A DNA stretch of 64,000 bases from NCBI RefSeq assembly GCF_008017445.1, contig NZ_VRSW01000001.1, positions 868,001 through 932,000 of the forward strand, in the 5' to 3' direction. The stretch's first letter is position 1, and each line of letters opens with the position of its first letter. Below the pieces are notes generated by a model. That model had not been told where the DNA came from, ran no database searches, and saw only the letters and a program-made list of their open reading frames with translations. The translations under genes were made by a program, and so were the position numbers. This stretch comes from Microbacterium mitrae (GTDB lineage: Bacteria > Actinomycetota > Actinomycetes > Actinomycetales > Microbacteriaceae). Shown here in pieces: positions 1-64,000 of this stretch.

Positions 1-682
1 GCGGCTCGAAATTAACTACTACGCCGCCTGCTGCCTGATGCCAGAGACCGCCGCGGCGGCGTTCCTGCAGCAGGCGAAGAAAGACCGCAACCTCGCCGTC
101 GAAGACTTCCGCGACGCTTTCGGTGTGACGCACGAAGCAGCGGGCCTGCGTTTGACCAACCTCGCAACAACGCATCTCGACATTCAGCTACACTTTTTGC
201 GCGTTGATGGTTCCGGAGCGATCTCTCGCGTTTACGAGAACGACGGCCTGCCGTTGCCCGAAGATGTCACCGGGTCGGTTGAAGGACAGATTGTGTGTCG
301 CAAGTTCTCGGCACGGACCGCGTTTGAGCAAACCAACCGCACCATCGAGCACTACCAGTACACCGATACCCCGGCCGGAACCTTCTGGTGCTCGACACAG
401 ACCGGATCCTCCAAAGATGGAGACTTCTCGATCACGGTCGGCGTGCCGTTCGATGACGCGAAGTATTTCCGCGGCCGCGAGACACAGTCACGCGCCGTGT
501 CAACGTGCCCGGATGAATCCTGCTGCCGACGGGCGAACCCTGATCTCACCACGCGTTGGCAGGGCAAGGCCTGGCCGAGCGCGCGGGTGCACACCCACAT
601 CTTCTCCCCGCTCCCCCGCGGCGCCTTCCCGGGCGTCGACGACAGCGAGGTGTACGAGTTCTTGGATCGGCACAACGGCTAG
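1..682 (+). CDS. RamB-like XRE/short-chain fatty acid regulator, 3' part
   Basis: The open frame enters from the left edge in frame 2, and the residues just before the first internal Met read EINYYAACCLM. This phrase is typical of the DUF2083/IrrE-like (M78) C-terminal half of RamB/ScfR-type regulators, which control acetate, propionate and glyoxylate-cycle genes in actinobacteria. The C-terminal half carries a Cys cluster (CPDESCCRR) also typical of this family. The N-terminal helix-turn-helix and the IrrE-like HExxH region lie outside the window. The stop is 9 bases before the next gene. Family assignment is fairly secure; the specific target genes cannot be read from here. Confidence 0.75.
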   Translation, partial: RLEINYYAACCLMPETAAAAFLQQAKKDRNLAVEDFRDAFGVTHEAAGLRLTNLATTHLDIQLHFLRVDGSGAISRVYENDGLPLPEDVTGSVEGQIVCRKFSARTAFEQTNRTIEHYQYTDTPAGTFWCSTQTGSSKDGDFSITVGVPFDDAKYFRGRETQSRAVSTCPDESCCRRANPDLTTRWQGKAWPSARVHTHIFSPLPRGAFPGVDDSEVYEFLDRHNG

Positions 683-691
683 ATTTCTCCC

Positions 692-2113
692 ATGACCGCG
701 ACTGACAGCGCTCCGCGATCCGCCCCTTCGCGCAGTAGCGCCAGCACGACGATGAGCCGAGCTTCGCCATGGATCGCCCCGCTCGCGGTTGCAGCGTTCG
801 TGACGGCGGCGTATGTCTGGTACTCCTCGTGGCAGTGGAGCCAGATTGCGGTGAAGTCGTGGGATCTCAGCATCTTCACGCAGCTTCTGCAACGCTATTC
901 GCACGGTGAAGCGCCGATCGTTTCGGTGAAGGGCGATGGGTTCAATCTCCTCGGTGATCACTTTCACCCGCTCCTCGCGCTGCTCACACCGATCTTCGCG
1001 CTCTTCCCCTATGCGTTCACTCTGCTGGTCATTCAGGCGCTGTGTTTCGGCGCCGCCGCGGGGATGTTTGTCGCGACCGCCTCCCGGGTGCTGAATTCGC
1101 GCGTCAGCGGGGTGTTACTCGGGCTCGCTTTCGGCCTCAGCTGGGGGCTGCAGTATGCCACCGAAGCACAGTTTCACGAGATCGCGCTCGCGGTTCCGCT
1201 GCTGACGGGTGCGATGGGTGCGATCGTTGAAAAACGGTATCGCGCGGCCGTGTTTTGGGCGGCGCCGCTTGTGTTCGTCAAGGAAGACCTCGGCCTCACG
1301 GTGCTGATGATTGGTCTCGTGATCGCCTATCTCGAGCGCTCTACCCGCGGGCTGTGGCTTGCTCTGTGGGGCCTCGTCTGGTTTGCGCTCGCCATCTTCG
1401 TTGTCCTCCCGTTGCTGAACCCGGACGGTGCGTGGGCCTACGGATCAAACGCCTCTCCCGGCGGTTTCCTCGCCAACCCCGACACGTGGTTCCACGGATC
1501 AAAGACCCACACGGTGCTTCTGTTACTCGCGACCACCGCGGGGCTTCTCGTGCTCTCTCCCCTCACCCTGGTCATGGCACCGACACTCGCCTGGCGTTTT
1601 CTGTCGACCAACCATGGTTATTGGGGCCCCGAATGGCATTACAGCACGGTGCTGATGCCGATCGCCTTCGCTATCGTGCTCGATGGCGCTCGTCGTGCAT
1701 CGGCGAGCGAATGGGCGTGGCTGCGTCAATACTCGAAGCACGCCGTTGCGGTGGCTGTGACGGTTGCCGCCATGCTCCTGCCTCAGCTTCCCTTGGCCGA
1801 CCCCCTGCGCCCCGGCGCGTGGGAAACCCCCGACCGTGCGACCGATGCCGCCGCCATCAGCGCGAGCATTCCCGCCGGCGCTACCGTCGAGACCGACATC
1901 GGCATCATGTCGTACCTCGTTGATGACCACGAGGTGTTCTGGCTCGGCAACACCAACCCCGCGCCGGATTGCCTCGTGATTGACCGCGGCCGTGGCGGCA
2001 CCCCGGACGACTGGGGTGATGTGATCGACGTCGCCGAGCGTCTTCACCCCGACGTCACGTATCAACACGTGCTGACAGCGGGTGAGATGGAACTCGCCTG
2101 CGCCACCGGGTGA
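692..2113 (+). CDS. DUF2079 family polytopic membrane protein
   Basis: This 473-residue protein has about nine to ten hydrophobic segments. An early motif, around the words WDLSIFTQLLQ and GDHFHPLLALLTP, is typical of DUF2079, a GT-C-fold-like membrane family. After the last membrane segment there is an extracytoplasmic tail of about 110 residues with two Cys (PAPDCLVID and MELACATG) that could form a disulfide. The chosen ATG has no strong Shine-Dalgarno; an internal Met about 21 residues in (MSRASPW) is an alternative start. Enzymatic function is unknown for the family; glycosyl transfer is only a fold-based guess. Confidence 0.75.
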   Translation: MTATDSAPRSAPSRSSASTTMSRASPWIAPLAVAAFVTAAYVWYSSWQWSQIAVKSWDLSIFTQLLQRYSHGEAPIVSVKGDGFNLLGDHFHPLLALLTPIFALFPYAFTLLVIQALCFGAAAGMFVATASRVLNSRVSGVLLGLAFGLSWGLQYATEAQFHEIALAVPLLTGAMGAIVEKRYRAAVFWAAPLVFVKEDLGLTVLMIGLVIAYLERSTRGLWLALWGLVWFALAIFVVLPLLNPDGAWAYGSNASPGGFLANPDTWFHGSKTHTVLLLLATTAGLLVLSPLTLVMAPTLAWRFLSTNHGYWGPEWHYSTVLMPIAFAIVLDGARRASASEWAWLRQYSKHAVAVAVTVAAMLLPQLPLADPLRPGAWETPDRATDAAAISASIPAGATVETDIGIMSYLVDDHEVFWLGNTNPAPDCLVIDRGRGGTPDDWGDVIDVAERLHPDVTYQHVLTAGEMELACATG

Positions 2114-2157
2114 CCGGCTGGCGTTGATACACCAGGGACGCGTTCACCGCAGAACCG

Positions 2158-3189
2158 CTAGCTGATGTGCTCGCGATAGCGGGTGAGGGCGGTGGCCGAG
2201 TCGACCTCGTGTGGGGCGTTGGCAACGACGGCGCCGTCGCGCTTCCACGTGGCAATGACTTCCCCGTCGCGCACCAGAATCGGCTCAACGCGACCGTTCT
2301 TGGTCGGCCCGACCGTCACCATGAACCTGGGGTCACACGTGAGCGACCGATCGCGATACGACATGTAGTACTCATCGAACGAGGGCAGTAGGTGCTCGCG
2401 CTGCGGCGTTGCACGGACGACGCCCACCACCGGCGCACGGAGGCTCTGCCGCCCCTCGTCATCGAGATCCACATCGTCGGCGATCGCAGCGGCCGCCGCG
2501 CGCGCCTGCATAAGCGTGAGCCCACTCCACCAAGCGAAGTCTTCCGGTGTGGCGGGGGCGTGGCCACGCAAGTAGCGGCGATACAGTTCGGCATCGCGAT
2601 CGCTCGGAACCGGTGCTTGCGCCGGCAGGTCATCGTTCAGGCGCAGAAGTTGTTGGGTCGCACTGCCGGTCTCGTGCGCGATGGGGGGCCCCCAATGCAC
2701 AACGCCGCGCAGAGCGATTGCGACGATCAGGTGGGTGCCGCGGTTGCCTGCCGGGTCAAGCCCCGACAACTGCATGGCGTCAAAGACTTCGCCACGACTC
2801 AGCGGCCCCGATGCGAGCGCTGTGCGCACGATCCGCTCTGCTCGCGAATAGTCGTCGAGCTCCAGTGAGAGCGCGTCGCGGTGCGGCGCTGTCGTACGCG
2901 CAACAACGCGGTCGCGCGCGACCGTCAGGGCGAACTCCACATCGTCTGCGGCCAGCACATGCAAGGTTCCGCGAAAGGGCCACGTACGCACCAGCTCACC
3001 GCGGTCAAAAGCCGCATCAACATCGCGCGCTGTCGGGGCGCCTGATGTGCGAACCGACAGCGCGAACTTTCCGCCCCACAGCTCTTGCGACTGAATCGCC
3101 ATCATGTGCCGCGCCGTATCAACGAGTGACGCACCGCGCGCGTCACCCAGCAGGTGGGAGTCGAGCCGGCGCCGCAACACATCCGTCAT
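2158..3189 (-). CDS. AlkZ/YcaQ-like winged-helix DNA glycosylase family protein
   Basis: The protein has 343 residues, the usual length for the HTH_42 (PF06224) family. The Gln33-Ser34-Gln35 triplet in AIQSQE matches the catalytic QxQ/QxD motif of AlkZ-type glycosylases that remove bulky or cross-linked alkylated bases. The stretch WPFRGTLHVL at about residues 70-79 is another family hallmark (RGTLH). The C-terminal part (FDEYYMSYRDR) matches the usual DEY(F/L)..Y.DR signature. It stands alone between convergent neighbours, with no biosynthetic cluster nearby, so self-protection from a natural product is not indicated here. Glycosylase activity is inferred from family; some members have none shown. 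Confidence 0.75.
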   Translation of the reverse strand: MTDVLRRRLDSHLLGDARGASLVDTARHMMAIQSQELWGGKFALSVRTSGAPTARDVDAAFDRGELVRTWPFRGTLHVLAADDVEFALTVARDRVVARTTAPHRDALSLELDDYSRAERIVRTALASGPLSRGEVFDAMQLSGLDPAGNRGTHLIVAIALRGVVHWGPPIAHETGSATQQLLRLNDDLPAQAPVPSDRDAELYRRYLRGHAPATPEDFAWWSGLTLMQARAAAAAIADDVDLDDEGRQSLRAPVVGVVRATPQREHLLPSFDEYYMSYRDRSLTCDPRFMVTVGPTKNGRVEPILVRDGEVIATWKRDGAVVANAPHEVDSATALTRYREHIS

Positions 3190-3271
3190 GACGCCACCCT
3201 AGGCGCCGGCGCCGACACTCGGCAATGGTTCCGCCAGCCGCGCCGTTTTCGCGTTGCCGCTGTCAACGCAT

Positions 3272-3303
3272 GAAGCCCCTGATCTCAACAGATCAGGGGC
3301 TTC
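3272..3303 (-). terminator. Rho-independent-type hairpin after gap
   Basis: Perfect 14-bp inverted repeat (3272-3285 with 3290-3303) around a CAAC loop, 10 bases downstream of the GAPDH stop on the minus strand. Little T-tract is visible, as is common in high-GC actinobacteria. Confidence 0.75.
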
Positions 3304-3313
3304 ACACACGGGC

Positions 3314-4762
3314 TTAGCCCTCGAGTCGTACGTCGCGACGGTGCGGCAGCACCACCGGGTGTGTGCCCGCCATGCGCTCGAGCACGCGGATCACCTGACG
3401 CGAGTAGCCGTATTCGTTGTCGTACCAGACGTAAAGAATCATGGTCTTGTCATTCGCGATGGTCGCAAGGCCGTCGACGATGCCGGCGCGGTGCGACCCT
3501 ACGAAGTCGGTGGAGACGATCTCGGCCGACTCAACGTAGTCGATCTGCTGGCGCAGCTTCGAGTGCAGCGAAACGCGGCGCAAGTAGTCGTTTGCCTGGT
3601 CGCGGTCGGCCGGGCGCTCCAGGGTGAGATGCAGCACGGCGAGCGAAACGTCCGGGGTGGGCACGCGAATAGCGGAACCCGTCAGCTTGCCTTCCAGCTG
3701 GGGCAGCGCCTTCGACACGGCCTTCGCTGCACCGGTCTCGGTGATGACCATGTTGAGCACAGCCGAGCGACCGCGACGGTCGCCCTTGTGGAAGTTGTCG
3801 ATCAGGTTCTGGTCGTTCGTGAACGAGTGCACCGTCTCGACATGCCCCTGCACGATGCCGTAGGCCTCGTCAATGGCTGCCAGCACCGGGGTGATGGCGT
3901 TCGTCGTGCAGGACGCGGCGGACACAATGCTGTCGTCCTCGGTGATGGAGGAGTCATTGATGCCGTGCACGATGTTCTTGATCGCGCCCTTACCGGGCGC
4001 GGTCAGCAAGACGCGCGAAACACCGGTCGACTGGAGGTGCTGGCTGAGGCCCTCTTCATCACGCCAGCGACCCGTGTTGTCCACGACGATGGCGTTGTCG
4101 ATGCCGAACGCGGTGTAGTCAATGCTGGCGGGGTCATTAGCATAGATGACCTGCACACGTACGCCGTTGGCGATGATCTGGTTCTTCTCTTCGTCGACGG
4201 TGACGGAACCTTCGAACGGCCCGTGCACCGAGTCGCGAGCAAGCAGCGATGCGCGCTTCGCGATGTCGTTGTCGGCGCCCTTGCGCACGACAATGGCGCG
4301 CAACCGCAGGCCCGTTCCACCGCCCGCGTGGGAGATCAGGATGCGCGCAAGCAGACGACCGATGCGGCCGAAACCGTAGAGCACGACGTCGCGCTCGGGC
4401 GCGGGCTCGGAACCGTTGAGCACCTCGGCCAGCTGCTCGCGCAGGTAGCCTTCCAGCTCGGCGTCAGCGGGACGCTCGCTGACCAACCGAGCGACGTCGA
4501 TCGATGCGGTGTGCGGCGAAAGCTCGCGGATTTTCTCCAGCACGGCAAGGGTCTCGTCAAGCGCCAGGTCGCTGTGGCCGAGCTGGCTCGCCTTCTCGTG
4601 TGCTTCGATGATGCCCGTCGTTGACAGTCCCATCAGTCGCTGACCGTGAATGGAGGTGACCACGCCGCGATCACGGTGCAGGGCACCGATATGCGGGATC
4701 ATCCGCTCGGCCAGCTCTTCGTTGCTGTTCCAAGACATCTGGTGGGCGTCGAAATCGTTCAT
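3314..4762 (-). CDS. gapB: Glyceraldehyde-3-phosphate dehydrogenase, long GapB-type
   Basis: This is an NAD(P)-dependent GAPDH of glycolysis/gluconeogenesis. It is about 482 residues long, well above the usual 335, because of an N-terminal extension of about 125 residues before the Rossmann start (LYGFGRIGRLLARIL). The same architecture is seen in corynebacterial GapB. The active-site motif SCTTN is present with Cys285, and the C-terminal YDNEYGYS motif is intact. I chose the ATG at 4762 because AAGGA lies just upstream; an ATG 60 bases further out lacks this. In Corynebacterium the long form works mainly in the gluconeogenic direction with NADP; carrying that over here is inference. No other glycolytic gene is adjacent. 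Confidence 0.85.
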   Translation of the reverse strand: MNDFDAHQMSWNSNEELAERMIPHIGALHRDRGVVTSIHGQRLMGLSTTGIIEAHEKASQLGHSDLALDETLAVLEKIRELSPHTASIDVARLVSERPADAELEGYLREQLAEVLNGSEPAPERDVVLYGFGRIGRLLARILISHAGGGTGLRLRAIVVRKGADNDIAKRASLLARDSVHGPFEGSVTVDEEKNQIIANGVRVQVIYANDPASIDYTAFGIDNAIVVDNTGRWRDEEGLSQHLQSTGVSRVLLTAPGKGAIKNIVHGINDSSITEDDSIVSAASCTTNAITPVLAAIDEAYGIVQGHVETVHSFTNDQNLIDNFHKGDRRGRSAVLNMVITETGAAKAVSKALPQLEGKLTGSAIRVPTPDVSLAVLHLTLERPADRDQANDYLRRVSLHSKLRQQIDYVESAEIVSTDFVGSHRAGIVDGLATIANDKTMILYVWYDNEYGYSRQVIRVLERMAGTHPVVLPHRRDVRLEG

Positions 4763-4940
4763 GCGCGTCCTTGCAGTACAACCGGTTCGCGGTCGGGAGT
4801 GGGCAGGCACCAAGATATGCACCCGCCCTACCAGCGTAATTTCGCGGCCAGACGTTTTCAGCCAGAATCAGGAACCGAGGTTTATCTCTTTTGATACCCC
4901 GTAAAGAACCGCAATTCTTTCCCCGCACTCGCCACACTCC

Positions 4941-5011
4941 CCGCCGCCCCGCCGTTCCGGCACCGCCGTTCCGCCGTTCCGCCGCCCCGCCGTTCCGGCA
5001 CCGCCGTTCCG
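4941..5011. repeat. Direct 33-bp duplication in GC-rich spacer
   Basis: Positions 4941-4973 and 4979-5011 are identical 33-mers built from CCGTTCCG and CCGCC words. They sit in the 537-base gap between the gap start (4762, minus strand) and the lipoprotein start (5300, plus strand). The rest of the gap shows an AT-richer stretch at 4850-4920, a likely promoter zone for gap, and no convincing gene. Small frames across the repeat are simple-sequence shadows. Confidence 0.7.
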
Positions 5012-5299
5012 TCACCGCTCGATAGCCGACAACCGTTATGCACGACCCAAATCGGTGTGCACGGAAAATATGCCCCACCCATCACTTCAGTCACACCAGT
5101 CACACGATTGCGTGCGGAACGGTTGTGGCGAGGGGCGTCGATCTGTGCCATGAGAGGTTTCTCACCGGTCGCCGCTCCCGCGAAATTACGCGGTTGGCGG
5201 GGCTTCCGTGGCCGCACTGTAACCAAACATGCAGTCAGTGTTCAGAATTCTTGGCCAGGGTGGAGGTGTTCATTTCGTGAATTCCTGAGGGGGAAACAC

Positions 5300-5971
5300 A
5301 TGGCAATCAACAAGCCTGCCGCCGCGTCCATCGCGGCACTCGCACTCGTTCTCGGCCTCGCCGGTTGCAGCTCTACCGCGACCGAGACCGAAAAGACCGA
5401 GAAGCCCGTCGAAAGTTCGACCTCCGAGACGCAGAAGCCCGAAAAGACCACCGAACCCGAAGAGTCTGAAGACGCGGGCGAGGCTGAGTCTGGCGATGTC
5501 GCAACGCCCGGAACCACGGTTGCTGTTGGCGAAGAGGCTGTCGTTCCGTGGGGCGAAGCTGAGGGTGCAACGCAGCCCGTAAGCATTACGGTGAAGAGCA
5601 TCACCGCCGGAACGATCGACGATTTCGCCGTCGTTGGCGCTGATTTCCAGGCAAAGCTCGAGGGCTACACGCCGTACTACATCACGGTAGAGGCCAAGAA
5701 GGTTGACCTGGCTGGCGCACCGCTGGCCTACCAGTCGCTCTACGGCGACATGGGCGGCATCGACGCCGACGGCCGTTCGATGTCACCCGTTTCGATCATC
5801 GGTGACTTCGAGCCGTGCAACACCGCATCGCTGGACGCCACCTTTGACGAGGGCACGCCGCAGACGTTCTGCTACATCGTGGCTGGCCCCGACACCGGCG
5901 ACATCGGCGGCGCAACGTTTGAGCCGTACGACAGCGACTTCAAGGACGAGCCGGTCGTCTGGACCAAGTAA
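5300..5971 (+). CDS. Secreted lipoprotein, DUF4352-like fold
   Basis: The 223-residue product starts at the ATG preceded by GAGGGGGAA; frames that extend further upstream have no ribosome site. The N-terminus is a lipoprotein signal with lipobox LAGC (Cys23). A linker of about 50 residues rich in Glu, Thr and Lys follows. A C-terminal domain of about 150 residues then begins at PGTTVAVGEEAVVPW, resembling the immunoglobulin-like DUF4352 domain common in Gram-positive lipoproteins. Two Cys (EPCNTAS and TFCYIVA) could form a disulfide. It is monocistronic, with its own terminator. Function is unknown; a surface or cell-wall role is the only safe inference. Confidence 0.7.
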   Translation: MAINKPAAASIAALALVLGLAGCSSTATETEKTEKPVESSTSETQKPEKTTEPEESEDAGEAESGDVATPGTTVAVGEEAVVPWGEAEGATQPVSITVKSITAGTIDDFAVVGADFQAKLEGYTPYYITVEAKKVDLAGAPLAYQSLYGDMGGIDADGRSMSPVSIIGDFEPCNTASLDATFDEGTPQTFCYIVAGPDTGDIGGATFEPYDSDFKDEPVVWTK

Positions 5972-5983
5972 CACCACTTTTCT

Positions 5984-6014
5984 CGAAGGGCGCGGATTGA
6001 TTCCGCGCCCTTCG
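5984..6014 (+). terminator. Terminator of lipoprotein gene
   Basis: 13-bp perfect stem (5984-5996 with 6002-6014), loop TTGAT, 12 bases after the stop codon. Confidence 0.75.
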
Positions 6015-6217
6015 GCATAGCTGGGCGCTTTCCTCATAGCCGCGCTGGTTCCAACGGCGGGCTCGTGCCGACGGCAGGGTCGTCCTCTATAGTGAAAGGG
6101 TCCGGGCTCTGAGCCCCGGTGCTCGAAAAAAGGGCACTCAGCCGACGCCACCGCAGACGCTCGCGCGAGACACATACGGATCAGTTCACCTTTTTCCGTC
6201 TCTGTCTCAGGAGCAGT

Positions 6218-7894
6218 ATGTCTACCGTTTCTGCGCACGTTGCGCACGCTTTAGCCGCCCACACTGACCACATCTTCGGCGTTATGGGCAATGGCAATGC
6301 CTATTTCTTGGATGCCCTGGAGCGCTCCGGCTCCGTCACCTTCACCGCCGTTCGTCACGAGATGGGCGGCGTGGTTGCCGCCGACGCTTACTATCGCGCC
6401 GGAGGCGGGCTGGCCGTTGCCACCGCAACCTACGGCGCCGGCTTCACCAACACGTTGACCGGTCTCGCTGAGGCCGCACAGGCGCGTATCCCCCTCGTTC
6501 TCGTTGTCGGCGATGAGCCCACCAGCGGACCCCGGCCGTGGGATGTCGATCAGATCGCGCTAGCCGCGGCGGTTGGTGCTCGCACCTACACCGTCGGCCG
6601 CACCGATGCTGCCGCGACCACGATCATTGCCATCGAACACGCCCTCAACTTTCGGGTTCCCGTCGTGCTGGCACTCCCCTACGACGTTTCCGCGACTGAG
6701 GCTGGCGAGGTTCCGCCGCTTCCCGAGCTGCGCACGCCCGCGGCAATCACCGTGCAGGGCGAAGTCATGCACGCACACATCAACGATGCCGCCGCCGCCC
6801 TCACCGCCGCGAAGAAGCCCTACCTGCTCGCCGGCGTTGGCGCCTGGCTTGCGGATGCTGGCGATGCGTTGGGTGAGCTGGCTGCAGCGACTGGCGCCCT
6901 GACCTCATCGACCGCGCTGGGTCGCGGCATTTTTCCTGAGCAGCAGTACGACCTCGGTGTCACCGGCGGGTTCGGCGCTGAGGGCGCTATGGACCTGATC
7001 CGCGAAGCCGATGTCGCCGTTGTCTTCGGCGCCGGGCTCAATCAGTTCACGATGCGCTTCGGCGAGCTCTTCGCCCCCGGGACCACGGTGATCCAGGTCG
7101 ACACGGCCCCGGCAGCCACCCACCCGCACGTTGGTTCATTCATCCGCGGCGACGCAGCCATTGTCGCCCGCGCCATCACCGCGCAACTCGGAGAACGCAC
7201 CGGTGAGCCATGGCGCGAGCAAGTTGACATTGCCGCCGCGCTGGAACGCGAGCCTGGTGACGCGCAGGCTGTCGACGGCCGCCTGGACCCGCGCTCGCTC
7301 GCGATTCGTCTGGCCGAGTTGCTGCCCGAAGACCGAGTTGTCGTGACCGACGGCGGTCACTTCCTGGGCTGGGGCAACATGTACTGGCCCGTCGCCTCTC
7401 CTGATCGCCACATGATGATCGGAACGGCATATCAGTCCATCGGAATGGGCTTCCCCAGTGTGGTCGGCGCCACCCGCGCCAAGCCCGACGCCACGATCGT
7501 CCTCAACTCCGGCGATGGCGGCGGCCTGATGGCACTCGCCGACCTGGAGTCGGCGGTGCGTGCCGCGGCTGGCAACGGCATCGCTGTGGTGTGGAACGAC
7601 GCGGCCTATGGCGCCGAGGTCAACCTCTATGGCCTCAAGGGTCTCGCCACCGGGCCGATGCTCATCCCCGAAGTGAACTTCGCTGGCCTGGCTGAAGCTG
7701 TCGGCGCCGAGGGCATCGTTGTTCGCAAGCTCAGCGACCTGGACCAGCTGGCCGAGTGGGCGGCGATCGATCCGAGTGAACGCAAGTTCTTGATGCTCGA
7801 CTGCCGAATCTCCGGAACGATCATCGCGCCGTATCAGGAGGAGATCATTCGGGTGAACACCTCTCCAACCATCGTGTCGGAGAACACCCGCTAG
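6218..7894 (+). CDS. Thiamine diphosphate-dependent enzyme, acetolactate synthase-like
   Basis: The protein has 558 residues and the three-domain ThDP layout: PYR domain, central Rossmann domain, PP domain. The catalytic Glu of the PYR domain is in AVRHEMGG. The PP domain carries the metal/ThDP motif starting GDGGG and ending near WNDAAYG. Start chosen at the ATG after CAGGAG. A TATAGT -10-like box lies at 6088-6093, giving a 5' leader of over 100 bases. It lacks an adjacent small subunit, so it is unlikely to be the anabolic IlvB. A 2-oxo acid decarboxylase or carboligase is possible; substrate not assignable. It is close to the aromatic island but separated by two unrelated genes. Confidence 0.75.
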   Translation: MSTVSAHVAHALAAHTDHIFGVMGNGNAYFLDALERSGSVTFTAVRHEMGGVVAADAYYRAGGGLAVATATYGAGFTNTLTGLAEAAQARIPLVLVVGDEPTSGPRPWDVDQIALAAAVGARTYTVGRTDAAATTIIAIEHALNFRVPVVLALPYDVSATEAGEVPPLPELRTPAAITVQGEVMHAHINDAAAALTAAKKPYLLAGVGAWLADAGDALGELAAATGALTSSTALGRGIFPEQQYDLGVTGGFGAEGAMDLIREADVAVVFGAGLNQFTMRFGELFAPGTTVIQVDTAPAATHPHVGSFIRGDAAIVARAITAQLGERTGEPWREQVDIAAALEREPGDAQAVDGRLDPRSLAIRLAELLPEDRVVVTDGGHFLGWGNMYWPVASPDRHMMIGTAYQSIGMGFPSVVGATRAKPDATIVLNSGDGGGLMALADLESAVRAAAGNGIAVVWNDAAYGAEVNLYGLKGLATGPMLIPEVNFAGLAEAVGAEGIVVRKLSDLDQLAEWAAIDPSERKFLMLDCRISGTIIAPYQEEIIRVNTSPTIVSENTR

Positions 7895-7958
7895 TCACGA
7901 CGGGGGTTCTTGACGCGACCCCCTCCCCCTGCCATGGTGGCCTCACAGGAGGTCGCTC

Positions 7959-8147
7959 ATGCAAGAGTACGAGTTTGAACGCATTCCGGTGGCGCGCACT
8001 CGCGCCGGGCTCCGTTATGACGTCGATTACCAAGAGGCAATTCGCGTGCGCGCGAAAGCCGGATGGTTGTTCGTGCAGGCGATCACTTTTGAGTCTGTGC
8101 CGCATCCCTATCTCGATCTGGTGTTCACGCGAAAGGTAGCCCCATGA
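7959..8147 (+). CDS. Small DUF4177-like protein
   Basis: This 62-residue protein starts after an excellent AGGAGG site. It has the shape of DUF4177: an N-terminal EYEFERIPV strand and a later GW word (RAKAGWLFVQAI) in place of the usual GWE. Its stop overlaps the next start (ATGA), so the two genes are translationally coupled. Function is unknown. Confidence 0.6.
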   Translation: MQEYEFERIPVARTRAGLRYDVDYQEAIRVRAKAGWLFVQAITFESVPHPYLDLVFTRKVAP

Positions 8148-8677
8148 ACCATCCACTGCGCCTCCTACAGGCGTTCACTGTTTTCTGTGCTGGCCTCTAC
8201 GGACTGTTCGTCTTCATGGGGAACATCATGGACTACGACTCGAACTATCAGTTCGTCAAGCACGTCCTGTCGATGGATACGACGTTTGAGGGCAATGCCC
8301 TGATGTGGCGCGCCATCACCGAACCGTGGGTCTGGACGGTTGGGTACATCGGCATTATTGTCGCGGAGGCAACGTTCGCTGCGCTCGGCCTCGTCGGTGG
8401 CGTCATGTTGCTGCGTCACCGGAACGCCGACCACGCCACGTACGATCGGGCGCGCACGTGGGGCTACGCTGCGTACGCGGTGGGGCTTGCCATCTGGTTC
8501 ATCGGATTCATCGTGATCGGCTCTGAGTGGTTTGCCATGTGGCAGTCCAGCACGTGGAACGGCAAAGACACCGCCATGCCGCTGGCAATCCTGTGGGCCG
8601 TTTTTGCCGCCTTGCTGGCGATGAACTCCCCCGTCACCCCGTCCACGCCGACACGTCAGACCACCCCGGAGCAGTAA
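8144..8677 (+). CDS. DUF2165 family small membrane protein
   Basis: 177 residues with four predicted membrane helices. The segment FMGNIMDYDSNYQFVKHVLSMD followed by W.......TEPWVWTVGY matches DUF2165, a family of small integral membrane proteins of unknown role. It overlaps the upstream DUF4177-like gene by four bases and ends in a shared bidirectional terminator, so the pair is a two-gene operon. The C-terminal tail is a short Thr/Pro-rich cytosolic stretch. Confidence 0.8.
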   Translation: MNHPLRLLQAFTVFCAGLYGLFVFMGNIMDYDSNYQFVKHVLSMDTTFEGNALMWRAITEPWVWTVGYIGIIVAEATFAALGLVGGVMLLRHRNADHATYDRARTWGYAAYAVGLAIWFIGFIVIGSEWFAMWQSSTWNGKDTAMPLAILWAVFAALLAMNSPVTPSTPTRQTTPEQ

Positions 8678-8684
8678 CGTCGGG

Positions 8685-8738
8685 TCTCAACGAAAGAGGG
8701 GCCCGGCGCTCATGCGCCGGGCCCCTCTTTCGTTGAGA
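8685..8738. terminator. Bidirectional terminator, 25-bp perfect stem
   Basis: Positions 8685-8709 pair perfectly with 8714-8738 around a TCAT loop, between the convergent DUF2165 and MHS transporter genes. The A-rich and T-rich flanks (GAAAGA and TCTTTC) are part of the stem, so it can serve both strands. Confidence 0.85.
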
Positions 8739-8741
8739 GAC

Positions 8742-10124
8742 TTAGACCTTGGAGAGACCGTAAACGGGGCTCACCGACTGCTCTTCTTCATGATCGGGCC
8801 CGAGGGGAATTCGTGCACGATCCTTCAGCAGGAGCGTGGCAACAAGACCAATCACGGTCATGCCGGCCAGGTACCAGGTGACATTCTCGGTCGATCCGGT
8901 CGTCTTCACGATCGCCTCAGCAATCGTCGGCGCAAAGGCTCCACCGAGGATGGCACCGATCGCGTAAGAGATCGAGACGCCCGAGAATCGGATCGACGCG
9001 GGGAACAACTCGGTGTAGAAGGCTGCCTGCGGGCCGTAGGTCAGACCCAGACCAACGGTGAGGAAAATCAGGGCGAGCGCGATGTTCAGGAGCGAACCAG
9101 TGTTCACCAGCGGGAACAGGGCAAACACACCCGCGAGCTGCACGATCCAGCCGATGATGTACGTCGTGCGGCGACCGATCTTGTCGGAGAGCCAACCGGC
9201 GATCCAGGTGAAGATGAGCCACGAGACGGCGGAGGCAGCGACGATCCAGAGAATGATGGTGGCGTCTGCCTTGACGGTTCCGGTGGGGTCGGTGGTGTAG
9301 CGCTGGATGTACCCACCCGTCGTCATGTAGCCGACAGCGTTGTTACCGGCGAACACGAGAGCGGCGATGAGCACCAACACCAGGTGCTTCTTCAGCAGTT
9401 GCATAATCGGCGTGCGGGTTTGCCCGGCACGCTCGGCGATTTCAGCAAAGACCGGGCTCTCTTCGACGCCGCGGCGAATCCAGTAGCCAACACCGATCAG
9501 CACGACCGACAGCAGGAACGGCACACGCCAGCCCCACTCCAGGAAGCCCTCTTCTCCGGCGATCGCACGCGTCGTTGCCATCACACCGGATGACAGCAGC
9601 AGGCCGAGCGGAACACCAATCTGCGGTGCGGCACCGAACAGACCACGCTTGTCCTTCGGCGCGTGCTCGACAGCCATGAGCACAGCGCCACCCCATTCGC
9701 CACCCGCGGAGATTCCCTGCAGCACGCGCAGCGTCAGCAGGAGGATGGGAGCAGCGATACCGATCTGTGCGTACGTCGGCAGCACACCGATCAGGGTGGT
9801 GGCGGCACCCATACCGATCAGGGTGATCATGAGCACCTTGCGGCGGCCGAGCTTGTCACCGTAGTGACCGGCCAAGAAGGCGCCGAGCGGGCGGAACAAG
9901 AAGCTGAGTCCCACACCGAGGAATGCAACCACGCCGGCGAATTGCTCACCAGCGCCAGCGAAGAACAGCGGAACAAACACCAGCGCCGTGGCACCGGCGT
10001 ACGTGAAGAAGTCGTACCACTCGATGGCGGTACCGACGACAGTTGCGAATACGACGCGGCGGCGGTCGGCGGCGCTGGATATGGTTCCGGTGGGTGTCAG
10101 TGCTGAACCATTGTCTGCACTCAT
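8742..10124 (-). CDS. MFS transporter, metabolite:H+ symporter (MHS) family
   Basis: The 460-residue protein has twelve hydrophobic segments. The MHS opening GTAIEWYDFFTYAGA is present, followed by the MFS loop 2-3 motif (GHYGDKLGRRK) and the related loop 8-9 motif (DKIGRR). Start chosen at the ATG preceded by AAAGGAG. It is divergent from the meta-cleavage operon across 156 bases and therefore probably imports that pathway's aromatic substrate, such as 4-hydroxyphenylacetate or homoprotocatechuate. The substrate is inference from context; MHS transporters also carry citrate, proline, shikimate and others. Confidence 0.85.
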   Translation of the reverse strand: MSADNGSALTPTGTISSAADRRRVVFATVVGTAIEWYDFFTYAGATALVFVPLFFAGAGEQFAGVVAFLGVGLSFLFRPLGAFLAGHYGDKLGRRKVLMITLIGMGAATTLIGVLPTYAQIGIAAPILLLTLRVLQGISAGGEWGGAVLMAVEHAPKDKRGLFGAAPQIGVPLGLLLSSGVMATTRAIAGEEGFLEWGWRVPFLLSVVLIGVGYWIRRGVEESPVFAEIAERAGQTRTPIMQLLKKHLVLVLIAALVFAGNNAVGYMTTGGYIQRYTTDPTGTVKADATIILWIVAASAVSWLIFTWIAGWLSDKIGRRTTYIIGWIVQLAGVFALFPLVNTGSLLNIALALIFLTVGLGLTYGPQAAFYTELFPASIRFSGVSISYAIGAILGGAFAPTIAEAIVKTTGSTENVTWYLAGMTVIGLVATLLLKDRARIPLGPDHEEEQSVSPVYGLSKV

Positions 10125-10184
10125 AAGAGACTCCTTTGTCATGTGGCCGGCATGTGAACATCGGAAAACCATTGCCGGGCTTGA

Positions 10185-10215
10185 GATGATGATATACGAT
10201 TTCAGATATGACTCA
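10185..10215. promoter_or_regulatory. AT-rich divergent control region, candidate GntR operator
   Basis: Between the MHS transporter and the catabolic operon, the only AT-rich patch is 10188-10212, with an imperfect inverted repeat built on ATAT (10191-10194) and ATAT (10205-10208). Its position between divergent genes, with a GntR gene as the operon's second member, makes it the best candidate operator. Promoter boxes are not clear enough to assign. Confidence 0.4.
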
Positions 10216-10280
10216 AGGGTGAGTTTTCGCAATAGCGATTTCGCCCCGCCCGCCGAGTCCGAGCAGAAGGAGCACCAGCC

Positions 10281-11747
10281 ATGACGAATCACGACCCCCG
10301 ATTCGCCGCCCTGCCCGTTCGCCCCGGCAAGATCATCGCCGTGCACTTGGCCTACGAATCCCGTGCAGCACAGCGCGGACGAAAGCCGGCTCACCCCTCC
10401 TATTTCTTCAAACCGTCGTCATCGGTTGCCACCTCCGGAAGCGACATCGTTCGCCCCGCCGGCACCGAACTTCTCGCCTTCGAGGCTGAGATCGCCGTCG
10501 TGATCGGTACCGACGCGCGCCACCTCACCCGCGACACCGCGTGGGATGCCGTCGGCTGGATCACCGCTGCCAACGACTTCGGCCTGTACGACCTGCGCGC
10601 CAACGACAAGGGCTCGAACGTGCGCAACAAGGGCGGCGACGGCTACACCCCCATCGGCGCACAGCTCATCGATGCCCGATCTGTCGACCCGACGAACATT
10701 CGGGTGCGCGCCTGGGTGAACGGAACCATCGCGCAAGACGACAACTCCGCAGGAATGTTCTTCCCGCTGACGCAGCTCATCGCCGACCTGTCGCAGCACT
10801 TCACGCTCGAGCGCGGTGATGTCATTCTCACCGGCACTCCCGCCGGCTCTTCCGTCGTGGTTCCGGGCGATGTCGTGGAAATTGAAATCGATGTTCCCGG
10901 CACCGACCTCACCAGCGGCAAGCTCGTCACCACCGTCACGCAGGGTGAAATCGAGTTCGATGCATCCCTCGGGTCACTGCCTGCAGTCAATGATCTTCAG
11001 CGTGAAGAAGCGTGGGGCTCTCGCGAGGCCGCCGGGCTCGCGGAACCACAGCCAGCGTTGAGCGCGGAACTGTACGACAAGCTGATGCGCACCCCGGTTG
11101 CTGGGCTCTCGGCGCAGCTGCGCAAGCGCGGGCTCAACAACGTGACAATCGACGGCGTGCGACCCATGCACCCTGATGCGAAGCTGGTCGGAACCGCAAA
11201 GACGTTGCGCTTCGTCCCCAACCGCGAAGACCTCTTCAAGGCGCTCGGCGGCGGATTCAACGCCCAAAAGCGCGCGTTTGATGCGGTGCGCGAGGGCGAA
11301 GTTCTGGTGATCGAGGCGCGCGGCGAGAAGGGTTCAGGAACACTCGGCGACATTCTCGCAATCCGTGCGAACGCAGCGAAGGCTGCCGGTATCGTCACCG
11401 ACGGTGGCGTGCGCGACTACGACGCCGTGCAGGCGGTCGGCCTTCCGATCTACTCGAACGGCGCACACCCCGCGGTGCTCGGCCGCAAGCACGTTCCGTT
11501 TGATCACGACATCACCATTGCGTGCGGCGGAACCACGGTGCAGCCCGGTGACATTATCGTCGGCGACAACGACGGCGTGATTGTGATCCCGCCGGCCCTG
11601 GTCGAAGACGTCGTCACCGAGGCGCTCGCGCAGGAAGACGAAGACGGTTGGATCGCCCAGCAGGTCGCCGCGGGCCACCCCGTCGACGGACTCTTCCCGA
11701 TGAATGCCGAATGGCGTGCACGCTACGAGGCCGAGCATGCCAACTGA
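10281..11747 (+). CDS. FAH-family isomerase/decarboxylase fused to RraA-like domain
   Basis: This 488-residue protein has two domains. Residues about 13-232 are a fumarylacetoacetate hydrolase fold with the metal-site acids Glu68, Glu70 and Asp99 and the GDVILTGTPAGS signature. Residues about 255-480 are an RraA/4-carboxy-4-hydroxy-2-oxoadipate aldolase fold with the DGGVRD motif (Arg378, Asp379). In classical homoprotocatechuate pathways HpaG is a tandem FAH-FAH protein performing decarboxylation and isomerisation. Here the second FAH unit is replaced by an RraA-type domain, which in relatives decarboxylates oxaloacetate-like acids. I infer it performs the HpaG step(s). It overlaps the GntR gene by 11 bases. 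Confidence 0.8.
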   Translation: MTNHDPRFAALPVRPGKIIAVHLAYESRAAQRGRKPAHPSYFFKPSSSVATSGSDIVRPAGTELLAFEAEIAVVIGTDARHLTRDTAWDAVGWITAANDFGLYDLRANDKGSNVRNKGGDGYTPIGAQLIDARSVDPTNIRVRAWVNGTIAQDDNSAGMFFPLTQLIADLSQHFTLERGDVILTGTPAGSSVVVPGDVVEIEIDVPGTDLTSGKLVTTVTQGEIEFDASLGSLPAVNDLQREEAWGSREAAGLAEPQPALSAELYDKLMRTPVAGLSAQLRKRGLNNVTIDGVRPMHPDAKLVGTAKTLRFVPNREDLFKALGGGFNAQKRAFDAVREGEVLVIEARGEKGSGTLGDILAIRANAAKAAGIVTDGGVRDYDAVQAVGLPIYSNGAHPAVLGRKHVPFDHDITIACGGTTVQPGDIIVGDNDGVIVIPPALVEDVVTEALAQEDEDGWIAQQVAAGHPVDGLFPMNAEWRARYEAEHAN

Positions 11748-12426
11748 TCTCGCCGTGACCGAAGCTCGCACCACCGGCTCCAAATCGGAGCGCGCGTACG
11801 AGTGGATCCGCGAGCGCATTGGCCGCCAAGAATACGGCCCCGGCTACCGCTTGGTTCTCGGAACCATTGCCGACCAGCTCGAGATGAGCGTGGTTCCGGT
11901 GCGCGAAGCGATCCGTCGCCTCGAGGCCGAAGGACTCGTCACGTTCGAACGCAATGTGGGCGCGAAGGTGACCCTCGTGAACGCCACCGACTACGTCAAC
12001 ACGATGGAGTCGCTGGGCATTATCGAAGGCGCAGCCACGGCGCTCAGCGCGCCGTTGCTCGATGAGGCCACACTTGCTCGCGCTGCCGCGATCAACGAAC
12101 GTATGGAGGCGCTGCTCGATCACTTTGATCCCCACACCTTCACGATTCTGAACCAGCAGTTTCACGCCACCCTTTTCGAGGTGTGTCCGAACGCGCACCT
12201 GGTCGAGCTCGTGCAGCGCGACTGGGCGCGGCTTGCTGGACTGCGCGACTCCACCTTCGCGTTTGTTCCTGGACGCGCACGCCACTCCGTCGCCGAGCAC
12301 GGCGACATCATCCGCTTGATCCGCGCCGGCGCTGACCCGCGCGAGATTGAAGACGTTGCCAGGGCGCACCGCTGGCACACCCTGCAGGCATACCGCGAAG
12401 CCCGCGGACTGACACCGAAAAACTGA
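11737..12426 (+). CDS. GntR family regulator, FCD (FadR-like) type
   Basis: The 229-residue protein starts at the ATG overlapping the upstream stop. The N-terminal winged helix includes GTIADQLEMSVVPVREAIRRLEAEGLV, the standard GntR recognition region. The C-terminal all-helical FCD domain carries His/Asn metal-site words (LNQQFHATLF and a later VAEHGDI). It lies inside the catabolic operon between the FAH-RraA gene and hpaE, so it is very probably the pathway-specific, ligand-responsive repressor. Confidence 0.85.
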   Translation: MPTDLAVTEARTTGSKSERAYEWIRERIGRQEYGPGYRLVLGTIADQLEMSVVPVREAIRRLEAEGLVTFERNVGAKVTLVNATDYVNTMESLGIIEGAATALSAPLLDEATLARAAAINERMEALLDHFDPHTFTILNQQFHATLFEVCPNAHLVELVQRDWARLAGLRDSTFAFVPGRARHSVAEHGDIIRLIRAGADPREIEDVARAHRWHTLQAYREARGLTPKN

Positions 12427-12433
12427 GGAAACC

Positions 12434-13930
12434 ATGACCGAACGTCACATTCCGGCCGACCTGCCGGCACGCATTCAGCACTACATCGACGGTCAGTTCG
12501 TCGACTCCGAAGACGGCGACACGTTCGACGTGCTCGACCCGGTAACCAACGAGACCTACCTGCAGGCCGCAGCCGGCAAGAAGGCAGACATCGACAAGGC
12601 TGTCGCCGCTGCCCGCCGCGCCTTCACCGAGGGCCCGTGGCCGAAGATGCTCCCCCGCGAGCGCTCGCGCGTGCTGCACAAGATCGCCGACATCGTCGAG
12701 TCGCGCGACCAGCGCCTCGCCGAGCTTGAGAGCTTTGACTCCGGCCTGCCGATCACTCAGGCCCTCGGTCAGGCCCGCCGTGCCGCCGAGAACTTCCGCT
12801 TCTTCGCCGACCTGATCGTTGCTCAACACGACAACGCTTTCAAGGTTCCTGGCAAGCAGATGAACTACGTCAACCGCAAGCCGATCGGTGTCGCCGGCCT
12901 CATCACGCCGTGGAACACGCCGTTCATGCTCGAGTCGTGGAAGCTGGGCCCGGCGCTCGCAACCGGAAACACCGTCGTGCTCAAGCCCGCGGAGTTTACG
13001 CCGCTTTCGGCCTCGCTGTGGGCAGGCATCTTCGAAGAGGCGGGCCTGCCCCAGGGTGTCTTCAACCTGGTCAACGGTCTCGGCGAAGATGCTGGCGACG
13101 CCCTCGTCAAGCACCCCGAGGTTCCGCTCATCTCCTTCACCGGCGAAAGCCGCACCGGTCAGATCATCTTCGGCAACGCCGCTCCCTATCTCAAGGGGCT
13201 GTCGATGGAACTGGGCGGCAAGAGCCCGGCCATCGTCTTCGCCGACGCCGACCTCGACGTCGCCATTGACGCGTGCATCTTTGGCGTGTTCTCCCTCAAC
13301 GGTGAACGCTGCACCGCGGGCTCGCGCATTCTCGTCCAGCGCGACATCTACGACGAGTTCGTGGAACGCTACGCCGCACAGGCCAAGCGCATCAAGGTGG
13401 GTGACCCGCAAGACCCGACCACCGAGGTCGGCGCGCTGGTGCACCCGGAACACTACGAAAAGGTGATGAGCTACGTGGAACTCGGCAAGACCGAGGGCCG
13501 CCTGGTCGCCGGCGGTGGCCGCCCCGAGGGCTTCCCCACCGGAAACTACGTCGCACCCACCGTCTTCGCCGACGTCGCACCCGACGCGCGAATCTTCCAG
13601 GAGGAGATCTTCGGCCCGGTCGTCGCCATCACCCCGTTCGACACCGACGAAGAAGCACTCGCGCTGGCAAACGACACCAAGTACGGTCTCGCCGCCTACG
13701 TCTGGACGAGCGACCTGAAGCGTGCGCACAACTTCGCGCAGTCGATTGAAGCCGGAATGGTGTGGCTTAACAGCAATAACGTGCGAGACCTCCGCACTCC
13801 GTTCGGCGGTGTCAAGGCCTCGGGCCTCGGTCACGAAGGTGGCTACCGCTCGATCGACTTCTACACCGACCAGCAGGCCGTGCACATCACGCTCGGCGAG
13901 CCCCACAACCCCACCTTCGGCAAGAACTAA
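12434..13930 (+). CDS. hpaE: 5-Carboxymethyl-2-hydroxymuconate semialdehyde dehydrogenase
   Basis: An NAD-dependent aldehyde dehydrogenase of 498 residues. Catalytic Cys293 lies in GERCTAGSR and general-base Glu259 in MELGGKSP; the PWNTPFML nucleotide region is intact. It sits 7 bases after the GntR gene and just before the ring-cleaving dioxygenase. This places it at the oxidation of the ring-cleavage semialdehyde (CHMS to CHM). The GERCTAGSR variant is shared with HpaE-type enzymes. Specific assignment depends on operon context; general ALDH function is certain. Confidence 0.88.
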   Translation: MTERHIPADLPARIQHYIDGQFVDSEDGDTFDVLDPVTNETYLQAAAGKKADIDKAVAAARRAFTEGPWPKMLPRERSRVLHKIADIVESRDQRLAELESFDSGLPITQALGQARRAAENFRFFADLIVAQHDNAFKVPGKQMNYVNRKPIGVAGLITPWNTPFMLESWKLGPALATGNTVVLKPAEFTPLSASLWAGIFEEAGLPQGVFNLVNGLGEDAGDALVKHPEVPLISFTGESRTGQIIFGNAAPYLKGLSMELGGKSPAIVFADADLDVAIDACIFGVFSLNGERCTAGSRILVQRDIYDEFVERYAAQAKRIKVGDPQDPTTEVGALVHPEHYEKVMSYVELGKTEGRLVAGGGRPEGFPTGNYVAPTVFADVAPDARIFQEEIFGPVVAITPFDTDEEALALANDTKYGLAAYVWTSDLKRAHNFAQSIEAGMVWLNSNNVRDLRTPFGGVKASGLGHEGGYRSIDFYTDQQAVHITLGEPHNPTFGKN

Positions 13931-13952
13931 AGCAAAGCAAGGACGCTCTGAC

Positions 13953-15116
13953 ATGACTCACCGCGACAACATGACGCTCACTTCGTCTGGTTTCTGGGTT
14001 TCGCAAGAGGCCCCGATCGCCACCGACAACCCGATCGCCACCCCGCAGGCTTCACCCCCTGACATTCTGCGCTGCGCATACATGGAGCTGATCGTCACCG
14101 ACCTGGCGGCCTCCCGCCAGTTCTACGTCGACATTCTTGGCCTCTACGTCACCAAGGAGAACGACGAGGCGATCTACCTCCGCTCCACCGAAGAGTTCAT
14201 CCACCACAACCTCATCCTCCGCAAGGGCGATGTTGCCGCGGTGCGTGTCTTCTCCTACCGAGTGCGCACCCCGGAAGATCTCGATGCCGCCGTCGCGTTC
14301 TTCACCGAGCTCGGCTGCGAGGTGCGCCGCGAACCCAACGGATTCGTCGACGGCATCGGCGACTCCGTGCGCGTTATCGACCCGCTCGGCTTCCCGTACG
14401 AGTTCTTCTTCCAGTCCGACCACCAGGAGCGCATGTCGTGGCGCTACGACCTGCACATTCCGGGTGAGCTGGTGCGGCTGGACCACTTCAACCAGATCAC
14501 TCCCGATGTTCCGCGCGCCGTCAAGTACATGCAAGACCTGGGCTTCCGGGTGACCGAAGACATCCAAGACGAAGACGGAACCGTCTACGCCGCCTGGATG
14601 CGCCGCAAGCCCACCGTGCACGACACCGCGATGACCGGTGGTGACGGCCCCCGCATGCACCACGTCTGCTTCGCCACCCACGAGAAGCACAACATTCTCG
14701 CGATCTGCGACAAGCTGGGCGCACTCCGCCGCTCTGACTCCATCGAGCGCGGCCCCGGCCGCCACGGCGTCTCCAACGCGTTCTATCTCTACCTCCGTGA
14801 CCCCGACGGCCACCGGGTCGAGGTCTACACGCAGGACTACTACACCGGCGACCCCGACAACCCGGTCGTCACGTGGGACGTTCACGACAACCAGCGCCGC
14901 GACTGGTGGGGAAACCCCGTCGTACCCTCCTGGTACACAGACGGCTCCCTCGTGCTCGACCTCGACGGCAACCCCCAGCCCGTCATCGCCCGCACCGACT
15001 CGTCTGAAATGGCAGTCACCATTGGCGCCGACGGCTTCAGCTACACCCGAGCCACCGACGAAGGCGAAATGCCCGAATGGAAGCAGGGCGAATACAAGCT
15101 GGGCAACCAGCTCTAA
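13953..15116 (+). CDS. hpaD: 3,4-Dihydroxyphenylacetate 2,3-dioxygenase (extradiol, VOC type)
   Basis: The 387-residue protein has two vicinal-oxygen-chelate modules. The C-terminal module carries the metal triad: His178 (RLDHFNQ), His236/237 (RMHHVCF) and Glu290 (HRVEVYT). This is the arrangement of the Fe- or Mn-dependent homoprotocatechuate 2,3-dioxygenases of Brevibacterium and Arthrobacter. It opens the ring of homoprotocatechuate to CHMS. The start at 13953 follows AAGGAC; a second ATG six codons later is possible. Longer frames upstream run through hpaE in another phase and were not used. Confidence 0.9.
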   Translation: MTHRDNMTLTSSGFWVSQEAPIATDNPIATPQASPPDILRCAYMELIVTDLAASRQFYVDILGLYVTKENDEAIYLRSTEEFIHHNLILRKGDVAAVRVFSYRVRTPEDLDAAVAFFTELGCEVRREPNGFVDGIGDSVRVIDPLGFPYEFFFQSDHQERMSWRYDLHIPGELVRLDHFNQITPDVPRAVKYMQDLGFRVTEDIQDEDGTVYAAWMRRKPTVHDTAMTGGDGPRMHHVCFATHEKHNILAICDKLGALRRSDSIERGPGRHGVSNAFYLYLRDPDGHRVEVYTQDYYTGDPDNPVVTWDVHDNQRRDWWGNPVVPSWYTDGSLVLDLDGNPQPVIARTDSSEMAVTIGADGFSYTRATDEGEMPEWKQGEYKLGNQL

Positions 15117-15178
15117 CTCTCGCTCCGCAAAGCGGGTCCGTTGCATAGGGTCCGCTGTATAGGGTCCGCTGCGCTTCC

Positions 15179-15264
15179 GCAGTTCGTTTTTCCCCGACGT
15201 CTCCGGGCACGGGCCTGCGGCCCGCGCCTGCCAGACCCGCCAACGACGGGGAAAAACGAACTGC
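15179..15264. repeat. Palindromic element A, 18-bp terminal stem
   Basis: Positions 15179-15196 and 15247-15264 are perfect inverted 18-mers enclosing a 50-base GC-rich core with its own GGGCCTGCGGCCC palindrome. The element begins 62 bases after the hpaD stop and could terminate or process the operon mRNA. Just upstream (15147-15172) the word TAGGGTCCGCTG occurs twice. It is the inverted partner of element B at 15344-15428. Confidence 0.8.
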
Positions 15265-15343
15265 TCCCGCTCCGCTCACCTCACGCGTGGGTTTAAGTTG
15301 CCAGCACGAGTCCTTGCCCAGATGTGGGAAGAGTGGAGCGGGA

Positions 15344-15428
15344 GCGGATTCTTTTCCGCTTCGCTGGTTGGGTCTGGCGGCGGAGGGCCGCAGGCCCGCA
15401 GCTGGAGGCGAAGCGGAAAAGAATCCGC
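15344..15428. repeat. Palindromic element B, inverted relative of element A
   Basis: Positions 15344-15364 and 15408-15428 are perfect inverted 21-mers. The reverse complement of the loop shares GGGCCTGCGGCCC and GCCAGACCC with the loop of element A, while the arms differ except for a TTTTCC-like core. The 439-base gap between hpaD and hpaH therefore holds two opposed copies of one palindromic repeat family and no credible gene. hpaH follows with a clear ribosome site. Confidence 0.8.
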
Positions 15429-15555
15429 GGCAAGCGCAACGCCCCGACAAACAAATCGCGGAACCGCAACGCACACAAGACCCGAACCCGTAGGCTCAGC
15501 AGCATCCGCACACCGCATGCTTGAGGTGTGGGGATGGAACCAGAAGGATTGAAGC

Positions 15556-16341
15556 ATGTTGTCGCAGGATGAGATTGAGGCGATCGCCGAAGAGCTGGCG
15601 GAGGCTGACCGCAACCATGCGGTGATTAGGCGCATTACGGCGCGGTACCCGCACGCGACGGTCGAAGACTCGTACGCCATCCAGGGCGTCTGGCGAGACA
15701 AGAACATCGCCGCGGGCCGGCGGCTGGTGGGGCGCAAGATTGGGCTCACGTCGCGCGCGATGCAGCAGGCGACCGGTATTACTGAGCCTGACTACGGCGT
15801 GATGTTTGATGACACGGTGTACGAGAATGGCGCGCAGATTCCGTTTGACTCGTTTTCGAATGTGCGGATCGAAGTCGAACTCGCGTTTGTGTTGAAGGCG
15901 CCGCTCGAAGGCCCCAACTGCACGATGTTCGATGTCATGCGCGCAACGGAATATGTGGTTCCGGCGCTCGAAGTGCTGAACTCCCACATTGAGTTGGAGG
16001 GGCGCACGATCGTCGACACCATCTCAGACAATGCCGCGTACGGCGGCATAGTGATCGGCGGCAACCCGATGGCGCCAGACGCGATCGATCTGCGTTGGGT
16101 GTCGGCGCTGCTGTATCGCAACGAGACGATTGAAGAGACCGGGGTCGCGGCCGGCGTGCTCAACCACCCGGCAACCGGGGTCGCGTGGCTGGCAAACAAG
16201 TTTCACCAGCACGGCAGCCGGCTTGAGGCTGGCGAGATCATTCTGGCAGGCTCGTTCACCCGCCCGATGTGGGTATCGAAGGGCGATAGCGTGCTGGCCG
16301 ACTACGGACCGATGGGAACCATCACATGCCGCTTCGTCTAG
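15556..16341 (+). CDS. hpaH: 2-Oxohepta-3-ene-1,7-dioate hydratase
   Basis: A 261-residue member of the FAH/MhpD hydratase family. Words such as VGRKIGLTSRAMQ, EPDYGVMFDD and the acidic metal-site EVELAFVL are those of HpaH/MhpD-type hydratases. It adds water to the 2-oxoheptenedioate formed by HpaG, giving the substrate of the HpaI aldolase. An AAGGA site precedes the ATG. It overlaps hpaI by 16 bases, so the two terminal pathway steps are translationally coupled. Confidence 0.9.
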   Translation: MLSQDEIEAIAEELAEADRNHAVIRRITARYPHATVEDSYAIQGVWRDKNIAAGRRLVGRKIGLTSRAMQQATGITEPDYGVMFDDTVYENGAQIPFDSFSNVRIEVELAFVLKAPLEGPNCTMFDVMRATEYVVPALEVLNSHIELEGRTIVDTISDNAAYGGIVIGGNPMAPDAIDLRWVSALLYRNETIEETGVAAGVLNHPATGVAWLANKFHQHGSRLEAGEIILAGSFTRPMWVSKGDSVLADYGPMGTITCRFV

Positions 16342-17129
16342 GCCCGACGTTTGCCGATGCACTCGCTGACGCGGGTGATCGCTCACTGATCGGGCTGTGG
16401 GCCGTTTCTGGATCACCGCTGGTGGCCGAGATTCTGGCGGGTTCGGGGGTTGACTGGCTGCTGATTGATATGGAGCACTCGTCGAACTCGCTCGACTCGG
16501 TGCTGCAGCAGTTGCAGGCCGTCGCACCGTATCCGGTGAGCCCGCTGGTGCGGGTGCCCTCCGGCGATGCGGTGATGCTCAAGCAGGTGCTCGATATCGG
16601 CGCCCAGAATGTGCTGGTGCCGATGGTGAATACGGCGGAACAGGCACGCGCGGTGGTGGCTGCGGTGCGGTATCCGCCGCACGGCATGCGGGGGGTTGGC
16701 TCGGCGCTGTCGCGTTCTGCGCGGTGGAACCGCGTTGACGGCTATCTCGCGAACGCGAACGAACACGTGTCACTGTTTGTGCAGGTGGAGTCGGCCGAGG
16801 CCGTGCACAATGCCGCAGAAATTGCGGCGGTCGAGGGAGTCGACGGCGTCTTCGTTGGGCCCTCCGACCTTGCCGCGTCAATGGGTGTACTCGGGCAGCA
16901 GGCGCACCCCGAGGTTATCGCCGCGGTGACGGAAACGTTTGCCGCGGTGCGCGCCGCCGGCAAGTACGTGGGGGTCAACGCGTTTGATCCGGCGGCAGCC
17001 GAGCAATACATCACCGATGGCGCGGCGTTCGTCGCCGTTGCCGCCGATGTCTCGATTCTTGCCCGTGGTTCCGAAGCCCTGGCGGCCCGTTTTGTCGGCG
17101 CGACGGCCGACGACCGCGCGAGCTACTAA
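16326..17129 (+). CDS. hpaI: 4-Hydroxy-2-oxoheptanedioate aldolase
   Basis: A 267-residue class II HpcH/HpaI aldolase with the family words LIDMEHSSNS, IGAQNVLVPMVNT and QVESAEAVHN, including the metal-binding Glu of QVES and the following GPSDLAASMG. It cleaves 4-hydroxy-2-oxoheptanedioate to pyruvate and succinic semialdehyde, completing the homoprotocatechuate route. It is the last gene of the operon, followed by a strong hairpin. No separate CHM isomerase (hpaF) or 4-hydroxyphenylacetate hydroxylase (hpaBC) gene is present in the window. Confidence 0.92.
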   Translation: MPLRLGPTFADALADAGDRSLIGLWAVSGSPLVAEILAGSGVDWLLIDMEHSSNSLDSVLQQLQAVAPYPVSPLVRVPSGDAVMLKQVLDIGAQNVLVPMVNTAEQARAVVAAVRYPPHGMRGVGSALSRSARWNRVDGYLANANEHVSLFVQVESAEAVHNAAEIAAVEGVDGVFVGPSDLAASMGVLGQQAHPEVIAAVTETFAAVRAAGKYVGVNAFDPAAAEQYITDGAAFVAVAADVSILARGSEALAARFVGATADDRASY

Positions 17130-17142
17130 GCGCTCACGAAGA

Positions 17143-17176
17143 AGGGCGGCCGCCGGATCACTCCGGCGGCCGCCCT
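17143..17176. terminator. Bidirectional terminator after hpaI
   Basis: 15-bp perfect stem (17143-17157 with 17162-17176) between convergent hpaI and the AtoE-type transporter gene. Confidence 0.85.
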
Positions 17177-17191
17177 CTTCGGTTTCTGCGA

Positions 17192-18559
17192 CTACATGAC
17201 GCTCACAATGGTGAGGGCGACGGCCATCACCACGCCCGCACCAATCAGCGTGACGAACGTGTAGCCCAAAATGTCGCGCATCTTGAGCCCGGCGATGGCG
17301 AGCACGGGCAGCGCCCAGAACGGCTGGATCATGTTGGTCCACTGATCGCCGTACGCGATGGCCATGATGGCGATCGAGGGGTCAACACCGAGCTGGTTGG
17401 CGGCATCGAGCATGATGGGCCCCTGCACGGCGAACTGGCCGCCGCCGGAGGGTACGAAGAAGTTGACGATACCGGCCGAAAGAAAGGCCAGCGCGCCGAA
17501 CGTGGTGGGATTCGCGATCGAGACGAAGGCGTCGGAGAACAGCTGAATCAAGCCGGAGCTTGCCATGATGCCGAGAATGCCGGCATACAGCGGAAACTGC
17601 AGCAGGATTTCGCCGACGTTGGAGGCCGCCTGCTTGGTGAGGTGGATCAGTTCAAACGGGTTGCGCACGAGCAGCAGAATGAGCGCCAAGAACGACCAGT
17701 TCACGATGTCGAGGGTGAGGCTGCCACCCTGCACGAAGTGCACAATGAGGTACGCGGTGAGGGCAGCGCCCAGTACCAGCGTGAGAATGCGCGACGCATC
17801 AATGCGATCGGCTGGCGTCGTGACGGTGTCGTCCGCCTCGCTGAGACTTTCGGAACCAATCTGCTGAGGCAGCTCGAAAATAGTGTCGTTAGCGCGGGGG
17901 CGAATGAGGTACATCAGCACCGCCACCACGATGATGACTGCGAGCGCGGTGAGCATGTTCCACGTTGAGAACGTCGTCTCGGTAATGGGAAGAATCTTGC
18001 CGCCGAGGCTCGGCGCAAGGAACGAATCGGGCGTCGCCGCCGTCAGCGGGCCAGAACCGGAGTAGCCCATGTGCCAGACGACAAAACCGGAGTATCCGGC
18101 AGCCACCAGCAACGGAAAGTGCACCTTCATGCCGCGTTCGCGTGCCTGAACGGCAATCTCGCGAGCCAGCAGCGTGCCGACAATGAGGCCAAGGCCCCAC
18201 GTGATGAGGCTCGCGATAGCGGCAACAATGAAAACGAAAACGTAGGCGGCAGCAGCAGTCTTTGGAACCAGGGCGGCACGGCGCAGAAGTTTGCGCACGG
18301 GGCGCGTGTTGGCCAGCATGAAGCCCAGCAGCAGCACTAGACACATTTGCGTCATGAAGGCCAGCAGGCCAGAGAGGCCATTGCCCCAACCCACGAGAAC
18401 GTCGACGGGGCTGGACTGGGTGAGGGTCATCGCAAGGATCGCGACGATGATCGTCAGGATGATCGCGAAGGTGAGAGCCGAGGGGATCCATCGCTCCAAG
18501 AACCGGTTGATCGGGCTCATGAAACTGCGTTTTTCTGGGCGCGTTTGCGTTGTGTGCAT
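17192..18559 (-). CDS. Short-chain fatty acid transporter, AtoE family
   Basis: The 455-residue protein has about twelve hydrophobic segments. Family words of AtoE/TIGR00366 transporters are visible: NFFVPSGGGQFAVQGPI near residue 370 and IAYGDQWTNMIQPFWALP about 30 residues later. Start at the ATG preceded by AAAGGAG. It probably imports short-chain carboxylates such as butyrate or acetoacetate. No acyl-CoA genes lie next to it. Its place beside the hpa operon may mean it handles a pathway-derived acid, but that is inference. Confidence 0.85.
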   Translation of the reverse strand: MHTTQTRPEKRSFMSPINRFLERWIPSALTFAIILTIIVAILAMTLTQSSPVDVLVGWGNGLSGLLAFMTQMCLVLLLGFMLANTRPVRKLLRRAALVPKTAAAAYVFVFIVAAIASLITWGLGLIVGTLLAREIAVQARERGMKVHFPLLVAAGYSGFVVWHMGYSGSGPLTAATPDSFLAPSLGGKILPITETTFSTWNMLTALAVIIVVAVLMYLIRPRANDTIFELPQQIGSESLSEADDTVTTPADRIDASRILTLVLGAALTAYLIVHFVQGGSLTLDIVNWSFLALILLLVRNPFELIHLTKQAASNVGEILLQFPLYAGILGIMASSGLIQLFSDAFVSIANPTTFGALAFLSAGIVNFFVPSGGGQFAVQGPIMLDAANQLGVDPSIAIMAIAYGDQWTNMIQPFWALPVLAIAGLKMRDILGYTFVTLIGAGVVMAVALTIVSVM

Positions 18560-18683
18560 AGCAACTCCTTTGTTACGTGTGTTCTTCGACCCTACCCATT
18601 TCTGAATATTGTCTGAGACAACGGGAGCGGCCAGCGCACGACAGGATCTAGCGATTGCACGGTGCTCCTGCCATCATGGAGCC

Positions 18684-19241
18684 ATGAAAACCTGGATCGT
18701 TCGGTTCGCGTCACTGTTCGTGTTCAACGTCGCAGTGTTGTTGCTCATCGGCGTGATTATCCCGCGGGTATACGTCGGGTTTGGCAGCGCGCTGTGGGGC
18801 GGCGTGATTCTCACGGCGGCCACCATTTGGGTGAAGCCGGTGATGACAAAGTTCTTGCAGAACGCTGCCGCGAAGTCAGGCGGATCCCGAAACCGCGCGA
18901 TGCAAAAGGTCATCGAGTACGGCATCGTCTTCGTGGTCGCACTCGTCGCGTGGATCTTGGTGCGGGCACTCTCCGGTGTCGCCACGTGGGGCTTCTTCGA
19001 AGGCTACGTGCTCCCCCCGCTTCTCCTGCTGGTGGCGTGGTTTATCTACGACATGATCGACGACCGCATTGAAAAGGTCGCGGGTAACCTTTACGACAAG
19101 GCACAGACCGCCATCAATGACAACGACGACAAGGCACAGCCTGCGCCTCCCGCCCCGGAATCACCAGCAACGCGCGCTGCGCGTGAGGAGCTGAAAGACG
19201 GCCTCACCCCAGAACAGCGTCGCATGATGGACGATCTATAA
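18684..19241 (+). CDS. Membrane protein of unknown function
   Basis: 185 residues: four hydrophobic segments in the first 120 residues, then a charged cytosolic tail rich in Ala, Pro and Asp ending TPEQRRMMDDL. The start MKTWIVRF is preceded by a GGAG word; a longer frame upstream lacks signal-like character. It resembles conserved small actinobacterial membrane proteins of no assigned role. It is monocistronic, with a classical terminator. Confidence 0.6.
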   Translation: MKTWIVRFASLFVFNVAVLLLIGVIIPRVYVGFGSALWGGVILTAATIWVKPVMTKFLQNAAAKSGGSRNRAMQKVIEYGIVFVVALVAWILVRALSGVATWGFFEGYVLPPLLLLVAWFIYDMIDDRIEKVAGNLYDKAQTAINDNDDKAQPAPPAPESPATRAAREELKDGLTPEQRRMMDDL

Positions 19242-19258
19242 CCGGCGCCACAACGCGA

Positions 19259-19299
19259 TTGCGGCCGCGCCCTCCCCGGGCAGCGGCCGCAAATTTTTT
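19259..19299 (+). terminator. Classical Rho-independent terminator
   Basis: 10-bp stem (19259-19268 with 19283-19292) followed by the T-tract ATTTTTTC, the most textbook-like terminator in the window. It serves the upstream membrane-protein gene. Confidence 0.9.
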
Positions 19300-19305
19300 C
19301 GAGCC

Positions 19306-19974
19306 CTACGCGACGGCGGCCAACAGACGCACCGCCAGCGAACGCGCCGTCAACACCGGCACCCCGGCGATTCGCGAAACCTCGTCAGCCATCGCCTGCG
19401 TGTATCCCACGCAATCTAAAAACACGATCTCAGCGCCGTCGGCAGCAAGCTGTTGCGCGGCGGCGGCCAAGGCCTCCGCCTCCCCCGCGTACGGGTTCGC
19501 AGCGGCAATCGAGGCATCAATGCCGAAGGCCGCAGCCCAGCGCTGCTGAATCACCTGCCGCTGTTCTGGTTCCGGAACCACGACACCGAGTCGCCGCGCG
19601 TCTGCCAGGCCAGCCATGCCGGCTCGGGCGAGTTTCTCCGCCGTGTAGAGCGGAACCGGCGCGGTGACGCTGGGTACGTTGCCGGTGCACATGATCAGCA
19701 CCGCCTGGGCGCCGCTCGCGACAGCTCGGTCGATGGCCGACTGCACGAGCGGCGCCAGCGCATGCTCGCTCATGGTCGCCGATGACCCGTCACGCAGCCG
19801 GGAGACGACGCGCTCTTCGTTGCCGTTGGGGGCAAGCCGCGCAATCTCCTCGGCACTCAACTCATCGAGGGCGCCGTGCTCAATCACGGTGTGCGCGTCA
19901 AGGAGCGGCGCAATGTCTGGCCAAATGTCTACCCGGGGCGCCTGACCAATCGTGATGAGCGCCAGCGTGCTCAC
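19306..19974 (-). CDS. AroM family protein
   Basis: 222 residues with the AroM opening ITIGQAPRVDIWPDI and the downstream VLIMCTGNVP and VFLDCVGYTQ words of the family (PF07302). The GTG start overlaps the stop of the ABC ATPase remnant (GTGA), so it was the distal gene of that operon. AroM genes commonly travel with peptide ABC transporters and DUF1177 proteins; the biochemical role is unknown. The gene itself looks intact although the upstream transporter is destroyed. Confidence 0.85.
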   Translation of the reverse strand: MSTLALITIGQAPRVDIWPDIAPLLDAHTVIEHGALDELSAEEIARLAPNGNEERVVSRLRDGSSATMSEHALAPLVQSAIDRAVASGAQAVLIMCTGNVPSVTAPVPLYTAEKLARAGMAGLADARRLGVVVPEPEQRQVIQQRWAAAFGIDASIAAANPYAGEAEALAAAAQQLAADGAEIVFLDCVGYTQAMADEVSRIAGVPVLTARSLAVRLLAAVA

Positions 19975-20549
19975 GATGCCTGGCCGACACCCGCGGCGAT
20001 GACGGCGCGCCGCTCGGCGCGGTCGACATAGGCGGTGGGGTCAGGAATCGGCACCGCAGCGATCAGCGCGCGGGTGTAAGGATCCTGCGGGTCATCGATG
20101 ATCTGCTTCGCATCTCCTGCCTCAACGACCTTGCCATGCTTCATGACGATCATGTCGTCGGCCATGAACTCAACGACGGCGATGTCGTGCGAGATGAACA
20201 GGTAGCTGAGTCCCAACTCATCCTGCAGATCTTTCATCAGGTTGAGCACCTGAGCCTGCACCGAGACGTCGAGAGCAGAAACCGGCTCGTCACACACCAC
20301 GAGGCGCGGGCTCAGCATCAGGGCGCGGGCGATACCGATGCGCTGACGCTGACCACCCGAGAATTCGTGCGGGTAGCGGTTCGCAAAAGCAGCCTCAAGG
20401 CCGACGCGCTCCAACATGTCGCCAACGCGAACCATCTGCTCCGAACGAGACAGCGACTCGTGTTCCATCAGCGGCTCGCTCAGCAGGCGCCCCAGAACCT
20501 GCGGTGTGGGTGGACAGCCACTCGACGCCGCCGTTCTTGTCAACCTCAT
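19971..20549 (-). pseudogene. C-terminal fragment of peptide ABC transporter ATPase (OppF/DppF type)
   Basis: From about position 20498 downward the frame matches the second half of an oligopeptide ABC ATPase. It has the signature SGGQRQRIGIARAL, Walker B LVVCDEPVSALD, the switch His in FISHD, and the family tail DDPQDPYTRALIAAVP. Walker A and the Q-loop region are missing, and the residues before VLGRLLSEPL come from another gene read out of phase. The fragment cannot bind ATP productively. It still ends in a translational overlap with aroM. See the deletion-junction entry. Confidence 0.88.
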
Positions 20550-21135
20550 CCATGTCGAGCATCGAGAACGAGTACATCGGCAGGATCTGCAAGAACAGGT
20601 GGTTGGGCGCGGTCAGCGTGATGACGACGGTGTCGCCCTCGCCCTCTTCGACGGTCGAGATACCGGCCATGCCATAGAGGAAGCTAGCCGAAGACGAGTC
20701 GGCAATGTGCTCAAAGCTGCGCACAACGTCGGTCTTGGTCAGCTGCTTGCCGCTGTGGAACGTGATGTCGTCACGAATCGTGAAGGTGTAGACGGTGTTG
20801 GTGTCATCAACCGTCCATTCGGACGCGATCATCGGAACAATCGTTGCGGTGTCAGAGACCTGCTTGCCGTCTTGTTCTTTGGTTCCGTAGGTCACCAGCT
20901 GGTCGTAGGCGGCGAGCACGAGGGTGTCGCTGGTGCCATCGTTGGCCTCAGCGGGGTTCAGGGTCTTGCCGCCCTCGGAGTAGGCGATGGTCAGTGACTG
21001 CTGGTCGGAGCTGTTGTCACCGGTGCTTGAGCCATTCGAGTTGGAATTCGAGTTGGCGTTCGGGGCGCACCCGGCGACGCTCAGCGCGAGCGCAAACGCG
21101 GCGACGACGGTCGCGGCGCGATACATCTTCTTCAT
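20395..21135 (-). pseudogene. N-terminal fragment of peptide-binding lipoprotein (OppA/DppA type)
   Basis: The true start is the ATG at 21135. It is followed by a lipoprotein signal with lipobox VAGC (Cys23), a Ser/Asn linker, and the SBP_bac_5 opening ending near EWLSTHTAGSG. At that point (about 20491) the homology stops and a 31-residue out-of-frame tail follows to 20395. Roughly 215 residues of a family that normally has about 500 remain. The reading frame passes straight into the ATPase remnant in another phase, showing that the intervening C-terminus, permeases and first ATPase part were deleted. Confidence 0.88.
20488..20505. other. Deletion junction between SBP and ATPase genes
   Basis: On the minus strand the SBP words TAGSG and the ATPase words QVLGRL share the bases CAGGTTCTGGGG (20490-20501). 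SBP homology ends and ATPase homology begins within this stretch in different frames. Short shared sequence at the join would suit a microhomology-mediated deletion, but only one side of each parent can be seen here. Confidence 0.75.
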
Positions 21136-21171
21136 GTAACTGCTCTTTCTGTGGTGTTGCGGGGGAAGTGA

Positions 21172-21597
21172 TGGTCGGGGGATCACTCCATGATTGGCGA
21201 GCTCTACCCCGCGCACGCCGGAGCGACCGCCCGCGCCTACTTCGCCACGCTCTCAGCGTCAGCCCGCCAAGCGCTGATGTATACGGTTCCGCTCGCCAAA
21301 TTCAACGACCTCACGGCCGACGATGCCACGGCCATCGAGGCCGAAATGGTGGCCGTTGCCGAACGCGGATGGGCGTACTCCGCCGGCGAATACGACATCA
21401 ACACCCGCGCGGTCGCCGCGCCCGTCTTCGTCGGTGGGCGAGCCATCGGCTCGGTCAGCATCGGCGAACACAAGCGCGAACAACTCGGCGACATTCGCGA
21501 CCACATCTCCGCCGTGCTGCAGGTTGCCGACCAAATCGGCGCGCTGCTGTCATCACGGGCAATCCCCGCGCCCATCGCCGTCCCCGCCCCGAACTAA
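21172..21597 (+). pseudogene. IclR-family regulator lacking its DNA-binding domain
   Basis: The frame is open from 21172 and has an ATG at 21190 (135 residues). It matches the C-terminal effector-binding domain of IclR regulators: HAGATARAYFATL, ERGWAYSAGEYD and AAPVFVGGRAIGSVSIGEH. The N-terminal winged helix and the first part of the effector domain are absent, and a stop precedes the frame. It is divergent from the broken peptide-binding gene and probably its former regulator. No good ribosome site precedes the ATG, so expression is doubtful. Confidence 0.8.
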
Positions 21598-21748
21598 AGG
21601 GTTCCCCTCCCCCGGGCTTTCGGGTTTCGGGTAAGGGTGGGGTGGGCGGGTGTCGGCGCGTCGGCGGGTCGGGCGTCGGCGCGTCGGCGCGTCGGCGCGT
21701 GCCTGCGTAGCCGCGCCGTTCTATTGCCGCGTCGCGCGTCGTTCCGTT

Positions 21749-21831
21749 CCCAAATGTCGGACACGTGGTTCCGGAACCCCCGTTTTCCGGGCATCCACCG
21801 GCGCGTCGCCCCATCCGGTCCGACATTTGGG
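21749..21831. repeat. Palindromic repeat, copy 1
   Basis: Terminal inverted repeat CCCAAATGTCGGAC (21749-21762 with 21818-21831) around a 55-base core. It is nearly identical to copy 2 at 21944-22025, including the flanking GTTCCGTT on the left. Upstream, 21635-21712 is simple sequence dominated by GTCGGCG words. No gene is supported in 21598-22205. Confidence 0.8.
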
Positions 21832-21943
21832 CCGGCGCCTCTGCGCTGCGCCGGCATTGCGGAGAACTTCGTTTATCAGGGGCGAAAGGGCCTCAGATCG
21901 GTTCGGTCGATCGGTCCGCTGCCATCTCACACCTCGTTCCGTT

Positions 21944-22025
21944 CCCAAATGTCGGACCCGTGGTTCCGGAGCCCCCGTTTTTGGGGCATCCACCGGCGCG
22001 TCGCCCCATCCGGTCCGACATTTGG
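21944..22025. repeat. Palindromic repeat, copy 2
   Basis: Same orientation as copy 1, 195 bases further on, with few substitutions. Between the copies lies about 110 bases of unrelated sequence. After copy 2, the words GCGGAACCATGG and several CGGAACCAC units in tandem (22047-22120) complete the gap before the folD terminator. Confidence 0.8.
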
Positions 22026-22156
22026 TACGCGCCGCCTGGGCGGCGGAACCATGGAACCAGGTGGGCGCGAGACCGCGGAACCACGGAACCACGGAACCAC
22101 GGCACCGCGGAACCACGAACTAGCGCAGGAGACCAGGGCGCGCGCCGCGCCAAACG

Positions 22157-22192
22157 ACGGAGCGGCCGCACCATCAGGTGCGGCCGTTCCGT
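22157..22192 (-). terminator. Terminator of glyA-folD operon
   Basis: 16-bp stem with one G-T wobble (22157-22172 with 22177-22192), loop ATCA, 14 bases past the folD stop. Confidence 0.8.
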
Positions 22193-22205
22193 ACAAAATG
22201 AGACG

Positions 22206-23087
22206 CTAGGCGCTGGCGCGCTCGGCGGCCTCGACCACGTTGGTCATCAGGAGCGCGACCGTCATCGGGCCGACTCCGCCGGGGTTCGGGGAGATGAATC
22301 CGGCAACCTCAGCCACATCGGGGTGAACGTCGCCGAACACCCGGTCGCGGTCAAACTCCGGGTCAAACTCGCGCGTCACTCCAACATCGAGCACGGCAGC
22401 GCCGGGCTTAACGTCACTCGCGCGGATGAGGTGCTTGACGCCCGCTCCCGCCACAATCACGTCAGCCTGACGCAGGAACGGCGTCATGTCTGGCGTGCCG
22501 GTGTGCACCTGCGTCACGGTGGCGTTGACATCGCGGCGGGTGAGCAGCAGCCCCATGGGCCGACCGATCGTCACGCCGCGACCAACCACCACAACGTGCT
22601 TGCCGTTGAGGTCGTAGCCGTTGCGCTCGAGCAGCTCGATCACGCCGCGCGGCGTGCACGGCATGGGCGTGTCAATCGGGTTGTTGACGTTCAGCACCAG
22701 CCGCCCAAGGTTGGTCGGATGCAGACCGTCGGCGTCTTTGGCCGGGTCAATACGCGCGAGAATCGCATCGGTGTTGAGGTGCTTCGGCAACGGCAGCTGC
22801 ACGATGTATCCGTGGCACGATTCGTCGGCGTTGAGCTCGTCAATCACCGCCTCGACCTCGGCCTGGGTGGCATCGGCAGGCAGTTCGCGGGCGATCGAGT
22901 TCATCCCGATCGCCTCCGACTGGCGGTGCTTCATACCCACGTAGAGCTGCGAGGCGGGGTCGGCACCGACGAGCACGGTCGCGATACCCGGAACCACGCC
23001 ACGGGCCGCGAGCGCGGCTACGCGCTCGCCAAGTTCCGCCTTGATCGACAGGGCCGTGGCCTTGCCGTCAAGAATCTGCGCAACCAT
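22206..23087 (-). CDS. folD: Bifunctional methylenetetrahydrofolate dehydrogenase/cyclohydrolase
   Basis: A 293-residue cytosolic enzyme of one-carbon metabolism, converting 5,10-methylene-THF to 10-formyl-THF. The signatures are intact: [14 protein letters not shown] (with the catalytic Lys), QLPLPKHLN, the cofactor loop [11 protein letters not shown] and the terminal [10 protein letters not shown]. Its start lies two bases after the glyA stop, so the two form one unit. They sit together under a ZTP riboswitch, which fits their joint supply of formyl-THF for purine synthesis. Confidence 0.95.
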
Positions 23088-23089
23088 GC

Positions 23090-24364
23090 TTACTGCTGCA
23101 GGTCGGGGTACAGCGGGAAGGCTGCCGCGAGCGCGTCAACGCGCGCGCGCAGCGCCTCGAGGTCGGCACCCGGCTGCAACGCCAGGGCGATCACGTCGGC
23201 GACCTCGGTAAATTCGGCGTCGCCGAATCCACGCGTTGCCAATGCCGGCGTGCCGATGCGCAGACCCGAGGTGACCATCGGCGGGCGCGGGTCGTTCGGA
23301 ACCGCGTTGCGGTTGACGGTGATGTGAATCTCGTCGAGAAGGTCTTCGGCCTGCTTGCCGTCGATCTCGGCGTTACGCAGGTCAACAAGCACCAGGTGCA
23401 CATCGGTTCCGCCCGAGCGCACCGAGATACCCGCGGCGGCGACATCCGGCTGCGTGAGGCGGTCGGCGAGAATCGCCGCACCGCGGAGGGTGCGCTCCTG
23501 GCGATCCTTGAACTCGTCGGTGGCGGCAAGCTTAAAGGCGGTTGCCTTGGCGGCGATGACGTGCATCAGCGGGCCGCCCTGCTGGCCCGGGAAAACTGCC
23601 GTGTTGATCTTCTTGGCGAGGTCTTCGTCATTCGTGAGAATGAAGCCCGAGCGCGGGCCGCCGATCGTCTTGTGCACCGTCGAAGAAACGACGTGTGCGT
23701 AGGGCACCGGGTTGGGGTGAACGCCTGCGGCAACGAGTCCGGCGAAGTGAGCCATGTCAACCCACAGGTAGGCGCCAACCTCGTCCGCGATCTCGCGGAA
23801 CTTCGCGAAGTCAAGCTGACGGGGATATGCCGACCATCCGGCGATGATGACCTTGGGCTTGTGCTCGAGCGCCAGGCGACGAACCTCGTCCATGTCGATG
23901 AGCGACGTTTCTTCGTCAACGCCGTATGCGACGATGTCGTAGAGACGGCCGGAGAAGTTGATCTTCATGCCGTGGGTGAGGTGGCCGCCCTGGTCGAGGG
24001 CGAGGCCAAGCAGCGTGTCGCCGGGGCGCGCAATGGCGTGCAACACGGCGGCGTTCGCGGTTGCACCGGAGTGCGGCTGAACGTTGGCGAACTGCGCGCC
24101 AAACAGGCTCTTCGCGCGAGCGATCGCGAGTTCTTCTGCAACGTCAACCTCTTCGCAGCCACCGTAGTAGCGACGACCGGGGTAGCCCTCCGCGTACTTG
24201 TTGGTGAGCACGGATCCCTGCGACTGCAGAATGGCGACCGGAACAATGTTCTCGGATGCGATCATCTCCAGGTACGAGCGCTGGCGAACCAGTTCGCGCT
24301 CCAGCACCTCTGCGATCTCGGGGTCGACCTCGCTCAGCGGAGCGTTGAAGAATGATTCGGTCAC
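23090..24364 (-). CDS. glyA: Serine hydroxymethyltransferase
   Basis: A 424-residue PLP enzyme that makes glycine and 5,10-methylene-THF from serine. Key words: [15 protein letters not shown], the hydrophobic [17 protein letters not shown] and the PLP-Lys context [15 protein letters not shown] chose the GTG at 24364 because GGAGGT lies just upstream and the protein then begins with the usual VTESFFN; longer frames would translate the riboswitch. It is transcribed first, with folD. Confidence 0.95.
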
Positions 24365-24399
24365 GGCGTTACCTCCACGAAGGAATTGAGGGATGTACA

Positions 24400-24474
24400 C
24401 ATCGGCCCAGGCGTGCGGTCGAAGGTTGTGTTCGCTCCCCGGTGGTCGCCCACCTGAACGCCAGTCGCGACGAA
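24400..24474 (-). ncRNA. ZTP (pfl) riboswitch
   Basis: On the minus strand, 36 bases before the glyA start, the sequence reads GCGACTGGCG, then GGTGGG and ACCACCGGGGAGCG (the pseudoknotted P1/P2 part). After a variable linker comes CGCACGCCTGGGC (the P3 ligand side). These are the conserved ZTP aptamer elements in the right order. ZTP riboswitches sense the purine-stress alarmone ZTP/ZMP and typically turn on glyA, folD or purine genes. A short GATGTGTACATC palindrome between aptamer and ribosome site could be part of the expression platform. Confidence 0.93.
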
Positions 24475-24520
24475 ATTGAGCATACCTGGTCATCCTCACT
24501 TGTCTGCCATTGCGCATTTT

Positions 24521-24535
24521 GTTAGGTTTCCTTAC
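24521..24535. promoter_or_regulatory. Candidate ROK operator abutting hexosaminidase start
   Basis: The 15-mer GTTAGGTTTCCTTAC ends directly before the ATG at 24536. It has the same GTTAG-N5-CTTAC frame as the palindrome upstream of the ROK regulator gene (38044-38058). No separate ribosome site is visible, so the transcript may be leaderless and the operator would cover the transcription start. Confidence 0.55.
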
Positions 24536-26095
24536 ATGACTTTCGCTGCGACGACGCCGCCCCTGGTTCCGCTTCCGGTCTCCTTCGATTCGGCGCCCGC
24601 CGTGCGGTTGAGCGCGCAGAGCCGGGTGCTGGCACCGGCTGAACTTCAGCGCGAGGCGCAGGAGCTGGCGAATGCGATCGCCACGCGCACCGGTCTGGAA
24701 TTGGCCGTCGCAGAAGGTGCCGACGGCATCGACGGCGATATCGTCTTCGCGCTCGAAACCGACGCCCCCGCTTCAACCGACGCTCCTGGTTCCGCCGACG
24801 CCTACCGCATCGACACCAGCGGCGGACTCGTCTCGATCTCCGCATCCGCAACAGCCGGCGCCTTCTGGGCGATGCAAACGCTGCGGCAGCTCCTCGCGCA
24901 GGATGAAGACGGCTGGTACGTGACCGGAGCTGTGATTGCCGACGAGCCTCGCTACGCCTACCGTGGCGTGATGCTGGACGTTGCCCGCCACTTCTTCGGC
25001 GTCGACGACGTGAAGCGCTACATCGATGCGATGAGCGCCTACAAGTTCAACGTGTTGCATCTACACCTGACCGATGATCAGGGGTGGCGGCTGCACAGCG
25101 ACGCCTACCCCGAGCTCACAGAAAAGGCATCTGCTAGCTCGGCGCTGGGTGACCCCGGCGGGTATTACACCGCCGCCGATTACGAAGAAATCGTCAGTTA
25201 CGCAGCCTCGCGCCATATGACGATCGTTCCCGAAGTCGACATGCCTGGGCACACCCACGCGGTGACGCTCGCCTACCCCGAGTTCACCAAAGACACCGTG
25301 ATCATGGACTCGGTCATCGAGACCGCGAAGCTTTTCGGTGACGACCTGCCCGTGCACGGCACGACGTACACCGGATGGGGCGTTGGCTTTTCCAGCCTCA
25401 AGATCAATGACCCGGCAACCGACGCCTTTGTCAGCGACATCTTCCGCGAGATCGCTTCTGCCACCCCGGGGCCGTTCATTCACCTGGGCGGCGACGAATC
25501 GCTCGGAACCACGGAGGAGGACTTCGCGAGTTTCATCGCGATGGCCTCTCGCGCCGTGCAGGCGACCGGGAAGACCGCCATCGCGTGGCACGAGGCGGGC
25601 AAGGCCGCAGATCTCGCCCCCGGAACCATCGGACAGTATTGGGGATTCGTTGAGCCCCAGCCTGGTTACGCCGAGGAGGCGCGGGCGTTTGTTGCCAAGG
25701 GCGGCGCGCTCATCCTCTCCCCCGCCGACGTCAGCTACCTCGACATGAAACCCACCGCCGACTACCCAATCGGACTCGTCTGGGCGAATGGCCCCACCGC
25801 AGTTGAAGCCGCGTATTCGTGGGAGCCGACCGACGTCATCTCAGGCGTCGCACCGGAGGCGATCCTCGGCGTTGAAGCGCCCATGTGGAGCGAATCTGCC
25901 CGCACCATTGACGACGTGTTCTCGCTCGCCTTTCCCCGCGCGGCCGCGATCGCCGAAATCGCGTGGAGCCCGCAGCTTTCACCGCTGCGCACGTGGGAGT
26001 CGTTCCGCGGCAGAATCGCGTCCCACCCGCAAGCGTGGCAGTCTGAACGCATCACCTTTCACGATTCCGAGGAGATTACGTGGGTCACGGCGTAA
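24536..26095 (+). CDS. Beta-N-acetylhexosaminidase, GH20
   Basis: 519 residues. An N-terminal GH20b-like domain (to about residue 140) precedes the GH20 barrel with [23 protein letters not shown] and the catalytic pair in IHLGGDES. It removes terminal GlcNAc or GalNAc from chito-oligosaccharides or glycans. No signal peptide is visible, so it probably acts on imported oligosaccharides. It overlaps nagA by 16 bases. A TTG start upstream would add 20 residues without support. Confidence 0.9.
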
Positions 26096-27249
26096 CGACG
26101 CTCATCCACTCGGCGACGCTCGCCGACGCCAGTGAATTGCAACCCGACGCGTGGGTTTTGCTTGCCACCGAGGGCGTGCTGGCCTCAGGTACCGGCGATA
26201 GTTGGCGCGACATCATCGAGACCGGAACCACGGTCATCGACGCGCAGGAGCTGGCCGGCGCCGGCGCAGTCCTCGCACCGGGCTTCATCGATATCCACGG
26301 CCACGGCGGCGCTGGCCGCTCGTTCGATGACGGTGCCGCCTCGATCATTGCCGCCCGCGACATGCATCGCATGCACGGAACCACGCGAGCGGTAATTTCA
26401 CTGGTGACGGCAGATATTGACACGCTTTTGCAGCGCACCGCAACGGTCGCCGAATGCATGCGGGAGCGCACCGACATTCTCGGAGTGCACCTGGAAGGCC
26501 CTTTTCTCGATCGAGGCCACAAGGGCGCCCACGAGGAGTCATTGCTTCAGACACCCGCCGCCGCAGTGATCGAACGCATCGTTGCCGAGACGGACGGCGT
26601 CGTTCGCCAAATCACGATCGCGCCAGAGCTCGACGGCGGGCTGGATGCCATTCGCGCTCTTGTCGCCGGCGGAATTGTTGCCGCGATTGGCCACACTAAC
26701 GCCGACGCTGACATCACGCGCGACGCCTGCGATGCTGGCGCTACCCTCATCACGCACGCGTTTAACGCGATGCCCGGCATTCATCACCGCGCGCCGGGGC
26801 CGATCGTTGCCGCTGTTGCCGACCCCCGGGTGTACCTGGAGATCATTGCCGACGGCGTGCACGTCGACCTCGATCTGATCCGCATGATCTTCGCGAGCGC
26901 TCCCGGCCGAGTCGTACTCATCACCGATGCGATGGCCGCCGCCGGTTCTGGTGACGGATCGTATGTGCTCGGCAACCTTGAGGTCACGGTGATCGATGGC
27001 GTTGCCCGCCTCACGCACGGCGACTCTATTGCTGGTTCCACCCTCACCCAAGATGTTGCGTTGCAAAACGTCGTCGAGGTGGGCGTTGCGGTGGCCACTG
27101 CGATCGATGCGCTGACTCGCGCACCGGCGGAGGCGATCGGCGTTGCGGATCGCTACGGCCGGGTTCGCCCGGGCTTTGCTGCCGACGCCGTGCTGCTTGA
27201 TCGCGACCTTAACGTTCGCGCCGTGTGGTCAGACGCCGTTCGCGTCTGA
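26080..27249 (+). CDS. nagA: N-acetylglucosamine-6-phosphate deacetylase
   Basis: A 389-residue amidohydrolase. It shows metal-site motif GFIDIHGHGG, then HLEGPFLDRGHKGAH, the His in GHTNAD and HAFNAMPGIHHR, and catalytic Asp in LITDAMAAAG. The GTG start follows GAGGAG inside the hexosaminidase 3' end. It converts GlcNAc-6-P to GlcN-6-P for NagB, which is encoded about 4.6 kb away on the other strand together with the importer and a ROK kinase. Confidence 0.93.
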   Translation: MGHGVTTLIHSATLADASELQPDAWVLLATEGVLASGTGDSWRDIIETGTTVIDAQELAGAGAVLAPGFIDIHGHGGAGRSFDDGAASIIAARDMHRMHGTTRAVISLVTADIDTLLQRTATVAECMRERTDILGVHLEGPFLDRGHKGAHEESLLQTPAAAVIERIVAETDGVVRQITIAPELDGGLDAIRALVAGGIVAAIGHTNADADITRDACDAGATLITHAFNAMPGIHHRAPGPIVAAVADPRVYLEIIADGVHVDLDLIRMIFASAPGRVVLITDAMAAAGSGDGSYVLGNLEVTVIDGVARLTHGDSIAGSTLTQDVALQNVVEVGVAVATAIDALTRAPAEAIGVADRYGRVRPGFAADAVLLDRDLNVRAVWSDAVRV

Positions 27250-27303
27250 ACCAGAGTCGGCCGCCATCTCGCTTAGGCGAGCGGAACCACGGTGGATGAA
27301 AAG

Positions 27304-27338
27304 AAGAGGGGGCTCGGTATGTCGAGCCCCCTCTTTTC
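27304..27338 (+). terminator. Terminator after nagA
   Basis: 13-bp stem (27304-27316 with 27323-27335), loop GTATGT, followed by TTTC. Confidence 0.85.
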
Positions 27339-27441
27339 AGTTCTCCCCGGGAACTGCCCCCGATGCTGAGCACCGACTGCTGCATCCTTCCCCCGAAGTA
27401 CGCATACGGTGTCTCACCCTTTAAGACGGGCCCATCCGCAT

Positions 27442-27649
27442 TTCATAACGCGAAATCAAAAACTTTTTTGAGTTTCTTTTTCGACCCAGGTTTTTTGACT
27501 GTGGGGCCGCCCAGGGCGCGGCCCCACAGGACGCTGCTGTGGCGTCATACGGAGAGCCGAACACCCCCAGCGCCCGGCCCTCCGACCCCGCGAAAAAACG
27601 CGAGGCAATATATGAGACGGCGATTTGTATGGTTCATAACGCGAAATCA
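27442..27649. repeat. 17-bp direct repeats in AT-rich spacer before the sigma gene
   Basis: The word TTCATAACGCGAAATCA occurs at 27442-27458 and 27633-27649, 191 bases apart. Copy 1 is also an inverted repeat (ATTTC and GAAAT around 7 bases). Between them is a 12-bp hairpin (27499-27510 with 27518-27529). The whole 27340-27797 stretch is unusually AT-rich for the window and has no frame I trust as a gene; a 71-codon frame from 27539 lacks a ribosome site. A tandem operator or promoter function for the sigma gene is the likeliest reading. Confidence 0.6.
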
Positions 27650-27797
27650 GAAAAGTTGGCGCAATTCGCTGTGAAACCCGAAGAGTTGCTCCAAGAACCG
27701 CAGATTCTGGGCACTTTTCTTGGCGGCACGCCCGATGTACGGAAGAATAGATGATTGTGGATCGACCCGAATCTGATCCACCCAACCGACAGACAAA

Positions 27798-29675
27798 GTG
27801 CCCGTGACATCTGCATTCTCAGACGCGCCCGACGGAGACATCGTCCCCGACGCGACGCTTGTCGACCGCGCACGCGATGGCGACACCGCCGCCTACGGTG
27901 AGCTCTGGACTCGCCACTATGGCGCGGGCCTCGGCGCCGCCCGAGCGGTTACTTCCTCCATCGACGCAGATGACCTCGTGCAGGAGTCATTCACCCGCAT
28001 CTACCAAGCCATCCAGCGAGGCGGCGGCCCGCAGGGCGCATTTCGCGCCTACCTGTTCACCAGCATCCGCAATACCGCGGCCTCGTGGGGTCGAGCACGC
28101 CAAGAGTCGTCTATCGATGACCTTGACGTGGTGGCTGATCCCTCGACCACCGACGCAGAAACTGAAGCGGCGCTTGATCGCAGTCTGACGCACACTGCAT
28201 TTCGCAGCCTCCCCACCCGTTGGCAGGAGGTGCTCTGGTACACCGAGATCGAGCAGCTAAAGCCGTCGCAGGCTGCGCCACTTTTGGGCATGAAAGCGAC
28301 CGCCGTCGCTCAACTCGCCCTGCGCGCTCGTGAGGGCCTGCGCGAAGCGTGGGTTACCGCACATCTGAAGACCCTTGACGACGGTTCCATGTGCCAGTGG
28401 ACCATCGAACGCCTCGGCGCATACTCTCGTGGTTCCGCGAGCACGCGCGACAAGGCGAAAATCGAAGCCCACCTTGGTGAGTGCGCGCGCTGCGCGATTG
28501 TCGCCGGTGAGGCCGAGCACGTATCCTCGCGTCTCGCTCTGGTGCTACTGCCTCTCACGCTGGGCGCGACGGGTGCGGCCTCGTACCTTGCGACGCTGCA
28601 GGGCGGCGGCTTGACGCTGGTGGCTCTTGCTGCCGGAGCATCGCCCGTCATGCCGGGTGGCGTCACCGAGTCAGTCGTGGGCACGGCCGTTGGTTCCGCT
28701 ACTGCGGCAGCAGGCGCAGCGGGTGCAGGCGCCGGTGCAGCCGGTGGCTCCTCAGGTGTCGGCGGAGCGGTCGGAACCGGTGGGCTGGTTGGCGTGTTGT
28801 CGGTCGCCGCCGCCGGCGCGCTCATCGCGGGTGCCGCGATCGTCGGCGTGACGGTTTCTGGCTCGGCACCGCAACCCGTGGCGGCCGACGATTCCGCCCA
28901 GAACTCACTGACCGACACGGCGCAGGTCATGCCGGATGTTGTGGTTTCAGCCCCGCCTGCTCCTGCTCCCGCGCTGACGCTTGAGCCATCGCCGTCACCG
29001 AGCGCGCTCCCGCCAACCCTCGTTCCGGCACCCCCTCGCACTTCCGCGCCAGCGGCACCTGTCGTGATCACGCCGCTCGATCCCGCACCGGCAGCGACTA
29101 CTGCGCCGCAGCCAGAACCGAGCATCCCCGCAACGGAGGAGCCGTCACCGCAGCCCTCGTTGGTTCCGTCCCCGGAGCCGACGGCAAAACCGTCTCCCGA
29201 GCCGACCACGGAGCCAACGCTGCGACCGACCCCGCCGCCGACCCTTGAGCCAACGCCGACTCCCGAGCCCACCATCGCACCAGAACCGACGCCGACGCCG
29301 ACGCCGACGCCTGAGCCGACTCCCACACCCGATCCGACTCCCACACCCGATCCGACTCCCACACCCGATCCGACACCGACACCCACACCGACGCCGGAGC
29401 CCGAAGACCCGCCCATGCTGCGCGGATGGGATCAATACGACGACTACTTCGCGTGGGTGAGCATTGGCGGCACCGACGGTCGTGACGTCGGCGTGTTCGT
29501 TAACGGAAACCAGTACTCCTCGGCACGAGTCGTCGGCGGAACCGCAAACTTCTGGATTGCCTCACTGTCACCAATCCAAGATGCCGAGATCTTCTTCCGC
29601 TATCTCGACGGCGCCCAGGAGCAGTCTGAGACGCACACCGGTGCCGAGTGGGAAGCCCTGCTCAACCCCGGGTAA
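27798..29675 (+). CDS. ECF sigma factor fused to zinc-finger anti-sigma, membrane and stalk domains
   Basis: 625 residues. Residues about 20-95 are sigma region 2 (AYGELWTRHY, DADDLVQESFTRIYQ), and about 130-185 are sigma region 4. A zf-HC2-like anti-sigma segment follows near 200-235 (KIEAHLGECARC). Hydrophobic segments come next (about 250-285 and 325-350, with a Gly/Ala-rich loop). Then comes an extracytoplasmic Pro/Thr stalk of about 170 residues rich in PTP, PEP and PDP units, and an 85-residue terminal domain. Start is GTG at 27798 or 27804. The fused architecture suggests a self-contained, membrane-held sigma factor released by a surface signal. The target regulon is unknown. Confidence 0.8.
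   Translation: MPVTSAFSDAPDGDIVPDATLVDRARDGDTAAYGELWTRHYGAGLGAARAVTSSIDADDLVQESFTRIYQAIQRGGGPQGAFRAYLFTSIRNTAASWGRARQESSIDDLDVVADPSTTDAETEAALDRSLTHTAFRSLPTRWQEVLWYTEIEQLKPSQAAPLLGMKATAVAQLALRAREGLREAWVTAHLKTLDDGSMCQWTIERLGAYSRGSASTRDKAKIEAHLGECARCAIVAGEAEHVSSRLALVLLPLTLGATGAASYLATLQGGGLTLVALAAGASPVMPGGVTESVVGTAVGSATAAAGAAGAGAGAAGGSSGVGGAVGTGGLVGVLSVAAAGALIAGAAIVGVTVSGSAPQPVAADDSAQNSLTDTAQVMPDVVVSAPPAPAPALTLEPSPSPSALPPTLVPAPPRTSAPAAPVVITPLDPAPAATTAPQPEPSIPATEEPSPQPSLVPSPEPTAKPSPEPTTEPTLRPTPPPTLEPTPTPEPTIAPEPTPTPTPTPEPTPTPDPTPTPDPTPTPDPTPTPTPTPEPEDPPMLRGWDQYDDYFAWVSIGGTDGRDVGVFVNGNQYSSARVVGGTANFWIASLSPIQDAEIFFRYLDGAQEQSETHTGAEWEALLNPG
29328..29384 (+). repeat. Coding microsatellite, 18-bp unit
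   Basis: Inside the stalk of the sigma fusion, the unit CCCGATCCGACTCCCACA is repeated three times with few changes, encoding PDPTPT. Such in-frame repeats can change length without frameshift. Confidence 0.75.
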
Positions 29676-29684
29676 ACTGGTGGC

Positions 29685-30050
29685 ATGGCTGAAACCTCCA
29701 CCACGAATGGCAATCGCCCCGCGATCTCTGTCATCGACATCATTCGCTTCGTCGTGGAGTTGGCAGCATTCGCAACCCTCGCGCTGTGGGGATTCCTAGG
29801 CTTCGCCTTCCCCTGGAACCTCGTCGCCGGTATCGGCGCGCCGGCGCTGGCGATCGTCGTGTGGGCACTATTCGTCTCACCGAAGGCCGTCTTTCACGTG
29901 CACCCCTATGTTCGCGCGCTCGTCGAACTTCTGGTTTTCGTTGCCGCAACGCTCGCGTGGTGGGACATGGGTCAGGCCATCGTTGGCATCGCCTTCGGTG
30001 TCGTAGCCGTCGCATCGGGGCTGGTCGCGGGCCGCCGTAACATCGCATGA
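29685..30050 (+). CDS. YrdB/DUF2568 family membrane protein
   Basis: 121 residues with four membrane helices. The word pattern RFVVELAAFATLALWGF, then WNLVAGIGAPALAIVVWALFVSPKA, is typical of DUF2568 (YrdB). It starts 9 bases after the sigma fusion and overlaps the next gene by four bases (ATGA). Function unknown. Confidence 0.8.
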   Translation: MAETSTTNGNRPAISVIDIIRFVVELAAFATLALWGFLGFAFPWNLVAGIGAPALAIVVWALFVSPKAVFHVHPYVRALVELLVFVAATLAWWDMGQAIVGIAFGVVAVASGLVAGRRNIA

Positions 30051-31408
30051 CCACGGTCGTCGAACGGTTGCAGCGCGAGCTGGATGGCCGAGTCGACGTC
30101 TCCTCTGTCGCACGTGAGAACGTGCGCGCCGACAAGTCGGGTCATGCGTCCGCAGGGCTGCCCCTCGCCGTCGTCTACCCGGAGTCGGTTGCCGACGTGC
30201 AAGCGATCATGCGCATCGCCACCGAAACTCGCACACCCGTGGTTCCGCGTGGCGCGGGTACCGGGCTGGCGGGCGGCGCGAACACCGGTGCCGGAGAAAT
30301 CAGCCTCTCACTAACCCGCATGACCCGCCTGGTCGAAATCAACGCCGACGACCTCACCGCCGTCGTCGAGCCCGGCATCATCAACGCTCAGCTGAACGAC
30401 GCCCTCCGCCCACACGGATTGTGGTGGGCGCCCGACCCAGCGAGCCGCGAAATCTCAACCGTCGGCGGAAATATCGCGACCGGTGCCGGCGGCCTGCTGT
30501 GCGCCAAGTACGGCGTGGTGCGTGATGCCGTGCTCGGCGTTGACGTGGTGCTCGCCGACGGCACTCTCCTGCACTGCGGTCACCGCACTGTCAAAGGCGT
30601 CGCCGGCCTCGACCTCACAGCCCTACTCATTGGTTCCGAAGGGCGACTCGGCGTCATCGTCGGCGCAACGCTCAAGCTACGGCGGCTGGTGGGCGGAACC
30701 ACGTGCACGCTGACCGCACTGTTTGCAACGGTTCGTGACGCGGCGGCTGGGGCAGCGGCCGTGACCGCGGCGGGCTTGCAGCCAGCCATCATGGAGCTGA
30801 TGGATGCCACCTCGCTCGAGGCTGTGCACCGGCTTCTGGAGCTTGAGGCGCCCGCGGCCGGTCAGTCCCAACTCACCATCCAAACCGATGGTGCAACCTC
30901 CCGAGCAGAGGCTGGCGCGATTGCCGCAGTGCTGACCGCGGCGGGCGCCGTTGTCGCGATGACCGATGATGCCGCCGAGGGCGCGGAGTTGCTGCGCATC
31001 CGCCGATCCATGCACCCCGCGATGGAGACGCTCGGAACCACGCTGATCGAAGACGTCTCGGTGCCACGCTCCCGGCTGGCCGACATGTTCGATGAGATCG
31101 CCCGCATCGAGCATGCCTACGACATCACCATTCCCACCGTCGCGCACGCCGCCGACGGCAATCTGCACCCCAACTTCGTCTTTGACGGCCCCGAGGTTCC
31201 GCCCTTCATTTGGGAGGCGGCCGATGACCTCTTCACCTCCGCGCTGCGATTGGGTGGCACTCTCACCGGCGAGCACGGCGTTGGTGTGCTCAAAAGCCGG
31301 TGGTTGAAAGCCGAGCTCGGCGATGCGCAGTGGCATCTGCAGCAACGTATCGTCAGCGCATTTGACCCGTTGGGCATTCTCAACCCCGGAAAAGTGTTCG
31401 CGCCGTGA
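30047..31408 (+). CDS. FAD-linked 2-hydroxyacid oxidase/dehydrogenase (GlcD family)
   Basis: 453 residues. The N-terminal PCMH-type FAD domain contains VVPRGAGTGLAGGAN and EISTVGGNIATGAGG, and the C-terminal FAD-oxidase cap includes HAADGNLHPNF and GTLTGEHGVGVLK, both hallmarks of the GlcD/D-lactate dehydrogenase family. It probably oxidises glycolate, D-lactate or a related 2-hydroxyacid; the substrate cannot be told from sequence alone. It is coupled to neighbours on both sides by 4-base overlaps. Confidence 0.85.
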   Translation: MTTVVERLQRELDGRVDVSSVARENVRADKSGHASAGLPLAVVYPESVADVQAIMRIATETRTPVVPRGAGTGLAGGANTGAGEISLSLTRMTRLVEINADDLTAVVEPGIINAQLNDALRPHGLWWAPDPASREISTVGGNIATGAGGLLCAKYGVVRDAVLGVDVVLADGTLLHCGHRTVKGVAGLDLTALLIGSEGRLGVIVGATLKLRRLVGGTTCTLTALFATVRDAAAGAAAVTAAGLQPAIMELMDATSLEAVHRLLELEAPAAGQSQLTIQTDGATSRAEAGAIAAVLTAAGAVVAMTDDAAEGAELLRIRRSMHPAMETLGTTLIEDVSVPRSRLADMFDEIARIEHAYDITIPTVAHAADGNLHPNFVFDGPEVPPFIWEAADDLFTSALRLGGTLTGEHGVGVLKSRWLKAELGDAQWHLQQRIVSAFDPLGILNPGKVFAP

Positions 31409-31842
31409 GCAACGTTATCCGCGTCAGCGCCGTACTGATCACCGATTCAGCACAGCGCGCGTTGATGGTGCGAAAGTATGGCACCGCCGCGTTCATGCAG
31501 CCAGGCGGCAAGCCTGAGCCCGGCGAATCGCCCCGCGAGACGGCCGTGCGCGAACTCGCCGAAGAGCTCGGCATCACGGTCGCGGCGGCCGAGCTCACCC
31601 CGCTCGGGGTTCATCGCACGCCGGCCGCGAACGAGGCCGGCTTCGATGTGGTGGCCGATTGCTTCGCCCTGCATCTCGCCGACAGCACCCCCATCACGGC
31701 GGCCGCAGAGATCGCCGAGGCCCGCTGGCTTACGCTCGACGACCTTGCCGCGCTCACCATCGCGCCCCTCAGCATTCAGGCGCTCCTCCCCCTGGTTTGG
31801 GGAGAAGCGCCTGTCGTTCGTGCGTTGGCTGCCTCAGACTAG
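31405..31842 (+). CDS. NUDIX hydrolase
   Basis: 145 residues. The Nudix box is complete, starting at GKPEPGE and ending RELAEELGI. GTG start overlaps the upstream stop. Its 3' end overlaps the convergent nagB gene by four bases. Nucleotide-diphosphate substrate unknown; the context (FAD-linked oxidase) does not decide it. Confidence 0.88.
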   Translation: MSNVIRVSAVLITDSAQRALMVRKYGTAAFMQPGGKPEPGESPRETAVRELAEELGITVAAAELTPLGVHRTPAANEAGFDVVADCFALHLADSTPITAAAEIAEARWLTLDDLAALTIAPLSIQALLPLVWGEAPVVRALAASD

Positions 31843-32618
31843 ATGCCCTGCCACGCCGGCTTGTTGGCGTAGGTGTAGCGGTAGTAGTCCGCGCGGCTCA
31901 GCTTGCTCGCCGCGGCCTCATCAACCACAACGGTCACGTGTTCGTGCAGCTGAATGGCCGAAGCCGGCATCGAGGCGCTGACGGCGCCTTCGACCGCTGC
32001 CGCCACGGCGTCAGCCTTTCCTTCGCCGAAGGCCAGCAGCACCAGGTGTCGGGCGCGCAAGATGGTTCCGAGTCCTTGCGTGATGCAGTGCATCGGAACC
32101 TCGTCTTTGCTCGCGAAGAAGCGCGCGTTATCGGATCGCGTCTGCTCGGTGAGGGTCTTCACCCGTGTGCGCGATGCAAACGATGAGCCGGGCTCGTTAA
32201 AGCCAATGTGACCGTCGGTGCCAATACCGAGAATCTGCAGGTCGATTCCGCCTGCGGCATCGATTTTCGCCTCGTAGTCAGCACCGGCGTGCTCGATGCC
32301 GTCAACGGCACCGCTGGGCACGTTGATGTTCTGAGGTGTGAGCCCCAACGGCTCGACCACTTCGCGAGTGATGACGCTGCGGTAGCTCTCGTGGTGAGCA
32401 GGGTCGATGCCGACATACTCATCAAGGGCGAACCCGCGAACCTGAGAGACGTCGACGTCGGCCAGCGCAGTGCGCAGGGCCTCGTAGACCGGCAGCGGCG
32501 TCGAGCCGGTCGCCAAGCCCAAGACGGCCTGCGGGTTGGCGCGGACGAGACCGGCAATCTCATCGGCGACCAGGCGGCCGGCAGCCTCACGATCCGCGAC
32601 AATAACGACTTCAGCCAT
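31839..32618 (-). CDS. nagB: Glucosamine-6-phosphate deaminase
   Basis: 259 residues with LGLATGSTPLPVYEAL, FALDEYVGI, LGIGTDGHIGFNEPGS and the later catalytic words of the family. It converts GlcN-6-P to fructose-6-P and ammonia. It is the last gene of the ROK regulator-importer-kinase operon and overlaps the kinase stop by eight bases. Confidence 0.95.
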   Translation of the reverse strand: MAEVVIVADREAAGRLVADEIAGLVRANPQAVLGLATGSTPLPVYEALRTALADVDVSQVRGFALDEYVGIDPAHHESYRSVITREVVEPLGLTPQNINVPSGAVDGIEHAGADYEAKIDAAGGIDLQILGIGTDGHIGFNEPGSSFASRTRVKTLTEQTRSDNARFFASKDEVPMHCITQGLGTILRARHLVLLAFGEGKADAVAAAVEGAVSASMPASAIQLHEHVTVVVDEAAASKLSRADYYRYTYANKPAWQGI

Positions 32619-33525
32619 GTGCCAATGCTCCTTCAGGAAGTTCGGCTACCCCGACAAGTGCGGCACCAAGCGCCGCCGCGGGCGACGCCGCCGGTAGCGG
32701 TTCCATTCTGTCATCGAACCGCAGCGACCGAAGAAACGGGCTCAGTTCGGCCTCGCGCTCGAAGATCGCGCGCACATCGGTGAACAATCGGTCGCCCACG
32801 GCGGTGACGCCACCGCCAATCACCACGGCATCGACATCGTTGGAGAGCACAAGCAGTCGCACGGCGGCAGCAATGCCCTGCGCGATCCCGGCGCGAAGCG
32901 CCAGCGCTTCGGCATCACCGAGATCGGCTGCGTCGTAAATGTCGCGAATGGGAAGCGCGCCGGGCCGACTCCAGCGTTCCGCCACCGCACCGCCGCCACA
33001 CAGCGCCTCGATGCAGCCAAACTGCCCGCACCGGCACCGCGGTCCCGCCGGATCAATACTCATGTGACCGATCTCGCCCGCAATGCCGTGGCCACCGCGG
33101 TGAAGCGAGCCGTACAGCATGAGCCCGGCGGCAACACCGGTTCCGATGTTCAGGTACGCCATGGCGTCACCGCCGCCGCGCAGCGCGTGAGCGCCCAGCG
33201 TCGCAGCCTTCACATCGTTCTCAATGCGAATGGGTGCTGCGGTAAAGGGGGCAAGAGCCGCGCCCAGATCAAGATCGGTGATGCCGAGATTGACGGCGTG
33301 CTGCACGCGGGCCGTGCCCGGAACAATTTGCCCGGGAATCCCAATGCCGATGGACGAAGCAACGAAGCCGTCGGGCACCACCTGGGTGATGGCATCAACA
33401 ATGGATGCCACCACGCCTTCGGCGCCGGTGCGGGTCGCGAGGCGCGCCTCCGCGACGATCGTATTGTCGTCCCCGACCGCTACGGCGTGCACTTTCGTGC
33501 CGCCGACGTCGAGTCCTACCTTCAT
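32611..33525 (-). CDS. ROK family sugar kinase, probable GlcNAc/GlcN kinase
   Basis: 304 residues starting MKVGLDVGGTKVHAVAV, the ROK phosphate motif. Zinc motif CRCGQFGCIEAL and the catalytic Asp in IRIENDVKAA are intact. The ATG overlaps the upstream permease stop (TAATG), so I reject longer frames. Between an ABC importer and nagB it most likely phosphorylates imported GlcNAc or glucosamine; which of the two cannot be told. Confidence 0.88.
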   Translation of the reverse strand: MKVGLDVGGTKVHAVAVGDDNTIVAEARLATRTGAEGVVASIVDAITQVVPDGFVASSIGIGIPGQIVPGTARVQHAVNLGITDLDLGAALAPFTAAPIRIENDVKAATLGAHALRGGGDAMAYLNIGTGVAAGLMLYGSLHRGGHGIAGEIGHMSIDPAGPRCRCGQFGCIEALCGGGAVAERWSRPGALPIRDIYDAADLGDAEALALRAGIAQGIAAAVRLLVLSNDVDAVVIGGGVTAVGDRLFTDVRAIFEREAELSPFLRSLRFDDRMEPLPAASPAAALGAALVGVAELPEGALAHG

Positions 33526-34436
33526 TAGCCCTTCACTGCTCCCGACACCAGTCCTCCGGTCATGCGTCCCTGCACGAAGAGGAAGAACACGACAACGGGC
33601 AGCGAGATGAGCGTGGAGGCGGCCATGACAGCACCCCAGTTGGTTGCCTCGGTGGCCGACTGGAACGAGTACAGCCACGGCACGAGGGTGAGGTTTTGGC
33701 CCTTCATGATGAGCAGTGCCATCACAAACTCATTCCACGACTGAATGAAGGCGAAGATTCCGGTCGAGACGAGCCCGGGAGCCAGCAGCGGGAAGGTGAC
33801 CTTCCAAAACGCTTGCGCGCGAGTGCAGCCATCGATCATGGCGGCCTCTTCAAGCTCGATCGGAACGCCGGCAACGAATCCGCGCAGGGTCCAGATAGTG
33901 AAGGGAAGCACCGCCGCCAGGTAGACAACGCCCAGGCCCAGCATGGTGTTGAGCAGGCGCCAGTCGTCAATGATGCCGAAGATCGTGAACATCATCGCCG
34001 CACCGGGAATCATCTGAATGATCAGAATCGAGACGATGAAGGTCTTGCGGCCCTTAAAGCGGAACCGCGCCAGCGCGATCGAGGCGACAAACGCGATGAT
34101 GAGGGTCGCCACCAGCACCCCGAGGGTGACCAGTGTTGTCGTCATCAGTGCATTCGGAAAGTCCGTCTGCCCGGGCGCTGCCGGCCGGTTCCACGCCGTC
34201 TCGTAGTTGCGCGTCGTGAAGTCCACCGGAAACAGGCTCGGCGTGCGGCTAATGATCTTGTTCGACGGTGTCAACGACATGTTGACCATCCAGTAGACCG
34301 GGAAGATGCTGCACACGAAGACGATCACGGCGAAAACGTTGAGCCCGGTGCGGGTAAAGAGCTTGCGCGGTGATGACTTGCGCCGCGCGGGAGCGCTGGC
34401 GCCGGAGACGACGAGGGATTCGGTGAGGGTGCTCAC
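33525..34436 (-). CDS. Sugar ABC transporter permease, MalG type
   Basis: 303 residues with six membrane segments and the cytoplasmic EAA loop (ELEEAAMIDGCTRAQAFWKV). An N-terminal charged tail of about 30 residues precedes the first helix. It overlaps both neighbours by a few bases. Part of an amino-sugar importer with the partner permease and lipoprotein upstream. The ATPase is not encoded here, so a shared MsiK-type ATPase probably energises it. Confidence 0.9.
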   Translation of the reverse strand: MSTLTESLVVSGASAPARRKSSPRKLFTRTGLNVFAVIVFVCSIFPVYWMVNMSLTPSNKIISRTPSLFPVDFTTRNYETAWNRPAAPGQTDFPNALMTTTLVTLGVLVATLIIAFVASIALARFRFKGRKTFIVSILIIQMIPGAAMMFTIFGIIDDWRLLNTMLGLGVVYLAAVLPFTIWTLRGFVAGVPIELEEAAMIDGCTRAQAFWKVTFPLLAPGLVSTGIFAFIQSWNEFVMALLIMKGQNLTLVPWLYSFQSATEATNWGAVMAASTLISLPVVVFFLFVQGRMTGGLVSGAVKG

Positions 34437-35440
34437 TGCTCCTCCTCCTTCAAAGAGTTGCGGATGTAGCCGATGGAGAGGGTGAGCAGAATGAGCACCA
34501 TGATCACTCCGATGGCGCTCGTCATTCCGTAGTCACCGGCACCCAGCCGATAAAGGTACGTGCCGAGCACGTTCGTTTCGCTCGCCGTGCCACCACGGCT
34601 CTGCAGCGCGTACACCTGCGTAAAGATGTTGAGGTTCCAAATCACCTGCAGCACGAGCACCACGGTGAAGACGCTGCGCAGGTACGGGAAGACGATGAAG
34701 CGGAACCGGCGCAGCCCCGTGGTTCCATCCAATGCGGCAGCCTCCAACACCTCACCAGGAACCTGGCCGAGGGCGGCGTACAGCGTGAAGACAACAAAGG
34801 GCACACCCATCCACACCACGACGATCACGACAATGGCCATGAAGGTCCAGGGGTTTGCGAGCCACGAGTGATTCGTGAAGTTGCTACTGCCCGTGATGGT
34901 GTTCAGCGCCCAGTTGAAAACGCCGTACTGGGTGTCAAAGATCCAGCCCCAGACGACGGTTGACGCCAGCGGCGGCATCGACCACGCCAACAGCAGGCCG
35001 ACCGAAACCAGGATGCGCGCCCAGCGGGACAGCTTGGTCATGAGCACCGCAATGAGCGTGCCCAGCAGCATGATGCAGGCGGTGATGACGACCATGAGCC
35101 CGAGGCTGCGAAGCAGCACCATCGGAAAGTCGCTCTGGGTCAGAATGTCGACGTAGTTTTCGAAACCAACGAAGTCGGGCCAGGTGCCCTGCACCTTGTT
35201 CTTCGTGGTCAGATTGGTGAAGGACTGAATCACCATCAGCACGGCGGGGTAACCCACCAGCACGCCCAGCACGATCAGCGCGGGCGTCAGCAGACCCCAT
35301 CCGCCGAGCGCTTCGCGGAGGGTGCGCTTGCGGGCACGCTCCTCGGCATCCCGGGCAGCCTGCAGCTCGGGAGTATCGCCGTCGCGAGCGACGGGCTTCT
35401 CGTTCAACGCTTCATCATCGCGTGTCACGGTGGCGCTCAT
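34433..35440 (-). CDS. Sugar ABC transporter permease, MalF type
   Basis: 335 residues, about six membrane segments, and the EAA loop VLEAAALDGTTGLRRFRFI. Start at the ATG after AAGGAC. The N-terminus is a 45-residue charged tail. It pairs with the MalG-type permease, with which it overlaps by four bases (ATGA). Confidence 0.9.
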   Translation of the reverse strand: MSATVTRDDEALNEKPVARDGDTPELQAARDAEERARKRTLREALGGWGLLTPALIVLGVLVGYPAVLMVIQSFTNLTTKNKVQGTWPDFVGFENYVDILTQSDFPMVLLRSLGLMVVITACIMLLGTLIAVLMTKLSRWARILVSVGLLLAWSMPPLASTVVWGWIFDTQYGVFNWALNTITGSSNFTNHSWLANPWTFMAIVVIVVVWMGVPFVVFTLYAALGQVPGEVLEAAALDGTTGLRRFRFIVFPYLRSVFTVVLVLQVIWNLNIFTQVYALQSRGGTASETNVLGTYLYRLGAGDYGMTSAIGVIMVLILLTLSIGYIRNSLKEEEQ

Positions 35441-35465
35441 GCGCAGTCCTTCCTGGCAAAAAGGA

Positions 35466-35504
35466 AGGGGCTCCGGTTGTGTGTGGATGATCCCCGGAGC
35501 CCCT
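35466..35504 (-). terminator. Intra-operon hairpin between SBP and permeases
   Basis: 11-bp stem (35494-35504 with 35466-35476) then CTTCCTTTTTG on the minus strand, just after the binding-protein stop. Position suggests partial termination, giving the usual excess of binding protein over permeases. Confidence 0.7.
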
Positions 35505-35515
35505 CCAGCTTGTTA

Positions 35516-36793
35516 CTACTTGTTGAGGATCTCTTCGATCTTCTTGTCGAGCTCCTCGGCCAGCGTCTTCACGTCGCCACCCTGGGCGATCTTGACGAGC
35601 GTGTCGGGGATAACAAGGGAAGCCTCAACGCCAGCCCAGTTTGCGCTAGCAGGAACGGCGCGCGATGCGGCCGTTGCCTCAGCAGATGCCTTGGTGATCT
35701 CGTCGTCCGGCAGGAACTGCGCCTGCGTCGTCAGCGCCGGGATCAGACCGTTCTCGGCCATGATCTTCTGGTAGCCGTCCGACAGCATGATGGCGACGGC
35801 AGCCTTCGCCTTCTCCTGTGCGTCCGACTTGAAGGCAACGGCGATCGAGGAACCACCGGCAAACACCGGTGCAGCCTCGCCAGCCTTCATGCCGGGAAGC
35901 GGCATGGCCTTGAGGTCCTTACCGTAGGTGTCGGGGCAGCCCGGGTTCTCGGCGTCAGCGGCAGCCAGGATCGACCACTTAACCCACGACGGAGCCGAGA
36001 GGAATCCGGTCTCGCCAGCGCAGAACGGAACCTGCGGGTCCTGCTCGTTGGAGTCGGCCGGAGCGACGTTCGCGTTCAGGTAGACGTCTTGCAACATCTC
36101 AAGACCCTTGATGGACTCGGGAGAAGAGAACTGTGCATCCCACGTGTCGCCATCCTGCACGGCAACTTCGCCGCCGTTTGCCCAGACAAACGCAAGTGCG
36201 TTGTACCAGTCCTTGCCCGGTGCCCAAATGCCCGAGCGCGTGTCGGTCTTCATGGCCTTACCGGCAGCAACATACTCGTCGAGCGTTGCCGGAGCCTCGC
36301 CCGTGAATACCTCGGGCGAGTAGAAGACGATGCGCGATCCGGCGTAGTACGGAACCGCGTACAGTGCGTCATCTGCGGTGCCGAGCTCGACGAAGCTCTG
36401 CAGCATGGCGTCGCCACCGAGTGCTTCCTTCTCGCTCGTGATGTCGAGGAACAGACCCTGGTCGATGAAGCCCTGAGCCTGGGTGTTGCCAACCTCGACG
36501 ACGTCGGGAGCATCGCTCGAGCCGAGCGCTGCGACATAGGCGTCGTTGGTGTCAGCCCACGTCTTCTCTTCGATCGCGAGGGTCCAGCCCTCGTTCTCCG
36601 CTTCGAACGTGGTCTTGAGGTACTCGCGTGCGGCATCGGGGGTGTCGCTACCGATGATCCAGACGGTAAGTTCGCCCGTTTCGGCCGAGCCTCCGTCGCC
36701 GCCGTTGCCGCCGTCGTTGGCAGCGCTGGAGCAACCCGCAAGCGCGAGAGCGGCAATGCCAAATGTGGCTACCGCTGCGAGCTTCCGGTTCAT
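35516..36793 (-). CDS. Sugar-binding lipoprotein of ABC importer
   Basis: 425 residues. Signal peptide with lipobox ALAGC (Cys21), Gly-rich linker, then a family 1 solute-binding domain (TVWIIGSDTPDAAREYL, DAPDVVEVGNTQ, FAGGSSIAVA). Start chosen at the ATG after AAAGGAC. Given the ROK kinase and nagB downstream it most likely binds GlcNAc or chito-oligosaccharides, functionally like NgcE or DasA of Streptomyces. Ligand assignment is contextual. Confidence 0.88.
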   Translation of the reverse strand: MNRKLAAVATFGIAALALAGCSSAANDGGNGGDGGSAETGELTVWIIGSDTPDAAREYLKTTFEAENEGWTLAIEEKTWADTNDAYVAALGSSDAPDVVEVGNTQAQGFIDQGLFLDITSEKEALGGDAMLQSFVELGTADDALYAVPYYAGSRIVFYSPEVFTGEAPATLDEYVAAGKAMKTDTRSGIWAPGKDWYNALAFVWANGGEVAVQDGDTWDAQFSSPESIKGLEMLQDVYLNANVAPADSNEQDPQVPFCAGETGFLSAPSWVKWSILAAADAENPGCPDTYGKDLKAMPLPGMKAGEAAPVFAGGSSIAVAFKSDAQEKAKAAVAIMLSDGYQKIMAENGLIPALTTQAQFLPDDEITKASAEATAASRAVPASANWAGVEASLVIPDTLVKIAQGGDVKTLAEELDKKIEEILNK

Positions 36794-36848
36794 AGTTTGT
36801 CCTTTGTTTCTTGGCGGGTGGGTGGGCGTGACGCCCGAAAGGAATGTC

Positions 36849-38036
36849 TTACGACACTCCAAGTTGAGTCGCGAGCACCGTTACCGCGGCGCCGCGCAAA
36901 ACAATGTCTGCCCCTTGTTCCGACATTCGAAGCTGAATGTTGTCGTGAACCTGAGCGAGGGTGCGGGCGCGGATTGTCTCGCGCGCGGTCTCGATCAAGA
37001 TTCCGCCGAGCAAATCTTCTGGGCCGGCAATAACGATCTCGGAAAGATCGAGAACACCGATCACGGGAGCGAGCGCAATGCCGAGGCGTTCGCCCGCGTC
37101 GCGCAGTACGCCGTCGCGGTCGCCGGTGGCGGCGATGCGGTCGATCAGCGCCGGAACAGCGAGCCACGCTTCGAGACAGCCCACCTTGCCGCACGCGCAG
37201 AGCGGGCCACCATCGGTGGCGACCGTGACGTGGCCGATTTCACCAGCGGCAAAGTGCCCGCCGATCATGGCCTGACCTGCCGCCAGCAGCCCAGAGCCGA
37301 CACCGAGGCCGACGCGAATCAGCAGGGTGTCTGCCGTTGCTCCGCCAAAGGTCTGCTCGGCGAGCACGGCGACGTTCGCGTCGTTCGCAACGACAACGGG
37401 CAGCCCGACGGCGTCACGAACGCGCTCGCACATCGGCGCGTTGCGCCAGCCGAAGTTGGGCGCGGTGAGCACGACGCCGTTGAGGTCGACGATACCAGGG
37501 GTACCGATGCCGATACCCAGGAGCGGTGCGGTGGCGCTGGCGACCAACTCGCGGGCGAGGTCAGCGGTCACATCGAGGGCGGCTTCGCCGGTGATTTCCC
37601 GCGATGTCTTGCGGTCAACGCGAACCACGATGTCGCCGTCGAGGGTCATCACGGCACCGCGGAAGAAGTCAGGCTCAGACAGATCGATGCTGATGATCTG
37701 GTGGCCTTCTCGGTCGATGTCGACCAGGGTCGCGGGCTTGCCCGGCCGGCTCCCCTCGCGAAGCCCCTTCTCGGTGACGATGCCATCGTCGATCAATTCG
37801 GCAACGAGGTCTGAGATCGTGACACGGGTCAGCCCGGTCTCACGCGAGAGGTCCGCACGGCTCATTGCGCCGTCATGGAACAGCGTCTGCAGCACCAGAG
37901 AACGGTTGTGGCTGCGGGCATGTTCGGGGAGAACCTTGCCGCGCGAACGTGCCGAACGCGCAGTGGGAAACTGCGCGACGCCCGTCGCGGGAGCTGCCTG
38001 TGGGGTTGCGCTACCTTGCGCGTCCGATGCCATCAT
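36849..38036 (-). CDS. ROK family transcriptional regulator (NagC/XylR type)
   Basis: 395 residues. An N-terminal winged helix (VLQTLFHDGAMSRADLSRETGLTRVTISDLV) precedes a ROK domain with VVANDANVAVLAE and the zinc motif CACGKVGCLEAW. Transcribed first in the amino-sugar operon, 55 bases before the lipoprotein gene. A near-perfect palindrome sits directly upstream of its start, so autoregulation is likely. A similar half-operator precedes the hexosaminidase-nagA pair. Confidence 0.9.
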   Translation of the reverse strand: MMASDAQGSATPQAAPATGVAQFPTARSARSRGKVLPEHARSHNRSLVLQTLFHDGAMSRADLSRETGLTRVTISDLVAELIDDGIVTEKGLREGSRPGKPATLVDIDREGHQIISIDLSEPDFFRGAVMTLDGDIVVRVDRKTSREITGEAALDVTADLARELVASATAPLLGIGIGTPGIVDLNGVVLTAPNFGWRNAPMCERVRDAVGLPVVVANDANVAVLAEQTFGGATADTLLIRVGLGVGSGLLAAGQAMIGGHFAAGEIGHVTVATDGGPLCACGKVGCLEAWLAVPALIDRIAATGDRDGVLRDAGERLGIALAPVIGVLDLSEIVIAGPEDLLGGILIETARETIRARTLAQVHDNIQLRMSEQGADIVLRGAAVTVLATQLGVS

Positions 38037-38039
38037 GAT

Positions 38040-38066
38040 GTTTGTTAGTAGACCTTACGAACAAAC
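38040..38066. promoter_or_regulatory. Palindromic operator of the ROK regulator
   Basis: Arms GTTTGTTAGTA (38040-38050) and TACGAACAAAC (38056-38066) are inverted repeats with one mismatch around GACCT. It lies three bases before the regulator ATG, so it also covers the translation start zone. The core GTTAG-N5-CTTAC recurs at 24521-24535. Confidence 0.75.
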
Positions 38067-38114
38067 CTGAATGCAAGGGGCGGGAGCAAAAAACCGATCC
38101 CTGTTATGGATTCG

Positions 38115-38639
38115 TTACTTCTGCCTCACGTCCGCGACAAGCTCCGCGATGATCCTTTCGCGCTCCGCGCGTGTGCGTGGCACACCCGGCACCCCGGGCG
38201 TGCGCTGCGCTGGGCGCGGCCCATCGAGCGGACGATACGAGATGCCCCACTCCTCCAGGCGTTGCAGGTGCGTCGGCAGCAGCCTCGCAAAGTCTGGTCC
38301 GGCCGTCGATGGTGCAACCAACGCCACGTTCTGGGCTTCGCCGCTCGCATCATCGAGGCGGGCCGTCGGAACCAGGGAGGCGACGATGCGCGTCGTCGTG
38401 CCGGAGGCGATGGTTCCGTCGCCAACACGACCCGGCGAAAGAGCGAGCCCCGATGCGTCGATCTCAATGGTTCCGGGCGGAAAATCGCCGTCTGGGTAGG
38501 CGCCAATGGCGACGATGCGTCGCCCCTCGATCACAACATCGCGCCCGCCGTCTCGGCCATGAACGGCGACATTGCGGTAGACGCGAGTACGGCCCTGGCG
38601 CGCGAGAGACGGACTGAGGGTGGCGAGGTTGAGGGTCAC
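38115..38639 (-). CDS. Hypothetical protein with amidohydrolase-like N-terminal strand region
   Basis: 174 residues from a GTG start. A TACACT -10-like box 7 bases upstream suggests a leaderless mRNA. Residues about 19-60 (VYRNVAVHGRDG, VVIEGRRIVAIGAY, IEIDASGLALSPG) look like the beta-sandwich start of amidohydrolases. No HxH metal motif or barrel follows; instead there is an unrelated 110-residue tail ending RAERERIIAELVAD. It may be a stand-alone small protein or a truncated hydrolase. Low certainty about function, moderate that it is coding. Confidence 0.5.
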   Translation of the reverse strand: MTLNLATLSPSLARQGRTRVYRNVAVHGRDGGRDVVIEGRRIVAIGAYPDGDFPPGTIEIDASGLALSPGRVGDGTIASGTTTRIVASLVPTARLDDASGEAQNVALVAPSTAGPDFARLLPTHLQRLEEWGISYRPLDGPRPAQRTPGVPGVPRTRAERERIIAELVADVRQK

Positions 38640-38823
38640 GGCGCCAGTGTAGGGGCACGTCGACGGCGCCAGCCAAACGGCGCCGCTCGCGCCTTGCCTG
38701 CCGGCAGTTCGTGGTGTGCAGGAACTCGCCAGGCAATCGCGACAGAACCGTGATCCGATCCCGCCTTTTCTCCCATCCACCTCAATTACCATGGAGGCCG
38801 GGGACAGAAGAAGGGGGCCCGCA

Positions 38824-40563
38824 ATGGCCAACGCTCACGACGAGAACGACAGCGCGCCGGAGAATCTCACCGACGACGCAGCCGATGGCGATGCCGTCGT
38901 CGCAGAATCCGCTACCGACGCGAGTGCCGACGACGCAGCCGTCGAGGTTGTCGACGATGCTGAGGTCGTTGATGTCGTTGAGGCTGACGTTGTTGAAGAT
39001 TATGACGTTGTTGATGATGACCTTGTCGTTGATGACGCGACGGCGACTGTCGTAGCCGAGGTTGCAGACGCCGAGCCGACTGCGGTAATCGGAACTGCCG
39101 CGGCGGCGTCCGAGGTTGCGGCCGCAGAGGCGACCGTTGCGGCAGAGGCTCCCGCTCAGACCGTTGGTAGCGACGGGCAGGTTTATGCCTGGGCACCCGC
39201 GAACGACCAGCCGAAGAAGAAGCGCAAGCGCCGCTGGCCGTGGATCGCCATTCCGGCCGCGGGTGTCGTGACTGGTCTCGTGGTCGCATCGATGACGCTG
39301 ATCGCGCCCGGAGTGAGCGCGGCGGGTGTTCCGGTCGGCGGCTTGACGCAGTCGGCAGCAGCCAACGCAATCACGGCGCGAGTCGCCGACGCTACCGTCA
39401 CGCTCGAGACCGCGAACGGACCGGTAACCCTGACGGGCGCCGATCTGGGCGCGACCATCGACGCCGAGTCCGTGGCCAAGCAAGCTTTCGACGCCGCACC
39501 AGCGTGGAAGGTCGGCAGCTGGGGCAGCGAAGCCTCACCGACGCCGATTGAAATCGACGCCGACAAGGCGCTCGCCGCACTCCGCGAAGCGCTGCCAGAC
39601 TCCTACGTTGACCCGGTTGATGCCGAGCTCGTGCTCAACAAGACCACCGGCGCCTACACCGTTACCCCCGCGGTAGACGGCAAGGGGGTTCCGCTTGACA
39701 CCGTGCGCGCCGCCCTCGAAGAAGCCGTCGCGTCTGACAGCGCCACCGCCACAATCGAGGTCACCACCGCGCCAATGCCCGCAGCGCTCACGACTGAAGA
39801 GGCGCAAGCCGCCGCTGACGAGGTCAATGCGTTGACGTCGGATATCGGCTTCTACGTCGCAGACGAGCGCACGGTTCCGGTCGATGCAGCCACCGCGGCA
39901 ACCTGGATCACGCCCTCCGTTAACGACGAGGGTGACCTGACGATCACGGCAAACGAAGCCGAGATTTCGAAGTTCACCGCGACGCTCCCCGAGAAGGTCG
40001 ATCGTCCGGCTGTTGACGGCGTCAAGCTCGTTGACCGCCAGGGCAACCAGCTGCCGGATTCGATTTACACGAAGGAAGGCGTGCAGGGCCGCACGATCGG
40101 CGACGTTTCGAAGATCGCGGGCGAGTTTGCCACGCAGCTCGAAGCGGGCAACGGTCACTACGCGCTGACCGTCACGACCGTCGAGCCAAAGCAGACCACG
40201 CTGGAGCGCTGGATTGAGGTCGACGTCAGCGAGCAGACCGTGTACGTATGGGAGAACGACGAGATTGTGCGCGTCATGCTCACGTCTTCGGGCCTCGGCG
40301 AGCACGAGTCAACGCGCGGCACGTTCCGCATCAACTCGCACGTTGTCATGCAAGACATGGGTTGCGTGCCCGGCTATGACTACTGCACCAAAGACGTCAA
40401 GTGGGTCATGTACTACCACGGCGACGAGGCGTTCCACGGCACGTGGTGGCACAGCAACTTCGGCAACAAGATGAGCCACGGTTGCATGAACCTCAGCGAG
40501 GCCAATGCGAAGTGGCTGTGGGACTGGACCCCCATCGACACCGAAGTTTGGGTGCACGACTAA
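38824..40563 (+). CDS. L,D-transpeptidase (YkuD) with PG-binding repeats
   Basis: 579 residues. An acidic, Val/Asp/Ala-rich cytoplasmic part of about 120 residues ends in a basic patch (KKKRKRRW). A single membrane helix follows from about Trp138. Two PG_binding_4-like domains (to about 440) precede the YkuD domain with the HxxSHGCxN-type active site (Cys554 in SHGCMN). It cross-links peptidoglycan 3-3 bonds or attaches proteins outside the membrane. The start after GGGGG was preferred to an ATG 33 bases upstream. The very acidic N-terminus is unusual for the family. Confidence 0.9.
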   Translation: MANAHDENDSAPENLTDDAADGDAVVAESATDASADDAAVEVVDDAEVVDVVEADVVEDYDVVDDDLVVDDATATVVAEVADAEPTAVIGTAAAASEVAAAEATVAAEAPAQTVGSDGQVYAWAPANDQPKKKRKRRWPWIAIPAAGVVTGLVVASMTLIAPGVSAAGVPVGGLTQSAAANAITARVADATVTLETANGPVTLTGADLGATIDAESVAKQAFDAAPAWKVGSWGSEASPTPIEIDADKALAALREALPDSYVDPVDAELVLNKTTGAYTVTPAVDGKGVPLDTVRAALEEAVASDSATATIEVTTAPMPAALTTEEAQAAADEVNALTSDIGFYVADERTVPVDAATAATWITPSVNDEGDLTITANEAEISKFTATLPEKVDRPAVDGVKLVDRQGNQLPDSIYTKEGVQGRTIGDVSKIAGEFATQLEAGNGHYALTVTTVEPKQTTLERWIEVDVSEQTVYVWENDEIVRVMLTSSGLGEHESTRGTFRINSHVVMQDMGCVPGYDYCTKDVKWVMYYHGDEAFHGTWWHSNFGNKMSHGCMNLSEANAKWLWDWTPIDTEVWVHD

Positions 40564-40576
40564 GCACGGTTTTTCT

Positions 40577-40618
40577 CAGGGCCGCTCTTCGTTTTCGAAG
40601 GGCGGCCCTGACTTTTTT
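40577..40618 (+). terminator. Terminator after L,D-transpeptidase
   Basis: 15-bp stem (40577-40591 with 40596-40610, one G-T pair), loop TTTT, then ACTTTTTTAC. Confidence 0.9.
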
Positions 40619-40620
40619 AC

Positions 40621-40653
40621 GAAGAAATTCGGTACAGAAACGTGAATTTCTTC
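40621..40653. repeat. Inverted repeat in AT-rich spacer
   Basis: GAAGAAATTC (40621-40630) and GAATTTCTTC (40644-40653) are perfect inverted 10-mers, 13 bases apart, between the terminator and the GNAT gene. Could be an operator or a second weak hairpin; no gene in this spacer. Confidence 0.55.
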
Positions 40654-40776
40654 ACATCTGGAGTATTCGCAGATTTGTATGCACACCAGCGGTTTACTCA
40701 CGCGTCGCCGATGCTTTGCTCACACTTTCCGGTGAATTCTTGGCAATGTCGCGCGAATAGGCGTTAGCCTGTCCCC

Positions 40777-41232
40777 ATGACCGACCTCCGACTCGTAGAA
40801 CTCAGTGCGGCCACCATCGTCGCCGTTAACAAGCTGGGCCTCAAACCAGGCCAGGAGGCGTTTCTCGCCCCAATTTCTTATGGCATCGCAGCCACCGTCG
40901 TTAACCCCCAGACCACCTGGCAGCGCGTTGTACTCGATGGCGACGACGTCGTCGCCTTCGTGAGCGCAAACTTTGACCCGGACGCCATGGAAGAGCACTT
41001 CCGTAGCGTTCTCTGGCGTATCAACGTCGACGCCGACACCCAGCGACGCGGTATCGGCCGCTTCATTGTTGGCGAGCTTCGTAAGGTCGCCGCAGAGAAG
41101 GGCTTTGACCACGTCACCGTGATGTATGAAGCCGGCGAAGGCGGCCCCGAGCGATTCTTTGAGTCGGTGGGCTTCGCTCCCACCGGTGAAACCGACTACG
41201 GCGAGGTTGTCGCGCAGATCAGCGCCCCCTAA
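40777..41232 (+). CDS. GNAT family N-acetyltransferase
   Basis: 151 residues with the acetyl-CoA loop DTQRRGIGRFIVGELRKVA and the C-terminal FESVGFAPTGETDYGE. The opening RLVELSAATIVAVNKLGLKPGQ resembles diamine/spermidine acetyltransferases of the BltD/PaiA sort, so a polyamine substrate is possible. A TTAGCCT box 7 bases before the ATG suggests a leaderless transcript. Confidence 0.82.
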   Translation: MTDLRLVELSAATIVAVNKLGLKPGQEAFLAPISYGIAATVVNPQTTWQRVVLDGDDVVAFVSANFDPDAMEEHFRSVLWRINVDADTQRRGIGRFIVGELRKVAAEKGFDHVTVMYEAGEGGPERFFESVGFAPTGETDYGEVVAQISAP

Positions 41233-41246
41233 AGCCGCACAACGAA

Positions 41247-41284
41247 AAGAAGGCGGTGAGGACTCGAGTCCTCACCGCCTTCTT
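41247..41284. terminator. Bidirectional terminator, 19-bp palindrome
   Basis: Perfect palindrome centred on CTCGAG between convergent GNAT and membrane-protein genes; arms 41247-41265 and 41266-41284. Confidence 0.85.
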
Positions 41285-41292
41285 GCTGTTCG

Positions 41293-42018
41293 TTAGTTCG
41301 TTGACTGACCCTTGATCGGCAACACCTTGAAGCCCTTGGTGGCGCCTGATGCGGGAGGAATGACGACAACCAGCTCGCCATCCTTCTGCGTGGCGGCAAC
41401 GACCATGTCGGCCGGGAGGTTGGCGTGTACGGCAGAAGCCGAGACACCCTTGATAGCACCGGCTTTGGTCGCCTGACCGCTGAGCTGCTTGAGCGACTTC
41501 TTGTCGAGTGAGGCAACCCAACCGCCGAAGTGCATGGCCTGCTCATCAACCGTGCCAGCCGGCGCGTCGGCGCGGCCGATCAGCACGAGCGGAGCCGGCT
41601 TGTTGCCGTTCATGGCGTTGAGGCCCAGCGAGCGCTGAACGCCAACCCAACCACGCTGCTGGAACTCGGCAAACAACTTTGCGCCGGCACTCTTCTTCGT
41701 CGCGAAGTAGATGACGAGCAAAACGATGCCGAGTGGGATCAGCACGAGCGGCGCCCACACGTAGAGGTAGCGCCAAAACTCGGACACCGCAGAGCGGCGA
41801 CCCTCGAACGTGACGGCGTCGGGCGAGAGGAAGTAGCGCTCGATGAGCATCCAGTTCCAGTTCGACGCGGAGCCGAGCTGGAACAGGTTCATACCGATAC
41901 CGGCAGCCGCGACCACGAGAGACGCAATGGCACCGGTCAGAAGACCCTTGGGCTGCTTCACCGCGGCTGCGAAACCCGCCGGCGTTGACAATTGATTCTG
42001 AAGAGCTGCAATAGACAC
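41293..42018 (-). CDS. Membrane protein of unknown function
   Basis: 241 residues. Two membrane helices (about 27-48 and 88-108) flank a loop of about 40 residues; the cytosolic C-terminal half of 130 residues has beta-rich character and ends VLPIKGQSTN. It resembles conserved but unnamed Microbacteriaceae proteins. No partner gene overlaps it; the repeat array begins just upstream. Confidence 0.6.
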   Translation of the reverse strand: MSIAALQNQLSTPAGFAAAVKQPKGLLTGAIASLVVAAAGIGMNLFQLGSASNWNWMLIERYFLSPDAVTFEGRRSAVSEFWRYLYVWAPLVLIPLGIVLLVIYFATKKSAGAKLFAEFQQRGWVGVQRSLGLNAMNGNKPAPLVLIGRADAPAGTVDEQAMHFGGWVASLDKKSLKQLSGQATKAGAIKGVSASAVHANLPADMVVAATQKDGELVVVIPPASGATKGFKVLPIKGQSTN

Positions 42019-42164
42019 GGCGAGAGTCTATGTCATGACGGCGGCCCTGACCCAATATCACCCCGTTACCGGCCCAATTCCCCCGCCCAATCCCCCTGGT
42101 TCCGTGGGCTCCGCTGGTTCCGTGCGCTCTCCTGGTTACGCGCTCTGCCCTGGTTCCGCGCGCT

Positions 42165-42731
42165 GTCCTGGTTCCGTGCGCTGCGGAACCATGGGACACG
42201 CGGCAGCAGGAGATTACGCCGACGGAAGGAGATCAGGCCGAAATACTCCGTCCCCCACGTGAATCTCCTTCCCTCGCGTTAACGAACCCGCCTCACACAG
42301 CCCGTGGTTCCGCGCGCTGCGGAACCACGAGCCACGCGGCAGCAGGAGATTACGCTGACGGAAGGAGATCAGGCCGAAATGCTCCGCCTCCCACGTGAAT
42401 CTCCTTCCCTCGCGTTAACGAAACCGCGCTCACACAGCCCGTGGTTCCGCGCGCTTCGGAACCACGAGCCACGCGGCAGCAGGAGATTACGCCGACGGAA
42501 GGAGATCTGGCCGAAGCACTCCGTCTCCCACGTGAATCTCCTTCCCTCGCGTTAACGAACCCGCGCGCCACGCACGCGAGGCGGGCATCGGCTACCCACA
42601 AACCCGCTGGCCCCGCCCCCTAGTTCCGCGCGCTGCGGAACCACGAGCCACGTGGCAGCGGGAGATTACGCCGGCAGCAGGAGATCTGGCCGAAATACTC
42701 CGTCACCCACGTGAATCTCCTTCCCTCGCGT
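42165..42731. repeat. Two-hairpin repeat array, copies 1-4
   Basis: Four related units with cores at 42200-42287, 42336-42423, 42473-42560 and 42652-42731; the first three have a 136-137-bp period. Each unit has hairpin 1, for example GTGGTTCCGC with GCGGAACCAC at 42304-42328, then GGCAGCAGGAGATTACG, then hairpin 2 with arms GGAAGGAGAT and ATCTCCTTCC around a 38-base loop, then CCTCGCG(TTAACGA). Copy 4 is more diverged. The array fills most of the 811-base gap between the membrane protein start (42018) and the AbiEi/DUF559 gene. Nothing here looks coding: the frames are repeat shadows. Confidence 0.85.
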
Positions 42732-42829
42732 GGGCGGCTCAACTCTCCACACACGCGAAACCGGTCTCGATTGTCCACAATTGGGCTGGACTCGTCCAAC
42801 ACACAACCACGCGCCGCCAGGGTGGATGC

Positions 42830-43687
42830 ATGGATCTGATGGCTTGGATTGCCGCGCGGGGCGGCGTCGCGCATCGGCGTGACGCGTTGCGCCGCGGCGC
42901 AACAGACGGAACCATTCGCCGCGCGATTCTCGACGGGAGCGTTCGGGTCGTGAGACGGCAGTGGCTGGTGCAGGCTGACGCGACGGCGGAGCTTGTACTG
43001 GCCGCATCGAGAGGTGCCCGGCTCGCATGCCTGTCGGTCGCCTTGATTCGCGGGTGGTGGATCCCTGACGGCGTCTCGATCAAACCGCATCTGAGCCTGC
43101 CGCCTCACGCCACTGACAGGTCGCGCGCAGATGATGGGTGCGTTCGCCACTGGGACGAGCCGCTCACACCTTTCGGAGCGTACGATCTGGTCGAGCCTTC
43201 GATTGACGCACTTCGTCACGTTGCAATGTGTTTGCCGATGGACGATGCACTTGCCGTGTGGGAGTCGGCCATTCGTCAAGAAGAGCTCGATCCTGCTTCG
43301 TTGGCCCTCATTCCATGGAAGAACACGCGCGCCGCGCAGCTTGCCGCAGAATGCACAGGATTGCCGGACTCTGGGCTGGAGACCCGTTTCGTGACACGAA
43401 TACGTCGCCGCGGAGTTCAGGTTGTGCAGCAGGCGTGGATCGCCGGGCGGCCGGTCGATGGACTCATCGGCGAATGGCTGGTGGTTCAACTCGACGGCCA
43501 GGAGCATCATGCTGCGGCACCAGAGCGCGCCCGCGATGCCGCGCTCGACGCCGAACTAACCCTGCGCGGATACACCGTGCTGCGGTTTACCTACGCCCAG
43601 GTGATTCATCACTGGCCTGCAACAGAACGTACCGTCCTTCGCGCGATGGCGGCCGGGCTTCACCTTCGTCCGCGCCGGGCTGCGTAG
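42830..43687 (+). CDS. AbiEi-like N-terminus plus DUF559 (Vsr-like) endonuclease-fold protein
   Basis: 285 residues. The N-terminal 50 (WIAARGGVAHRRDALRRGAT, then VRRQWLV) match the winged-helix AbiEi antitoxin domain. The C-terminal 90 match DUF559/Vsr-like PD-(D/E)xK folds: GLETRF, then GRPVDGLIGEWLVVQLDG, HH, RARDAALDAELTLRGYTVLRF. In the usual (V/I)xE(V/I)DG position the Glu is Gln (VVQLDG), a variant common in actinobacterial members. The ATG has no clear ribosome site, only GGTGG. No toxin partner (AbiEii) is adjacent. It is bracketed by copies 1-4 and 5-6 of the two-hairpin repeat. Nuclease activity is inferred. Confidence 0.75.
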   Translation: MDLMAWIAARGGVAHRRDALRRGATDGTIRRAILDGSVRVVRRQWLVQADATAELVLAASRGARLACLSVALIRGWWIPDGVSIKPHLSLPPHATDRSRADDGCVRHWDEPLTPFGAYDLVEPSIDALRHVAMCLPMDDALAVWESAIRQEELDPASLALIPWKNTRAAQLAAECTGLPDSGLETRFVTRIRRRGVQVVQQAWIAGRPVDGLIGEWLVVQLDGQEHHAAAPERARDAALDAELTLRGYTVLRFTYAQVIHHWPATERTVLRAMAAGLHLRPRRAA

Positions 43688-43731
43688 ATTCCTCACCGCG
43701 CCCATCGCCGGGTTCGCTCCGCAGCGCCCCT

Positions 43732-43815
43732 CGGTTCCGTGCTCGCGCCCTTCGGTTCCGCGCTCGCGCCCCGCGGTTCCGCGCTCGCGCCCTCCAGTTC
43801 CGCGCTCGCGACGCA
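43732..43815. repeat. 21-bp tandem repeat, four units
   Basis: Units of the type CGGTTCCGCGCTCGCGCCC at 43732, 43753, 43774 and 43795, with few substitutions. They lie just downstream of the AbiEi/DUF559 gene in a 725-base gap that otherwise contains repeat copies 5 and 6 and no gene. Confidence 0.8.
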
Positions 43816-43955
43816 CCGGTGACTCCGCCCCGCCTCGGCACCGCCGCACCCAGAGACTCTGTCGCGCCCCGTACGCCCGCTACCCCGCCGCTCGCCCAAG
43901 CTGTGATGGTTCCGTCTGGCAACTGCGTAGGCGATTCACGGGCGTCGCACCCACC

Positions 43956-44240
43956 CGGCAGCAGGAGATTACGCCGGCAGACGGAGACCAGGCTGAAAAT
44001 CTCCTTCCCCCGCGTGAATCTCCTTCCCCCGCGTTGCGGACGGAGCCCGGAACCATCGACAGCGCGCGAGACAGCGCGCGAGACAGCGCGCGAGACAGAT
44101 CCCGATAGCGCGAGAGAGACAGAGCACTAACCCATGCGGCAGCAGGGGGTCACACCCACGCGACAGCAGGAGATTACGCCGGCAGACGGAGATCAGGCTG
44201 AAAGCCTCCTTCCCCCGCGTGAATCTCCTTCTCTCCCGTC
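43956..44240. repeat. Two-hairpin repeat, copies 5 and 6
   Basis: Copy 5 at 43956-44037 and copy 6 at 44161-44240 carry the same core (GGCAGCAGGAGATTACGCCGGCAG, split by small changes, and CGTGAATCTCCTTC) as the upstream array. Between them are three exact 12-bp units AGCGCGCGAGAC at 44061-44096 and a partial start of another copy at 44136. The set ends about 125 bases before the exporter operon terminator. Confidence 0.8.
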
Positions 44241-44366
44241 GCAGATAGACCGCGGAACCATGGACAGCGCGCGAGACAAATCACCACAGAACGAGACACG
44301 ACACCCCGCACGAGACAGACCACCACCCCAAGACAGCCCCCGATAAGCCCCTCCGACACCAAAGCA

Positions 44367-44400
44367 GTGGGGGCTTGAGTCCGAAGACTCAAGCCCCCAC
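44367..44400 (-). terminator. Terminator of ABC exporter operon
   Basis: 15-bp perfect stem (44367-44381 with 44386-44400), loop CGAA, 12 bases past the exporter stop. Confidence 0.85.
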
Positions 44401-44412
44401 CGAGGTACAACG

Positions 44413-46224
44413 TTAGACCAGGCTGTTGCGCCACGCGGCGTGGAGCTTCGCGAACTTTCCGGCGCCCGCAATCAACACTGCTGGCGCGTCATCCTCGATG
44501 ATCTGGCCGTGCTCCATCACCAAGACGCGGTCGGCGATCGCGACCGTCGACAACCGGTGCGCGATAATGATTGCCGTGCGATCGGCCAGCAGCGTCTGCA
44601 ACGCCTCTTGAATCTGCCGCTCAGACGGAATATCGAGCGAGGCCGTTGCCTCATCGAGAATCAGCACCGCTGGGTTCGCCAAGAACGCCCGCGCGAACGA
44701 GATCAGTTGTCGCTGACCCGCCGAGACGCGACCGCCACGCTTGTTGACATCGGTGTTGTAGCCGTCGGGCAACGCTTCGATGAAGGCCGAGGCGCCAACC
44801 GCATCCGCGGCTGCCTTGATCTCCGCAAACGACGCCTCCGGCTTACCCAACGCGATGTTGTCAGCCACGGTGCCGCTGAACAGATACGCCTCCTGCGTCA
44901 CCATCACGATGGCTCGGCGCAGATCCTTCGGGTGCATCGCCCGCAGGTCGACGCCGTCGAGGCGAACGGAACCTTCAGATGGGTCGTAAAAGCGCGACAC
45001 CAGCTTCGCGAGCGTCGTCTTGCCCGCACCCGTGGTTCCGACCAGCGCCACCGTCTGACCCGCCGGAATCTCCAGCGAGAAGTTCGGCAAAATGGTGCGC
45101 TCGCGCGAGTATCCGAAGGTGACCTTGTCGAAGGTGAGGTCTCCGCGGGCCTCCCACAGGTCAACGGGCTGGGTGGGATCTGGAACCGTGGGTTGCTCTT
45201 CGAGCACACCAGATACCTTTTCGAGCGCGGCGGTTGCCGACTGGTACGAGTTCAAGAACATCGCGACCTCTTGCAGCGGGCTGAAGAAGTTGCGCACATA
45301 CAGCACGGCCGCCAGCAGCACACCGACCTCCAGCGTTCCCATCGGAATACGCAGGCCACCCCACAGCACAACAAGTGCCAACGCTACGGCGGAGATCGCC
45401 ATCATGCCGGGGTCAAACGTGCCGTACAGCTTCATGGAGCGGAGGTTCACGTCACGGTACTGGCCGCCGACTTCGGCAAACTTCGCGTCGTTGGAGGGTT
45501 CCTTACGGAAGGCCTTCACGGCGCGAATGCCGGTCATCGTCTCAACAAACTGCACGATGACCTTCGCCGAAACCACGCGCGATTCGCGGTAGATCAGCTG
45601 TGAACGCGAGTAGAACCACCGCATCAAGAAGTACAGCGGCAGGAACATCACCAGCAGCACAATGCCTGACTGCCAATCGATCAAGAACAGCGCCGCCAGC
45701 GTGAATCCGCCATACAGCACACCGGAGACGAGCTGGTTCAGGCCGCCGTCGAGCAGTTCGCGAATCGACTCCAGGTCGCTGGTCTGGCGCGAAATAATGC
45801 GACCAGACGTGTACGACTCGTGAAATTCGAGGCTCAATCGCTGGGTGTGCAGGAAGATGCGCTTACGCAAATCCAGCATGACAGCCTGCGTGAGCTTGGC
45901 CGCCAGCACCGCATATGCCGCGATCAATGCGCCGCCGCCAACACCGGCGACGATGAGCCCGATCGATGCTGCCCACGTGGGCATCCACTCGTTTTCGTTG
46001 ACAGCGAGCGGCAACGCCACGTCGATGCCGTAGGCGATCAGCGCCGGGGCGGCAACGCGGAACGCCGTGGAGACGACGAGCACGAGCGCGGCAAGCACCA
46101 GCCACCACTTCAGCGGGCTCACCAGGGAGGCGAGCAGCTTCAGGGAGCGGCGACGAATCGCCTTGCTCTCAGCCTTCGTATAGTCCAGGCGTTCTTCACC
46201 CTGGGTTCCGACGACGGTACTCAC
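44413..46224 (-). CDS. ABC exporter half-transporter, canonical Walker B subunit
   Basis: 603 residues: six membrane helices then an ATPase domain with Walker [10 protein letters not shown], Walker [13 protein letters not shown] (catalytic Glu present) and switch His (IIAHRLST). Its signature is degenerate, VSAGQRQ instead of LSGGQ. Starts at GTG overlapping the upstream stop (GTGA). It pairs with the partner gene to form a heterodimer with one consensus and one degenerate ATP site, as in TM287/288 or BmrCD. Drug or lipid export is likely but substrate unknown. Confidence 0.92.
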
Positions 46225-48047
46225 AGGTTCACCTCCGTCTCCCGCGCGCGGGCTTCTTCGTCTTCCAAACTAGAAATCACGTGTCGATAGTGTTCGCTTG
46301 ACGCCATCAGCTGCGCGTGCGTGCCGACGGCCGTGACGCGTCCGGCTTCCAGGAGCGCAACGCGGTCAGCCAACGCCACCGTCGAGGGGCGGTGTGCCAC
46401 GATCAGCGCGGTGGTGGTTTGCAGCACTTCTCGCAGTGCCGCCTCCACGAGCGCCTCGGTGTCAACATCGAGCGCGCTCAGCGGGTCATCCAGCACCAAC
46501 ACGGCAGGCGCGGCGGCAACCGCGCGCGCGAGCGCGAGGCGCTGACGCTGCCCACCAGACAGGCTCATGCCCTCTTCGCCAATGATCGTTTCGACGCCCT
46601 CGGGCAGCTCATCGACAAATGCCGCCTGCGCAATGTCCAGCGCCTGACGCATGACGCGCTCGGCCTCGGGGCTGTGCGGGTCAAGCTCGGCACGACCAAG
46701 CAACACGTTCTCCCGCACGGAGGCGGAGAACAGCGTGGCATCTTCGAACGCCATCGCAATGTGACGGCGTAGATCTTTGAGTCGCAAATCACGCACGTCG
46801 ACGCCGTCAAGCAGCACGCGTCCGGCCGTCACGTCGTACAGACGCGTCGGCAGCGTGGTGAGCGTGGTCTTACCAGAGCCGGTGAGCCCCACCAGCGCCA
46901 TCGTTTCGCCAGGCTCGAGGGCCAGGTCGATGCCGTTGAGCAGGTCGTGCTCGGTCTTGCCCGCGTCTTGGTAGCGGAAGTGCACGTTCTCAAACACTAG
47001 CTCGCCGCGCGAGGTCGGCATGTCGACGGGCTTCGCGGGGTCAGTGATGGTGTCGATCTCGTCAAACACCTCGAACACGCGGTCTGTTGCGGTGCGGGCG
47101 TCGATCATGAAGGAGAACAAGAAGCCAATCGATTCGATCGGCCACCGCAGCACCGTCGCCATCGCGAAGAACGCGAACAGCTGAGCGACGTCTTCGATCT
47201 GCCCCTGCGAGAAAAGCCACACTCCAGCAAGCAGGCTGAGCGCAAACGCCACGTCGGGAATCATCACCAGCCAGAACCAGATCGATCCGTCAGCCTTGGC
47301 CTTGTTGATCTCGGTTTCACGCAGGCTCTCCGCCTGGCTCGCGAACTTACGCAACGCATGCTTGCCGCGGCCAAAAGCCTTGAGCACGCGAATACCGTGC
47401 ACGCTCTCTTCGACCTGGGTCGCCAGGTCGCCAGCCTGGTCTTGGCTCAAGCGCGACAGCGCGCCATACTTCTTCTCGAAGACGTACCCCTGAATCCACA
47501 GCGGAATGCCGGACACCAAGAAAATGGTTCCGAGTAGCCAGTGCCAGCGGAACAACAGCACGGCTCCGATGATGATCGTCAGCACGTTGACGACCAGCAG
47601 AATGAGACCGAAGGCAAGCCAGCGACGGATCAGGCCGATGTCTTGCATCATGCGGCTGAGCAGCTGCCCCGATCCCCACCGGTCGTGGAACGAGACGGGC
47701 AAGCGCTGCAGGCGCGAGTAGAACGACATGCGCATGTCGTACTCGACCGTCATCGACGGGGTGAGCACAAAATAGCGCCGCAGCCACACCATCAGTGCTT
47801 CGCCCAGGGCGAGCAACAGGACGGCCGCGGCCGCCCAGATAATGGCGAAGGTCTCACCGTCAGCGATAGGGCCGCGGATGACAGACTCCAGCAGAACCGG
47901 AATCATCAGCGCGATGACAGCGCCGCCGAGGGCGCTCAGGCCACCGAGCATGAGCCTGCCGAAGATCGGGCGGACAAAGGGTTTGAGGCGCAACAGTGCG
48001 CGCGGGGTCGACAAAGAACTCTTTACGGAGGGCGCGGAAGAAGTCAT
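46221..48047 (-). CDS. ABC exporter half-transporter, degenerate Walker B subunit
   Basis: 608 residues: six membrane helices, Walker [10 protein letters not shown], intact signature LSGGQRQ, but Walker B reads [12 protein letters not shown] with Asp in place of catalytic Glu. This is complementary to the partner's defects, so the composite sites are one active and one degenerate. ATG after AAGGAT. It is the first structural gene of the operon, about 146 bases after a short leader frame. Confidence 0.92.
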
Positions 48048-48070
48048 GATCCTTGTGGGATTGAGAAACT

Positions 48071-48135
48071 AAAAAACACGGAAACGGGGCGCGCAAAGCG
48101 CGTGGCGAGAGCGACTCGCGATCCTGATCAAGCCT
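48071..48135 (-). promoter_or_regulatory. Candidate attenuator between leader peptide and exporter genes
   Basis: Minus strand: a GCGAG/CTCGC hairpin, then CGCGC-TTT-GCGCG (48102-48090), then CCGTG followed by TTTTTT (48076-48071). A CACG/CGTG pairing would place a stem directly before the T run. This could act as a terminator controlled by translation of the leader, but the stem is not strong enough to be sure. Confidence 0.35.
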
Positions 48136-48192
48136 CAGGAGGGGCTAGGCCTACGCTATCGCTAGCGAGTGAAGCTTCGGTTCGTTACGCCA

Positions 48193-48258
48193 CTAGTGCG
48201 TGAAGCGAAAGAGGCCAGGGCGCTGAGCAACGGTGGCGTCGATGACATTCGTGTGCAT
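48193..48258 (-). CDS. 21-residue leader peptide upstream of ABC exporter operon
   Basis: A tiny frame beginning MHTNVIDAT and ending LFRFTH, with an exceptionally strong ribosome site GAGGAGG seven bases before the ATG (48263-48269). It follows a good promoter (48313-48340) and lies 146 bases before the exporter start. Leader peptides that stall ribosomes in the presence of antibiotics precede BmrCD and several resistance genes; a similar role is inferred. The peptide has no obvious amino-acid run for classical attenuation. Confidence 0.55.
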   Translation of the reverse strand: MHTNVIDATVAQRPGLFRFTH

Positions 48259-48283
48259 GGTGGCCTCCTCGACCTCAGGGATA

Positions 48284-48301
48284 TTGTGTCGGTTGACACA
48301 A
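48284..48301. promoter_or_regulatory. Inverted-repeat operator at exporter promoter
   Basis: TTGTGTC-GGTT-GACACAA, perfect 7-bp arms. It sits just downstream of the predicted transcription start for the leader/exporter mRNA, a typical repressor roadblock position. Its regulator is not adjacent. Confidence 0.6.
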
Positions 48302-48312
48302 CAGCCCTCCAG

Positions 48313-48340
48313 AATATAGCTGTGAGTTCGCTGAGCGCAA
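48313..48340 (-). promoter_or_regulatory. Sigma-70-like promoter of leader/exporter operon
   Basis: Minus strand: TTGCGC (48340-48335), 16-base spacer, TATATT (48318-48313). Transcription would begin near 48306, just before the inverted repeat and about 48 bases before the leader ATG. The best sigma-70-like promoter seen in the window. Confidence 0.6.
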
Positions 48341-48470
48341 GAAGCAATTTCGGCAGCAGCGCCGTCACTCCCGGTGCAACCTCACGCGGGCACCACCCAT
48401 TCCCCGCGGATCCGCTTTCGTCCCAGTGAGATCGGGTGGCTTGAGCACCGCCCGATCTCATCTCTCCTTG

Positions 48471-48974
48471 TTAGGCCGCCGCAGCCTCCCGCGCCAGCAG
48501 CGACTCCTTGACGGCGACGCCCCACGCAAATCCGCCCATAGTTCCGTCGCTGCGCAGTACGCGGTGGCACGGAACAAATAGCGCGGGGGCATTGCGCGCG
48601 CAGATCGATGCGGCCGCACGCACCGCCGAGGGCGAGCCGAGGTGTACGGCGAACTCGCTGTAGGTAAGAGGGGTGCCCGGCGCGATGGTGCGCAACGCCT
48701 GCCATCCGGCGTGCTGCAGCGTGGTTCCGCTCTGCGTCACCGGCACCGCCATGATTGCTGCCAGATCGCCGCCATAGAACGCGCGAACCGCGTCGGCCGC
48801 CTGGCCCGTGTCACCGTCGACCACGCTGGTCGGCCGATTCTTCTCCGCGAGGCGCGCGAGCAGGTGCTCGGCGCTTTCGGTCCAGCCGGAGGCGATGACG
48901 GAACCATCGCGAGTGAGAATGCCGAAGGTGCCGTCGGGGGTGTCAAGAAATTGGATCGTAGCGCTCATGCTCAT
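48471..48974 (-). CDS. ogt: Methylated-DNA-protein-cysteine methyltransferase
   Basis: 167 residues, with the suicidal active-site Cys136 in VPCHRVL, the HTH Arg finger ([13 protein letters not shown]) and [13 protein letters not shown] at the C-terminus. Repairs O6-methylguanine by accepting the alkyl group. The start at 48974 overlaps the upstream Ada-AlkA stop (ATGA); a second ATG two codons on is possible. Confidence 0.92.
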
Positions 48975-50473
48975 GCATCTTTCGGTGAGTCGGACGGTGT
49001 CGATGTTGGTGTGAGGGTCGCGGGCCGCGTCGCGGAAGCGCGCCACAGGTGGGCGGTGAGATACGAACGCCAGGGTGCGAATTGTTCCGCCCAGGCGGCG
49101 AATGCGCGCGGCTCGTCTGGTGCGCCGATTGCGCGCGCTCCGGCACGCACCGCGACGTCGCCCGGCAGCGTGATGTCAGGGTCACCGACCACGCGCATGC
49201 GCACATAGTCAGCCGTCCACGGGCCAACGCCGGGCAGGGCGAGCAGTGCGGCGCGTTGCTCGTGGGAGTCATCACCGCGGCTGAGCGTCAATTCACCATC
49301 AGCGAGCCGGCGAGCGGTCTCCACAATCGCGCGCGTGCGCGCCGCCGGCCCACGCAATACCGAGGTGCCGTGATCGGCAATCGCTCGCATAGACGGAAAC
49401 AGCCGCGCGGATTGCGGACCGACGTCGGTGAGTTCGCCCAGCTCTTCGGTGAGCCGAGTGAGGTGTGTGCGTGCTGCCGGAACGGAAATCTGCTGCCCGA
49501 TCATCGCCCGAATCAGCATCTCCTCCGCACTCATCGCTCCGGGCACCCGAATACCAGGGCACGCCGCGACCAGAGGCGCTGCCGCCGGAACCACGGCGAG
49601 AGCTTCGTCGATGGCGAGCGGGTCGGCATCAAGATCAAACAGGCGACGAACCCGTGCGATCAGCACCCGCAGGTCCGAGATCGAAGTGAGCCGGGCCGCA
49701 AGCGCGAGGCGAGAGCCAGACAGGGTCAATCGCATCCACGCGGGGCCGCCGGGCAGGGCAATGACCCGGCTGTACGATGACGCGTTCGCCTCTTCGGTGC
49801 CGACGATGGCACGCGCCGCCATCCACTCGAACAAGCCGGCGGCGTCGAACGGCTCCCGATATGGCAACGCCAACTCAATGAGGCCGGGCGTCGTGTCGGC
49901 GTGTTCCCGGCGCCGGGCCCGCAAGGCGCCCGGAGTCATGTCGAACACCTCGCGAATGGTGTCGTTAAACTGCCTGACGCTGGCGAATCCGGCAGAGAAC
50001 GCCACGTCGGTGACCGTCAGGTCGGTGCCAACGAGAAGCGCGCGCGCGGTGTGGGCACGATGCGCTCGTGCGAGCGCGAGCGGACCAGCACCAAGCTCGG
50101 CGGTCAGCACCCGACCAAGGTGGCGGCTCGAATACCCGAGCCTATGCGCGAGCCCATCGACCCCCTCGCGCTCGATCACCCCGTCGGCGATGAGCCGCAT
50201 GGCACGCCCTGCCGTGTCAGAACGTACGTCCCATACCGGAGAGCCCGGCGCAGCCTCCGGCAGGCACCGCTTGCACGCCCGATAGCCCGCCTCGTGAGCG
50301 GCGGCCGACGTCGGATAAAACGTGACGTTGGCCTCCTTGGGGGTTCGCGCGGGGCACGACGGTCGGCAGTAAATGCCGGTGGTGCGCACCGCGGTGACGA
50401 ACTGGCCGTCAAACCGAGCATCGCGCGAGCTAATCGCGCGGTATCGCTCATCGAAGGAGGCTACGTTCGTCAT
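48971..50473 (-). CDS. Ada metal-binding/AraC regulator fused to AlkA glycosylase
   Basis: 500 residues with three domains. First is an Ada N-terminal zinc domain with Cys36, Cys40, Cys67 and Cys70, which takes methyl from phosphotriesters. Second is an AraC helix-turn-helix pair ([16 protein letters not shown] and [17 protein letters not shown]). Third is an AlkA N-terminal plus HhH-GPD glycosylase with [15 protein letters not shown] and the catalytic Asp in LPGDVAV. It senses alkylation, activates transcription and excises 3-methyladenine in one chain. Coupled to ogt, it forms a complete adaptive response. Confidence 0.93.
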
Positions 50474-50606
50474 GCCTCCACTCTGCCATGCGGCACCGAC
50501 GTCGACTAGCGGAAATCAGACACGACAGTTGCCCGAGTTTCCCACCCGTCGCGCTCGATGGTTCCGCCCCCGCGCGCCGCGCCCACACACCCCCCTCAAC
50601 GCGAAA

Positions 50607-50638
50607 GCGGGCGCCCGGCGACAACGCCAGACGCCCGC
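50607..50638 (-). terminator. Terminator after purH
   Basis: Stem GCGGGCG/CGCCCGC (50607-50613 with 50632-50638) with an inner GGCG-ACAA-CGCC hairpin. Confidence 0.7.
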
Positions 50639-50651
50639 ACGACGGGTGAGC

Positions 50652-52259
50652 TCAGTGGAAGAAGTGACGCTCGCCGGTGAAGAACATGGTCACGTTGGCG
50701 GCACGTGCGGCGGCGATAACCTCGTCGTCGCGAACGGAGCCACCGGGCTGCACGATCGCAGAAACACCGGCGTCGATCAACACCTGCGGCCCGTCGGCGA
50801 ACGGGAAGAAGGCGTCAGAGGCCGCAACGGAACCAACGACGCGGTCGCCGGCGCGCTCGACGGCGAGGCGGCACGAGTCAACGCGGTTGACCTGCCCCAT
50901 GCCGATTCCGACGGTGGCCGATCCCTTTGCCAGCACGATGGCGTTGCTCTTGACGGCGCGGCACGCCTTCCACGCGAAGATGAGGTTTTCCATCGTGGCG
51001 TCGTCGGGGCGCTCACCGGTGACCAGCTGCCAGTCGTTGGCGACCGATGCGATGTTGTCGGGGAAGCGGTCGGCGTCTTGCAGCAGCAGGCCACCAGAAA
51101 CCAGGCGCACATCCATGCGCTCCTGCTGCCAGTCTTGCGGCAACTGCAGCACGCGCAGGTTCTTCTTCTTGCTAAACAGGTTCAGCGCCTCGGGCTCGTA
51201 GCTCGGCGCGACGATGACCTCGGTGAAGATGTCTTGCAGGTTCTCCGCCATCTTGAGCGTGACCTTGCCGTTGGCGGCGATAACGCCACCGTACGCCGAC
51301 ACCGGGTCGCACTCGTGGGCGCGAAGGTGCGCGGAGGCAATCGGGTCAAGCGCGTTGGGCGCCGTCACCGCGATGCCGCAGGGGTTCGCGTGCTTGATGA
51401 TCGCCACGGCGGGCTTGACCATGTCAAACGCGGCGCGCAGCGCAGCATCGGCATCAACATAGTTGTTGTACGACATTTCTTTGCCCTGCAACTGCTGCGC
51501 CTGCGCGATGCCGTGCCCACCCTGACGGGTGTAGATCGCGGCGCGCTGGTGCGAGTTCTCGCCATAGCGCAGCGTCGCCATACGCTCAGCCTGAATGGTC
51601 AGGTGCGCGGGCAGCTCGTATCCGTCGGTCAGCAGTTCTTCTGAGAACCACGCCGCAACAGCCGTGTCGTACTTCGCGGTGTGCGCAAACGCACGAGCCG
51701 CCAACTCCCGGCGCTGCACCAGCGTGGTTCCGCCGTTCTTGACGGCTTCGATAACGGAACCATATGACGCGGGTGAGACGACGATGGCGACGTTTGCGAA
51801 GTTCTTCGCAGACGCTCGCACCATGGCGGGGCCACCGATATCGATCTGCTCCACCACCTCGTCACCCTGCGCGCCGGAGGCGACCGTCTCCACAAACGGG
51901 TACAGGTTGACGACAACCAGTTCGAAAGGCGCGATACCCATCTCGCCGAGCTGACGCTCGTGATCTTCGAGACGCAGATCTGCCAGCAGACCCGCGTGCA
52001 CGCTCGGGTGCAGCGTCTTTACTCGGCCGTCAAGCGACTCCGGAAACCCCGTGACGCTTGACACATCGGTCACGGCGTGACCGGCATCGCGAATCGTCTG
52101 GGCCGTCGAGCCCGTCGAGACGATCTCAACGCCGGATTCTGCCAGCGCCGCGGCCAGGTCGAGCAGACCCGCCTTGTCGCTAACCGAGACGAGTGCTCGG
52201 CGAACCGGAACAACATCTCGTTCACGGTATTCGGCAGAGTCGTGGCGGGGTCCAGCCAT
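50652..52259 (-). CDS. purH: Bifunctional AICAR transformylase/IMP cyclohydrolase
   Basis: 535 residues. N-terminal cyclohydrolase ([39 protein letters not shown]) and C-terminal transformylase ([32 protein letters not shown]). It carries out the last two steps of IMP synthesis, consuming AICAR, the precursor of ZTP/ZMP, and 10-formyl-THF. It links to the ZTP-controlled glyA-folD operon. It starts 12 bases after purN. Confidence 0.96.
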
Positions 52260-52271
52260 GGGTGCGTCCTC

Positions 52272-52877
52272 TCAGGAGTGCGGGGTTGGTTCGCGATGCG
52301 CCGCCAAGTCAATGGCTCCGTTCGCGATGTCACGGACCACGTCGATCAGCAGGCGCCGCTCGACGGGCTTAATTCGTTCGTGCAGGGTGTGCTCGTCATC
52401 GCCAGGAACAATCGCGATGCGCTCCTGGGCAAGAATCGGGCCAGAATCAACGCCCTCATCGACCACAATGACGCTCGCACCGGTTTGTGAAACCTGTGCC
52501 TCGATGGCGTCACGCACGCCATGTGCCCCCGGGAACTCCGGAAGGTAGGCGGGATGCGTGTTGATGATGTTGGGCGCGAATCGGCTGACGACGGCTGCGG
52601 GCAGGAGCCGCATGAGGCCGGAGAGCACAATCAGGTCAGGATTCCAGACGGTGAGCTGGTCGGCGAGTTCGCTGCCCCATTCGGCGCGACGCTCCTTGCC
52701 TTGCCACGGCACGACAAAACTGGGAATGCCGAAGGCTTCTGCATGCGCGAGCCCGTCGGCTTCACGGTCGGCGCCGACGACAATGATGCGAGCGGGATAG
52801 TCGGCGGCGCTGGCTGCCTCAAGCAGAGCGCGCAGATTCGATCCTGTGCCCGAGATAAGTACGGCGACCGTTAGCAC
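52272..52877 (-). CDS. purN: Phosphoribosylglycinamide formyltransferase
   Basis: 201 residues with [15 protein letters not shown], the catalytic words [18 protein letters not shown] and [17 protein letters not shown] start, nine bases after the stop of the PerM-like gene. Third step of purine synthesis, using 10-formyl-THF. Confidence 0.95.
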
Positions 52878-52886
52878 CCGACTAGT

Positions 52887-54200
52887 CTAGACCGCGCCGC
52901 CGATCGGCTTTGTCTCTGAGTCAGACGCCACCGGTTGCGCCAATGTCTCCGCCTCTTCTGCCAGCGCGGGCTCTTCGGGCAGCGATTCCCAGTCCTCATC
53001 TTCGCCCCGCGGCAGCAACAGCATCACGGCGGCACCGATACCCACTTCGACGAACAGCGCGAGCGTTGCCAGACCAATCTGCGGCCCGAAGTCGGCCATT
53101 CGACCAGGGCCAAGTGATCCGCTCGCAAGCGCGAAAACTGCGGCGGCGATACCGGCAGCGATCGCCGCCGGAACCACGGCGAGCACGATGCGCGGCGGGT
53201 ATGGTTCCTCCTCGCCCAGCACAGCCGCATAGCGCGAGCGCATGATGAAGCCCGAGAGCACACCGATGCCGATCGGCAGCAGCACGACCGCGAGGAGGAA
53301 GGTGTGGGAGAACTCCGGAACCAGTCCAAACGGAGGCAGGCCCGGCAGCACGCCCAGGTGCGTTGCGGCGGGTGATACCGAGGCGCCGGTGCCCAGAATG
53401 ATGCCCGGGCCCGCGATCCAGGCGAGAGCCCACGCCATCAGGGTGGGCAGGTACGCGAACGTTGCGAGCGCCATGATGGTCGCGCCCATCGCGTCAACGC
53501 CCGAGGCCTGATATAGCGCAATGACCTCTCCGCCGCGCGCGATGACGCTGACGACGACGGCCAGCGCCGAAACCGCGACAAAACCAAGGAGCACCACCGC
53601 GGTGCCGCGCACCACGAGCGCCGGAACCTCGGCCCAGGCGGTCGGCAGCTGATCGACACGGTCGTGGAGCGCATCGATGGGGCCGTCATCGCCGTCAATC
53701 CAGGCTCGCACCACGGCGCCGACGAGCAGCGGAATGGCGAAAGCGAGCGCCGGGTACAGGATCGCGGCCAGCGGCTCCGACGTGGCGATGGGGTTGTTCG
53801 AGGTGATTTCAACCACCACGGCCGCGAGAGTGAAGATGACGGCGCCGGAAACGACGCCCGTGATCCAGCCGCCTGCGCGAGCCGCGCGGATGCCGGAGCG
53901 GGCGCCAGACCAGACCGTGAAAGCCAAGAATGCGAGGGGTGCGAGCGAGATGATGAACGACGACGCCTCCGCGGGGATGCCCGACGCGATCAGATATTCC
54001 GGAGCCAGCTCGATGGCCTGCGGAACGTGGTGGCCCAACTGCCAAATCGTGGCCGTCGCCGGCCACAAGCCCTCCCAATATGTCGCGCCCAGCGACAGCG
54101 CCCACATGACCGTGAGCGGTGCCAGCACGGCTGCAAGCCCCACGGCCGCGGCCACAGCGGCGTCGAAGGCGGCAAGGAGGGCAATGAGGAGGCGATGCAT
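52887..54200 (-). CDS. PerM-like polytopic membrane protein (DUF6350)
   Basis: 437 residues with about ten hydrophobic segments and an acidic cytosolic tail. The location directly before purN-purH and near sucCD is the conserved actinobacterial position of the Rv0955/PerM-type cell-division membrane protein, and the family words (FPPFGLVPEFSH-like: LPPFGLVPEFSHTFL) agree. Role in cell envelope or division is inferred from relatives. Confidence 0.78.
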   Translation of the reverse strand: MHRLLIALLAAFDAAVAAAVGLAAVLAPLTVMWALSLGATYWEGLWPATATIWQLGHHVPQAIELAPEYLIASGIPAEASSFIISLAPLAFLAFTVWSGARSGIRAARAGGWITGVVSGAVIFTLAAVVVEITSNNPIATSEPLAAILYPALAFAIPLLVGAVVRAWIDGDDGPIDALHDRVDQLPTAWAEVPALVVRGTAVVLLGFVAVSALAVVVSVIARGGEVIALYQASGVDAMGATIMALATFAYLPTLMAWALAWIAGPGIILGTGASVSPAATHLGVLPGLPPFGLVPEFSHTFLLAVVLLPIGIGVLSGFIMRSRYAAVLGEEEPYPPRIVLAVVPAAIAAGIAAAVFALASGSLGPGRMADFGPQIGLATLALFVEVGIGAAVMLLLPRGEDEDWESLPEEPALAEEAETLAQPVASDSETKPIGGAV

Positions 54201-54270
54201 GGCCTTTTGACCCTACCGGCAGCGCCCGCGCTGCTCCTGATCCCGCGCTGTGACGGCGAAATTTCGCGTG

Positions 54271-54729
54271 TTACGACTCGTCGTTCATTGCCGGAGTCAT
54301 GCGTTCCAGCAACACAACCGGAATCACGCGGTCGGTCTTGCGCTGGTAGCCGGCGTAGGGCGGAAATGCCTCGCACGCCCGCGCCCACCACTCTTCGCGC
54401 TCGGCACCAGAAAGCTCGCGCGCCAGATAGTCGGCCTTGTCGCCACCGTCTTGCAATTCGACATGAGGGTTCGCGCGAATGTTGTGATACCAAGACGGAT
54501 TCTTTGGCGCGCCGCCGAGGGATGCAATCACAGCGTAGGAACCATCGTGCTCAACGCGCATCAGCGGCGTTTTTCGTAGCGCCCCGGATTTCGCACCGAC
54601 CGTCGTCAGCACAATGATCGGCATGCCGTCGAAGTCACCGCGTTGCGTGCCCCCTGAGGATTCGAACGCTTCAGCCTGCGCTCGCGCCCAATCCGAGGTT
54701 CCTGGCTGGTAAGTTCCTGTGAGTGGCAT
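54271..54729 (-). CDS. Deazaflavin (F420)-dependent nitroreductase family protein
   Basis: 152 residues of the Ddn/DUF385 family. Words: [50 protein letters not shown] and [14 protein letters not shown]. Uses F420H2 in characterised relatives. Monocistronic and divergent from the purine permease. Confidence 0.88.
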
Positions 54730-54786
54730 GTTTTTCCTTTCCGGGACTGCGCCACGCCCATTCCCCTACCCTGCCCAGGAGATTTC

Positions 54787-56184
54787 ATGGCGACTGCTAC
54801 GCCTACTGAACCGAAATCAGGTCTTGACCGTTTCTTCCACATCTCGGAGCGCGGCTCGACCGTTGGCACCGAAGTTCGTGGTGGCCTCGTCACCTTCGTG
54901 ACGATGGCGTACATCGTTATCCTGAACCCCATCATCCTTTCGGGCAAGCCCGACATCGCCGGAAACGAGCTGCCGTACGAGGCTGTTGGCGCGGCAACCG
55001 CGCTCACCGCGGGCGTCATGACGATTCTGTTCGGCCTCGTCACGCGCCTGCCGTTCGCGTTTGCCGCGGGTCTCGGCATTAACGCGTTCGTCGCATTCTC
55101 GGTGGTCGGCCACGTCACCTGGCCGGAGGCGATGGCGCTCGTCGCGATCAACGGTGCGCTCATCGTGCTGTTGGCAGCAACGGGCCTTCGAAAGATGATT
55201 TTCGACGCGGTTCCGATGCAGCTGAAGATCGCCATTACGGTCGCCATCGGCTTCTTCATCGCCTTCATTGGCTTCGTCAACGCCGGCTTCTCCACCTCGA
55301 CCACCCTGCCCTCGCCGCCCGTTGAGCTGGGCCAGGGTGGTTCCATCGCCTCCATCAGCACGCTGCTGTTCATCATCACCGTGCTGATCACGGGCGCGCT
55401 CGTCGCACTCAAGGTCAAGGGCGCCCTGCTGCTCGGCTTGATCGGTGGTTCCGTTATCGCAGGCATCGTCAACCTGATCAACCCGCAGGAGGGCCTGTTC
55501 AACTTCACCGGCTTTGTCGGTCTGCCCGATCTCAGCCTCATCGGCGCCGTCGACTTCTCGTTCGACTTCACCAAGGTGTCGCTGATCGCCATCGTGATGC
55601 TCGTCTTCACGCTGCTGTTCTCGAACTTCTTTGACGCGATGGGAACCATGACAGGCCTGGCAACAGAGGCAGGCCTTGCCGACAAGAAGGGCGACTTCCC
55701 CCGCATCAAGTCGGCGCTTGTCGTCGAAGGTGTCGGCGCGATCGCCGGTGGTCTGAGCTCCACCAGCTCGAACACCGTTTTCGTTGAGTCGTCTTCAGGC
55801 ATCGGCGAGGGCGCCCGCACCGGTCTTGCCAACGTGGTGACCGGCGCTCTGTTCATCATCGCAATGTTCTTCACGCCGATCACGGGTCTTGTTCCGGGGT
55901 CGGTCGCTGCGGCCGCTCTCGTCATCGTGGGAGCGATGATGATGGGCCAGATCAAGAACATCGACCTGAGCGACTTCCGCGTGCTGTTGCCGGTGTTTAT
56001 CACCGTGGCAACCATGCCGCTGACGTACTCGATCGCCAACGGTATCGGCGCGGGCTTCGTCGCCTGGGTGGTTGTGAACGCGCTGTCTGGCAAGGTCAAG
56101 ACGATTCACCCGCTGATGTGGATCGTCTCGGCCGGTTTCGTGGTGTTCTTCGCGCGCGGCCCGATCGAGGCGCTGTTCGCCTAG
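54787..56184 (+). CDS. NCS2 purine permease, AzgA type
   Basis: 465 residues and about thirteen hydrophobic segments. Family words: GLVTFVTMAYIVILNP, FAFAAGLGINAFVAFSV, FFDAMGTMTGLATEAGL and SSTSSNTVFVESSSGIGEGARTGL. Probably imports adenine, guanine or hypoxanthine by proton symport. RBS CAGGAG. Adjacent to purine-synthesis genes but on the other strand with its own terminator. Confidence 0.92.
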   Translation: MATATPTEPKSGLDRFFHISERGSTVGTEVRGGLVTFVTMAYIVILNPIILSGKPDIAGNELPYEAVGAATALTAGVMTILFGLVTRLPFAFAAGLGINAFVAFSVVGHVTWPEAMALVAINGALIVLLAATGLRKMIFDAVPMQLKIAITVAIGFFIAFIGFVNAGFSTSTTLPSPPVELGQGGSIASISTLLFIITVLITGALVALKVKGALLLGLIGGSVIAGIVNLINPQEGLFNFTGFVGLPDLSLIGAVDFSFDFTKVSLIAIVMLVFTLLFSNFFDAMGTMTGLATEAGLADKKGDFPRIKSALVVEGVGAIAGGLSSTSSNTVFVESSSGIGEGARTGLANVVTGALFIIAMFFTPITGLVPGSVAAAALVIVGAMMMGQIKNIDLSDFRVLLPVFITVATMPLTYSIANGIGAGFVAWVVVNALSGKVKTIHPLMWIVSAGFVVFFARGPIEALFA

Positions 56185-56198
56185 GTCTCTTCACTGCA

Positions 56199-56238
56199 AA
56201 AGATGGGGTTCTCACCATGTGGTGAGAACCCCATCTTT
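56199..56238 (+). terminator. Terminator of purine permease gene
   Basis: 18-bp perfect stem (56199-56216 with 56221-56238), loop ATGT, followed by CTTGG. Confidence 0.88.
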
Positions 56239-56332
56239 CTTGGACTATCGCGCCGCCGTCTCGTTCGATTCAGCGCAGCGCCGCAGGCGTTGCGTCACGC
56301 AACTTTCGCACGAAACGCAGTGCCGGCACATA

Positions 56333-56374
56333 AGAAAAGGCCGCCCCCGGACGAATCCGAGGGCGGTCTTTTCT
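56333..56374 (-). terminator. Terminator of sucCD
   Basis: 14-bp stem with one G-T pair (56333-56346 with 56361-56374), nine bases past the sucD stop; on the minus strand the 3' arm ends CTTTTCT. Confidence 0.85.
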
Positions 56375-56382
56375 GGTGCTTA

Positions 56383-57285
56383 TTACAGCGAAGCGATAAT
56401 GGCTCGCATCAGCTCAGCAGCCTCAGACGGGGTCTTGCCGACCTTGACGCCTGCGGCTTCGAGAGCTTCCTTCTTAGCCTGTGCGGTGCCAGCCGAGCCG
56501 GAGACGATCGCGCCGGCGTGGCCCATGGTCTTGCCCTCGGGCGCCGTGAAGCCAGCAACATAGCCGACAACGGGCTTGGTGACGTTCGCCTTGATGTAGT
56601 CAGCGGCACGCTCTTCAGCGTCACCACCGATCTCACCGATCATGACGATGGCCTTGGTCTCGGGGTCAGCCTCGAATGCGGCAAGCGCGTCGATGTGCGT
56701 GGTTCCGATGATGGGGTCGCCACCAATACCGATAGCGGTCGAGAAGCCGAGGTCGCGCAGCTCGAACATCATCTGGTAGGTCAACGTGCCCGACTTCGAC
56801 ACGAGACCGATCGGGCCCTTGCCCGTGATGTTTGCCGGCGTGATGCCAACAAGCGCCTCACCCGGCGTGATGATGCCGGGGCAGTTCGGGCCGATGATGC
56901 GGGTCTTGTTGCCCTTTTCGATCGCGTAAGCCCACGCCTCAGCCGAGTCACCGACGGGAACGCCCTCGGTGATCACGACAAGCAGCGGAATCTCTGCGTC
57001 AATAGCTTCAACCATGGCGGCCTTTGTGAAGGCGGCCGGAACGAAAGCGATCGACACGTCAGCGCCGGTCTCCTTCATGGCCTCTTCAACGGTGCCGAAA
57101 ACCGGCAGCGATACCGGGTTGCCCGCAGCGTCAATGTGCTCGACAGTGGTACCAGCCTTGCGAGCGTTGACGCCACCGACGACCTGCGTGCCAGCCTTCA
57201 GCATCAGGGCGGTGTGCTTGGTGCCCTCACCGCCGGTGATGCCCTGCACGATGACCTTGGAATCCTTGTTCAGGAAGATCGACAT
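56383..57285 (-). CDS. sucD: Succinate-CoA ligase, alpha subunit
   Basis: 300 residues with [28 protein letters not shown] and the active-site His region [15 protein letters not shown]. Acts with SucC in the citric-acid cycle. It starts 31 bases after sucC. Confidence 0.96.
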
Positions 57286-57316
57286 GTTCTTAAGTCCCTT
57301 TTTCCTTCAGTCCGGT

Positions 57317-58483
57317 TCAGGCGTTCGCGAGAGCCGCGGCCTTGTCAGCGCCCTCATCCATGCCTGCGGCAAGAGTGACGAGCGGGTGGTTGGCGGCGGC
57401 GAGAATCGCGCGACCCTCTTCAACCTGGTTGCCATCGAGGCGAACGACGAGCGGCTTCGAAGCCGTGTCACCGAGCATCTCGAGGGCCTTCACGATGCCT
57501 TCTGCAACAGCAACACACGAGGTGATGCCACCGAAGACGTTCACGAAGACGCTCTTGACCTGCTCGTCGCCGAGAATCACGTCAAGGCCGGCAGCCATGA
57601 TCGTTGCCGACGCGCCGCCACCGATGTCAAGGAAGTTGGCGGGCTTGACGCCGCCGTGGTTCTCGCCTGCGTACGCAACAACGTCGAGAGTCGACATAAC
57701 GAGACCGGCACCGTTTCCGATGATTCCGACCTCACCGTCGAGCTTGACGTAGTTCAGGCCAGCAGCCTTTGCCTTGGCCTCAAGCGGGTCAGCGGCGTCC
57801 TTGTCTTCGAGCAGCTCGTGCTCGGGGTGACGAACCTCAGATGCGTTGTCGTCCAACGTGACCTTACCGTCGAGCGCAATCACATCGCCCTCTTCGGTCA
57901 GCACGAGCGGGTTGACCTCAACCAGCGTCGCGTCTTCACCCTTGTACACGTTGTAGAGCTTGACAAAGACGTCCGAAACCTTCTCAATGAGCTCTGCCGG
58001 GAAGTTTGCAGCCGTCGCGATCTCGACAGCCTTCTCCTTGTCGATGCCGCGGAGCGGGTTGACCTCGATGCGTGCGAGCGCCTCGGGCTTCTCGACTGCG
58101 AGAACCTCGATCTCCATGCCGCCCTCTACCGAGCACAGGCTCAGGTAGGAGCGGTTAGCGCGGTCAAGCAACACGGAGAAGTAGAACTCCTTCGCGATGC
58201 GAGCACCCTGCGCGATCATGACGCGCTTGACGACGTGACCCTTAATATCCAGGCCGAGGATTGCCTTGGCAGCCTCGTACGCCTCTTCCGGCGTCTTGGC
58301 GACCTTGACGCCGCCAGCCTTGCCACGACCACCGGTCTTGACCTGGGCCTTAACAACAACAACTCCGCCGATCTTCTCGGCGGCGGCCTTGGCCTCTTCG
58401 GGAGTGTCCGCGACGATACCGGCGAGAACCGGCACCTCGTACTTCTCGAAAAGGTCACGTGCCTGGTACTCGTACAGATCCAC
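57317..58483 (-). CDS. sucC: Succinate-CoA ligase, beta subunit
   Basis: 388 residues starting at a GTG with GAAGGAA upstream and the usual [15 protein letters not shown]; longer frames are rejected. ATP-grasp nucleotide words [18 protein letters not shown] and the later [18 protein letters not shown] are intact. Confidence 0.96.
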
Positions 58484-58518
58484 TGTGCTTCCTTCGTGGG
58501 CGACGGTTGATGAAAGTC

Positions 58519-58532
58519 TCTCGATATCGAGA
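58519..58532. promoter_or_regulatory. Perfect 14-bp palindrome in sucCD leader
   Basis: TCTCGATATCGAGA lies 36 bases upstream of the sucC start and is followed by a second CGATATC-like word (GATATCGA, 58531-58538). Candidate operator; regulator not identifiable. Confidence 0.5.
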
Positions 58533-58670
58533 TATCGACCAGTCATCAAGCCTACTACTGGTTCCTGAACGTGGGAATTTTTGAACATTGCGTCACCCAA
58601 CCACGTTGGACGCCCACTCGGAGCCACTCGTGAAGCCATAAACACAACGGCGTTGAGCACCACCATCGCG

Positions 58671-58714
58671 GCTAGATGAGACCACAGTCGGGGCTAGATG
58701 AGACCACAGTCGGG
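58671..58714. repeat. 22-bp exact tandem duplication
   Basis: GCTAGATGAGACCACAGTCGGG-type unit (22 bases) at 58671-58692 and again at 58693-58714, with the first six bases of a third. Lies at the left edge of the toxin-tip frame and could reflect replication slippage. Confidence 0.9.
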
Positions 58715-58888
58715 GCTAGAGACAAGGCACTCGATCGATTCGTCGAACAGGCTTCCCGCCAAGTGCTCGGAATTGGCGACGGTGAGCTTGAATGGGTGTT
58801 CAAGGACGCGAGCGTAGCAGAGGCCGCGTTCGAGCGATTCTTGGAAGCGGGCCTCATCCCACCGATTACGGTTCACACGACAGGATAA
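58676..58888 (+). pseudogene. Possible C-terminal tip of a polymorphic toxin (REase-fold type)
   Basis: A 70-codon frame. Its last 55 residues, with ALDRFVEQASRQVLGIGDG, ELEWVFKDASVAEAAFERF and PPITVHTTG, resemble the end of restriction-endonuclease-fold toxin domains (RQ..., (E/Q)W.F, ITV). The first codons derive from the tandem duplication and no ribosome site is present. Just downstream is an Imm52-like gene. I read it as a detached toxin tip; a small real gene is possible. Confidence 0.4.
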
Positions 58889-58895
58889 TGAGCAC

Positions 58896-59600
58896 GTGAC
58901 TGAAACCTCTCCGCAACGATTCAACGTGCTGGCGCAGTGGGGTCCGCGCGCAGAAGATGCCAGGGCCGTCGCAACCCGCACCGCAGCATCGCTGGTCATG
59001 CTTCGCGAACTCGGCGGCGCATGGCGTGCCCCCCTGTCGTCAGACGGCATTGTCGTTGACGACGCCGACGTCGAGGCCGCTGTGCGCGCACAGCCGCTCA
59101 CCAACGACGCGGGCGACGATCTCTCACACCTCGGCTACCAGCCCGCCTTCACTCTTGGCGAGCTTTCCGAGGCGACGACCGCTCCCGATCATGCCGCGCT
59201 GAAAATCACGTCGTCATCCATCTCGACCACATCGGGAGTTCCGGTCAGTAGCGCCTTGCTGGTCGCGCAGGGCGCACGTTATGTCGAGCCTCTGCTCGCG
59301 CACGCGTTAACCGTAACGGCCACTATGGGGGACACCTGGGGCGCGTCCGCCGCTTCGCTGCGCGATATGTCGCTGATGCGGGCCGAAGCAACCGCTCCGC
59401 GCCATGTGGGGTTTCCGGTGTGGGGTTATGTCGCGTGGCTTGCTGACACCGTCTTTGATGCCACAGCGCCGGTTGCGGGGGCATCTGTTACCTGCGTTGG
59501 CGAAGGCGCGTTGCTGGTCGTGAACGACCGCACCACCGAGGCGACCGTCAAGGTTTGGGGCGAGCTATTGCGCTCCGGACGATTGGGGCGAATCGCCTGA
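58896..59600 (+). CDS. Imm52-like putative immunity protein
   Basis: 234 residues from GTG, eight bases after the toxin-tip frame, with AGGA before the start. The opening FNVLAQWGPRAEDARAVATRTAASL resembles Imm52 immunity proteins (YWG.R.E....A.R), followed by about 200 residues typical of their length. It contains no membrane or signal segment. Immunity to an adjacent toxin C-terminus is the inferred role; the match is by pattern only and moderate. Confidence 0.5.
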   Translation: MTETSPQRFNVLAQWGPRAEDARAVATRTAASLVMLRELGGAWRAPLSSDGIVVDDADVEAAVRAQPLTNDAGDDLSHLGYQPAFTLGELSEATTAPDHAALKITSSSISTTSGVPVSSALLVAQGARYVEPLLAHALTVTATMGDTWGASAASLRDMSLMRAEATAPRHVGFPVWGYVAWLADTVFDATAPVAGASVTCVGEGALLVVNDRTTEATVKVWGELLRSGRLGRIA

Positions 59601-59647
59601 GCGAACAATCTGTGTCATTCAATCGGTGATGAGACAATCGAAGCATC

Positions 59648-60022
59648 ATGACTGACGCATCATCCCCTGACCTTGCTGCTCTCGTTGCGCAGGCCGAAGC
59701 CGGAACCATTTCTCACGATGAGCTCGTAGATACGTTCCTGAGTGCCACCATCTTCGTGCCGTCAACGGACGACCCAGCTGACGGCGAGATCAGTCCGGTC
59801 ACCATCAACTTCGACGAAACCGACTTTTTGGTGGTGGCTGCCACCGAGTTTGCGCTGCAACAGACCCGCGATGTCGCAACCTTCGCGGTTCCGATGTCTG
59901 GTCGCGCAATCGTGGGTGGCATGAACCCGCAACTCGCGTTGCTCGTCAACCTGGACAAGGGCGCGTTCGCTCTGCCGCTCGGCATGCTGAATGAGATTCG
60001 TGCCCAAAACCCGCTGGGCTGA
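59648..60022 (+). CDS. SseB N-terminal domain protein
   Basis: 124 residues with the SseB opening FLSATIFVPSTDDP and closing ALLVNLDKGAFALPLGMLNEI. Single SseB domains are often found beside polymorphic toxin-immunity genes. The function is not known. Confidence 0.72.
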   Translation: MTDASSPDLAALVAQAEAGTISHDELVDTFLSATIFVPSTDDPADGEISPVTINFDETDFLVVAATEFALQQTRDVATFAVPMSGRAIVGGMNPQLALLVNLDKGAFALPLGMLNEIRAQNPLG

Positions 60023-60043
60023 GCCCGGCGATATGCTGAGCCG

Positions 60044-60709
60044 ATGAGCGAGCGCGATACCCAGGCAGCAACCACCCGCGTGATCGCCGCGGCGCTCGAT
60101 CTGTTTGCCGAGCAGGGCTTCGAGCAAACCTCCGTTGAGCAGATCGCGAAGGCGGCAGGAGTATCGCGGTCCACCTTCTTTCGCCAGTTTGGCGGCAAAG
60201 ATGACGTGATTTTTGCCGATCACGAACGACTGCTTGAAGTGCTTCGTGCGTTCCTTGACCAGACGCACGATGACCCGTGGGCGACCGTCTGCGAGGGGGC
60301 GATGCTGGTGTTTCGCTACTTCAGCGACAATGCCGACGTCGCGCGGCGCCGCTATCAACTGGTGCGCCAAATTCCCGCGCTTCGCGAACGTGAAATCGTC
60401 GCGGTGTTTCGTTATGAGCGACTCTTTGACGAGTATCTGCGCGAACAGCTGCCAGAGATCGACCCGGTTGATGCCGTCAGCTACTCGGCACTCATTGCTG
60501 CCGTGCACAACCACGTGCTGCGCCAAATGCTGCGCGGACGCAAGGTCGCACCCGCGACGCTGCGACAGCACCTCGACAACGCGATGCGACGTTTCGGCGT
60601 TCTCGGCACCGACGCTGACCCGCAAGACGACGATCTGGTGGTCGCGGTATTCCCACGCTCCATGCCCGCCGCCGAGGTAGCGAGACGCGTGAGCGCACAG
60701 CTCGGCTGA
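60044..60709 (+). CDS. TetR family regulator
   Basis: 221 residues. The N-terminal helix-turn-helix TSVEQIAKAAGVSRSTFFRQFGGKDDVIFAD is canonical. The C-terminal part is a generic ligand domain with no clear specificity. The next gene begins 23 bases downstream, so it may co-regulate it or act elsewhere. Confidence 0.9.
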   Translation: MSERDTQAATTRVIAAALDLFAEQGFEQTSVEQIAKAAGVSRSTFFRQFGGKDDVIFADHERLLEVLRAFLDQTHDDPWATVCEGAMLVFRYFSDNADVARRRYQLVRQIPALREREIVAVFRYERLFDEYLREQLPEIDPVDAVSYSALIAAVHNHVLRQMLRGRKVAPATLRQHLDNAMRRFGVLGTDADPQDDDLVVAVFPRSMPAAEVARRVSAQLG

Positions 60710-60732
60710 TCTGTTCGTGACAGCATGGAACC

Positions 60733-61785
60733 ATGTCGCCTTCGCCGGTCACGCCGCTCGCCCCGGTTGCCGCTCTCGCCCTTGACGATGCGCTCGAACT
60801 AAAACCGAACGCATCGGTGATCGCCGTCATCGGCGGCGACGATCTCGCCGAGGCCGTGGTCGCGCAATTTCCCGCCGCCGTGGTGCGAGCCTTTAATGAC
60901 GTGACGCCGCAGGACGAACCCGCCGTCGGATTCACCCGCGCACCACTGGACGGCACCCTCTTCGAGAACGCCGACCTCGTCGTCGGGCTCCTGCCAAAAT
61001 CTCTCGCCGAGCTCACCGAAATCGCGTCGCTCGCGGCTACCGCGGCAGCGCCAGGGGTCGTAATGACACTCGCCGGGCGCGACAAACACATGAGCCGCGG
61101 CATGAACGCGGCGCTGGAGTCATGGTTCCGCTCGGTCTCTGCCAGCCGCGGCCGCCAAAAATCACGCGCCCTGCGCGCACGCGAACCCCACCCCGTCGCA
61201 CCTCTCCCCTATCCGCGCCGTGCAACGGTCGCCGGGCTCCCGTTCGCGGTTTATGCGCACGGCGGCGCATTCGCCGGCGCGACCCTCGATATCGGCACCC
61301 GCGCGTTACTTGATTGCTGGCAGGCGATTATCGCCACGCACGACGGCGCGGCGCAGCACGTTGTTGATTTGGGTTGCGGAACCGGTGTGCTGGCCACCAC
61401 GGCGGCGCTGCGGTTGCCTGCGGCGCGCGTTACCGCGACCGACCGTTCTTGGGCGGCTGTTGCCTCGACGGCCCTCACCGCGGCCGATGCCGGCGTGGGC
61501 GACCGCGTCACCGTGACGCAGGACGATGCGGGCGCCGCCATCGCCGACGGCACGGTCGACCTCGTGCTGTTTAACCCGCCGTTTCACGATGGCGCTGCGG
61601 TCGATGAAGAGATGTCGCACCGCATGTTCCGCGCGGCCGCCCGCATGCTCCGGCCCGGCGGATCACTCGCGGTCGTCTATAACTCGCACCTGCGTCATCG
61701 CGGCGCGCTCGAGCGGATTGTGGGCCCGACCGAGCAACTCGATCGCACCCCGAAATTCACCGTCACACTGTCGCGCCGACGATAG
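60733..61785 (+). CDS. RsmC/RlmG-like class I methyltransferase
   Basis: 350 residues. An N-terminal pseudo-methyltransferase half (about 1-150) precedes an MTS domain with SAM motif DLGCGTGVLAT and catalytic NPPFHDG. This is the arrangement of rRNA guanine-N2 methyltransferases RsmC/RlmG. Which rRNA base is modified is not decidable. The 3' end overlaps the convergent monooxygenase gene by 23 bases. Confidence 0.82.
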   Translation: MSPSPVTPLAPVAALALDDALELKPNASVIAVIGGDDLAEAVVAQFPAAVVRAFNDVTPQDEPAVGFTRAPLDGTLFENADLVVGLLPKSLAELTEIASLAATAAAPGVVMTLAGRDKHMSRGMNAALESWFRSVSASRGRQKSRALRAREPHPVAPLPYPRRATVAGLPFAVYAHGGAFAGATLDIGTRALLDCWQAIIATHDGAAQHVVDLGCGTGVLATTAALRLPAARVTATDRSWAAVASTALTAADAGVGDRVTVTQDDAGAAIADGTVDLVLFNPPFHDGAAVDEEMSHRMFRAAARMLRPGGSLAVVYNSHLRHRGALERIVGPTEQLDRTPKFTVTLSRRR

Positions 61786-62890
61786 CGTCGGCGTCTGTTG
61801 AGGCCTTGCCGGGCGCGCGACCCACAATGGCACGCACGGCATCGCGCCCGGCGCGATTCGCGCCGACTGTTGATTGGCTGGGGCCGTAGCCGATCAGAAA
61901 GAGGCGCGGCTCGTCAATCGAGCGGCCGTTGGCAACACAAATGCCGCCCTCGGGCGTGCGCAGCCGCAGCGGTGAGAGGTGCCCGATGGCGGCACGAAAC
62001 CCGGTGGCCCACAGGATCACATCAACCTCGTGAAGCACACCGTGTGGAGTGCGAACGCCGCGCGGTTCAATGGCGATAAACATGGGTCGCGCGTGCAGCA
62101 CGCCCTTGCGCTCAGCACTCTGTGCCCACGGCCCCCACAGCATTCCGGTCACCGACACGACACTGCCAGGCGGTCGCCCCTGCCTCACACGCTCTTCGAC
62201 GCCCGCGATGGCCGCAACCCTGGTTGCGGTGTCAAACGCGCTGGCATCGAGCCAGACCGGTTCGGCGCGGGTAAACCACAGCACCTCACTCGCGACATCG
62301 GCGATTTCGTCGAGCAATTGCACGCCGGAGACGCCAGCGCCAACGATCGCGACCCGCTTGCCGGCAAACTCGTCGCGCGAGACGTAGTCGTGCACGTGCA
62401 GTTGTCGTCCGGCGAAGGTGGCGGCACCGTGAACAAACGGAACATATGGCTGGTTCCACGTGCCCGTCGCGTTAATCACGAACCGAGCCGCGTACGTCTC
62501 GCCATCGGTTTGCACGAGAAGGCGCCCGTGCGGGTCGTCACCGTCGCGCGTCACGCGTCGAACGGTGACGGGGCGTTGAACATCCAGACCAAACTCTTGT
62601 TCGTACGCCGCGAAGTACGGTGGCAGCACGTCACGCGCGGGCAGCTCGGGATCGGCGGGCGGAACCGGCATGCCGGGCAGCTCGTAGATGCCGTTCACGG
62701 TGGCCATGCGAAGCGAGCGCCACCGATGTTGCCACGCGCCGCCCGGGGCGTGATCGGCATCGAGAATCACGAAGGTCTGGCCTGCAGGCGCCGCACGATC
62801 GAGCGGAACAAACCCGCGTCGCCGCAAGTGATAGCCGGCTGAGAGCCCTGCCTGGCCTGCGCCAATGACAACGACATCAACGGTACGCAC
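61763..62890 (-). CDS. Flavin-containing monooxygenase-like protein
   Basis: 375 residues from a GTG with GGAGGAAGG before it. FAD motif VVIGAGQAGLSAGYHLRRRG at the start, NADPH motif VAIVGAGVSGVQLLDEI in the middle, and NATGTWNQPYVP. Resembles bacterial FMO/CzcO-like oxidoreductases. Substrate unknown. Confidence 0.82.
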   Translation of the reverse strand: MRTVDVVVIGAGQAGLSAGYHLRRRGFVPLDRAAPAGQTFVILDADHAPGGAWQHRWRSLRMATVNGIYELPGMPVPPADPELPARDVLPPYFAAYEQEFGLDVQRPVTVRRVTRDGDDPHGRLLVQTDGETYAARFVINATGTWNQPYVPFVHGAATFAGRQLHVHDYVSRDEFAGKRVAIVGAGVSGVQLLDEIADVASEVLWFTRAEPVWLDASAFDTATRVAAIAGVEERVRQGRPPGSVVSVTGMLWGPWAQSAERKGVLHARPMFIAIEPRGVRTPHGVLHEVDVILWATGFRAAIGHLSPLRLRTPEGGICVANGRSIDEPRLFLIGYGPSQSTVGANRAGRDAVRAIVGRAPGKASTDADAIVGATV

Positions 62891-62968
62891 GGCGCCCCCT
62901 TCCTCCGGTTTACGATACGAGGCTGCCGCAGCCCCCAGGGGCCGCGGCAGACTGTTCACAAGCGGGAG

Positions 62969-63520
62969 TTAGGCCGCGTTGCGCGAAACGTGCTTGGCGA
63001 ACGCCTGCATCCAGCTGTGCAGGAACGACGAGGTCGATGCATCGGCGATTTCACCGTCTGCGGTGAAGAAGCCCGGCGTGATGGTGAGGTAGCCCTCGGG
63101 CTGAGCCATCACATCTGAGTCCAGGAACGAGAGCACGGTGCGCAGGTGCGACTGTGCGACGGCGGTGCCGATCGCACCGATCGATGCGCCGATCATTGCA
63201 GACGGCTTGCCGGCAACGACGTTCTGGCCCCACGGACGGCTTGCCCAGTCGAGGGCGTTCTTCAGCGCACCGGGGATAGACCGGTTGTACTCGGGCGTGA
63301 CCACCAGGATTCCGTCGACGTCAGCCAGACTGGCCTTGAAATCCAGAGCCTCGGCCGGGTAGTTCGCATCGGCGTCGTGCGAGTACAGGGCGAGCTTCGA
63401 GTAGTCGATGTCGACAATTTCCAGCTCGGCGGGTGCGAGCTTGGTCAGCGCGTTGGCGAGCTGGCGGTTGATCGAATCGGAGGCGAGGCTACCGACGAGG
63501 AGGCCGATCTTGATCGTCAT
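62969..63520 (-). CDS. NADPH-dependent FMN reductase
   Basis: 183 residues, flavodoxin-like fold. Words: IGLLVGSLASDSINRQLANAL, VVTPEYNRSIPGALKNALDW and the FMN-loop GKPSAMIGAS. Start is the ATG preceded by AAAGGATT. Upstream, ATGC-AAAC-GCAT (63580-63591) is a small inverted repeat in the AT-rich promoter zone. Confidence 0.88.
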   Translation of the reverse strand: MTIKIGLLVGSLASDSINRQLANALTKLAPAELEIVDIDYSKLALYSHDADANYPAEALDFKASLADVDGILVVTPEYNRSIPGALKNALDWASRPWGQNVVAGKPSAMIGASIGAIGTAVAQSHLRTVLSFLDSDVMAQPEGYLTITPGFFTADGEIADASTSSFLHSWMQAFAKHVSRNAA

Positions 63521-63660
63521 GCTTGAGAATCCTTTCCTGTGCCTACCGGTTGCGATGGGCATCAGAGAAGACAACTTCAATGCAAACGCATATATTCCAG
63601 ATTCGCGCAGAAAAGTTTCGCGACGGGGCTCACGCAGGCACGAGCGTGTTCCGGCGACCG

Positions 63661-64000
63661 CTACGCCAGGGCCGCCTCGGCGTGCCGCTGGCAGAGCGCA
63701 GCAATGCCGCGCGTGGAACATGACGCGCACTGCACCACACGATTGCGGCAGGACTCATCGGCGCAGTTCACCATGTTCGCATCCGGTTCACCACACGTCG
63801 AGCACGTTGAAATCACGGTCGCCTTGGAGCCAAAGGTGACCGTCTCGCGCCCGTCAAAGACGTAGAGCGATCCCTCCCACAGACCCGCATTGCCGAAGCT
63901 TTCGCCGTAGCGAACGATGCCGCCGTCAAGTTGGTAGACCTCACCGAACCCACGCGAGACCATCAGGCTCGACAGCACCTCACAGCGAATACCGCCGGTG
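63661..64000 (-). CDS. trhO: tRNA uridine(34) hydroxylase TrhO, 3' part
   Basis: The frame enters from the right edge; the first residues [11 protein letters not shown] belong to the rhodanese active-site loop, so the catalytic Cys is just outside. The C-terminal half reads [24 protein letters not shown], and two Cys pairs ([16 protein letters not shown]) near the end. TrhO hydroxylates U34 of some tRNAs in the 5-oxyuridine pathway. Confidence 0.88.

Follow-up and report, generated by a model that had tools for sequence, protein, structure and literature searches.

The gene at 42830-43687 of the window (the whole 64,000-nucleotide stretch of Microbacterium mitrae DNA analysed here) lies between copies of an 82-bp palindromic array. 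We put at about 60% the probability that this locus is one case of a REPtron-like nuclease-array module, built on an unrelated nuclease, that is widespread in the genus and present in other genera of its family. The sequences compared show that a large share of the homologues are bracketed by arrays in a near-fixed geometry, and that the arrays of two genes are dispersed in their own genome. Such a nuclease family, set between palindromic arrays that differ from gene to gene, seems to represent a novel type of system, either one that pairs a nuclease with its target or one that spreads repeats. To our knowledge, REP/RAYT is the only described case of a bacterial nuclease gene bracketed by, and co-evolving with, its own dispersed palindromes. 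In the open-licence PMC papers searched, we found no description of a DUF559/AbiEi-type gene flanked by matching palindromes. If the reading is true, this would be a second, independent case with an unrelated nuclease, such a way of life would have arisen at least twice, and a function would be suggested for part of the DUF559/AbiEi-like proteins.

Six array copies, all on the + strand, surround the gene, four of them 5' and two 3', as had been proposed in a first-pass annotation made from the sequence alone, with positions within 1–3 bp of ours. The upstream copies lie at 42198-42279 (82 bp, a four-site nested palindrome scoring 65.5 bits with the R2 array model, L039:869-950), 42334-42415, 42471-42552 and 42650-42731, the last being closest to the gene start; the downstream copies lie at 43953-44034 and 44158-44239. 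The second to sixth copies were each identified by an aligned 82-bp unit together with an R2 match; the fifth is farther from the gene than in any relative tested. The unit is a nested palindrome in which one word occurs twice forward and twice inverted, at a pitch of 18–19 bp. Its length is 82 bp in 33 of the 35 aligned own-genome copies, the other two measuring 81 and 83 bp; the outer ends of four copies (L051:5036, L052:4820, L060:4967 and L061:4536) were placed by hand, the end-finder having halted at an inner site. The 36th own-genome copy is 101 bp long, with one additional 19-bp site. Over 19 places, the left boundary is well defined, information falling from 2.0 bits at the two outermost bases of the unit to below 0.5 bits directly outside, and the right boundary is blurrier (about 0.9 bits at +2 and +4). 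A search for target-site duplications gave none.

The annotation had assigned two hairpins to each unit. One of them, GGAAGGAGAT/ATCTCCTTCC, does belong to the unit, as just the inner part of the longer nested palindrome. The other, GTGGTTCCGC/GCGGAACCAC, lies outside it: it is found, in full or as a variant, in front of the four upstream copies, and is absent at both downstream copies. This hairpin is TGGTTCCG as an inverted pair (adjoining the second copy, for example, at 42304-42328, outside the 82-bp unit), an 8-mer present genome-wide in 1457+1460 copies versus 54+34 for the reversed control. The GGTTCC hairpin is part of this separate genome-wide 8-mer signature and not of the array unit; an 18-bp tandem of GGTTCC-containing units at 42094-42182 belongs with the same signature.

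The palindrome is backed by covariation only across species, where 105 double-change cells were counted versus 50.5 ± 6.1 in shuffled alignments (a value reached in 0 of 500 shuffles); among own-genome copies covariation is absent, with 73.1% of cells paired versus 75.3% after shuffling. Pairing is weak in some window copies (fold z-scores of -0.6 to -2.7 in five), and the base preceding AGGAG tends to co-vary over all four sites. As cross-species covariation fits base pairing and a shared four-site word alike, we do not claim that the array acts as RNA; this reading was rejected on the absence of own-genome covariation and of any Rfam match in 41800-44800 up to E 5. A terminator function was also rejected: the neighbours of the 19 family places are convergent in about 7, co-directional in about 7 and divergent in about 5 (by eye, on our own gene calls), a pattern unlike that of terminators.

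The bracketed gene, on the + strand, encodes a 285-aa protein whose residues 1–179 are AbiEi-antitoxin-like and whose residues 180–279 are EDxHD/Vsr-like (Pfam DUF559), as assigned from Pfam and the predicted structure. In structure comparisons of the AF2 model (pLDDT 94.7), the nuclease domain matched 3r3p, the structure of I-Bth0305I (Z 13.8, rmsd 2.3, 96 aligned), and 1vsr (Z 10.3), and the N-terminal part matched the Streptococcus agalactiae AbiEi structure 6y8q (Z 8.3, rmsd 4.9, 174 aligned; Foldseek E 4e-6). A profile match linked the nuclease domain to I-Bth0305I as well (E 3.5e-4), and Pfam AbiEi_4 matches 39 of 108 homologues, the window member not being among them. Four aspartates (D210, D222, D236 and D240) are invariant, and E184 and H227 are almost invariant, as judged by conservation rather than by superposition on the I-Bth0305I active site. 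The protein models as a two-domain AbiEi-antitoxin-like DNA binder fused to a homing-endonuclease (EDxHD/Vsr) domain, which refines the earlier, correct prediction of a winged helix and a PD-(D/E)xK nuclease without partner toxin: no AbiEii (DUF1814) toxin gene was found in the same operon when the flanking genes on both sides were examined. No transposase family appeared among the Pfam matches of the 108 members up to E 0.01, and an HUH single-tyrosine transposase fold is absent because residues 1–179 and 180–279 are positively of AbiEi and Vsr type, leaving no room for it. The dN/dS values (0.08–0.20 in seven pairs) show purifying selection, and the gene is inherited syntenically in the pairs examined, both flanks being conserved in 14 of 16 and the 5' side alone in the other two. 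At least one DUF559/AbiEi-like protein is encoded in 105 of 150 genomes of the bacterial family.

The neighbourhood gave no support to the defence-island layout that the first-pass annotation had suggested as one possibility. Both adjacent genes are on the opposite strand, the 3' one encoding an ABC transporter and the 5' one having no Pfam match; the Pfam-matched members of the seven neighbour genes tested encode ABC transporters, a GNAT acetyltransferase, an L,D-transpeptidase and alkylation-repair proteins, with one gene unmatched. PADLOC returned weak matches to AbiEi models, one of which matched up to 59/108 members, and to a homing-endonuclease model (29/108), but none for the window member up to E 0.01. 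It is very improbable that the nuclease acts in defence by recognising arrays, or structures resembling them, in DNA that enters the cell, with the chromosomal arrays as decoys or self marks.

The pairing of repeat and gene is supported, far more strongly genus-wide than in the own genome, where the evidence taken alone is thin. The sample comprised 117 loci: the 8 own paralogues, 29 best matches (one per genome) and 80 chosen by E-value among the matches listed. Excluding L133, L135 and L206, in which the gene was not placed by tblastn, left 114 loci from 60 genomes. The R2 model was trained on A2, which contains 26 congener copies, at least three of them adjoining tested genes (L065, L077, L084), and own-genome copies, of which one lies beside the window gene; R2 plays no part in the model-free tests. 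Among the matches listed, R2 arrays were found on both sides of 50 of the 114 placed homologues, only 5' of nine, only 3' of seven and on neither side of 48, so that 66 of the 114 have an array on at least one side; no R2 array was found within the gene in any of the 114. In 52 of 59 genes, the nearest 5' array ends 88–175 bp ahead of the protein match; on the 3' side, the closest array starts -11 to +76 bp past it in 50 of 57, the window gene's 3' array, at 269 bp, being the most distant of the 57.

The near-constant 5' spacing would suit a regulatory circuit, in which the AbiEi-like part represses its own gene via the 5' array, the dispersed arrays act as regulon operators and nuclease activity is secondary. 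AbiEi antitoxins autoregulate through inverted repeats, Rv2827c binding two sets according to PMC7319586, and the low dN/dS is also compatible with such a role. However, 3' arrays are about as frequent as 5' arrays (57 genes versus 59), the convergent intergenic positions of about 7 of the 19 own-genome places are poor ones for promoters, and the conservation of the nuclease residues described above argues against a secondary role for this domain. We consider the regulatory explanation quite unlikely.

The congener loci, 412 kb in all, contain 146 R2 arrays versus 1.5–3.0 expected from the whole-genome count, itself an "at least" figure taken from the best 57 or fewer candidates per genome; about 12 of the 146 score under the whole-genome cut, and the enrichment at homologues is roughly 50- to 100-fold relative to this lower-bound density. 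When an R2 array or a palindrome of at least 23/34 was scored, 102 of the 114 genes were positive in any flank and 75 in both flanks, versus palindromes on both sides of 0 of 125 control genes, all drawn from the own genome. The window gene itself falls below the palindrome threshold (19 and 18 of 34), its array copies being imperfect and the 3' array lying beyond the 220 bp scored. Of the 48 R2-negative genes, 36 are flanked on one side or both by a long palindrome, mostly with other words, and 12 on neither; in 22 of the 48 the 5'-to-3' flank alignment exceeds the 99% null. Half-element self-similarity is maximal at 18–19 bp in the R2-positive and R2-negative sets alike, and in other genera of the family 12 of 28 loci exceed the 99% null. 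Repeats abundant in strains lacking the gene, or the gene widespread without nearby repeats, had been named in advance as observations that would count against the pairing, and each was encountered in part: three genomes in which no homologue reaches E ≤ 1e-5 contain R2 matches (G023, G024 and G039, with strand-doubled counts of 1, 12 and 6), and two genomes (G002 and G041) have a homologue and zero R2 matches, to which the 12 R2-negative genes without a palindrome are to be added.

The arrays are further specific to the gene, one architecture being retained across different words. The arrays on the two sides of a gene share 74% identity (88 pairs), compared with 50% between same-genome paralogues (126 pairs, maximum 62%), a difference reached in 0 of 500 permutations. 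On the 50 R2-bracketed loci, the flank-against-flank test placed just 5 over their own null; it cannot discriminate among these loci because their arrays have a common word. Protein identity and array identity are correlated (Mantel r 0.546, 64 loci, 0/300 permutations), a correlation that linked inheritance alone would also give. The predicted recognition helix is not enriched for word-protein mutual information (mean summed z of 7.6 versus 10.7 and 11.1 for other domains, phylogeny not being removed); protein columns 26–27 rank top, with one tie, for three of nine word positions. The own genome holds 36 copies of the window-gene family, six at the gene and 30 at 17 other places, and none at the other seven nuclease paralogues. 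A second paralogue has a different array family of its own, dispersed at about 15 other places that were counted without comparison to gene positions. These two are the only ones of the eight paralogues with clear cognate arrays on both sides, the other six showing little.

The first-pass annotation had offered, as its alternative, that the gene merely sits in a hotspot of intergenic repeats spread by something else, such as MITEs of an unrelated transposase. Most own-genome family copies are indeed away from the gene, and the three genomes with R2 matches and no detected homologue could be read in the same way. This explanation is nevertheless contradicted by the gene-by-gene specificity of the arrays inside one genome, by the near-fixed distances on both sides, by the enrichment at homologues and by the 0/125 control genes, and we find it scarcely credible. 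The annotation's main proposal, an endonuclease dedicated to a mobile repeat, as in REP/RAYT, is supported: the tie is clear genus-wide, from the distances, the gene specificity and the controls, and mobility is what we infer.

Mobility of the gene itself would be expected of a homing module, in which the nuclease cuts gene-less arrays, the flanking arrays provide homology for copying the gene with its arrays, and each dispersed array is an empty or a former homing site. The closest relative of the nuclease domain, I-Bth0305I, is a homing endonuclease that, according to PMC3943268, acts as a dimer on a target of nearly 60 bp, and the gene is positioned between copies of its presumed target. 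Against homing, the gene has stayed at one locus among close relatives, as the synteny described above indicates; searches of two collections found no homologue of the window protein on plasmids (at E 1e-10) or on phages (at E 1e-5); and same-genome paralogues have different arrays and therefore do not share sites. We rate homing as an unlikely explanation.

In the REPtron-like module that we favour, a chromosomal gene encoding an AbiEi-like DNA-binding part and an EDxHD/Vsr nuclease is set between copies of its own 75–85 bp array, whose gene-specific word of roughly 10–15 bp occurs twice forward and twice inverted at a pitch of 18–19 bp. The AbiEi-like part would bind the four words cooperatively, perhaps as dimers, and the nuclease domain would cut the array, probably only as a single strand, a cruciform or a synapsed pair; cutting is probably limited to a particular array state because 36 copies of one family sit in the chromosome. 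Break repair or array copying would then let arrays accumulate between genes, and the gene itself would remain in place, as RAYT genes do. The odds seem to us slightly better than even that these genes form a class of chromosomal module not described before, in which a nuclease is paired with its target: a large AbiEi-EDxHD family that diversifies fast, each member with a private four-site array that brackets the gene and disperses. Such a class would be a REPtron analogue with a nuclease of non-HUH type, and would offer a natural collection of DNA-binding nucleases together with their matching targets. Because genes and arrays can be matched from sequence alone, dozens of protein-target pairs are available for testing, 50 of them having the common word on both sides. 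It would become possible to test directly how such repeats spread, and new sequence-specific nucleases could result.

Several known systems share parts of this organisation. Vsr mismatch endonucleases and Caulobacter VsrA belong to the same nuclease fold family (1vsr, as above), and VsrA is described as a DUF559 protein (PMC12907096); no array-bracketed Vsr gene was found in the literature consulted. The two-domain N-terminal part resembles the type IV toxin-antitoxin (AbiE) antitoxin AbiEi, and known AbiEi proteins bind inverted repeats (PMC7319586); unlike AbiE, the present protein has a C-terminal nuclease fusion, its downstream neighbour is an opposite-strand ABC transporter gene, and arrays are also found 3' of the gene and dispersed. 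The EDxHD homing endonuclease I-Bth0305I has the Vsr-like nuclease fold and a long DNA target bound by a dimer (PMC3943268), whereas here the gene is free-standing and chromosomal, carries an AbiEi-like DNA-binding part and has the presumed target on both sides. The gene lies between array copies, as one that invades its own target might, yet the relatives examined retain one locus. CGTC-tagged REPs, described in PMC3733652 as palindromic repeats without a known dedicated transposase, are similar in this respect, a likeness drawn from description and not from sequence comparison. The nearest parallel in organisation is with the REP/REPIN-RAYT (TnpA-REP) REPtrons, in which a nuclease or transposase gene has nearby palindromes and intergenic copies of the same repeat are dispersed; separate repeat groups correspond to separate proteins, with protein-repeat co-evolution (PMC3116915, PMC8266576 and PMC3733652). 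The same features are found here: repeat copies flank the gene (both sides in 50/114), each protein group has a cognate repeat, and two array families are dispersed elsewhere in the genome. The components differ, RAYT being an HUH tyrosine transposase and the present protein an AbiEi-like part with an EDxHD/Vsr-fold nuclease, and the present array, a nested palindrome of about 80 bp with four sites, contrasts with the one or two short hairpins of which REPs consist.

The six repeats that the first-pass annotation had placed around an endonuclease-like gene are present, slightly displaced: four lie 5' of the open reading frame at 42830-43687 (42198-42279, 42334-42415, 42471-42552 and 42650-42731) and two lie 3' of it (43953-44034 and 44158-44239). 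The 2.82-Mb M. mitrae genome, in which the window spans bases 868001-932000 of contig C1, contains 64 matches to one array copy (both strands counted, fragments included), clustered and distributed over five contigs. Sixteen stretches of this genome were retrieved, and copies were taken from the window and from 14 of these stretches. This yielded 36 copies of the window family, of which 6 are at the window gene and 30 are away from it, at 17 places that are intergenic by our own gene predictions. In the alignment of 35 of these copies, for four of which the outer end was placed manually, the length is 82 bp in 33, 81 bp in one and 83 bp in one. The 36th copy (L055:5242-5342) is 101 bp long and has five sites, with one additional 19-bp unit in register.

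Each copy carries conserved GGAG/CTCC cores, two forward and two inverted, at a pitch of ~19 bp. Among 151 gene-flanking elements, half-element self-identity was 0.46-0.48 at a lag of 18 bp and 0.40 at 19 bp, other lags giving 0.23-0.32. From the core spacing and this self-similarity peak at 18-19 bp, the array unit is four copies of one word, two per direction, and simultaneously a nested palindrome. Mutual information shows that the base preceding AGGAG tends to change in concert at all four sites, which indicates that the word evolves as a unit across them. At the 19 places the left end of the array is sharp and the right end less so, and no target-site duplication was found. For the five window copies analysed, folding exceeded that of shuffles by no more than a moderate margin (z -0.6 to -2.7); one copy of locus L047 reached z = -4.75. 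No covariation was detected among own-genome copies. However, when 26 congener copies were aligned with three from the own genome, paired cells amounted to 80.5% (71.3 ± 1.0 in shuffles), pairs with double changes to 21/28 (15.9 ± 1.5) and double-change cells to 105 (50.5 ± 6.1); each value exceeded the slid controls and was reached by 0/500 shuffles. The nested palindrome is thus supported by covariation across species. In an odd array variant, L082:1501-1574, the first word seems by eye to pair with the third site and not with the fourth.

We then asked how the array is distributed in the genus. A sequence-only model (R1) matched in 53/99 genus genomes, the matches having the architecture in common but not the exact sequence, and the protein query matched in 77/80; comparison of the match coordinates placed arrays next to the gene in several genomes. 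A genus-level model (R2) was run on 117 loci of ~3.8 kb. Arrays were found on both sides of 50 of the 114 placed genes, which come from 60 genomes, 5' only for 9, 3' only for 7 and on neither side for 48 (49/106, 9, 7 and 41 when the own genome is left out), and 46/60 genomes have at least one flanked gene. These 152 arrays occur in 67/117 loci, and none is within a gene. On the 5' side, the gap between the nearest array and the start of the protein match is 88-175 bp in 52/59 cases, and the nearest 3' array starts between -11 and +76 bp from its end in 50/57 cases, the 3' array of the window gene, at 269 bp, being the farthest of the 57. Genome-wide, R2 gave at least 2053 strand-doubled matches in 80 genomes (276 Mb), a density that is a lower bound because at most 57 candidates were scored per genome. 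With this lower-bound density, 1.5-3.0 arrays are expected in the 109 congener loci (412 kb), where 146 were observed, about 12 of them scoring below the whole-genome acceptance cut. Three genomes had R2 matches (1, 12 and 6, strand-doubled, in G023, G024 and G039) without a homologue at E<=1e-5; completeness is 83% for G023 and 44% for G039. These arrays are possibly orphans left after gene loss.

The 48 R2-negative genes were analysed by aligning their 5' flank to their 3' flank. The median score was 46, compared with 21 for flanks from different loci, and 22/48 exceeded the 99% null. Only 5/50 R2-bracketed loci exceeded theirs, but the alignment is uninformative for these loci since their arrays have a word in common. 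Most stretches shared by R2-negative flanks are again nested palindromes of the array's size, built on other words, such as TCGCAGAATC at L120, AACAGGTCAACCG at L211 and L221, and CCTGTTCTGCACGAG at L041, an own-genome paralogue; at the high scorers L191 and L216, the aligned stretch is not a clean palindrome. A palindrome of at least 23/34 was present in 76/114 5' flanks and 66/114 3' flanks, compared with 1/228 in-gene stretches and 0/228 shuffles; among 125 own-genome control genes away from copies, 4 and 5 reached this score on the respective sides and 0 on both. For the R2-negative loci the counts were 32/48 (5'), 25/48 (3'), 36/48 (either flank) and 21/48 (both), and 49 R2-negative palindromes also had a self-similarity peak at the 19-bp lag (0.41-0.42). 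By either R2 or the palindrome test, an array is present in at least one flank of 102/114 genes and in both flanks of 75/114; the window gene passes by R2 only.

Are these arrays specific to their gene? When arrays from the two sides of a gene are compared with each other, identity is 74% (88 pairs), whereas arrays of different paralogues within one genome are 50% identical, with a maximum of 62% (126 pairs), no higher than arrays of different genomes (likewise 50%, 11066 pairs). When flanks were shuffled among loci, the observed opposite-flank identity was reached in 0/500. The within-genome comparison is independent of between-species phylogeny. Array identity also tracks protein identity (Mantel r 0.546, 64 loci, 0/300), a correlation that still includes linked inheritance.

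A second DUF559 gene of the own genome, the paralogue at C1:28159-28962 (locus L041, G000:C1:26659-30462), is bracketed by a different array family of its own (27926-28032, 29087-29193 and 29262-29368), as found by flank alignment and genome search, and this family is also present at ~15 other places on four contigs. The other six own-genome paralogues gave a signal in one flank (L040) or none. Beyond the genus, the protein profile matched at E<=1e-15 in 105/150 family genomes and 63/85 genera. Among 28 other-genus loci, each the best match of one genome, 12 exceeded the 99% null in flank alignment, and palindromes were present 5' in 19/28 and 3' in 15/28 (0/56 in-gene controls). Taken together, these comparisons show, at the level of sequence, that many members of the nuclease gene family are bracketed by an array private to the gene, and that the two array families traced also sit elsewhere in the chromosome.

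A first hairpin, GTGGTTCCGC and its inverse, had initially been included in the repeat unit; it proved to be an inverted pair of the genome-wide 8-mer TGGTTCCG. This 8-mer has 1457+1460 sites in the own genome, about one per 967 bp (54+34 for the reversed control), is strand-symmetric and is about 30-fold over congeners. High counts were found in only 3/366 genus genomes, the own genome, G324 (1249+1268) and G385 (1186+1186), the remaining ones not exceeding 115 per strand. Within 239 kb sampled with a bias towards repeat places, 180 sites lie within predicted genes (0.96 per kb) and 150 between genes (2.9 per kb). The window holds 36 + 35 sites, for instance at 208, 3226, 10082, 11528, 22044-22115 and 42097-42191. 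At 22044-22115 a run of the 8-mer CGGAACCA, in part an exact tandem at 8-bp pitch, makes up an array of the TGGTTCCG signature word. Tandem units containing GGTTCC lie on either side of the locus, at 42094-42182 (18-bp pitch) and 43724-43807 (21-bp pitch). In density and strand symmetry TGGTTCCG resembles the DNA uptake sequences known from Neisseria or Haemophilus; we know of no DNA uptake sequence in Actinobacteria, and a search of open-licence papers showed none. We treat this signature as a finding separate from the arrays; the two may be connected.

The AlphaFold2 model of the window protein (pLDDT 94.7, pTM 0.89) predicts that residues 1-179 resemble the AbiEi antitoxin 6y8q (Z 8.3 and rmsd 4.9 over 174 aligned residues; Foldseek E 4e-6) and residues 180-279 the homing endonuclease I-Bth0305I (3r3p; Z 13.8, rmsd 2.3, 96 aligned), followed by 3hrl at Z 12.8 and by Vsr (1vsr) at Z 10.3. 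All of 108 homologues share D210, D222, D236 and D240, and E184 and H227 are almost invariant among them; their Pfam domains are DUF559 in 107, MTES_1575 in 91 and AbiEi_4 in 39. Seven close pairs have dN/dS values of 0.08-0.20, an early stop occurs by our criterion in 1/114 genes (L205), and the outer flanks are both syntenic in 14/16 pairs, the 5' one only in two. No homologues of the window protein were found on plasmids (E 1e-10) or phages (E 1e-5), and, in agreement with the first-pass annotation, no partner toxin was recognised beside the window gene. Farther along the window, at 48471-50473, a 6-O-methylguanine DNA methyltransferase gene lies next to an Ada/AlkA fusion gene, an ordinary alkylation-repair pair.

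The AbiEi-like part would be the natural reader of the inverted repeats of the array; for AbiE operons, PMC7319586 describes AbiEi as binding inverted repeats. The nuclease domain belongs to a type that serves in homing. With 36 copies in one chromosome, the enzyme cannot cut every duplex array all the time. If the nuclease cut only a hairpin, cruciform or synapsed form of the array, its coexistence with 36 copies would be solved and the upkeep of the palindrome across species explained; we infer that such forms are cut and that the arrays spread by this cutting. The closest known way of life is that of REPtrons, in which a RAYT gene is accompanied by flanking and dispersed REP palindromes. 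However, the array-bracketed nuclease protein is without the HUH fold that defines RAYTs, and the nuclease-array module is therefore not filed as a RAYT system.
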